From an uncultured bacterium (GTDB taxonomy: Bacteria; Planctomycetota; UBA1135; GCA-002686595), in NCBI GenBank assembly GCA_902826945.1, contig CADEGS010000025.1, positions 1 to 31,080 on the forward strand: a stretch of DNA of 31,080 nt, read 5' to 3'. Made by a program: the position numbers and the translations under genes. Positions 1-31,080 of this stretch are shown here, one piece after another (within the stretch, counting starts at the first letter, position 1; each line of letters opens with the position of its first letter). The notes beneath the pieces were generated by a model. That model saw only the letters and a list, made by a program, of their open reading frames with translations, was not told where the DNA came from and searched no databases.

Positions 1-471
1 GCCGACGGCGTTGGCCACGATCGGCGCATCGAGGATCGGCCCGGCAATCAACACATCGGGCCCGAGCATCCGGCCGAACTTGACCTCTTGCCGGAGGTAG
101 CCGGTCTCCTTGAGATCGCCACCCACCTCTCGGATCGTGGTCACCCCGTTGGCCAGGAACAGCGGCAGGGCCCGCTCCTTGTACCCGAACAGGTGGGCAT
201 GGAGGTCCCAGAGCCCCGGAATCAGATACATCCCGGTCGCGTCGATCCGGTTGGTCACCTGGCCGAGCTTCAGCTTCCCCGTCGGGCCGATCGCCACGAT
301 GCGCTCGCCGTCGAGCGCCACGGTCATGTTCGGTTGGGCGCCCCGATCCGTTCCGTCGATCAGGGTCACGTGCTCGAAGGCCACCGACGCCGCGGGCCCG
401 TCGCCTCCGCCACAGGCGGCGGCCGCCAGCACCGCCACCGCCCACCAGCGACCCGCCCCGCGCGCCGTCAC
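1..471 (-). CDS. Secreted amidohydrolase, N-terminal part (runs off the window)
   Basis: I translated this frame by hand from the GTG at 469-471; it stays open to base 1 (157 residues). The N-terminus is a basic stretch, a hydrophobic core and AAAACGGG, which looks like a lipoprotein or secretion signal. The mature part carries a typical amidohydrolase entry: VTLIDGTDRG, then GMYLIPGLWDLHAHLF. The HAH pair supplies two metal ligands in the imidazolonepropionase-like branch of the superfamily. It continues with LANGVTTIREVGGD, also typical. It starts four bases after the stop of the amidohydrolase fragment at 476-1645, so the two looked like a tandem pair in the host. Base composition is clearly less GC-rich than the phage genes. 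The substrate cannot be told. The GTG start is chosen for the signal sequence and the neighbouring stop. Confidence 0.75.
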   Translation of the reverse strand, partial: MTARGAGRWWAVAVLAAAACGGGDGPAASVAFEHVTLIDGTDRGAQPNMTVALDGERIVAIGPTGKLKLGQVTNRIDATGMYLIPGLWDLHAHLFGYKERALPLFLANGVTTIREVGGDLKETGYLRQEVKFGRMLGPDVLIAGPILDAPIVANAVG

Positions 472-475
472 CCGG

Positions 476-1645
476 CTACGGCCGGTCCCAAACATCGACC
501 GGCTTGGTGTCCCGCCGGTACATCTCGGGAACCACCCACCAGGTGTCGCCATATTTGCGCGACGTGGGCCAGATCTCGTCGAGCGAGTTGGCGTCATAGA
601 GCGTCCCACCCTTCATTACGTACTGAATGTTGGCCGTCTGCCGGATGTTCTCGAGCGGATTGCCGTTGAGCACCATCAAATCGCCCAGTTTGCCAACCGT
701 AATCGACCCGAGATCCCCCTCGAGGCCAAGGAAGGTGGCCCCGTGCATGCTGGCGATCTCGAGCGCGGTCATGTTGCCGGTGGCCTTGGCCGCCATCCAC
801 ACGTCCCAGTGCGAACCCAGCCCGGCCTGTTGTCCGTGCGAACCGATGGCGCTGTACCCGCCGGCCGCCACGATGTCCGCGATCTGCTGGGCGATGATGT
901 CCTTCGAATAGTCCGTTTCCGGCCGCATGATGAACCGACGGGTGTGGGGAATCAACTGCCGCCACGGGACCCATCGCTGCTGCTTCGGGTCGAGCCAGAT
1001 CGGGCTCTCCTGCCAGAAGTACTCCTCGTTCCACGCCCCGAACCCGCTGACCAGCGGCGTGTGAGAGTAAACGTAGCGCGCCTTGCCAAGAAAGGTCGTC
1101 ACGTCGGCGTAGAGCGGCGAGTGCACGGTGACGTGCTCCCCGCCGGTATGGCCGTCCATGACCATGCCGAGCTTGTGGCCAAGGTCCATGCTGCCTTCGG
1201 CCGTGGCTCGCATGCCGAGGCGGCGGGCGGCTTCCACCGACCACTGGCGCGCTTGCCGGGTGGGCTGAAGGTACTGCTTGAGCAGCAGGGCGCCCCAAGA
1301 TTGCCGGCGAGCCACCTCCTTGAGCGCCACCTCGAGGCTCGTCACCTCGCTGGTGCCCGGGGAGTCACCGTCCGCCCGCCAGCCCACGCCGCGCACCTGG
1401 CCCACCAGGTAGGCACCGTCGCCGACCTCAAAGCCCGCCACGTCCCCCTCGCGCGCCGGCGAGCCGCGCGGCAGGTCGTGCAGCGTGGCGAGGTAGCAGC
1501 CCGGCCCGCCGGGCAGCACGTGCTGGATCGTCACCGACAGCACGCGCGGGCGCGACCAGCTCGGCGTGAGGTGCACCCGCGTCGGGCGCGGCCACCTGAG
1601 CCCGCGGAGCTCGGGCAGCGCGCCCCCGCCCCGGCGGAGGATCAC
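476..1645 (-). CDS. Fusion ORF: phage N-terminus joined in frame to the C-terminal part of a host amidohydrolase
   Basis: One 389-codon frame starts with GTG inside a GTGA overlap with the gene at 1642-2202. Residues about 1-95 are Pro/Arg/Gly-rich with phage-like codon use (LSVTIQHVLPGGPGCYLATL, EVGDGAYLVGQVRG) and may be a small virion protein. From about residue 105 the protein is an unmistakable amidohydrolase: SWGALLLKQYLQPTR, VTAEG-type strand (RATAEGS), GYSAIGSHGQQAGLGSH, MHGATFLGLEGDLGS, VGKLGDLMVLNGNPLENI. These C-terminal signatures are those of the secreted Gemmatimonadota/Acidobacteriota-type amidohydrolases. The enzyme's N-terminal half, including its HxH motif, is missing, so this is not a working enzyme. 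The simplest reading is that the phage end lies inside the host gene and the frames happen to match. A misassembled contig is the alternative. Confidence 0.7.
   Translation of the reverse strand: MILRRGGGALPELRGLRWPRPTRVHLTPSWSRPRVLSVTIQHVLPGGPGCYLATLHDLPRGSPAREGDVAGFEVGDGAYLVGQVRGVGWRADGDSPGTSEVTSLEVALKEVARRQSWGALLLKQYLQPTRQARQWSVEAARRLGMRATAEGSMDLGHKLGMVMDGHTGGEHVTVHSPLYADVTTFLGKARYVYSHTPLVSGFGAWNEEYFWQESPIWLDPKQQRWVPWRQLIPHTRRFIMRPETDYSKDIIAQQIADIVAAGGYSAIGSHGQQAGLGSHWDVWMAAKATGNMTALEIASMHGATFLGLEGDLGSITVGKLGDLMVLNGNPLENIRQTANIQYVMKGGTLYDANSLDEIWPTSRKYGDTWWVVPEMYRRDTKPVDVWDRP
1290..1400. other. Probable phage/host junction (prophage right boundary or assembly join)
   Basis: Within this interval the encoded protein changes from phage-type sequence to amidohydrolase sequence, and codons such as CAA and TCT that are rare in the phage genes begin to appear. 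The exact base cannot be fixed because only one side of the element is visible. I saw no clear TG...CA transposable-phage end and no tRNA-type attachment site. If the phage is integrated, the attachment core should lie here. Confidence 0.5.
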
Positions 1646-2202
1646 GGGTAGGGGCTCGCGGCGCAGCCGTTGAGGCGCGCGCTGCCGGTGTTCGCGCCGC
1701 TCGCCGCGGTCTCCGCCACCGCGCCCACCAGGCGCAGCCCGCTCGAGGGCGTCAGCCGGCACACCTTCGCCACGTCGTCCCACCACAGCGCCGCGCCCTG
1801 CTGGTTCCAGGCCTCGCCCGGCAGCTTCGCGACCGTGCGCACCCCGAGCACGAACATCGTGGCCGGCAGCCCGGCGCTCGCGCCGATCGAGACCACGCCG
1901 AACAGGTCGCCCACGAGCAGCGACTGCCCGGAGATGCACCCGCCGGCCGGGCTCGTGAACGTGAACGAGTGCGAGACCAGCTGGTTGGCGCGGTTCGCGA
2001 TGATCGAGAGCAGCGCCTGCCCCACCTGGTAGGGCTGGGTCGGGTCGGGCCCGATGCTGCCGAGCGCCAGCACGTAGTTCAGCTCGTCGTTGATCTGCTG
2101 GAACCACGCGGCGTCCAGGAACGTCCCGCGCAGGCCCGCCGGCGCGTTCCCGTTGTCGAACTTGCCGGCCACGTTGCCGGGGAAGGGGATCGTTCCGTAC
2201 AC
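1642..2202 (-). CDS. Virion protein with a DUF2190-like C-terminal domain
   Basis: 186 residues from a GTG start. Residues 1-75 (YGTIPFPGNVAG, AAWFQQINDELNYVLAL) resemble the short N-terminal segments of phage tail fibre or appendage proteins. Residues 90-186 read as a DUF2190 (capsid cement / decoration) domain: SLLVGDLFGVVSIGASAGLPAT, LGVRTVAKLPGEAW, QGAALWWDDVAKVCRL, LVGAVAETAASGANTGSARL. This is the second such domain in the genome; the first (23665-23994) sits beside the major capsid gene. Here the domain lies in the tail-fibre region and is attached to a different N-terminus. It overlaps the downstream fusion ORF by GTGA and follows the gene at 2217-2576 by 14 bases. The role is probably structural; the assignment rests on pattern memory only. 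Confidence 0.65.
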   Translation of the reverse strand: MYGTIPFPGNVAGKFDNGNAPAGLRGTFLDAAWFQQINDELNYVLALGSIGPDPTQPYQVGQALLSIIANRANQLVSHSFTFTSPAGGCISGQSLLVGDLFGVVSIGASAGLPATMFVLGVRTVAKLPGEAWNQQGAALWWDDVAKVCRLTPSSGLRLVGAVAETAASGANTGSARLNGCAASPYP

Positions 2203-2216
2203 GGCTCAGGGTCCTC

Positions 2217-2576
2217 TCAGGGGTGCGGCCGGAGCGCGAGGGAGCGGCCCGCGCGGTGGGCCTCGAGCGGGGCGTGCTGCACGCGCTCGAGAGCGCGCGC
2301 GACCTCGCCCCGGTACTCGCAGCCCGCGGCCTCGAGGGCGACGCCCAGCGCGCCCGAGGCGATCCGCGCGGCCTGGGCCACCAGCCCCTCGGGGATCTTC
2401 CGGCCGCCGGCGCGCGCGCGCTCGAGCTCGTCGAACAGCCGCACGCCGCACAGGGCGAACTCCGCCGCGCGCTGCGCCGCGGGGTCGCCGGCGAGCTCGC
2501 GCACCTGGCGCTCGAGGTGCTCGAGCAGCGGGTCGAGCGCCGCGGGCGCCTCGTCCTCGGCCGCGCGCCTGCTCAC
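2217..2576 (-). CDS. Small helical phage protein of unknown function
   Basis: 119 residues, GTG start in a GTGA overlap with the gene at 2573-3148. The sequence is Ala/Glu/Arg/Leu-rich and almost certainly all-helical (LLEHLERQVRELAGDPAAQ, VRLFDELERARAGG, VAQAARIASGALGVALEAAG). No signal sequence or membrane segment is visible. I do not recognise a family. Its tight coupling to the preceding membrane protein suggests they are made together, perhaps as part of an accessory or lysis-associated pair, but nothing in the sequence proves this. Confidence 0.6.
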   Translation of the reverse strand: MSRRAAEDEAPAALDPLLEHLERQVRELAGDPAAQRAAEFALCGVRLFDELERARAGGRKIPEGLVAQAARIASGALGVALEAAGCEYRGEVARALERVQHAPLEAHRAGRSLALRPHP

Positions 2577-3148
2577 TGGAGCGCCGGCGCGCCGGGGTCG
2601 CCCGGGCCGGGGTCGGGCGCGCTCGCCCCCAGGGCCTCGGCGTAGGCGGTCAGGAACGCCAGCGCGCCGCGCACGCCGACCAGGCCGTAGCGCACAGAGT
2701 CGTCGCGCTGGTCCCCGAGCTCGGTGAGCAGCTGGCGCACGGCCGTCAGACCGGCGCGCGCGTAGCCGAGCATCAGGCCGAGAGAGCGCGGGTCCTCGCC
2801 GTCGCGGATCGCCTGGAGCACGCCGGCGTCGGCCCGCTCGAGCGCCTCGCGCACCACGTCCACCACGCGCGCGCGCGTCGCGTCGCCCTCCGCCAGCGCG
2901 AGCTCGCGCTCGTCCAGCAGGAACTCCACCCCGCCGCGCAGCGCGCCGTGCGCGATCGGCAGCGTCATGTCCTGCCCCGAGCCCTCGGGCGAGCTCGCCC
3001 GGCAGCTGAGCAGCGCGCCCGCCGCGAACACGAGCGCGAACGGCAGGACGAAGATGCCCAGCGCCTCGCACAGGCAGGGGATGAGCGCGCGCACGCGCAC
3101 GCGGCGGGGGAGCGGGAGGGCGGGGCCTTGGTCTCGGTGGTCGGTCAT
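2573..3148 (-). CDS. Membrane-anchored or lipoprotein-like phage protein, unknown function
   Basis: 191 residues, ATG start within an ATGA overlap with the upstream gene. A basic N-terminus (RRVRVRALIP) is followed by a hydrophobic segment at about residues 25-49 ending in LLSC, which fits either a single transmembrane anchor or a lipobox. The remainder is helical and charged (GGVEFLLDERELALAEGDATRARVV, VVREALERADAG), ending in a Pro/Gly/Ala tail. Orientation and hydrophobicity suggest an envelope protein of the infected cell. A spanin-type or superinfection-exclusion role is possible but unproven. No known family is recognised. Confidence 0.6.
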   Translation of the reverse strand: MTDHRDQGPALPLPRRVRVRALIPCLCEALGIFVLPFALVFAAGALLSCRASSPEGSGQDMTLPIAHGALRGGVEFLLDERELALAEGDATRARVVDVVREALERADAGVLQAIRDGEDPRSLGLMLGYARAGLTAVRQLLTELGDQRDDSVRYGLVGVRGALAFLTAYAEALGASAPDPGPGDPGAPALQ

Positions 3149-3600
3149 GGCACGTCCACGGTCGGGGCTGGGAGGTCGAGGGCGAGCTCCACCGCGGAGC
3201 CGGCCACGATCGCGAGGGGCGCACGAGGTGGTACCCACTGCCCCCCCGCGTTGTACAGCACGCGCAGGAGGAGCTGGCGGGTGTAGCGCGTCCCGAAGGG
3301 CGAGAGGATGCGCAGCTGCGCCTTCCACAGGCCCGCCTGGTCGAGGTCCGTCGCGCTGAGCTGGTAGCGCGCCGCCCACGTCCCCGACGTCGCCGGCGGC
3401 ACGGCCGGCTCGAGGATCGCCTCCGCCACGCGCGTCGCCGTCGTCCCGTCGGGCCGCTCGAGGATCAGGTCGAGGCGGTGCGACAGCCGCACGTGCTCGC
3501 TCAGCGCCTCGCCCAGCGGACCCACGGGCGGCACGACGAGCGGCGCCTCGTCCCCGATCTGGAACTCCGGGATGGCGTAGGGGTTGGCGTTGACCGTCAC
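3145..3600 (-). CDS. BppU-like baseplate/fibre N-terminal-domain protein with a C-terminal LELALDLPA tag
   Basis: 151 residues, GTG start in a GTGA overlap with the giant repeat protein. The body (FQIGDEAPLVVPPVGP, LDLILERPDGTTATRV, YQLSATDLDQAGLWKAQLRI) resembles the beta-sandwich that begins many phage baseplate upper and fibre proteins (BppU/DUF2479-type: GD.AP start, DG turn, 'DLDQAGLW' edge). The last residues, GSAVELALDLPAPTVDVP, are a single copy of the repeat found 16 times in the neighbouring 1513-residue protein. The corresponding DNA at about 3171-3195 is a diverged copy of the shared repeat core. The placement of one repeat at the very end suggests it is a tag or docking strand for the partner made immediately before it. 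Confidence 0.65.
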   Translation of the reverse strand: MTVNANPYAIPEFQIGDEAPLVVPPVGPLGEALSEHVRLSHRLDLILERPDGTTATRVAEAILEPAVPPATSGTWAARYQLSATDLDQAGLWKAQLRILSPFGTRYTRQLLLRVLYNAGGQWVPPRAPLAIVAGSAVELALDLPAPTVDVP

Positions 3601-6600
3601 GGGTGCAGCCGGTTCGTCTCGCCGCTCGCCGGCGAGGGCAGCCTAGCGCCGCCGGGGTCGGGTTGGGAGCGCACGCTGAACCAGCCCCCGAAGTCGAGGC
3701 GCAGCTCGACCGGCGCCCCGGCTGCCACGTTGATCGGCACGTCCACGTGCCCGTCGGCGGGGTAGTCGAGGCGCAGCTCGAGCGCTGGCGGCGTCGCGAA
3801 GAGTGCGAGCGCCGAGGCCGGCAGGTCGAGCGCGAGCTCGAGCGCCGGGCCGGCGTCGAGCAGCACGAGCACCACCGGGGAGGGGAGCTCCACCAGGAGC
3901 TCGAGCGCGGGCGGCACGATGAGCTGCGGCGCGACCAGGACGGGCGCCGGGAAGTCGAGCCCGAGCTCGAGCGGCGGCGGCTTGAGCACGCCCGCCACGA
4001 GCACGTCGCCGGCGGGCAGGTCGAGCGCGAGCTCGAGCGCCGCGGCCGCCACCACGACCGCGACCGACACCGAGCCCGCCGGGAAGTCGAGCGCGAGCTC
4101 GAGCGGCTGGCCGACGAGCGCGAACGAGAGCGTGGGCGCGGGCAGGTCGAGCGCGAGCTCGAGCGGCGGTGGCTGCAGCGGCGCCTGCCCCGCCATCACC
4201 GTCGAGGGCGGCAGGTCGAGCGCGAGCTCGAGCGCCGCGGCCTGCACGCGCAGCTCGACGTCCACGTGCGGCGCGGGCAGGTCGAGCGCGAGCTCGAGCG
4301 GGGGCGGCAGGAGCACGGCCTGCAGGACCGCCGGCGCCGGCAGGTCGAGCGCGAGCTCGAGCGGCCAGGGGTAGAGCGTGAGCGGGCCCGCGACCACGAC
4401 GAGCGCGGGCGGCAGGTCGAGCGCGAGCTCGAGCGGCGGCGGCGTCAGCCGGCCCGGGACCACGACCAGGCACGCCGGCAGGTCGAGCGCGAGCTCGAGC
4501 GGCGGGGGGAACAGCGTGGAGCTCAGCTCCTCGAGCCACGCGAGCGCCAGGTCGGCGAAGGGGTGCCCCTCGATCGAGCCGGAGTAGAGGTCGGTGTGCT
4601 CGGTCGTGCCGAGCAGGTTCGCCGAGCTGCTGAACGCGAGCTTGCCGCTGCGCAGGTTGCGCTCGCCGGGGAGGGCGAGCAGGTCCTGGCGCAGGATCGC
4701 GGCGAACCACCCCGCGTGCGTCAGCGTCAGCGCGTTCGACAGCGTGGGGTCGCCGTCCACGTCGCGCGAGAAGTCCGCGCTCTCCAGGTCGTCGTCGGTG
4801 GCGAGCAGGAGCGCCACGTCGCGCGCGCGCGCGCCCTCCTCGCGGATCACCTTGGACGCGCTCGAGGCCTCGAGGACGCCGGCGGCCACGGTCGCGAGCG
4901 AGGCCGCCGGCGCGCCGCCGGCGTTCGGCCAGTGCGCGCCCGAGACCGTCTGCACGAACGCCTCCCACCACGCGACCGGCGCGAGCGCGAGGATCCCGCG
5001 CACGCGCAGGTCGCGCGACGCCTGGCGGCTCTTGAGCGTGGGGAAGCCGTACCAGCGCCCGAGGATCGCCTGCGCCGCGGCCTCGTGCCCCGACGACACG
5101 CCGCACCAGTACACGCGCTCGAGGTCGGCCTCGAGCTCGCGCGCGTGCTCGGCCACGAACTGCAGCGCCTGCGCGCAGTCCTTCTCGGGGAAGTGCACGT
5201 CGGGGTCGTTCCAGCGCGTCGTGCCGGGCAGGCCGAACAGCTCGGCCGCGTCGGGCACGCCGGGCGGGTCGATACCCGACGTCCCCACCGACAGCACGGC
5301 CCCGCCCTGCTCGACCCACCGGAACAGGATCTCCCGCGCCGAGTCGATCACGGCGAGCGGCGGCTCCTCGAAGAACCGCCCCGCGTTGCTGAACACGATG
5401 AGTGGGCGCCCGGAGGTGGGCGGCGACGTGGCGGGGTTCGTGAACAGGTTGGCGACCTTGCGCGGGTGCGGCGAGGTCGTCTCCTGCGGCGCGTAGGAGC
5501 GCTCCGTCGCGCCGGTCGGGTGCCACGCGATCGAGAGCGCCGAGGCCGGCAGGTCGAGCGCGAGCTCGAGCGCGGGCGGCGTGAGGACGAGCTCGGCGAG
5601 CTGCTCCTCGATCCAGTCGAGCACCGCCACCGCCATCGGCGCGGACACCTCGACGTCGCCCGTGAACGTCCCGTCCTCGCTGCCCACGAGCGAGCCCATC
5701 TCGCTCTCGTGCCCGTTCCCCACGTAGAACCGCACGCGCGGCGCGATGCCTGGGAACAGCGTGCGCACCCGGTCCACGAGCAGCGCCGAGAACCACAGGT
5801 CGTGCAGGTTCGCGCCGCCCGGGCCGGTGCCGAGCGCGCCCGCGAGCGTGGGCGTCCCGTCGGGGTTGAGGGAGTAGTCGGTGCTGCCGGCGGGCTCGTC
5901 GCACGCCACGAGGATCGGCGTGGTGGCGGCCAGCGCGCCGGGCAGCAAGATGCGGCGCGCGGGGCTCGCGGCGTCGAGCAGCGCGGGGTCGGCGTCGCCG
6001 AGGGAGCTCGCGTCGAACCCCGTGGACTGCGACTGCCAGCGGTGCGAGATGCCCTGGTTGTACGAGGGCGTGAACGCGGGGAACCACGCGAGCGGGTTCC
6101 ACAGGACGGCGCCGCGGATCTTGCTGCTCGCGCGCAGCTGCGGCGAGCCCGTGGCGCGCGCGAGGTCGGGCCCGAGCGCGGAGAACGCGATCGCGCACGC
6201 GCCCGCGCTCGTGCCCAGCGCGAAGATCGCGCCCGGGTCGAGCGGGTAGGCCGCCTGCGTCTTGATCCACCCGACGCTGTACCACCACTCCTCGTCCGAC
6301 ACCGGGTAGTTGACGTCCTCCCAGCGGCCGCTCGGGTGCCCCGGCGGGTAGAACCAGAAGATGCTGCCCGCCTCGAGGCCCTGGCCGTTGATGCCGGCGA
6401 ACACGACCGCGACGCCGCGCGCGAGCGCCTCGAGGAAGACCGCGTGCGCCGGCGTGGCGGGGTTGAACGCCGCGGGCGGCGAGCCGCCGGCCCAGCCCGC
6501 GAGCGGCGTGACGAGCAGGGACGGCCAGCCGCCCGCCGGCGGCGCGCCCTCGGGCAGCCACACGTGCAGGAAGGCGAGGCCCGGCGGCGTGGTCGTGCGC

Positions 6601-8138
6601 TCGGGCGGCAGGTAGTTGATCGGCGCCGGCGAGCTCGGGTGGATCAGCACCGTCGAGGGCGGCAGGTCGAGCTCGAGCTCCACGGCGGGGCCGGCGTCGA
6701 GCGCGATCGCCGTGGCGCCGGCGGGGAACGCGAGCCACAGCTCGAGCGGCGGCGGGTAGAGCGTGCGCGCGTCGAACAGCGAGTCGAGGTTCAGGCCGTG
6801 GTGCGTCGTCGCGATCCCGCGGAAGGTCGCCAGCGGGTCGTCGTTCCCCGTCAGCTCGTCGTGCCGCAGCCCGATGTACTCGCCCGCCTCGGCGCCCAGG
6901 TGCACCGTCGCCGCGCAGATCGCGCCCTCGACGCTCGGCACGCCCCAGCCGAGGTTTGAGCGCGCGCTGTGGTCTTTCGGCAGCGGCGCCCCGAGCACGT
7001 CGGCCGCCAGCGCGCGCTCGTGGCGCAGCCGGTGGTAGAGCGGCAGGGTGGAACTCCCGCCGGAGCGGTAGCAGTCCACGAGCCCGACCGAGAGCACGCG
7101 CCCGGCCTTCGCGAGCTTCACCCGGCCCGGCCCCGGCTCGTGCACGAACGCGGCGGAGTCCACGCGCTCCGCGTTCTCGCACGTCACGACGAGCTCGTCG
7201 TCGGCGCGCTGCGCGTCGCTCGGCTTGCGCAGCAGGAAGGCCTCGGCCGAGCTCGGCAGCTTGACCGCCTGGAACGAGGAGCCCAGCCGCAGCGGGATCG
7301 CCTGCACCCCGTTCCCGTTCTCCATGCGCACGTCGAGCCAGCAGACCTCGTTAGGGCCCGCGGTGTTCACGAGCAGCACGAGGTTCACGCTGGCGAGGCC
7401 CGCGCCGCCGGGGATCGCGCCCGTCGAGCGCACGATGCGCGCGCCGTTCTGGTTGAACGCCACCTCGACGTTGCACGGGTTCGACCCGCCCAGCGAGAGG
7501 AACGAGACGCACGCGCACACGAGGTAGAGGCCCTGGGGCCCGAACAGCACGAACTGCGGCGCGCCGCCCGACCAGACGAAGGTGCCGGGCAGCGGGTTCG
7601 TGGCCCCGTCCCACTGGAGCGCGGCGTAGGTCGTCGTCGCGGCGGGGAAGTTGCCGGCCGCGCGCGAGAGGTAGATGCGCGGCCACGACGAGTCCAGGCG
7701 CAGGAGCGAGAGCGCGGAGGTCCCGCCGAGCAGCTGCAGGAGCGAGCTGCCGGCGTCCACGAGCGTCGAGGTGACGTTCAGCAGCTGGCCCGGGGTGGCG
7801 GGCTCGATGATGCACCCGCCCGAGAGGTACAGGGCCTGGTGGGCGCTCGCGCCGCGCGCCGCGTGCCCCGAGCTCCTGCCCTGGTCGAGCGCCGCGCCGT
7901 CGAGGCGGACGACGCTGAGCGCCTGGGCCGGGTCGCTCCCGGTGCCGCCGCCCAGGCCGGCGGAGTACAGGAGCAGGTGGGGCCCCGCCTCGGCCAGCGT
8001 GTAGCCGCTGCCCCCGACGGAGAACGCCGCGGCGTCCTCCGTCTCGAGGTCGGTCCACGTGAACGGCGCCTCGGCGTGCCCGTAGGCGGCACCCGTGTCG
8101 AGGAGCCGGCGGTAGATCGCGAGGGAGCCGGCCGGCAC
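3597..8138 (-). CDS. Giant tail-associated protein with two alpha/beta-hydrolase-like domains and sixteen LELALDLPA repeats
   Basis: 1513 residues; GTG start chosen because GAGGGG precedes it by seven bases. Residues 1-450 look like virion beta-sandwich domains (the stretch PQGLYLVCACVSFLS resembles C1q/TNF-like jelly rolls). Two repeat copies follow at about 460-490. Domain A (about 500-845) has LGTSAGACAI with Ser644 as the G-x-S-x-G nucleophile, a candidate acid in VACDEPAG (Asp747) and GNGHESEM (His810). One repeat copy sits at about 850. Domain B (about 870-1205) has CGVSSGHEAA (Ser1015), an Asp cluster in LLATDDDLES and His1181 or His1192. Residues 1207-1500 are 13 tandem repeats of 21-24 residues, consensus PPPLELALDLPAPxVxV. 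The fold suggests an esterase or deacetylase acting on host surface polysaccharide (inference). It lies among fibre genes, 18 bases after a virion-like gene. Confidence 0.75.
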   Translation of the reverse strand: MPAGSLAIYRRLLDTGAAYGHAEAPFTWTDLETEDAAAFSVGGSGYTLAEAGPHLLLYSAGLGGGTGSDPAQALSVVRLDGAALDQGRSSGHAARGASAHQALYLSGGCIIEPATPGQLLNVTSTLVDAGSSLLQLLGGTSALSLLRLDSSWPRIYLSRAAGNFPAATTTYAALQWDGATNPLPGTFVWSGGAPQFVLFGPQGLYLVCACVSFLSLGGSNPCNVEVAFNQNGARIVRSTGAIPGGAGLASVNLVLLVNTAGPNEVCWLDVRMENGNGVQAIPLRLGSSFQAVKLPSSAEAFLLRKPSDAQRADDELVVTCENAERVDSAAFVHEPGPGRVKLAKAGRVLSVGLVDCYRSGGSSTLPLYHRLRHERALAADVLGAPLPKDHSARSNLGWGVPSVEGAICAATVHLGAEAGEYIGLRHDELTGNDDPLATFRGIATTHHGLNLDSLFDARTLYPPPLELWLAFPAGATAIALDAGPAVELELDLPPSTVLIHPSSPAPINYLPPERTTTPPGLAFLHVWLPEGAPPAGGWPSLLVTPLAGWAGGSPPAAFNPATPAHAVFLEALARGVAVVFAGINGQGLEAGSIFWFYPPGHPSGRWEDVNYPVSDEEWWYSVGWIKTQAAYPLDPGAIFALGTSAGACAIAFSALGPDLARATGSPQLRASSKIRGAVLWNPLAWFPAFTPSYNQGISHRWQSQSTGFDASSLGDADPALLDAASPARRILLPGALAATTPILVACDEPAGSTDYSLNPDGTPTLAGALGTGPGGANLHDLWFSALLVDRVRTLFPGIAPRVRFYVGNGHESEMGSLVGSEDGTFTGDVEVSAPMAVAVLDWIEEQLAELVLTPPALELALDLPASALSIAWHPTGATERSYAPQETTSPHPRKVANLFTNPATSPPTSGRPLIVFSNAGRFFEEPPLAVIDSAREILFRWVEQGGAVLSVGTSGIDPPGVPDAAELFGLPGTTRWNDPDVHFPEKDCAQALQFVAEHARELEADLERVYWCGVSSGHEAAAQAILGRWYGFPTLKSRQASRDLRVRGILALAPVAWWEAFVQTVSGAHWPNAGGAPAASLATVAAGVLEASSASKVIREEGARARDVALLLATDDDLESADFSRDVDGDPTLSNALTLTHAGWFAAILRQDLLALPGERNLRSGKLAFSSSANLLGTTEHTDLYSGSIEGHPFADLALAWLEELSSTLFPPPLELALDLPACLVVVPGRLTPPPLELALDLPPALVVVAGPLTLYPWPLELALDLPAPAVLQAVLLPPPLELALDLPAPHVDVELRVQAAALELALDLPPSTVMAGQAPLQPPPLELALDLPAPTLSFALVGQPLELALDFPAGSVSVAVVVAAAALELALDLPAGDVLVAGVLKPPPLELGLDFPAPVLVAPQLIVPPALELLVELPSPVVLVLLDAGPALELALDLPASALALFATPPALELRLDYPADGHVDVPINVAAGAPVELRLDFGGWFSVRSQPDPGGARLPSPASGETNRLHP
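3680..4504 (-). repeat. Coding tandem repeat array, 13 units of about 63-72 bp
   Basis: Minus-strand units encode PPPLELALDLPAP followed by 8-10 variable hydrophobic residues. An identical 25-bp core is found on the plus strand at 3820-3844, 4015-4039, 4141-4165, 4210-4234, 4276-4300, 4339-4363, 4411-4435 and 4477-4501, with a ninth exact copy at 5548-5572. Diverged copies lie near 3689, 3761, 3890, 3950, 4081, 6660 and 6728, plus 3171 and 12331 in other genes. Synonymous positions are conserved within the core, while the segments between cores vary freely. Confidence 0.9.
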
Positions 8139-8156
8139 GCGCGCGCCCCTCGAGGA

Positions 8157-8594
8157 TCAGGTCAGGCCGATCGCGCCGGTGGGGCTGATCTGCACCGTCA
8201 CCGTCGAGCCGTTCGCGTTGAAGGGGAACCCGCCCTGGTCCTGGAACATGACCAGCGGCGAGAGCGCGAAGGTGGCGTTCTTGTCGATCAGCAGGTAGCC
8301 GACGCACGAGCGCGTGCCGGCCCCCAGGTTCACGAACGCGACGTCCGCGAAGTCGAGGAAACCGCGGTCGTTGGCGTCGTCCTCGTTGTAGGTCTCCGAG
8401 GCGACGGCGGTGCCCACGCCCTGCGTGTAGTTCGCGCCGTCGTACTCGTCGAGCGTGGTCAAGTCGCCGATCGTCTCGGCGTCCTCCTCGGTGTCCGCGG
8501 TCGTGTTCGACATCACGAGCACCATGCGGAGGTCGGCGGACGAGAGCGCCGCGGCCAGTGCGGCGGTCTTCCAGGGCGTGAACGCGTGCGCCAT
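8157..8594 (-). CDS. Phage virion-like protein, probable head/tail decoration or fibre protein
   Basis: 145 residues from an ATG with GGGAG upstream. It opens with AFTPWKTAALAAAL, then an acidic segment (TADTEEDAETIGDLTTLDEY) and a beta-rich remainder (GFLDFADVAFVNLGAG, GYLLIDKNATFALSPLVMF, NGSTVTVQISPTGAIGL). That layout, with DLTTLDEYDGANYT followed by a beta sandwich and a final 'I..TGAIGL' strand, resembles small structural proteins of tailed phages that I know only as hypothetical virion proteins. It is the first minus-strand gene after the divergent region with the plus-strand island, so it may carry its own promoter for the fibre operon. Confidence 0.65.
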   Translation of the reverse strand: MAHAFTPWKTAALAAALSSADLRMVLVMSNTTADTEEDAETIGDLTTLDEYDGANYTQGVGTAVASETYNEDDANDRGFLDFADVAFVNLGAGTRSCVGYLLIDKNATFALSPLVMFQDQGGFPFNANGSTVTVQISPTGAIGLT

Positions 8595-8840
8595 CGCGAG
8601 AGAGCTCCCAGGGGTCCGGCTCGAGGCCGGGGGTGTTCGGTTCGGGTTGTGGCCCGGGCGCCCCCCGTGGTTCCTGGAACCGGGGAGGACTGGCCCGCTC
8701 GCGAGAGACCGCAGGCGAGGGTAGGATCCGCGCGGCCGAGGGTCCACAGCGCGGGGGATGGTCCCACTCGCTGGGAACGCGGGAGCGTCGAAGGGGGCGC
8801 GCCGAGAGAGGGGACCCGAGGCCCGAAGGGAGACGCCGCC
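8595..8840. promoter_or_regulatory. Divergent intergenic region, likely promoters for both flanking operons
   Basis: At 246 bases this is the largest gap in the window, and the flanking genes point away from each other, so at least two promoters are expected here. I cannot identify convincing -35/-10 boxes in this GC-rich DNA. It contains an interrupted inverted repeat at 8663-8685 with a 6+1+6 core GGTTCCTGGAACC (8669-8681) extended by CCCC/GGGG, which could be an operator or a hairpin. Shine-Dalgarno sequences lie at both edges: GGGAG before 8594 (minus) and AAGGGAG before 8841 (plus). Confidence 0.5.
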
Positions 8841-9404
8841 ATGTCCCGACGCAAGGGATCGCAGCACGTGTCCGCCACCTGGTCGCTCGGCTCCATCGCC
8901 CTCGACCCATGCAGCAGGAACGGGGACGGCGCGATCCGGCGCCCCTCGCGCCTGCGCCTTGGCCTGCAGACCGACGCGAACCAGCCCGAGCAGCCCTGCC
9001 GGTTCGCCGCGGCCGTCGCCGGCGAGGTGCTGAACTGCACGATCGAGCCGCTGGGCGAGGGGGCGGACGTCCCCAGCTGGTCCGGGCAGGCTCGCCTGTC
9101 GGGCTTTCGTATCGACCCTCCGCGCGGCGAGGACACCTCCGCCCGCGTGGCCGCCCGGCTCGTGCTCCACGCCGAGACGCCCTCGGCGGAGCCCGGGATC
9201 GAGAGCGTCGAGACGTTCGGCGCCCTGTTCGCCCTGCGCGCCTCGATGGCGTCGATCGGCGCCGTCTCCGCGCGCGTGTCCATGCGCGTCGCGCAGCCCG
9301 GCCTCGACTTCCCCGACGAGGGCGAGGGGGACGAGCTCGAGGCCGAGGAGCCGCCCACGCCCTCGGCCGGTCGCCGGCGGCGCGGGAAGGGGTCGGGGTC
9401 GTGA
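8841..9404 (+). CDS. Unknown phage protein, first gene of the opposite-strand island
   Basis: 187 residues. The ATG at 8841 follows AAGGGAG by nine bases. The N-terminal part (VSATWSLGSIALDP, RLRLGLQTDANQPEQP) and middle (RLSGFRIDPPRGEDTSARVAA) look like a soluble mixed alpha/beta protein. The C-terminus is strongly acidic (DFPDEGEGDELEAEEP) and then switches to a basic tail (GRRRRGKGSGS). No family is recognised. It is read on the plus strand against the direction of all structural genes, and its stop overlaps the next gene's start as GTGA, so the three island genes form one short operon. The charged tail could contact nucleic acid, but that is only a guess. Confidence 0.6.
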   Translation: MSRRKGSQHVSATWSLGSIALDPCSRNGDGAIRRPSRLRLGLQTDANQPEQPCRFAAAVAGEVLNCTIEPLGEGADVPSWSGQARLSGFRIDPPRGEDTSARVAARLVLHAETPSAEPGIESVETFGALFALRASMASIGAVSARVSMRVAQPGLDFPDEGEGDELEAEEPPTPSAGRRRRGKGSGS

Positions 9405-9628
9405 GGTTCTCTACCCGTTTCCTGCTGTTCGTGCTCGCCGGCACCACCGCCGGCGCCACCGCGGGCTTGGTGGTGGCCGTCCTACAGCTGCGCGCGGACC
9501 TCGCTGCCGAGCGCGCCGAGCGCGAGCTCGCGGTGCGCCAGCTGTGGGACGCCGCGGCCGAGCTCTACGCGCGCGTGGAGCTGCTCGAGCTCCCGGGCGG
9601 CGAGGGGGCGAACCGGGGGGTGCGGTGA
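9401..9628 (+). CDS. Small membrane protein with coiled coil, i-spanin-like architecture
   Basis: 75 residues, GTG start at the GTGA overlap with the preceding gene. An N-terminal transmembrane helix (about residues 6-29, FLLFVLAGTTAGATAGLVVA) is followed by a charged helix likely to form a coiled coil (RADLAAERAERELAVRQLWD). The N-terminal anchor plus periplasmic helix is the layout of inner-membrane spanin subunits, but similar small proteins exist with other roles and no adjacent outer-membrane lipoprotein gene is seen within it. The function is therefore open. It overlaps the zinc-ribbon gene downstream as GTGA. Confidence 0.55.
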   Translation: MRFSTRFLLFVLAGTTAGATAGLVVAVLQLRADLAAERAERELAVRQLWDAAAELYARVELLELPGGEGANRGVR

Positions 9629-9852
9629 GCGGCGCGCGCTTCAAGGTCCCCCAGTACGCGCGCCGGGGCGCCTGCTCGAGCTGCGGGCGCCCCGTCGCGT
9701 TCGTGCGCACGGCCGCGGACCGCGAGATGCCCGTGGACCTCGAGACGCTGCGCGACGAGCCGGCCGACTTGTTCGGGCGCACGGTGCAGACCGCGGTGTC
9801 GCACTTCGCGACGTGCCCGCGCGCGGACGAGCACCGCCGGGCCGAGCGCTAG
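9625..9852 (+). CDS. Small phage zinc-ribbon protein
   Basis: 75 residues, GTG start at a GTGA overlap. It has CSSCGRPVAFVRT near residue 17, a MPVDLETL segment, and SHFATCPRADEHR near the C-terminus. The pattern CxxCGxP-x-x-x-VRT ... MPVD ... SHFATCP is a recurrent family of tiny phage proteins predicted to bind one zinc through two cysteines near the N-terminus and a His/Cys pair near the end. Its biochemical role is not known to me. In other phages such proteins tend to be encoded with early or DNA-handling genes rather than tail genes. Its TAG stop interlocks with the TAG of the convergent minus-strand gene ending at 9849. Confidence 0.7.
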   Translation: MSGARFKVPQYARRGACSSCGRPVAFVRTAADREMPVDLETLRDEPADLFGRTVQTAVSHFATCPRADEHRRAER

Positions 9853-10283
9853 TCGCACTCGAACACGTCGCGGAAGGTCGCGGCCGTCTCCTCGGCGCGC
9901 GCGCGGCAGGCCGCCGCGCCCTCCTGCGGCTCGCACAGCTCGCACACGTTCATGCTCACGCCGCCGGCGCAGCCGGTCAGCTCGACGCACTGGTAGGGGC
10001 CGAGGTCCGGCACGCCGCGCGCGAGCACCACCGAGCGCACGCGCTCGGCCCACGCCCTGTCCGCCTCCCCGGGCTGCCGCGTGAACACGCGCGCCACGCC
10101 GTCGTCGCCCCGGACCGTCACGTAGTCCCGCCGCGGTTGCACCATCGGTCTCCTGCTCCTCTCCAGCTCGCGCTCGGCGCGCTCCTCGGCCATCCGGCGC
10201 TCGACCTTGTACACGGTCAGCCCGGCCCACGCGAACGCGCCGGCGAGCACGAGCAGCTCGATGATCCTGCGGGCCCGGCGCAT
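9849..10283 (-). CDS. Membrane-anchored cysteine-rich phage protein
   Basis: 144 residues, ATG start. It has a basic N-terminus (RRARRIIE), one transmembrane helix (about residues 8-26, ELLVLAGAFAWAGLTVY), a charged helix (RRMAEERAERELERSRR) and a C-terminal domain with six cysteines (QCVELTGCAGG, NVCELCEPQ, AACRAR, FECD) that would form disulfides if exported to the periplasm. I do not recognise a family. It is the last of three consecutive membrane-protein genes after the tail fibre, a common place for lysis functions, and is separated by 13 bases from the gene before it. Its stop codon overlaps the convergent zinc-ribbon gene, leaving no room for a terminator. Confidence 0.6.
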   Translation of the reverse strand: MRRARRIIELLVLAGAFAWAGLTVYKVERRMAEERAERELERSRRPMVQPRRDYVTVRGDDGVARVFTRQPGEADRAWAERVRSVVLARGVPDLGPYQCVELTGCAGGVSMNVCELCEPQEGAAACRARAEETAATFRDVFECD

Positions 10284-10296
10284 CGCGCCGCCCGAT

Positions 10297-10692
10297 CTAC
10301 CAGGGCCAGGCCGGCAGGACCACGGAGCCGCCGTTCACCTTGCCGACGGCTTCCAAGTATCGGGACAGCTCCGCGCGCGTGACCGCCGCGGCCCGGTCGC
10401 CGGCCATGTCGAGGCGCAGGTCCTGCAGGGAGTCGGAGAGCTTCTCCACCTGGACGGTGAGGGTCTGCACGCGCTCGTCGGTCCGCTCCCTCGCCGACTC
10501 GCTGCGCACGCCCCAGGTGATCACGCCGCCGAAGGTCGCGAGCAGCACCCAAAACGACGCGGCCGGGACGTAGGTGCTCGCCGGGTCGAGCAGCACGGTC
10601 CGCACCCGGCCCACCCTCGGCTTGGTCGACGCCTCGGGCTCGGCCTCGGCCTCCCCCTCGTGGTCCACGCCGCGGCGCGCGCGCACGCTCAC
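10297..10692 (-). CDS. Single-pass membrane protein with coiled coil, possible lysis-accessory protein
   Basis: 131 residues, GTG start in a GTGA overlap with the preceding gene. A hydrophilic N-terminus of about 45 residues rich in Glu and Ala is followed by one membrane span (VPAASFWVLLATFGGVITWG) and then a long charged helix with heptad-like spacing (RTDERVQTLTVQVEKLSDSL, LRLDMAGD). The protein ends in a short segment rich in Gly, Val and Pro. It could be a tail- or lysis-associated membrane protein. No named family is clear. Translation is coupled to the three-span protein upstream, which strengthens the idea that they act together in the envelope. Confidence 0.6.
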   Translation of the reverse strand: MSVRARRGVDHEGEAEAEPEASTKPRVGRVRTVLLDPASTYVPAASFWVLLATFGGVITWGVRSESARERTDERVQTLTVQVEKLSDSLQDLRLDMAGDRAAAVTRAELSRYLEAVGKVNGGSVVLPAWPW

Positions 10693-11060
10693 GGGCGGCT
10701 CCGCGCGCCGCCGCGCAGGAAGAGGGCGCCGGCCAGCTGGAAGACGAGCAGGACCACGGGCGCCAGCCCGCGGTCGAGGAAGTCGTACAGGTCGGACAGC
10801 GAGGGCTCGGGCTCGCCCGTGGACCAGACCAGGAACAGCCTGCGCCCGATCGCGAGCAGCGCGGCGAGGGCCCAGCACGCCCACCCGTGCGCCACGCGCG
10901 CGCGCTCGAGGCCGCGCGGGTCGCCCGCCCGCAGGAGCGCGAGGGCCTCGAGCTGATCGCGCCTCCACAGCTGATACAGCAGGTACACGAGCCAGGCCTG
11001 CGCCGGGATCTGCGCCCCCACGAGGAGCCCCCGGGTCAGCGGCGAGAACCCCTCGAGCAC
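10689..11060 (-). CDS. Putative three-span membrane protein, holin candidate
   Basis: 123 residues, GTG start three bases after the tail-fibre stop. Three hydrophobic segments are visible: about residues 13-32 (VGAQIPAQAWLVYLLYQLW), 58-78 (WACWALAALLAIGRRLFLVW) and 98-115 (LAPVVLLVFQLAGALFL). Small size, several membrane spans and position directly after the tail fibre would fit a holin, but no endolysin gene lies nearby in the window and no sequence family is recognised, so the call is only positional. It is followed by a GTGA-coupled coiled-coil membrane protein. Confidence 0.5.
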   Translation of the reverse strand: MLEGFSPLTRGLLVGAQIPAQAWLVYLLYQLWRRDQLEALALLRAGDPRGLERARVAHGWACWALAALLAIGRRLFLVWSTGEPEPSLSDLYDFLDRGLAPVVLLVFQLAGALFLRGGARSRP

Positions 11061-11063
11061 GCC

Positions 11064-12284
11064 CTAGAGCTCCGCGTCCGCCGTCCAGTGCCCCTGCATG
11101 ATCGAGACCACCGAGGGCGTGCCGGTCGCGCCCTGCGTCGGCCGCCCAGTGATCGAGCGGCCCGGGAGGCTCGTGCTGGCGATCGAGCGCGACGTGTCGG
11201 TGCCCGAGGACACCACGTGCTCGTTCAGGGCGTCGGCCGCGCCGGTCGCTGGGTTGTACCAGCGCACGGTCGGGACCGCGCGCTTCTCCACGCGGAAGCG
11301 CTTGGCCATCGGCTGGTACAGCGAGACGCCCGACGCGTCGAACGCGACCGCGGCCGAGTGCTCGCCCACGTGCGAGACGGCGCCGGGGGCCACGTCGATC
11401 GGGTAGGACTTCTCGAAGTAGCGCGCGCAGCGCTGCTCCTCGAACGCCGGCGGCGGCAGCACGTAGTTCGTGGCGACCGCGCCGGGTTCCAACAAGAACG
11501 CGGTGCCCCTGAACTGGAAGGTGGAGAGCGGCGGGAAGATCAGGGCCACCTCGAGGTAGTGACCCGTCCCGAGCGTCTTCCCGACCACGCTGGGCAGGTC
11601 CGCGACGAAGGCGACGCGCCCCCAGGCCCCCGTGTTCGGGATCACCGTCGCGACCGGCGAGGGCGAGACGAGCACGCTGGACGAGCCGCCCACGCCGAAG
11701 TACTGGCGCAGCAAGATCGAGCAGAGGAGCGGCGCGGGCGCGCCGGTGGGCAGCCGCGCGGCGAAGCTGAACGTGGCCCGCCGGCCGCTCAGGGTGGTCA
11801 CGCTCTCGATGCGCTGCAGCAGGATCGGGTAGTTCGCGCCGCCGTCGGTGGGCGTGGTCTGGTCGAAGCGGATGATCGTGGGCGGGATCGGGTCGAACGC
11901 GTCCAACAAAAACGCGTCGGCCGTCGTGTCCGTCGTCCCGAGCGAGATGGTCGCCACGCCCGAGTCGCCGGCGCTCGCCAGCCAGCGGTCGGCCGTGTAC
12001 TGAAACGCCGTCCCGATCACGAGCGAGGAGCCGCGCTGCCACACCAGGCCCGAGCTGTTCAGCAGGCGATTCCTGGCGAAGCCCGAGCCGGCCAGGATCG
12101 CCTTGCTCAGCTGGAAGAGGTCGGCGGGGTTGAGCGCCTGGCCGCTGGCCTCGACCGCGTGCGCGATCTCCTCCTGCCACACGTTGCAGTCCTCGGCGCG
12201 CACCAGGGTCGGCGGCTGCCCGATCCCGTCGTCCGCGTTCACGAACAGGTTGCCGACGTGGTGCGGGGAGGTCGTTCGGTTCAC
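11064..12284 (-). CDS. Tail fibre protein
   Basis: 406 residues, GTG start nine bases after the gp48-like gene, the position of the fibre gene in Mu-like tails. The N-terminal part (NLFVNADDGIGQPPTLVRAEDCNVWQ is a contiguous region at residues 12-37) resembles the baseplate-attachment segment of fibres. The C-terminal third contains CARYFEKSYPIDVAPG and the closing beta-rich stretch (GVSLYQPMAKRFRVEKRAVPT), a signature I associate with phage tail-fibre or receptor-binding C-termini. The middle (RRATFSFAARLPTGAPAP) looks like a carbohydrate-binding beta sandwich. The protein presumably trimerises and contacts the host surface. No separate fibre-assembly chaperone gene of the Mu U type is evident next to it. 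Confidence 0.75.
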   Translation of the reverse strand: MNRTTSPHHVGNLFVNADDGIGQPPTLVRAEDCNVWQEEIAHAVEASGQALNPADLFQLSKAILAGSGFARNRLLNSSGLVWQRGSSLVIGTAFQYTADRWLASAGDSGVATISLGTTDTTADAFLLDAFDPIPPTIIRFDQTTPTDGGANYPILLQRIESVTTLSGRRATFSFAARLPTGAPAPLLCSILLRQYFGVGGSSSVLVSPSPVATVIPNTGAWGRVAFVADLPSVVGKTLGTGHYLEVALIFPPLSTFQFRGTAFLLEPGAVATNYVLPPPAFEEQRCARYFEKSYPIDVAPGAVSHVGEHSAAVAFDASGVSLYQPMAKRFRVEKRAVPTVRWYNPATGAADALNEHVVSSGTDTSRSIASTSLPGRSITGRPTQGATGTPSVVSIMQGHWTADAEL

Positions 12285-12293
12285 GTGGACACC

Positions 12294-13001
12294 TCAGAGG
12301 GAGCCGAGCACGGTGACGAGCCCAGGCGGGAAGTCGAGCACGAGCTCGAGCGGGGGCGGGTAGAGGATCGACCAGGGCCCGGCCTCCGCCGGCGGCAGGT
12401 CGTACACGTGGTGCGCGACGGTGTGCGCGGGCTTCCAGGAGCCCACCTCGCACTCCAGCACGAGGTTGTTCCAGTCGGTGATGCGCTGGCCGCACGTGCT
12501 GTCGCCGCAGGTCGCGAACACCGGCGAGGAGGCGGCCGCGTGCACGTAGAACGTCCAGACCGAGGCCTCGTTCCACAGGCCGTCGCCGCAGCTCGAGACG
12601 CCGCAGCGGAAGGGCCGCGGCTCGAACACCTCCACCTGGAACCCGAGCGCCGAGGCGAGCCACACGAGGTCCGCCGCGCTCTGCTCCACGCCGCGGCGCA
12701 GGCGCGCGAGGATCGCGAGCCGGCGCAGGGACAGGGTGGGCAGCGGCTCGCCCAGGCACTCGCCCGGCAGCCCGAGCGTGCGCTCCCACTCCTCGAGCAG
12801 CTCGTAGGTCGTGCGCGGGTCCGACTCGTCCACCAGGTCGAGCAGGCGCAGCTCGACGTCGGCGAGCACGCCGGCGAGCGCCTGCAGGAGCGCCTCGAAC
12901 CGGCTGCCGGGCTCCACGCGCAGGAGCCGGCCGCGAGGCATGAGCGCCTCGAGCACGCGGCCCGCTCGCACCACGTCCGCCTCGGTGCGCAGCCTGGTCA
13001 C
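12294..13001 (-). CDS. Baseplate protein, Mu gp48-like (DUF2313), with a C-terminal LELVLDFPP tag
   Basis: 235 residues, GTG start in a GTGA overlap with the baseplate J gene. The core matches the DUF2313 family that follows gp47 in Mu-type tails: EALLQALAGVLADVELRLLD, DPRTTYELLEEWERTLGLP, LATLRRLAILARL-type helix (SLRRLAILARLRRG), and the paired cysteine motifs FRCGVSSCGDGL and FATCGDSTCGQRI. The protein would link the wedge to the fibre. Unusually, it ends with YPPPLELVLDFPPGLVTVL, a copy of the repeat present 16 times in the giant protein at 3597-8138; its DNA at about 12331-12355 is also a near copy of the shared core. Confidence 0.85.
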   Translation of the reverse strand: MTRLRTEADVVRAGRVLEALMPRGRLLRVEPGSRFEALLQALAGVLADVELRLLDLVDESDPRTTYELLEEWERTLGLPGECLGEPLPTLSLRRLAILARLRRGVEQSAADLVWLASALGFQVEVFEPRPFRCGVSSCGDGLWNEASVWTFYVHAAASSPVFATCGDSTCGQRITDWNNLVLECEVGSWKPAHTVAHHVYDLPPAEAGPWSILYPPPLELVLDFPPGLVTVLGSL

Positions 13002-14062
13002 GGGATCGCCGAGAAGGTGCTGGTCCCGAGGACGTGGATCTCGCCCGAGCCGGCGGTCACGTCCGCCAGCGGCGACACGAGCACGTGGTCCGCCTCTCCG
13101 TACGCGTTGCTGATCGCCTGGCGCACGTGGGAGATGGGCACGCGCCGTCCGGGTCCGCCCTCCGCGCGCAGCAGGTCCACGAGCGCGTCCTCGATCGCCT
13201 GGCGCACGACGGCGGTGTCGGGCTCGATCTGCACCTCGACGTCGAGCGGGAGCGCGAGCGGTGCGAACACGGTGAGCGAGACGCCCACCGGCCGGCGCTC
13301 CTCGACGTAGGCCAGCACCTCCGCCACCTTGCCCGCGCCCGGGATGGGGCCCAGCGGGTCGTCGTCGATCGCGAAGGCGAGCCCCACGTGCCCGAGCTGC
13401 CCGAGGTAGACCGGGAACGACCAGGCGCGCGTGACGCCGGGCACCTCGAGCGCCCAGCGCACGTACACCTCGGCGCCCTGCGGCGGCTCGCGCAGCCGGC
13501 GCAGCACGCGGTCGCGCAGCTGGTTGTCGGTCTCGGCGTCGGCCCCGAGCTCGAACCCGCCCGCGCCCACCTCGGCCGCGGAGGTGATGCCGAGCACGGG
13601 GGCGACGGCGGTGAGGCCCGTACCCGCGGCCACGTTGCCGCTCGCGGCGCCGACGACCGCGCGCGCCGCGAGCTCCACCTGGAAGCTGGGCGAGGTGATC
13701 GCGCCGCTCGCGGTGGTCTCGTACTCGAACCCGTCCGCGCGCCGCACCACGGCGCCGACGGGTACCACCGTGCCCTCGACGCCGTTGAAGATCACAGTCC
13801 CCACGGAGCGCTCGGCCGACTTGCGGGCGATCCCGTAGCGCTCGGACGCGCGCTCGAGGAACGAGAGCTCGGCGGTCTCGGGGAACAGCTGGTCGGCCAC
13901 CTGCGCGACGTGCCCGTGCAGGTGGTGCACGTAGGCGGCCTCCGCGTGCGCCAGCGCGGGCAGGATGCCGCGCGGGAGCAGGGGCCCGGTCTGCAGCCTC
14001 GCCTCGAGGTCCCCCACGAGCCGGGCGCGCAGGTCCGCGAGGGTGGGGCGGGTGAAGGGCAT
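12998..14062 (-). CDS. Baseplate wedge protein, Mu gp47 / P2 gpJ-like (Baseplate_J)
   Basis: 354 residues; ATG preceded by GGAGGA at seven bases. It matches the Baseplate_J family along its length: MPFTRPTLADLRARLVGDLEAR at the start, AYVHHLHGHVAQVADQLFPETAE, LERASERYGIARKSAERSVG, the VPVGAVVRRADGFEYETT strand, ETDNQLRDRVLRRLREPPQG and VTRAWSFP. Such proteins form the wedges around the central spike that open on contraction. Length agrees with Mu gp47 (about 360 residues). It follows the gp46-like gene by 15 bases and overlaps the gp48-like gene as GTGA, reproducing Mu order 46-47-48. Confidence 0.93.
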   Translation of the reverse strand: MPFTRPTLADLRARLVGDLEARLQTGPLLPRGILPALAHAEAAYVHHLHGHVAQVADQLFPETAELSFLERASERYGIARKSAERSVGTVIFNGVEGTVVPVGAVVRRADGFEYETTASGAITSPSFQVELAARAVVGAASGNVAAGTGLTAVAPVLGITSAAEVGAGGFELGADAETDNQLRDRVLRRLREPPQGAEVYVRWALEVPGVTRAWSFPVYLGQLGHVGLAFAIDDDPLGPIPGAGKVAEVLAYVEERRPVGVSLTVFAPLALPLDVEVQIEPDTAVVRQAIEDALVDLLRAEGGPGRRVPISHVRQAISNAYGEADHVLVSPLADVTAGSGEIHVLGTSTFSAIP

Positions 14063-14077
14063 GGGGCGTCCTCCGTC

Positions 14078-14545
14078 TCAGCCGTAGAAGATCCGCAGCC
14101 GGCGCGACGGCGTGGAGTAGTCCGCGTCCCTCGTCGCGCGCCACGCCGCATCGTAGGCGCGCGCGGTCCCGCGCCGCACGCGCACCTCGAGCTCGAGCGT
14201 GCCGCCCTCCCGGCGGCGCACGTCCACCTCGACCTCCGCCGCGATGCCGTAGGTCACGAGCCACGAGAGCGAGTCGCGCACGCGCCGGCGGAACTCGGCC
14301 GCCACCTGGGCGGTGAGCGGCCGCGTCTCGAGGAGCCAGCCGAGCGAGCCCCAGCGGTCCGTAGGGGCGTCGCCCCACCAGCCCCGCACGTCCTCGCCCT
14401 CGGGCACCTCGCCCAGCCCAGCGCGCGCGTCGGTGAACAGCGACACCAGCACCGCGGTCTCGAGCCCGAGCTCGGCCGCGACGTCTCCGCCCAGGGCCTG
14501 GACGTCCAGGCCCGACGTCGTGTTCACGAGCAGCAGGTCCGTCAT
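14078..14545 (-). CDS. Baseplate protein, Mu gp46-like (phage GP46 / W family)
   Basis: 155 residues, ATG start in an ATGA overlap with the PAAR gene. Features fit the GP46 family, the lysozyme-less gp25-like wedge component: an N-terminal short strand (TDLLLVNTTSGLDV), SLFTDARAG, VRGWWGDAPTDRWGSLGWLL, and RRRVRDSLSWLVTYGIAAEVEVDV. The 'RGWWGD...GS.LWLL' region is the family hallmark. It would bind between the spike hub and the gp47 wedge. A run of basic residues near the C-terminus (RATRDADYSTPSRRLRIFYG) ends the protein. Confidence 0.88.
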   Translation of the reverse strand: MTDLLLVNTTSGLDVQALGGDVAAELGLETAVLVSLFTDARAGLGEVPEGEDVRGWWGDAPTDRWGSLGWLLETRPLTAQVAAEFRRRVRDSLSWLVTYGIAAEVEVDVRRREGGTLELEVRVRRGTARAYDAAWRATRDADYSTPSRRLRIFYG

Positions 14546-14823
14546 GGCGCGGGAGCGCGCAGGAGCGTAGCGGATCCGCTGGCGAGGTGCCCGCACGTCG
14601 CGGGCGATCCGGCGACGCACGCGGGCACCCCGAGCGTGCGCAGGAGCGGGCTGCCGCCAGCGATCGTGGCGTGGTCGTGGCCGCCCGAGCCGTGGTCCGC
14701 CACCGCGTCCCCCACCTGGGCGACCGGCACGCCGAGCACGCGCAGCCGCGGGCTGCCCGGCCCGAGGATGGTCCCGCCCCCCACCGCGTCCACGCCCACG
14801 AGGGATGCCGCCGCGCTCGCCAC
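14542..14823 (-). CDS. PAAR-motif spike tip protein
   Basis: 93 residues, GTG start nine bases after the gp45-like gene. The sequence has the repeated glycine turns of PAAR proteins: GGGTILGPGSPRLRVLGVPV, AQVGDAVADHG, HDHATIAGGSPLLRTLGVPA, VAGSPATCGH. The repeats 'GSPxLRxLGVP' occur twice, and His and Cys residues (GSGGHDH, TCGH) are placed where PAAR proteins bind a metal ion. PAAR proteins cap the membrane-piercing spike with a sharp cone. In Mu the spike is tipped by gp45 itself, so a free-standing PAAR gene inserted between gp45 and gp46 is a difference from the Mu arrangement. Confidence 0.8.
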   Translation of the reverse strand: MASAAASLVGVDAVGGGTILGPGSPRLRVLGVPVAQVGDAVADHGSGGHDHATIAGGSPLLRTLGVPACVAGSPATCGHLASGSATLLRAPAP

Positions 14824-14832
14824 GTGGTGCCC

Positions 14833-15519
14833 TCAGTCGAGGTCGAGGCCCGCCGCCCCGAACGACGCGACCGCGCCGGAGGTGTCGATCGTCGCGTCCG
14901 CCGCCGTGATGTCCACCGAGCCGTCGGCCTCGAGCTCGGCGCTGGAGTCGTCCAGGCCCAGCCGCGTCGTGCCGAGCAGCAGCTCGAGGGAGTCGAGGTC
15001 GCCCAGCACCCTCGTCCCCGAGCCTGCGCGCAGGTCGAGGAGCGCGCTGCCGAGCAGCTGCATGTTCGCGCCGGTCGCGACCAGGCCCGCGGGCCCGAGC
15101 GTCAAGGTGCTCTCGGGCGTCACCACCTCGAAGCGGTCGCACTCGACCCGCACGACCCGGCCCGACTTGAGCGTCACGCGCGCGCCTGCGTGGTTGTACA
15201 GGCCCACCTCGCCGGCCAAGAGGTCCCGCGGCCGGTACCTGCGGTCCTCGCCTGCGACGGCCACCAGGTGCTCGCGCAGGCCCCCGATCGCCACCGCCAC
15301 GATCTCCGATCCCGTCAGCGGCCTCGCCGTGAACCCGTAGCCCTGCAGGTGCTCCACGCCGTCCACGAGCTCGCCGCTGAGCAGCTCGAGCTGGAGCTCG
15401 CGCGCGAGGCCCGTCTCCCGCACGGAGCGCACGATCGCGCGCGTCACGGTGAGCAGCACGCGCCGGCGCAGGGGCGCGATCCACCGCTCGAGCTCGCGCA
15501 GGAGCGCGCTGCCGATCAC
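14833..15519 (-). CDS. Baseplate spike protein, Mu gp45-like (gpV)
   Basis: 228 residues, GTG start in a GTGA overlap with the gpP-like gene. The N-terminal OB-fold region reads as in Mu gp45: LQGYGFTARPLTGSEIVAVA (residues 58-77), RRYRPRDLLAGEVGLYNHAGARV (93-115). The C-terminal half is repetitive beta structure (LTLGPAGLVATGANMQLLG, DGSVDITAADATIDTSGAV), fitting the triple-stranded helical needle. The protein would trimerise into the membrane-piercing spike. The C-terminal metal-binding apex expected in Mu gp45 is not evident; the PAAR protein encoded next probably supplies the tip. Confidence 0.88.
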   Translation of the reverse strand: MIGSALLRELERWIAPLRRRVLLTVTRAIVRSVRETGLARELQLELLSGELVDGVEHLQGYGFTARPLTGSEIVAVAIGGLREHLVAVAGEDRRYRPRDLLAGEVGLYNHAGARVTLKSGRVVRVECDRFEVVTPESTLTLGPAGLVATGANMQLLGSALLDLRAGSGTRVLGDLDSLELLLGTTRLGLDDSSAELEADGSVDITAADATIDTSGAVASFGAAGLDLD

Positions 15520-16712
15520 AGCCCGCCCTCGTCCAGGTCGTCCCCGGGGGCCGGCTGGGGGTCCGCGTCGCCTGGGTCCCAGCCCTCGAGCAGGCCCTCG
15601 AGGGACTCGTCCTCCGCGGCGATCTCCGCCAGCCGGTCGAGCGAGTCGGGGGGGACGAGCTGCAGCTGCACCGTGTAGCCGTCGGACTCGTCGAGCAGGT
15701 ACTGCACCGCCGCGACGAGGAAGGTGCCCGCCAGGTTCCACGTGGCGAGCTCGGCCTCGACCGTCGTGTTCACCCTCCACAGCCCCCCGCCGCGCTGGCC
15801 GGTCGTCCAGCGCGGGAGTGTCGCCTCGATCGAGGTGCCCCGCGCGCGCCGCACCACGGCCTCCCACTCGGCGAGGTCGCGCGCGCTCTGCAGGTCCACC
15901 GGCCGCTGCGCCACCACGAGCAGCGGCCGGTAGCGCAGCACGCTCGCGTCGCTCGCCTCGCCCTCGACGTGCGCGGCCTCAGCGCCCCACGCGTCGTCGT
16001 CCCCGGGGGCCTGCCCGCGCACGACCAGGCGGGAGTAGCGCTCGGACTGCGACAGGCGCAGCCGGGAGCTCAGCACGTTCGACGGCGGGCGCCCGTAGCG
16101 GTCCACCACGCGGCCAGCCGCCGGTCCGCCCAGGCCGCCCACGGTGAGCTCGAGCCGCCCTCTCGGGTCGCCGTGGACTAGGACGCCGCGCAGCTTCGCC
16201 AGCCGGTCCAGGGCCTCCCAGCAGCCCTCGCCCGGCTGGGGCCGGAACACGCGGAACGGCGAGTCGAGCCGGTAGCGCTCCGCCATGCCCGCGGCGCTGA
16301 TCAGGTCCACGACCTCGACCCCGAACGGCTCCACCAGGCGCCGGGCCACCTCCGGCAGGGACAGCGCTCGGAACTCGCTCGGCAGGTCGAGCAGCGAGCA
16401 GTCCACCAGGTCGCCGGTGGAGCTGCGCCCCTCGAGGACGACGGTGGTGCCGCCCTGGACGTCGAACGTGCCCTCGATCGTCTCGAGGTGCCCCTGGACG
16501 AGCAGCTCGTCGCCCACGCGCAGCGAGACCGACTGGCCCAGCCGGAAGGGGAAGGGCCGCGAGGGGGCGCCCACCTCGAGCCGAAACGAGACGGCGCCGG
16601 CGTCCACCGAGTCGAGCACCGTCGCCTTGGTGAACCGCCGGAACGCCTGCCCGTCCACCTCGAGCGCGAGGTCGAGGGGCGTGCGCGGCCCGGCCAGCAG
16701 CTCGTCGCTCAC
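15516..16712 (-). CDS. Baseplate hub protein, Mu gpP (gp44)-like
   Basis: 398 residues, GTG start in a GTGA overlap with the gpN-like gene. The N-terminal domain (LALEVDGQAFRRFTKATVLDS is residues 13-33; RLGQSVSLRVGDELLVQGHLE) and the later RYGRPPSNVLSSRLRLSQSERYSRLVVRGQ region correspond to the Mu gpP / gp27-like hub family, which builds the ring linking tube to spike. The C-terminus is very acidic (EDESLEGLLEGWDPGDADP). It lies between gpN and gp45 as in Mu. It contains LDLALEVDG, a short resemblance to the LELALDLPA repeat that I regard as chance because the rest of the unit is absent. Confidence 0.85.
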   Translation of the reverse strand: MSDELLAGPRTPLDLALEVDGQAFRRFTKATVLDSVDAGAVSFRLEVGAPSRPFPFRLGQSVSLRVGDELLVQGHLETIEGTFDVQGGTTVVLEGRSSTGDLVDCSLLDLPSEFRALSLPEVARRLVEPFGVEVVDLISAAGMAERYRLDSPFRVFRPQPGEGCWEALDRLAKLRGVLVHGDPRGRLELTVGGLGGPAAGRVVDRYGRPPSNVLSSRLRLSQSERYSRLVVRGQAPGDDDAWGAEAAHVEGEASDASVLRYRPLLVVAQRPVDLQSARDLAEWEAVVRRARGTSIEATLPRWTTGQRGGGLWRVNTTVEAELATWNLAGTFLVAAVQYLLDESDGYTVQLQLVPPDSLDRLAEIAAEDESLEGLLEGWDPGDADPQPAPGDDLDEGGL

Positions 16713-17935
16713 GAGCGCCCGCCGCTCAGCACCTGCAGCTCGGCGGGCAGGCGCGCGGGGTCCACCGCGTGGTTGCGGGTCACGAGCTCGCCCTCGCGTT
16801 CCACGTCGTCGAACAGCCGGTAGGCGGCCACGACGGCGGGCAGGCTCGTCCCGAGGTCCACGAGCTCGAGGTGCGGGAGGTTCTCTGCGGAGGAGGGGAC
16901 GGACGCGCGGCAGGCGGCGCCGAGCGCGAGCAGCGCGTCGAGGGAGGGGGACAGCGCTCGCTCGGCCAGCGCGTCGATCGCGCCCAGGATCTCGTCGCGG
17001 GCCGCCCTGGCGTCCTCGATGCTCTCCCACGCGACCTCCGCGGCGCTCACGACCGCGCCCGCGGCCGCGGCCGAGCTGAGCAGGTCGTCCACCAGGCGCG
17101 CGTTCTCGGCCGCGCGGCGCGACTCCTCGCCGCGGCCGGCCGGCAGGATCGAGCGCGCCTCGAGCAGGAGCGTCCGGTAGGCCCGCCAGCCCTGCAGCGC
17201 GTCCGATGCGGCGGCGCGCACGCCGCGCGCCAGGTCGATCACGGCGGACGCGAGGTTCGCCGGCGCCACCACGAGCTCGGCCACCTGCCCGATCGTGGTG
17301 GTGGCCTTGAACTGCAGCGCCTCGACGTCGCCCTGCGCGCCGGTGAGACCAGACAGCACGCCCTGCACCGCCTGCACCACCTGGGTCAGCGCGCCGGCGG
17401 AGGCCTCGCGCGCGCTCTCCGGCCCCTCCACCACGAGCTCGCCGGCGACGTCGCCGGCGGCCGCGCTCTCCAGGGCCGCGGCCGCGAGCTCGGGCTGCTG
17501 CGAGGTGCTGCGCGTCTGGTCGGCCGAGACGGTGGCGGACACCTCCTGAGGGATCTCCACCAGGCGCAGCTCGAACCGGGCGGTACGCGTCGTGCGGCTG
17601 TCCTCGACCAGCCGCCAGCGCTGCACGAGCACGTGGAGCACGCCGAGCCAGGGGTGGCGCAGGATCAGGCCCGGCCGGAAGGGGTAGCCCACGCTGCGCT
17701 TGCCGAGCACGGCAATCAGGCGGTCGCGGTCGAGGTCGTAGTCCGGCCCGATCGTGTACGCGCTGAGCGCGTGCTCGCGCGCCTCGAGGCCGAGCTCCTC
17801 GAACCCGGGCAGGTCGCGCGAGGGGTAGGTGTGCACGACGACGTTGCGGCCGCCCTCGAGCTCGTACCGATCGCAGCGGAACGGCACGCCAGAGAGCTGC
17901 GCCGGCACGAGCCGCTCGAGCCAGGGCTCAGCCAC
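16709..17935 (-). CDS. Tail/baseplate protein, Mu gpN-like (DNA circularisation N-terminal domain family)
   Basis: 408 residues, GTG start overlapping the tape-measure stop by eight bases. The first 130 residues have the family pattern: RLVPAQLSGVPFRCDRYELEGGRNVVVHTYPSRDLPGFEELGLEA is its continuous N-terminal core (residues 9-53), followed by YTIGPDYDLDRDRLIAVL and RPGLILRHPWLGVLHVLVQRW. The remainder is helix-rich. Despite the database name 'DNA circularisation', in Mu-type phages this is a baseplate component. Position between tape measure and gpP is exactly as in Mu, supporting the structural role. Confidence 0.85.
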   Translation of the reverse strand: MAEPWLERLVPAQLSGVPFRCDRYELEGGRNVVVHTYPSRDLPGFEELGLEAREHALSAYTIGPDYDLDRDRLIAVLGKRSVGYPFRPGLILRHPWLGVLHVLVQRWRLVEDSRTTRTARFELRLVEIPQEVSATVSADQTRSTSQQPELAAAALESAAAGDVAGELVVEGPESAREASAGALTQVVQAVQGVLSGLTGAQGDVEALQFKATTTIGQVAELVVAPANLASAVIDLARGVRAAASDALQGWRAYRTLLLEARSILPAGRGEESRRAAENARLVDDLLSSAAAAGAVVSAAEVAWESIEDARAARDEILGAIDALAERALSPSLDALLALGAACRASVPSSAENLPHLELVDLGTSLPAVVAAYRLFDDVEREGELVTRNHAVDPARLPAELQVLSGGRS

Positions 17936-19733
17936 CGATGCCGACCCCGGCGAGGCTCGTCCCCGCGCTCAGATCCACCGGCGCCCCGCCGCCGAAGTCG
18001 TAGCGGCGCACGCGCGAGCCCGGCGGGAGGTTCGGCAGCTCGATCCTCACCGTGCTCGAGGGGGCGGCGAGCGGCGAGCCGGCGCCGGCGCCCACCGGCC
18101 GCCGCGAGGTGATCCCGAGCGCGCGCAGGGAGTCCTCGTCGTTCACCCGCCGCGGGTCGGGGCGCCCGTCGCCGGCGAGCCCCAGGCCCGACACGAGGCG
18201 GTTGCGCAGGGCGAACGCCGTGGACGGCCCCGCGATCGACTCGGCGGCGCTGTTCAGCTTCGCCACCAGCCCGTCGCTGAACTCCCCGATGCGACGCCAC
18301 TTGTCGCGCAGGTACTCCTCGATCCCGTCCCAGTGCCTGTAGATCACGACGCCGAGCGCGGTGAGGGCGCCGGCGAGCAGGAGCACGTTGCCCACGGGGT
18401 TCGCGAGCAGGAAGAGGAGCACGCCGTTCAGGCCCTTGAGCAGACCCGGGACGCCGGTGAAGGCGACCCACCGCAGCACGGGGCCGAGCTTCTTGAGCGC
18501 GCCGCCGAGCGCCCCCAGGCCCTGCACGCCGGCGCCGAGCGAGAACAGGAAGGGCCCCACGGCCGAGACGACGAGCCCCACGGTGGTCAGGAACTTGAGC
18601 GTGCCAGGCGAGGTGTTCCCCAGTCGGTCCACCACGCCAGTCAAGTTGCGCAGGCCGCTCGTCCAGGTCTCGAGCAGGCCCGAGCGCTCGGCGACCCGGA
18701 TCCGCAGCGTCTCCCAGGCGCCGGAGAGGTTCTCGAGCGCGCCCGAGGCGCCCTGCATCCGCGCCTGCGCGATCTCCGCGGCGCGCCCCAGGCCCTTCTC
18801 GTCCTCGTCCCCGAGCCCGCGCGCGAACGCGCGCAGGTCGTCGGTGCGCGTCACGAGCTGCAGGATCGCGCGCCCGGCCTCCTGCCCGAAGATCCGCAGG
18901 ACGTCGGTGCTCGTCGCGCCCCTCGAGCGCAGGAGCTCGAGGAGCCCGATGAAGTCGCGCACCTTGCCGTCGTCGGTGAGCACCTGGTCGCGGCTGATCT
19001 TGAGCGCGGAGAGGGCGCGCGCCGCCTCCGGCGTCACCTTGAGCACCGCGGCGTAGGACGCCGCCAGCGCCCGACCGCCGCGGCTGCCGGCGAACCCGGC
19101 CTCCGCAAGCAGGGCGAGCAGGGCGGTCGTGTCCTCGATCGGGGCGTCCGACGCGCGCGCCAGGCCGGCGGCGTAGCTGAACGCCTCGCCGAGCTCCTCC
19201 ACCGTCACCTTGGCCCGGCTCGCGCCGCCGGCGAGCAGGTTCGCGACGCGGCCCGACTCCGACGCCTCGAGCCGGTAGCCCTTGAGCACCTCGGTCACGA
19301 TCCCGGCGGAGGTCGCGAGGTCGCCCCAGCTGGCGGCCGCCAGGTTCACGACGCCGGGCGTCGCGTCGAGCACCTGGTTCACCTTGAAACCGGCCAGCGC
19401 GAGCTTGCCCTGCGCCTCGGCCACCTGGTTCGCCGCGAAAATCGACTCGGCGCCCAGGTCGAGGGCCTGCCCCTTGAGCTTGTCGATCTCCTCCCCGGTG
19501 GCGCGCGTGACCACCTGAGTCCTGATCAGCTGGTCCTGCAGGCTCGAGGCGGCGTGGATCGACGTGCCGGCGAAGGCGACGATGGGCGCGGTCACGCCCA
19601 GGGTGAGCCCGCGGCCGAGCGCGGTGAGCCGCCGGCCGAGCGCCACCACGCGGTTCTCGGCCTTCCCCAGCGTCGCGAGCAGCCCGCGGTCCGCGGCCGT
19701 GAAGACGACGCCCAGCGGGAACGTGCTCGCCAT
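17928..19733 (-). CDS. Tail tape measure protein
   Basis: 601 residues, ATG start with no clear Shine-Dalgarno sequence. N-terminal region about 1-350 matches the TP901-type tape measure core: TAPIVAFAGTSIHAASSLQDQ, GEEIDKLKGQALDLGAESIF, ALAGFKVNQVLDATPGVVNL, VEELGEAFSYAAGLARASDAP, FAGSRGGRALAASYAAVLKV. Hydrophobic segments follow at about 390-470 (FLTTVGLVVSAVGPFLFSLG, VLLFLLANPVGNVLLLAGAL), as expected for a protein that enters the host membrane. By the rule of thumb of about 1.5 Angstrom per residue the tail would be roughly 90 nm (inference). It is separated from the chaperone gene by about 175 bases holding two inverted repeats. Confidence 0.93.
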   Translation of the reverse strand: MASTFPLGVVFTAADRGLLATLGKAENRVVALGRRLTALGRGLTLGVTAPIVAFAGTSIHAASSLQDQLIRTQVVTRATGEEIDKLKGQALDLGAESIFAANQVAEAQGKLALAGFKVNQVLDATPGVVNLAAASWGDLATSAGIVTEVLKGYRLEASESGRVANLLAGGASRAKVTVEELGEAFSYAAGLARASDAPIEDTTALLALLAEAGFAGSRGGRALAASYAAVLKVTPEAARALSALKISRDQVLTDDGKVRDFIGLLELLRSRGATSTDVLRIFGQEAGRAILQLVTRTDDLRAFARGLGDEDEKGLGRAAEIAQARMQGASGALENLSGAWETLRIRVAERSGLLETWTSGLRNLTGVVDRLGNTSPGTLKFLTTVGLVVSAVGPFLFSLGAGVQGLGALGGALKKLGPVLRWVAFTGVPGLLKGLNGVLLFLLANPVGNVLLLAGALTALGVVIYRHWDGIEEYLRDKWRRIGEFSDGLVAKLNSAAESIAGPSTAFALRNRLVSGLGLAGDGRPDPRRVNDEDSLRALGITSRRPVGAGAGSPLAAPSSTVRIELPNLPPGSRVRRYDFGGGAPVDLSAGTSLAGVGIGG

Positions 19734-19748
19734 GCGCTGGCGAGCGTG

Positions 19749-19768
19749 CCATCACCGATCGGTGATGG
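19749..19768. promoter_or_regulatory. Perfect 20-bp palindrome upstream of the tape measure gene
   Basis: CCATCACCGATCGGTGATGG is its own reverse complement over 20 bases and begins 16 bases upstream of the tape-measure start. It has no loop, so it fits a dimeric protein's DNA site or a short translational hairpin over the weak ribosome site better than a terminator. Confidence 0.6.
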
Positions 19769-19774
19769 AAAGAG

Positions 19775-19820
19775 GGCGCCGCGTCCCCCCCATCCTGGCG
19801 GATCCGGGGGGCGCGGCGCC
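19775..19820. promoter_or_regulatory. GC-rich inverted repeat (15-bp stem with one bulged T)
   Basis: Arms 19775-19790 and 19806-19820 pair along 15 bases (GGCGCCGCG...CCCCCC against GGGGGGCGCGGCGCC), with T19784 bulged and a 15-base loop. It sits in the gap between the chaperone reading frames and the tape measure. There is no T tract on either side, so it is not a classical intrinsic terminator; it may slow transcription or protect an mRNA end. Confidence 0.6.
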
Positions 19821-19909
19821 CGAGCGCTAGCGAGTCTCGGCGCCGGGTTGACCAGTCGAGCGCGGGCCCCCTACGGACCCGAGCCCCTCACCGTCGCCGC
19901 CTCCCGATT

Positions 19910-20490
19910 CTAGCGGCCCTCGCGCCCGAGTAGGCGGTCGAGCTCGCCGACCGCGCGCACCCACGCCTCGAGGTCCTCGAACGGCTGGTCGAGCCACCAC
20001 CCGACGCCCCCGCCCAGGCGCGAGGCGAGGGCGGCCACGGTCAGCCGCCAATCATCCGGGACCGCTGCAAAAAATAGTTCACCAGCATCACGGCGCGCGC
20101 GAAGTCCCCTTCCCCGAGCTGCTCGACCATCGCCGCCGGGATGCCCACGAGCGCGCGCAGCACGGCGAAGTAGTCGCGCAGCACGAGGCCGCGGCCGGTC
20201 GGGAGGTCCGCGACGTGCGAGGGGCGCGCGCGCTCGGGGAACCGCAGCTCGGTCAGCATCGGCGCCCCATCCGTGTCCAGCAGCGGCTCCTCGAGCCGCA
20301 GCGCGCGCGTCTTGACGTCGAACCACCGGCGCAGCTCGGGGTCCGCGACGAGCAGCGCCGCCAGCCGCCGGTCCCCGCCGAGCTCGGCCGTGAGCTTCTC
20401 CACCTCGAGCTCGGCGCGCTGCTCGGCCGCCTTGGCCCTGTCCTCTTCCCCCCAGCTGCGCACGACGGCGCCCTGTTCGTCCGTTCCCAT
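19910..20490 (-). CDS. Frameshifted tail assembly chaperone (long form, -1 product)
   Basis: If ribosomes slip back one base on the slippery site at 20068-20074, the first 141 residues of the 149-residue protein are joined to 52 residues of the overlapping -1 frame (AAVPDDWRLTVAALASRLGG, WWLDQPFEDLEAWVRAVGEL), giving 193 residues ending at the TAG at 19910. The -1 extension is acidic/aromatic and reads as a real domain with W-rich helix, as in Mu gp41/42 and lambda gpG-T. This arrangement just before the tape measure is the conserved device by which tailed phages make two forms of the chaperone that coats the tape measure during tail assembly. Confidence 0.82.
20041..20490 (-). CDS. Tail assembly chaperone (short form), Mu gp41-like
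   Basis: 149 residues, ATG start. The protein is helical and charged (EDRAKAAEQRAELEVEKLTA, RRLAALLVADPELRRWFDVKTRALR), with a conserved-looking region ADLPTGRGLVLRDYFAVLRAL and QLGEGDFARAVMLVNYFLQR at the end. The RYF/FLQ region and a position between tube and tape measure match gp41-type chaperones of Mu-like tails. It stops eight codons after a T TTT TTG heptamer, where a long -1 frame begins. Confidence 0.85.
   Translation of the reverse strand: MGTDEQGAVVRSWGEEDRAKAAEQRAELEVEKLTAELGGDRRLAALLVADPELRRWFDVKTRALRLEEPLLDTDGAPMLTELRFPERARPSHVADLPTGRGLVLRDYFAVLRALVGIPAAMVEQLGEGDFARAVMLVNYFLQRSRMIGG
20068..20074 (-). promoter_or_regulatory. Programmed -1 ribosomal frameshift site, T TTT TTG
   Basis: In the zero frame the codons are TAT TTT TTG (Tyr-Phe-Leu), so the heptamer fits X XXY YYZ. 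Slippage leads directly into the -1 frame at GCA. A GGCGGC/GCCGCC hairpin (20044-20049 with 20030-20035) begins 18 bases downstream and might stimulate slipping, although that spacer is longer than usual. A six-T run is conspicuous in this GC-rich genome. Confidence 0.85.
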
Positions 20491-20531
20491 CGCGAGAGTA
20501 CTCCGCCCCCGAGCTCGTGCCCTTGTTGATC

Positions 20532-20574
20532 GCGCGCCCGCCCTCGGCTCGAGGTGTCCCGAGGGCGGGCGCGC
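20532..20574. terminator. Strong hairpin after the tail tube gene (16-bp perfect stem, no U tract)
   Basis: Arms 20532-20547 and 20559-20574 are perfectly complementary (GCGCGCCCGCCCTCGG with its reverse complement) around an 11-base loop. It lies 22 bases downstream of the tube stop codon and 41 bases upstream of the chaperone start. With no T run it would work only as a GC-type attenuator or an mRNA 3' end stabiliser. Confidence 0.6.
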
Positions 20575-20596
20575 TTGGTCCGGCGTCGGTGGCGGT

Positions 20597-20965
20597 CTAC
20601 GCCGCCAGCCGCTGGATCGACGTGCCGCAGTACTTCACGTCGAAGGTGCCGGCGTTGCTCTTGTACTCGCCGGTGCCGGCCTGCCACGCGTCGCGCATGC
20701 TGGCGGTGTCGCCGTTCGGCAGCTCGACCGTCACCTGCACCCCGGTCGCGCTCAGCATCGCCTGGATGTCGAGCCCCGGCTCGTCCACCACGGTCCCGCT
20801 GATCATGGGCTCGCCCGGCTGCTCGGTGAAACCGTGCACGCCGTCGGGCCCCACCACGGTCTCGCGCACCGGCGTCCCGTAGTTGATCGTGAACTCGCCG
20901 CCGGCCTGGATCACGCGCCCGTTGATTCGCACGTAGATCCGGCCCCCTACTCGCCTGTTTGCCAT
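20597..20965 (-). CDS. Tail tube protein, Mu gpM-like
   Basis: 122 residues, ATG start. It matches the Mu-type tube family: RRVGGRIYVRINGRVIQAGGEFTINYG at residues 4-30, VRETVVGPDGVHGFTEQPG, PMISGTVVDEPGLDIQAML and VTVELPNGDTASMRDAWQAG. This small beta-barrel protein polymerises into the inner tube inside the sheath. Length equals that of Mu gpM (about 118). It follows the sheath by 13 bases and is itself followed by a strong hairpin, as expected for a highly expressed structural gene. Confidence 0.92.
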   Translation of the reverse strand: MANRRVGGRIYVRINGRVIQAGGEFTINYGTPVRETVVGPDGVHGFTEQPGEPMISGTVVDEPGLDIQAMLSATGVQVTVELPNGDTASMRDAWQAGTGEYKSNAGTFDVKYCGTSIQRLAA

Positions 20966-20978
20966 TTGGTCTTCTCTC

Positions 20979-22445
20979 CTACAGCAGGAACTGCAGCTTC
21001 GCCCCGAGGATCAGGAATTGGTTGACCAGATCGGGCGCCAGCGCGACGTCGAGCCGCGAGGGGTCGGTGCTGTTGCGCTGGACGATCAGGGCCTCCTTGA
21101 ACGCGTCGAGGTTCTCCATGAGGCCCTGCGAGACCCACTCGGCCGCGAGCGAGATGATCACGCCGCGCGCCTCCTGCGGCGTCAGCACCACCTGGCCCGC
21201 CCCGAACTCCGCCGCGCTGTTCGCCAGCTTGACTCGCGGGTAGCGCAGGGCGAACTCCTGGCGGAGGTCGTAGCGCATGCGCGAGAGGGTGTAGAGCGTC
21301 GCGACGTCGAGGTAGGACGAGTCGTCGGCGCCGGCGGGCGAGATTTGGTAGGTCGTGATCACGCGCTCGAGCTGCACGACGCCCGAGACCACGTTGAACG
21401 TGCTGATCCCGTCGTGCAGCAGGCCCTCGCGCTCGGGCACCGTGAACGCGTCCTTCTCGTCGGGCCCGCCGAGCCCGAGCACCTGCAGGCGCAGGAACCC
21501 GCGCGCGGGGTCGTCGCTCGCGGCAGCCGCGACGACGGCCGCGACGCCGCCCGCCCACTCCCACGAGGGCGAGGGCGCCTTGTCGTGCCCCATGCACGAG
21601 ACGTGCTGGCTGTTCTTGGCGCCGCCGTAGGTCAGCAGCGTCGCCTGGGTCGCGCGCCGCGCCGTGATCGCCACGCCCTCGATCTGCCGCGACGCCTGGA
21701 AGCGGCTCGACAGCTCGGTGTGCAGGGCCGCGTGGTTCGCGTCGTCGCTCCACGCGCAGGCGATCGTGTTGAACTGCTGGTCCCCCAAGATCGCGAACAC
21801 CTGGGCCACGTCGGGGTTGGCTGTGCCGCCGGAGGCGGCCGTGATCGTGAGCGTGAGCCCGAGCGGGGTGAACTCGTCCGCGAAGCGGTTGACCCGCACG
21901 TCGATGCTGTTCCCCTCGCTGCCCTTGTTGCGCGCGGTGAACGTGACGGTGCCGGCGACGTTGCTCGCCGTGACCACGCGGTCGGGGTCGGCCTGGACCA
22001 GCGCGACGATCGCCGCGGCGATCGCGGTGGCGGTCTGGCCGGCGCTCACGGCCACGCGGTAGCGGCGATTCGCCACGTAGAGGTGCACCGTGCCGGCCTG
22101 GGAGGGCGTCCCCGCGACCGCGAACGTCGAGGTGGACGCCACGCTGCCCGGCGCGTCGTCCAGCGCCACGAAGTACGTGGGGGTGCGCTTGTTGTTCAGG
22201 AACGCGAGGCGGGCCATGTGGTGGATCACCGAGCCGCGCCCGAAGAAGGCCGCCACCTCGTCCGCGTTCGTCGCGGTGCGCAGCGTGAGCTCCGGCACCT
22301 GCCCGGTCGAGAGGCGGTTGCCGATGATGAGCAGCCGGTGCGGCTGCGCGCCGCTGTCCTGCGCCGCGCGCGTGGGGTCGAACTCGATGTAGGTGAGCGG
22401 CACGCGCCCGCCGACGGGCACCTCGACGAAGCTGATGTCGGCCAT
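20979..22445 (-). CDS. Contractile tail sheath protein, Mu gpL-like
   Basis: 488 residues, ATG start. It opens with ISFVEVPVGGRVPLTYIEFD and has YFVALDD, GLTLTITAASGGTANPDV, DQQFNTIACAWSDDANHAAL, SSYLDVATLYTLSRMRYDLRQ, and the C-terminal FKEALIVQRNSTDPSRLDV followed by VNQFLILGAKLQFLL, all consistent with Mu-type sheath proteins (about 495 residues in Mu). Residues about 105-215 include an extra beta-rich domain (AGTPSQAGTVHLYVANRRYR). Its presence shows the tail is contractile, making the phage a myovirus-type particle. It lies between DUF2635 and the tube gene, as in Mu. Confidence 0.94.
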   Translation of the reverse strand: MADISFVEVPVGGRVPLTYIEFDPTRAAQDSGAQPHRLLIIGNRLSTGQVPELTLRTATNADEVAAFFGRGSVIHHMARLAFLNNKRTPTYFVALDDAPGSVASTSTFAVAGTPSQAGTVHLYVANRRYRVAVSAGQTATAIAAAIVALVQADPDRVVTASNVAGTVTFTARNKGSEGNSIDVRVNRFADEFTPLGLTLTITAASGGTANPDVAQVFAILGDQQFNTIACAWSDDANHAALHTELSSRFQASRQIEGVAITARRATQATLLTYGGAKNSQHVSCMGHDKAPSPSWEWAGGVAAVVAAAASDDPARGFLRLQVLGLGGPDEKDAFTVPEREGLLHDGISTFNVVSGVVQLERVITTYQISPAGADDSSYLDVATLYTLSRMRYDLRQEFALRYPRVKLANSAAEFGAGQVVLTPQEARGVIISLAAEWVSQGLMENLDAFKEALIVQRNSTDPSRLDVALAPDLVNQFLILGAKLQFLL

Positions 22446-22451
22446 CTGTGG

Positions 22452-22694
22452 CTAGTCCTTCTGCGCTTTGGGCGCCCTTGCGGCCGGCCTGCTCGGCGCG
22501 GCCTGTTCTTCGCACGTCTCGACGTCGCCGGCGGCGAGACGGCGCCGCCAGTAGCTCGAGAGCTCGACGATCGCGCCGCCCTCGGGCAGGTAGGTCCCAG
22601 GCCGGCCGGGGATCGACACGCGCAGCCGCTCGTGGTGGTTCCCGTCGCGGTCGGTCCACGGTTCGGTCGCGCGCGGGCGCAGCTTCACGTTCAC
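22452..22694 (-). CDS. DUF2635 protein, Mu gp38-like small tail protein
   Basis: 80 residues, GTG start in a GTGA overlap with the gene before. The motif YLPEGGAIVELSSYWRRRLAAGDVE is the DUF2635 signature ('PEGG..V..S.YW.RRL..GDV'), though the stretch before it (RATEPWTDRDGNHHERLRVS) is longer than usual. In Mu-like tails this little gene sits immediately before the sheath, exactly as here (six bases apart). Its function is not established; a connector or assembly role is likely. The C-terminus is an Ala/Pro/Lys-rich tail. Confidence 0.8.
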   Translation of the reverse strand: MNVKLRPRATEPWTDRDGNHHERLRVSIPGRPGTYLPEGGAIVELSSYWRRRLAAGDVETCEEQAAPSRPAARAPKAQKD

Positions 22695-23263
22695 GGGTTC
22701 ACCTCGATCAGCTGTTCTGGCCTGGGGGGCGGGAAGTCGTAGGCCACTCCCAGGGTGCGCAGCGCCGAGGCCTGCGCGTCCGTGGAGTCCTGGACGGGAT
22801 CGTAGCGGTAGGGGTAGCCCCAGCGAAGTCGTGCGAGCCCGAGCAGCTGCTCGCCCTCTGCGGAGCGCTCGACCTCGAGCGAGAGCGGCCCGGTGCGCTC
22901 GTCGTCCAGGATGGTCACGTACTCCGCCACGCGCGGCAGCAGGCGGTTTCGGTGCAGCACGAGCTCTACCTGGTCCATCACGTCGTCCACCAGGTCGTCG
23001 GCGCGCACGTTCGCGACCAGCCCCTCCTCGGTGATCGGCTCGGCCACGAGCTCGATCGCCAGCACGAGCTCGCGCCCGTACACGATCGGGGACTGGACGT
23101 CCTGCGAGAATCGGTCCTCCCCGAGCGTGTACACGAGCAGGCACGGCAGGCTGCGCGCGTCCACCCTCGCGGGTCGGCCGTCGTGCACGCGCTCGCCGCA
23201 GTAGGTGGATCCGGTCAGGAGCGCCACGACCTCGCGGCGGATCACCTTGCGCTGCAGCGTCAC
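22691..23263 (-). CDS. Head-tail completion / tail terminator-type protein
   Basis: 190 residues, GTG start in a GTGA overlap with the gene before; it ends in a GTGA overlap with DUF2635. The sequence (RREVVALLTGSTYCGERVHDG, LPCLLVYTLGEDRFSQDV, RELVLAIELVAEPITEEGL, DDVMDQVELVLHRN) has the shape of tail terminator or minor tail proteins such as lambda gpU or Mu gpJ/K-type completion proteins, with the 'R.LP.L.VY..GE' strand and the 'LAIEVVAE' strand. It probably sits at the head-tail interface or tail top. The last 30 residues are Pro-rich. Confidence 0.65.
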   Translation of the reverse strand: MTLQRKVIRREVVALLTGSTYCGERVHDGRPARVDARSLPCLLVYTLGEDRFSQDVQSPIVYGRELVLAIELVAEPITEEGLVANVRADDLVDDVMDQVELVLHRNRLLPRVAEYVTILDDERTGPLSLEVERSAEGEQLLGLARLRWGYPYRYDPVQDSTDAQASALRTLGVAYDFPPPRPEQLIEVNP

Positions 23264-23640
23264 GGCGCGGGCTCCAGCTTGCCCACGAGTACCACCATGC
23301 CGTCGCCGTCGGGCTCGACGTCCGAGACGCTGTACCGCTCGCCGCGGACGATGTAGCGCCAGGAGCGCGCGGCGTCGTTCACGCGGCGCAGCTCGCGCCA
23401 GGGCACGGGCAGGTCGATCTCTTGCACCTGCAGGCGCGGGGCCACGGTCGCCACGAGCACGTCGAACCCCGGCGAGACCGCGGTGGCGTCGGGGGCGTTG
23501 AAGACGCCGGCGAGCGGCTCGCCGCCGGCGTCCTCGGTGTAGGCCGCGCCCTGGGGGGACTCGAGCGTGTACGGCTCCGCGCAGCCGCCCCGGGCCACGG
23601 CCCGGTTGAGGCTCCGCTCCATCGCTCCCCAGGGCGCCAC
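23260..23640 (-). CDS. Head-tail joining protein candidate
   Basis: 126 residues from GTG at 23640 (GGAG five bases upstream); an ATG at 23622 is an alternative start with a too-close purine run. The protein contains GVFNAPDATAVSPGFDVLVA, PRLQVQEIDLPVPWRELRR, and the strands WRYIVRGERYSVSDVEPDGDGMVVL at the end, which is the small beta-barrel layout of lambda gpFII-like head-tail connectors. Position between the capsid/DUF2190 block and the tail completion protein supports this. The assignment is by structure-like pattern and place, not by clear sequence motif. Confidence 0.6.
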   Translation of the reverse strand: MAPWGAMERSLNRAVARGGCAEPYTLESPQGAAYTEDAGGEPLAGVFNAPDATAVSPGFDVLVATVAPRLQVQEIDLPVPWRELRRVNDAARSWRYIVRGERYSVSDVEPDGDGMVVLVGKLEPAP

Positions 23641-23664
23641 GTGGTCTCCGCTCGGGTCTCGCCG

Positions 23665-23994
23665 CTAGAACGAGACGCGCATGCGCACCTTGCAGGTGGT
23701 GACGCCGTTCGCCTTGGCCTCGTAGAACGTGCCGGCGAGGGTGTTGCCGGCCGACGTCGTGGTCATGCGCTTGTTGGTCGCGTCCCAGTAGGCGAGCGCG
23801 CCCTGCGCGGGCGTGTCCGTGCCGACCGCCGTGAACCCGTAGACGCCGCCCACGTGCCCGATCCCGGCGTCCCCCGACTCGTAGTCCTGGGCCGCCACGA
23901 CGATCATGCCGCCGACCACCACGCACTCGCCCGCGGCGATCGTGGCGCCCGCGGTGAACGGTTGGCGGTCGCCGCTGTACAGGAAGTTTTGCAT
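23665..23994 (-). CDS. DUF2190 capsid cement/decoration protein
   Basis: 109 residues, ATG start. It is a typical DUF2190 protein: PFTAGATIAAGECVVVGGMIVVA, GVYGFTAVGTDTPAQGALAYWDATNKRMTTT, and a final TFYEAKANGVTTCKVRMRVSF in which strands fold into a small beta-barrel. Proteins of this family occur next to major capsid genes and in several phages lie on the capsid surface. It follows the capsid gene across a 118-base gap that contains a perfect hairpin. A second, fused copy of this domain lies at 1642-2202. Confidence 0.82.
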   Translation of the reverse strand: MQNFLYSGDRQPFTAGATIAAGECVVVGGMIVVAAQDYESGDAGIGHVGGVYGFTAVGTDTPAQGALAYWDATNKRMTTTSAGNTLAGTFYEAKANGVTTCKVRMRVSF

Positions 23995-24054
23995 CAGGTG
24001 CTCCCTCGCGCGCTTCGGTCCCGGTCCGCGTCGAGCGGGCCGGCGGTGGTTGTC

Positions 24055-24095
24055 GGGTCGCCGCGCGCCGCGCGCGAGCTGGCGCGCGGCGACCC
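24055..24095. terminator. Strong hairpin after the major capsid gene (15-bp perfect stem, no U tract)
   Basis: Arms 24055-24069 and 24081-24095 (GGGTCGCCGCGCGCC with its reverse complement) pair perfectly around an 11-base loop, 17 bases past the capsid stop. It parallels the hairpin after the tube gene and may limit read-through or stabilise abundant capsid mRNA. No T run follows. Confidence 0.6.
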
Positions 24096-24112
24096 TTGGG
24101 GGGAGGGAGGGC

Positions 24113-26479
24113 CTAGCTGCCGGTCGAGCGGTACCAGGCGATGAACTCGACGATCGCCAGGGCGACGTCGTGCACGGCGCGGAACTCCATGCCGAGCACC
24201 TGGAAGCCCTCGCGGCTCGAGAGCTGCGGGCCGCTGGTGCCGCGCAGGTAGGCGCGCTCGAACACCGGGCAGTCCATCGGGTCGCAGGTGCCGTACCACT
24301 GCACGGACGAGGTGTCCTGCAGTCGCGGCTCGCTGATCACGCCCTTGATCTGGCGGATCAGCGGGTTCACGCCGGTCGCGGTCTGCGGCGTCAGCGCGGC
24401 CACGAACTGCAGGGCCTTGGTCTCGAGCGCCGGCGGCACGACGAGGTACCCCATGTTCAGGCGAATGTGCTCGCCCTGGAGCCCGAGCTGCATGCGCAGC
24501 TTCTCGAGCCACAGGTCGAGGCCCGTGCCCGCGGTGCCGACGCCCAGGGCGCCTGTGCCGACGTTGCGGTGCGCCGCGTTGAACAGCTGCACCCCGTCGC
24601 CCATCACGACGTTCCCGGTCACGAGGCCCCACGCGAGGTCCGACTCCTTCCGGCTCGCCGCGGCGCCGAAGCGGCTGGCGAGCCCGGTGAGCGCGCCCAG
24701 GTCGTCGTTCAGCATCGCCTGGCGCGTGAACGCGAGGATCTTGCTGTAGGTGCTGAGTGCGTAGGTCTCGGCCGAGTCCGGCAGCGAGCCGCGGCCGACC
24801 TCGCCGCTCTCCGGCACGAGCTCGAGGTCCGGCGCGTTGCCGAGCTGGATCCGCGTGAGCGGCTTGAAGTCGCGGGCGTCCACGTTGCGGGCCAGCGGCT
24901 CGAAGGTCCGCATCATCTCGTCGTAGGCCTGGCGCAGGCTCTTGTTCGCCAGGTTCGACAGGAGCGCGGCGAAGTCGGTAGTGCCGATGCCGCCGCCGAA
25001 GCTGCGTTCGGCGCCGCCCACGAGGTCCACGCCCCGGTAGCTGCGCTGCATCGCCACCTCGAGGATCTCGTCGGCCACCAGGTGGTCGGTGTTCACGCCG
25101 CGCAGGCGCAGGCACCGCTCCGCCAGCTCGACGATCGAGCGGCCCACGAGCGCGCGCGCGCCGTCGGCCGGGGCGACGCGTGCGCCCAGCCGGCCGTCGG
25201 CCCCGCGCGAGCGGATCCCGCCGCGCACGTCCAGCGCGTTGTCGATCGCGCGCCACACCTTGTCCGCCTCCGGCGTCACCACCTGCGAGTGCGCGGTGAG
25301 CCGGCCGGTGGACTCCATGCTGCGGGCCAGCACGAGCTCGACCGCCGCGGCGCGCGCGCTCTCGATCGGCGTCGAGCCGTCGATCCACGTGCGCACCTGC
25401 TCGGCCGGCAGCTGGAACCGCTGGCCGAGCTCCTGCAGCCCGAGCACGCGCGAGCGCTCGGCCGCCGTCGCGACGGCGAGCGATGCCTGGGCGTCGCTCG
25501 AGGCCGGCGCCGAGCGGGAGCCGGCGTGCGGCTGAGCGGCCGCCGGCGTCGCCGGCGGCGGATCCTGGGTCGCCGCGCGCGCCGCCGGCGAGGTCGCCGC
25601 GGCGGCGCCGGCGGCCGGCGGCGACGTCGCCGTGGTCGCCCTCGCCGCGCCCGCGGCGGTCGTCGCGCTGCTCGCGCCCTGGGCGGGGGCTTGGGCGCCG
25701 CCCTGCGCCGCGCCGCCGTTGGCGGCGGTCGGGCCACTGGCGCCGCTGTCGGCGCCGTTCTCCAGCTCCTCGTCCATCCTTCGTGCCTCGCTGTCGTAGA
25801 TCGTGCAGGTGGGGGCCGCCGCGAGGCTGCGCACGAGGTCGAACGCCTGGCGCAGGTCTTTCAGCCCGTGGTGATGTCCCCCGCTCGACTGAGAGCGGGT
25901 TCGGGCACGCCGGTCGAACGCGGCCGGCGTGAAGGCGATTTCGTAGGGCTCCCAGCGCGTCGCGCGCAGCACCCGGTAGCCGTCCCAGCTCGGGGTCGGC
26001 TGCGGCGTGACGTCCACGAGCTCGTGGTACAGGTAGCCCGGCGACACCTGGCGCAGGATGCCGCCGGCGATGTCGCGCCACAGAGAGTCCACGCGCTCGT
26101 CGCGGTCGCTGATCCGCATGAGCACGCGCGGCAGCCCGGCGGGTGGGATCCACGCCCGGACCACCACCCCGATCACCATTTCCAGCTCGGGGACGCCGCG
26201 GCGCGCGCGTTCGCGGTAGTGCGAGTCGGTCACCGGGGCGCCGCTGTTCAGGAGGTCGAGCACGAGCGCGCCGGGCTCGAGGGAGAGCTCCTCCCACACG
26301 CGCTCGCCCGGGATCAGGTCGTCCCGCAGCACGCGCTCGCCCGCGGTGAACTCGGCCTCGATCGTCCGCGCGTCGAGGTCGGCGGTGGCGAGGTCGAGCC
26401 GCGCCTCGCCGTGCCGGATCGGGGCCTCGAGCCGCCGCTGGAGCGTCCGCCGCGGCGCGCGTTTCAGGGCCTGGGCCAT
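24113..26479 (-). CDS. Prohead protease-major capsid protein fusion
   Basis: 788 residues, ATG start. Residues 1-190 are an HK97/Mu-type prohead protease: LLNSGAPVTDSHYRER (His87 the candidate base) and GILRQVSPGYLYHE (Ser146 the candidate nucleophile). Residues about 235-330 are an Ala/Gly/Pro/Thr-rich linker, followed by a helical scaffold-like region to about 395 (ERSRVLGLQELGQRFQLPAE). The major capsid part follows: ANKSLRQAYDEMMRTFEPLA, FKPLTRIQLGNAPDLELVPE, SKILAFTRQAMLNDDLGALTG, MGDGVQLFNAAHRN and, near the end, DCPVFERAYLRGTSGP. Fused protease-capsid genes are known in several phages; the mature shell is expected to be released by self-cleavage between linker and capsid domain. It follows the portal by 49 bases. 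Confidence 0.9.
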   Translation of the reverse strand: MAQALKRAPRRTLQRRLEAPIRHGEARLDLATADLDARTIEAEFTAGERVLRDDLIPGERVWEELSLEPGALVLDLLNSGAPVTDSHYRERARRGVPELEMVIGVVVRAWIPPAGLPRVLMRISDRDERVDSLWRDIAGGILRQVSPGYLYHELVDVTPQPTPSWDGYRVLRATRWEPYEIAFTPAAFDRRARTRSQSSGGHHHGLKDLRQAFDLVRSLAAAPTCTIYDSEARRMDEELENGADSGASGPTAANGGAAQGGAQAPAQGASSATTAAGAARATTATSPPAAGAAAATSPAARAATQDPPPATPAAAQPHAGSRSAPASSDAQASLAVATAAERSRVLGLQELGQRFQLPAEQVRTWIDGSTPIESARAAAVELVLARSMESTGRLTAHSQVVTPEADKVWRAIDNALDVRGGIRSRGADGRLGARVAPADGARALVGRSIVELAERCLRLRGVNTDHLVADEILEVAMQRSYRGVDLVGGAERSFGGGIGTTDFAALLSNLANKSLRQAYDEMMRTFEPLARNVDARDFKPLTRIQLGNAPDLELVPESGEVGRGSLPDSAETYALSTYSKILAFTRQAMLNDDLGALTGLASRFGAAASRKESDLAWGLVTGNVVMGDGVQLFNAAHRNVGTGALGVGTAGTGLDLWLEKLRMQLGLQGEHIRLNMGYLVVPPALETKALQFVAALTPQTATGVNPLIRQIKGVISEPRLQDTSSVQWYGTCDPMDCPVFERAYLRGTSGPQLSSREGFQVLGMEFRAVHDVALAIVEFIAWYRSTGS

Positions 26480-26528
26480 TCCGGCGGCCGAGGATGCCAG
26501 CCCGGGGCGGCCCTTCCAAGGGGCCTCC

Positions 26529-28151
26529 CTACTCTTCCGGGCGCGCCGCCCGCATGCGGGAGGGGTCGTTCTCGCCGTCCTGGAACCCCTCGGCGCGCGG
26601 GTCGGTGGTGAGGTGCAGGTCCCGCTCGTCCATGCGGTCCGCCTCGAGGGCGAGCTGCTCGAGCACCTCCTCGGGGTCGTACCCCGACATGCGCACCGCC
26701 TCGGACCACGTGCAGAAACCGGCCCGCACCTGGGCCACGAGGGCGCGCACCTCTTTCTCCGGGTCGGACATCTCGCGCCGCGGGTAGGTCCACGCGGCGC
26801 GGCAGGCGCGTCCGGCGAGGCCCTGCAGCACGATGGCGTCGCAGAACCACCGCCACAGGCGCCAGCAGAGCAGCGGGGTCGTGATGTCGCGCCGCCAGCC
26901 CACCACCTCGCGCTGCCGGTCGATCTCCGCGGCGCGCTGGGAGCTGTAGTTCGCCTGCCCGTAGTCGCCGGTCAGCTCGGCGTACGTGCACCCGAGCGCG
27001 ATCGCCACGTAGCGCAGCTCGGTGCGCGTCACCTCCTCCCAGCCCGACACCTCCGGCGGGTCGGCGAACTCGATCCGCTCGCCCCACTTGAGGCGCGGGA
27101 GGGCGCCGGGTTTCAGGCGCAGGAGGTTCTCCTCGGGCGCCTCGCCCGGCGTGCTCGAGGGGTTCACCGGGAGCGAGCCCCACGCGTTCGTGCTGCCCGC
27201 CGAGCTGTCCTGGTAGACGAAGCCGGCGAAGCAGGCGGCGATCTTCTCGCGGATGAGGCGCGCGTCGAAGAACTCGCCCAGGTCGTGCAGCCGGATCAGG
27301 CACGGCGCGAGCCAGGGCACGTAGCGCACCTGCCCGGGCCGATCCCTCCGCCCCACGTGGATCACGTCGTCCGCCGGCACGGGCACCGACTCGCCGGCGC
27401 CGCGCGCGCCGGTCACGATCTGATCCTGGAAGGGCCCGAGCACCGGGTGGTCGCCGGATAGGCCGCCGGCGTGGCCGGGGTGCTCCGGCAGGATCCAGTA
27501 GCGCGTGCGCCGGCTCAGGCGGTCGAACTCCACGCCCTGGACGACCACGCCCGAGCCGCTCGAGCGGCCGAGGTAGAAGCCCTCGTTCCTGCTCTCGTCC
27601 AGCTGGTCGCCCTCGAGCAGTAGGATCTGCAGCCCGAGCGGGTTCTCCGGCGTCGCGGGGACGATGCGCCGCACGAGCAGGGCGTCGCCCGACTCCTGCG
27701 CCGCGCGGAAAGCGGCCGCCTGCAGGGAGTAGACGTTCGACCGGCCGTCCGGGTCGATCGCGGCCGAGTCCACCATGTAGGCCTGCCACAGGTCCGCGAC
27801 GCGCTTGCGCACCGTGCTCGCCTTGTCGATCGCGGTGGGCACCACGCCCGGGCCGAGCGTGCGCTCGGTGTTCGCCGCGAGGCCCCGGCGCGCGTGGCCG
27901 TTGTTCGCGACAAGGTGGCGGCTGCGGCCCCGCAGCCGGTAGAGCGCCCAGCCGACGTCCGTGATGGCGGAGCCCTGCAGCTGGTTCCAGCTGCCGCCGG
28001 CGGCGCGCCGCGACATGCTGGCCCCCTCGTAGGAGCGGGCCGCGTGGATCGAGACGCGGGCGAGCAGGCGCCGCGCGCCCCAGGCCGGAAACCAGCGCTC
28101 GATCGAGCGGTCCAGCCAGCCGTGCGCGCTCGGCGCGTGCTCGGCTCTCAC
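26529..28151 (-). CDS. Portal protein, lambda gpB family
   Basis: 540 residues, GTG start in a GTGA overlap with the gpW-like gene. Family signatures: NNGHARRGLAANTERTLGPGV at about residues 79-99, VADLWQAYMVDSAAIDPDGRSN, LQILLLEGDQLDES, GVEFDRLSRRTRYWIL, DVIHVGRRDRPGQVRYVPWLAPCLIRLHDLGEF at the crown/wing region, EVTRTELRYVAIALGCTYAELTGDYGQANYSSQRAAEID. It forms the dodecameric vertex through which DNA passes. In Mu the portal is of a different (gp29) family, so this head module is lambda-like. Confidence 0.93.
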   Translation of the reverse strand: MRAEHAPSAHGWLDRSIERWFPAWGARRLLARVSIHAARSYEGASMSRRAAGGSWNQLQGSAITDVGWALYRLRGRSRHLVANNGHARRGLAANTERTLGPGVVPTAIDKASTVRKRVADLWQAYMVDSAAIDPDGRSNVYSLQAAAFRAAQESGDALLVRRIVPATPENPLGLQILLLEGDQLDESRNEGFYLGRSSGSGVVVQGVEFDRLSRRTRYWILPEHPGHAGGLSGDHPVLGPFQDQIVTGARGAGESVPVPADDVIHVGRRDRPGQVRYVPWLAPCLIRLHDLGEFFDARLIREKIAACFAGFVYQDSSAGSTNAWGSLPVNPSSTPGEAPEENLLRLKPGALPRLKWGERIEFADPPEVSGWEEVTRTELRYVAIALGCTYAELTGDYGQANYSSQRAAEIDRQREVVGWRRDITTPLLCWRLWRWFCDAIVLQGLAGRACRAAWTYPRREMSDPEKEVRALVAQVRAGFCTWSEAVRMSGYDPEEVLEQLALEADRMDERDLHLTTDPRAEGFQDGENDPSRMRAARPEE

Positions 28152-28351
28152 AGGTCCGACTCCGTTTGCACGTAGGTCAGATCGATCGAGGGGCCCGGGG
28201 TCGCGCCGAGCTCGGCCGCGATCTGGGCGCGCAGCTGCTGGAGCTCGCGCTGGTTCCTGTACGTGACGCGCTTGCCCTGCGACTCGATCGTCAGCGCGCC
28301 CGTGGCGAGCGCCTGCTCGACCGCGGCCAGGTCCTGGGTCGTGTACGCCAT
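28148..28351 (-). CDS. Head-tail joining protein, lambda gpW-like
   Basis: 67 residues, ATG start. LAAVEQALATGALTIESQGKRVTYRN followed by RELQQLRAQIAAEL is the gpW fold pattern (two helices around a beta hairpin; 'ALA.G..Vt..g..v.y.s..eL...' ). Length matches gpW (68). Located between large terminase and portal as in lambda. It overlaps the portal start as GTGA. The protein plugs into the portal ring to allow head completion and tail joining. Confidence 0.88.
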   Translation of the reverse strand: MAYTTQDLAAVEQALATGALTIESQGKRVTYRNQRELQQLRAQIAAELGATPGPSIDLTYVQTESDL

Positions 28352-28372
28352 CCGCTCGCCGCTCCTCTCAGC

Positions 28373-30361
28373 TCAGCCGTCGCCGTCTTTCCAGTAGTCC
28401 TCGCCGCCCGCGCGCGGCGGCGGTCGCGGGTGGGGCGGCGCGTCCGGCGGCGGCGGCGACATCGCCCCCGCCAGCGTCGCGTCCTCGAGGGCCTGCCAGT
28501 CCTCCGGCGATCGCCTCGAGAGGCCCAGGATCTCCGCCGCGGCGCGCGCGTAGTTGCGGCAGTCCAGGGCCTCGTTCCTCGGTCTGGTCTTGACCCACTC
28601 GGTGCGACGGTAGCCCCGCACCATGCGCTCCGCCAGCGACTCCGCCGTCAGCTCCTGGAAGTACGCCTGCTCGTACTCGGGGTGGTGGCAGTAGCCCGGC
28701 GGGAACGGGTCGGCGTCCTCGAGCGGCGGCTCGAGGCGCAGGAGCCCGTACAGCTCCTCCTTCAGCAGCGAGACGCCCACGGGGTAGAGCAGGACGCCGC
28801 GGCGCCGGCCGCGCACGGTCCCGCTGATCTCCGTGTCCACCGGGCGGGGGATGCCCACCACGAACCGCAGGCGGTCGTCGCCCTTGACGCACCACACGTT
28901 CGCCCGCCGCTGCAGGGCGACCCACTTGTAGACCGTGCTGGTGAACGCGGAGGAGTCGATCGCCCAGGCCTGCACCGGCAGCCGCAGCTGGCGGTTCACC
29001 TCGAGGGGGTAGAGGCTCGACAGCTCGGTCGCGAGCATCGCCCAGGCCTCGGGCCGCTCCACCTCGCCGGGCAGGGTGAAGTAGCGCAGGGACCAGCTCT
29101 CGAGGTCGCGGCCCCACGCGACCACCTCGACCACGATCCGGTCGGCCTGCACGTCCACTCCGGCGGTGAGCACGAGCCCGCCCTCGGGCACCACCCCGAG
29201 CTCGTACTGCTCCCGCCGGCGGTAGAGCGTCTCCCAGGGCGGCGGGTCCACCTTGGAGTCGAACTCCAGGCCCAGGGTCTGGTTGAAGAACACGCGCAGC
29301 TTGGCCGGCTGCTTCTGCGCCTTGATCCACGACGCGGCGCACGAGGCCCAGGAGTACTGGCCGAGCGGCGAGTAGAGCGAGGACAGGTGGTAGCCCCGCG
29401 TGCGGCCGCTGAGCTCGGGGGCCTCTGGGATCCAGCGCGCTCCGTTCGCCGGGTCGAACATCCACGGCTTGCGCCACTCCGGGATGCGCTCCTCGCACGA
29501 GGCGCACTGGTACCAGACCGCGCCCGGCTCCTCCTCGAGGCGGCGGGCCTTCTCCGCCGAGCCCTCCTCGTCGCGCCCCTCCCACCGCACGTGCGACCAC
29601 ACGAGCCGCTGCAGCTCGCCGCAGCTCGGGCACGGCACGTGGTAGAACCGCCGGTCCGTCGTCGCGAACAGCACCGAGATGCCGCGCGCCGAGGTGGTGG
29701 GGCTCGAGACGTAGTAGAGCTTCCGCAGCCGCCCAGCCTGCCCGTAGCTGCGCGTGGCGCGCTCCGCGAGCTCCACCGGGTCGCCCTCGTTCGGGATCTC
29801 GACCGGGAACGCGTCGATCTCGTCCGCGATCAGGATGCGCGCCGGCATGCTGCGCAGGTCGCTCGCGCTGTTGGCGGTGCACAGGGCGAGGATGCCGCCG
29901 GCGAAGTCCTTGAGCAGCGCCGTCTGCCCGGGGTCGCGGCTCTTGCGGTCGTGCACGCGGCCGCGCAGGGAGGGCAGGTCGAACAGCTCGTCGAGCCGCT
30001 GGCGCCCGCCGCGCTTCTGCGTCTTCTCCGACGGCATCACCAGCATGACCGGGCAGGGGGCGTGCTCGATCACGTAGCCCAGCAGGTTCAGCCCGATCTC
30101 CGTGCCTCCTACCTGGCTGCCCTTCTTGAACACCACGCGCTCCACCGGCGAGTCGGCGGAGAGCGCGTCCATGATCTCCACCAGCGGCGGGTTGCGGTCG
30201 TTCCGCCACCGGCCGGGCTCGCTCGAGGCCTTGCTCGAGAGCGTGCGGCAGCGCTCCGCCCACTGGGAGACCGTCACGCGCGGCGGCGGGCGGAGCCCGC
30301 TCGCGAACGCGGCCCGGATCCCGAGCTCCGCGCGCAGCTGCGCCAGGCGCAGGTTCGTCAC
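28373..30361 (-). CDS. terL: Terminase large subunit, GpA family
   Basis: 662 residues, GTG start chosen at the GTGA overlap with the small subunit (lambda gpA is 641). The ATPase domain has a Walker A-like KKGSQVGGTE (residues 79-88) and Walker B ILIADEIDAF (176-185). Two CxxC pairs, HVPCPSCGEL (C244, C247) and YQCASCEERI (C286, C289), form the zinc-binding insertion typical of GpA. The nuclease domain has GVDVQADRIVVEVVAWG (D403, D407), AIDSSAF (D469) and, near the end, EALDCRNYARAA. This motor cuts and packages DNA into the prohead. The GpA type suggests packaging from defined ends (cos-like) or a related scheme rather than Mu's headful from integrated copies. Confidence 0.95.
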   Translation of the reverse strand: MTNLRLAQLRAELGIRAAFASGLRPPPRVTVSQWAERCRTLSSKASSEPGRWRNDRNPPLVEIMDALSADSPVERVVFKKGSQVGGTEIGLNLLGYVIEHAPCPVMLVMPSEKTQKRGGRQRLDELFDLPSLRGRVHDRKSRDPGQTALLKDFAGGILALCTANSASDLRSMPARILIADEIDAFPVEIPNEGDPVELAERATRSYGQAGRLRKLYYVSSPTTSARGISVLFATTDRRFYHVPCPSCGELQRLVWSHVRWEGRDEEGSAEKARRLEEEPGAVWYQCASCEERIPEWRKPWMFDPANGARWIPEAPELSGRTRGYHLSSLYSPLGQYSWASCAASWIKAQKQPAKLRVFFNQTLGLEFDSKVDPPPWETLYRRREQYELGVVPEGGLVLTAGVDVQADRIVVEVVAWGRDLESWSLRYFTLPGEVERPEAWAMLATELSSLYPLEVNRQLRLPVQAWAIDSSAFTSTVYKWVALQRRANVWCVKGDDRLRFVVGIPRPVDTEISGTVRGRRRGVLLYPVGVSLLKEELYGLLRLEPPLEDADPFPPGYCHHPEYEQAYFQELTAESLAERMVRGYRRTEWVKTRPRNEALDCRNYARAAAEILGLSRRSPEDWQALEDATLAGAMSPPPPDAPPHPRPPPRAGGEDYWKDGDG

Positions 30362-31035
30362 GGCCCGCCCTGCTGGTCCTCGATCCACCGGGAGACGGCC
30401 TCGAGGCTCGCGAGCACCTCGCGCACGATCAGCGCGTGCACCTCCGCGAGGTCCGTCCGCCCCACCACCATCGGGGCCAGTCGGTCGGAGAGGTCCATGA
30501 GCTTCTCGCGCGCCTCCTGCCCCACCTGGTAGGCCTCGCGGCGGGCGTCCTCGGCGTTCACGAGCTGGCCGGTCTGCCGCTGGAGCTGGAGCTCCGCGAG
30601 CTGGGCCTGGACGAGCGTGCGCCTGGTCTGCGCCAGCGAGTGCGTCATGCGCTGGTGCAGGTCGGCCGCCGAGCGCTTGGTGTCCTCCTCCCCACCGAAC
30701 AGCTCGCCCGTCACGTCGCGCGAGGGCGCGCCGCCGGCGGCAGCGCCGCGGCGCGCCGCGGGGTTCGTGGCCTCCTCCCACTCGCGGTCCGCGAGCTCGG
30801 CGCACACGTGCCAGCGCCCGCCGCGCAGCTCGGCGCTCGTTATGCGCCCGTCGTCGATCGCCTTGCGCACGCCCTGGCGCGTCGCGCCCTCGAGCCCGCG
30901 TTCGCCTCGCCACCTGGCGTAGCTGGAGGGGGAGAGCCAGGTGCGCGACTCCGCCTTGGCGGCCTTGGCGCCCTTCCCCCCCGCGGCGCGGCGCGCGCGG
31001 CGCTTGGGCGCCGCCCTCTTACGCCGCTGGGCCAC
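30358..31035 (-). CDS. terS: Terminase small subunit, Nu1-like
   Basis: At least 225 residues. The GTG at 31035 has no good ribosome site, and the frame stays open to the right edge, so the true start may lie outside. The N-terminus is a basic run (RRKRAAPKRRARRAAGGKGAKAAKA), followed by a winged-helix-like DNA-binding segment WLSPSSYARWRGERGLEGATRQGVRKAIDDGRI and a linker containing EWEEATNPAARRG, as in lambda Nu1-type subunits. The C-terminal half is helical (HQRMTHSLAQTRRTLVQAQL, EDARREAYQVGQEAREKLMD) and would bind the large subunit. It overlaps the large subunit as GTGA. Confidence 0.82.
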   Translation of the reverse strand: MAQRRKRAAPKRRARRAAGGKGAKAAKAESRTWLSPSSYARWRGERGLEGATRQGVRKAIDDGRITSAELRGGRWHVCAELADREWEEATNPAARRGAAAGGAPSRDVTGELFGGEEDTKRSAADLHQRMTHSLAQTRRTLVQAQLAELQLQRQTGQLVNAEDARREAYQVGQEAREKLMDLSDRLAPMVVGRTDLAEVHALIVREVLASLEAVSRWIEDQQGGP

Positions 31036-31080
31036 TCGCTGGAGGAGATATCGGAGGTGCTCGACAGCACGGTGGCCGCG

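Follow-up and report, generated by a model that had tools for sequence, protein, structure and literature searches.

Phage tail esterases are already known, in the literature compared here as SGNH domains. According to three reports (PMC9569702, PMC13123978, PMC11058221), SGNH-hydrolase fibres such as G7C gp63.1, Possum gp66 and Klebsiella and Acinetobacter examples carry a serine esterase on a tail protein, and some of them deacetylate surface polysaccharide. Two Klebsiella prophage proteins with SGNH tail esterases are shown to be active (PMC13123978), and the SGNH esterase of phage Possum is reported to deacetylate O-polysaccharide (PMC9569702). In phage Mu, residues 133–155 of gp48 (baseplate wedge 3) dock the fibre N-terminus, as described in section 10 of PMC11915804.

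The window analysed here, a stretch of 31,080 nt, is a minus-strand phage cluster with a GC content of mostly 70–78%; all of its features described below, other than one overlying ORF, lie on the minus strand. Its protein P0001 (3597..8138) would resemble the SGNH fibres in carrying a serine esterase on a tail protein, but differs from them in its alpha/beta-hydrolase fold and in having two serial copies between short repeats. By analogy with the SGNH tail esterases, P0001 is read as a tail-mounted enzyme, namely a tail-borne esterase for surface glycans on a beta-repeat stalk, the units of which would also act as cassette joints and perhaps as docking strands. We consider the chances for and against this reading to be evenly balanced.

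The phage gene cluster

The cluster encodes a small and a large terminase, portal, capsid-protease, head closure, Mu-type sheath and tube, tape measure, hub, PAAR protein, baseplate J, gp48 and a tail fibre. When named phages are ranked by baseplate J and by sheath, the Bordetella phages PBb001, PBb002 and PY223 come first, with 43–44% identity. The terminase search yielded 2 distant viral loci. The head maturation protease and the major capsid protein apparently form one ORF of 788 aa (24113–26479). Baseplate J, of the Mu gp47 type, is encoded at 12998..14062 and the tail fibre (phrog_4492) at 11064..12284. Between the fibre and P0001 lie two small proteins (9849–10283 and 10689–11060) that lack a family match; judged by eye, they resemble spanin- and holin-type membrane proteins. 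The ORF upstream of P0001 (8157..9170) matches phrog_644 in part, from about position 8600 downward, and this part is likely the gene before P0001. At 1642..2202, a tail-fibre N-terminal region (phrog_1858 match, residues 10–79) is fused to the head-decoration domain Phage_cement_2 (residues 79–177). An amidohydrolase-like ORF (476–2107) lies where the phage cluster ends and represents either host flank or cargo; its plasmid matches are at most ~37% identical.

Gene and domain layout of P0001

An earlier note on this DNA had listed the gene at 3597..8138 without giving its strand. Its strand was determined here as minus: it runs from a GTG at 8138 to a TGA at 3597, encodes 1513 aa and has a GC content at codon position 3 of 0.99, versus 0.75 for the overlying plus-strand ORF. 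The TGA overlaps the GTG of the gene at 3145–3600 (GTGA). Residues 1–460 (6759..8138) have no significant family in Pfam, PHROGs or NCBIfam, and residues 435–465 give one weak PHROG match (E 0.087). This N-terminal region may serve as an anchor. The missing family match and the finding of no virion-protein marker within P0001 itself both count against a virion tail protein.

Sixteen repeat units are detected by profile, of which the last is weak (5.1 bits), and their placement agrees with that given in the earlier note, with two before the first hydrolase domain, one between the domains and 13 behind the second. Unit 1 has a diverged core (LELWLAFP, residues 465–472; 6723..6746) and is followed by unit 2 (core VELELDLP, residues 486–493; 6660..6683) and hydrolase D1 (residues ~496–852; 5583..6653). 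Unit 3 (core residues 857–864; 5547..5570) carries the exact core and separates D1 from hydrolase D2 (residues ~868–1210; 4509..5537), behind which the C-terminal array of 13 units extends over residues 1211–1490 (3669..4508) with a period of 20–24 aa.

Hydrolase domains and their relatives

The earlier proposal of two serial alpha/beta-hydrolase domains that are set in a repeat framework and encoded among phage tail genes is borne out by family matches, by the homology of D1 and D2 (27% identity over 364 columns, E 7e-20) and by a model of D2. Whole P0001 scores 26.8 bits with Abhydrolase_3 (PF07859), above the gathering threshold of 25, and the single domains score 18.3 and 16.2 bits, both below it; with BD-FAE (PF20434), P0001 reaches 24.7 and D2 21.6 bits, under the gathering threshold of 26.8. 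An SGNH family match was not found in P0001 with Pfam, PHROGs or NCBIfam. P0001 shares the fold, the nucleophile elbow and the Asp position with the Abhydrolase_3/BD-FAE esterases, including Thermogutta Est2, but differs from them in its BD-FAE score, in a C-terminal half that aligns poorly and in the missing HGGG oxyanion motif. The latter speaks against an active esterase; PLAGW in D1 occupies the HGGG position of 9–10 of 10 hormone-sensitive-lipase family members compared.

The two GxSxG motifs at Ser644 and Ser1015 are present as first described (residues 642–646 and 1013–1017), together with a third one at residues 87–91. Shuffles of the same protein contain 0.87 on average and 5% of them reach three, so GxSxG alone is weak evidence, and the motifs were dropped as proof on their own. 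Structure prediction had been suggested as a check, and the D2 model shows features of the alpha/beta-hydrolase superfamily: the eight-stranded core of an esterase-like fold, a nucleophile elbow (strand 137–147, Ser at 148, helix from 149) and an acid after strand 7 (D1115 after strand 242–247), which aligns with D747 of D1 and D355 of the homologue P0003. Its pLDDT of 50.1 is moderate only, and an AF2 model of D1, unit and D2 from 2 sequences reached 29.8; both values weaken the preferred reading. The nucleophile elbow of D1 is assigned by alignment only. The D2 model also matches predicted alpha/beta-hydrolases of Siphoviridae sp. ctBLh2, an uncultured Caudovirales phage, Gordonia phage Jabberwocky and Arthrobacter phage Seahorse (E 3.3e-6 to 7e-3; compared by name and length). 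Therefore, alpha/beta-hydrolases in phages as such are not new.

Across D1, D2 and P0003, the aligned columns comprise Ser644/1015/252, Asp747/1115/355, Asp754/1122/362, Asp760/1128/368 and two histidines, H699/H1069/H307 and H779/H1141/H383. The corresponding codons lie at 6207–6209 (Ser644), 5898–5900 (Asp747) and 5802–5804 (His779) in D1, and at 5094–5096 (Ser1015), 4794–4796 (Asp1115) and 4716–4718 (His1141) in D2. The earlier note had instead singled out His810 (5709–5711) and His1181 (4596–4598) as a conserved-looking pair. H810 aligns with S1172 in D2 and W415 in P0003, and H1181 aligns with gaps. The D2 model puts H1181 at the canonical site, a loop behind the final core strand, although confidence in this part is low; the stretches with H1141 and H1181 both have a pLDDT under 50. 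This assignment is thus weakened, and the catalytic His of D1 and D2 appears ambiguous from the alignment, which also counts against the preferred reading. The labels "processive" and "dual-specificity" found no support.

P0003, a protein of 511 aa with a single hydrolase domain, is the sole homologue retrieved with the D1+D2 profile among 7999 candidates scored, and it passes both Pfam cut-offs (PF07859, 30.1 bits; PF20434, 29.7 bits). Its ends (residues ~40–100 and 460–510) give the impression, by eye only, of halves of an Ig domain interrupted by the hydrolase, presumably of the He_PIG type, for which Pfam gives no match at E≤1. For P0003, phages and plasmids gave no match and viral_contigs 2 stretches, 0 confirmed; the D1+P0003 profile gave 8 stretches in genome_contigs and 10 in viral_contigs, likewise 0 confirmed. 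With the D1/D2/P0003 profile, 5 of 17 genomes match (E≤0.01, best 4.6e-5), each over just 35–68 profile positions, and the better matches centre on the elbow. A PDB sequence search found nothing with P0001 alone; the profile retrieved 9 chains at E≤0.01, the best at 4e-6, matched in the elbow region only.

Neither tblastn nor blastn found relatives of P0001 among 50,697 phage records, and viral_contigs gave 1 pattern stretch, 0 confirmed. Searches of 5.8 billion proteins returned only P0001 itself among the 7990 top word-sharing candidates scored each, so that relatives may be missed, also because the repeats use up words in one search. No relative sharing the arrangement of P0001 was found in these searches, a further point against the preferred reading. 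The arrangement is absent from the literature searched by title and abstract opening, and may still be in print.

The repeat unit in three proteins

The unit has the consensus PPPLELALDLPAPxVxV and a length of ~22 aa; its regular expression occurs 16 times in P0001, versus 0.008 times in shuffles. The alternating hydrophobic residues (L-E-L-A-L-D-L, then V-x-V) suggest two beta-strands per unit, and a predicted amphipathic beta-strand stalk formed by the units. In viral_contigs, repeat patterns gave 4 stretches with a single match each, chance-like on translation, and two further searches gave 0.

Two further proteins of this phage, including a gp48-type one, also terminate in the unit, which the earlier note had not noticed. 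A profile built from 15 P0001 units finds, outside P0001, only the protein encoded at 3145–3600 (E 9e-6) and the gp48-type ORF (E 3.5e-4), in both cases C-terminally, and the next-best match has an E of 0.28 among 22,248 ORFs of the window and 88 loci. The first protein (151 aa; 3145..3600) starts inside the P0001 stop, is Ig-like by eye, has no family match and ends in one unit (AVELALDLPAPTVDVP, core 3169–3192). The second, encoded at 12294..13001, belongs to the baseplate wedge proteins of the Mu gp48 type, and its GTG overlaps the baseplate J stop. Like Mu gp48, it matches PF10076 (75.3 bits over residues 18–194, above the cut-off of 37.4) and directly follows baseplate J; unlike Mu gp48, it has a C-terminal extension of ~33 aa with one unit inside (core 12327–12350).

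Two annotated gp48 relatives end at KPAHTV..FxYG and lack the extension. No unit was seen in gp48 homologues among 79 plus-strand tblastn matches in the 88 loci (80 genome loci and 8 viral or phage loci), a partial survey because the genome loci are the best 80 of 221 confirmed. Several homologues carry different C-terminal extensions, e.g. in loci L009, L035, L045, L047 and L050. Some are short and contain internal repeats such as TEDG, WDxG and CGxxECG (L009, 11654; L047, 11647–11668; L045, 11776; L050, 11791). A shared-tag search of five loci did not find these extension motifs elsewhere in the same loci.

Conservation of the core at the DNA level

All 9 P0001 units reading LELALDL share the codons CTC-GAG-CTC-GCG-CTC-GAC-CTG (21 nt). 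From codon usage, this string has a probability of 0.03, and nine alike one of ~6e-13. The exact 23-nt core occurs in 9 copies in the window, all in P0001 and 8 of them in the C-terminal array. The gp48 copy differs from it at 3 positions, and in the 3145 gene the unit is encoded by different codons from those of the P0001 core, which is why DNA exchange is supported inside P0001 only. Comparison of 18 copies, the 16 of P0001 and those of gp48 and the 3145 gene, gives a same-residue codon identity of 0.84 in the core versus a simulated mean of 0.62 and maximum of 0.72 (500 simulations), and of 0.57 in the flanks versus 0.50 and 0.63. D1 and D2 have a codon identity of 0.58 over 102 codons, and five-residue words that recur elsewhere than in the core string a mean of 0.66, in a set that still includes words touching units. 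In two pairs of units the 3' flanks have 15 nt in common, and two such pairs arose in 0 of 2000 simulations. Sharing is not in excess in the 5' flanks (0 pairs versus 0.09 expected), which counts against the preferred reading. A hairpin role of the inverted repeat TCGAGC-tcgc-GCTCGA, seen in the core by eye, was dropped.

Spacers and hydrolases have thus diverged while the cores stay identical. The cores on both sides of D2 are the same and D1 and D2 are 27% identical; therefore, either homogenisation has made the cores alike or cassettes have moved from one core to another. In T-even tail-fibre genes, short conserved repeats, the GxHxH boxes, are thought to guide domain exchange. The P0001 units differ from them in motif, in their many more copies and in the enzyme-like domains between them.

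Alternative explanations and proposed function

Slippage is a common route of tandem-array expansion, and the two unit pairs with flanks shared past the core fit a merely recent expansion of this kind, in which the spacers evolve rapidly and the core plays no part at the DNA level. This explanation is possible but rather doubtful, since the spacers are widely different and the cores identical, unit 3 has the same exact core although the 1-kb D2 separates it from the array, and codon identity falls at the core edges. D1 and D2 could also be worn-down enzymes kept as glycan-binding domains, which would make P0001 a receptor-binding fibre without catalysis. The absence of HGGG and the non-equivalence of the His after the last core strand in D1, D2 and P0003 agree with such a loss, which appears improbable to us because the nucleophilic Ser, the Asp that follows strand 7 and a pair of His remain aligned in all three sequences at 29–41% identity.

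P0001 as lysogeny cargo (a moron), encoding a non-virion enzyme with which the lysogen alters the host surface or scavenges nutrients, is likewise improbable. Its position beyond the fibre gene, close to the cluster end and the amidohydrolase gene, and the lack of a known tail domain would suit cargo; its orientation on the same strand, the GTGA overlap with the next gene, the unit in common with baseplate gp48 and the lack of a signal peptide evident by eye argue for a tail gene. A broader proposal, in which the ~22-aa unit is a standard joint connecting baseplate, accessory protein and 16-unit stalk by strand pairing and the 21–23-nt core is a built-in recombination site where enzyme cassettes enter, double and are swapped, is unlikely; it would amount to a modular adhesin system encoded in protein and DNA simultaneously.

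According to the preferred reading, a tail esterase on a repeat stalk, P0001 would belong to the virion, as part of the tail of a Mu-tailed prophage. The amphipathic beta-strand repeats would hold D1 and D2 outward, where both, as serine esterases, would remove acyl groups (acetyl or similar) from host surface glycans during adsorption. The units may have two jobs, serving in the protein as structural joints with globular domains set between them, and in the DNA, through their core, as a homology handle by which units and domain cassettes could be copied, exchanged and homogenised. The terminal units of gp48 and the 3145 gene product may let the stalk join the baseplate, conceivably by strand pairing.

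In Mu, gp48 docks the fibres; the unit added to its counterpart in this phage hints at how enzymes might be mounted and exchanged. The single homologue P0003 marks a little-sampled space of tail proteins. Tandem alpha/beta-hydrolases between repeats, combined with a baseplate protein that bears the repeat, would give phages a concrete and testable way to gain new enzymes, double them and mount them.
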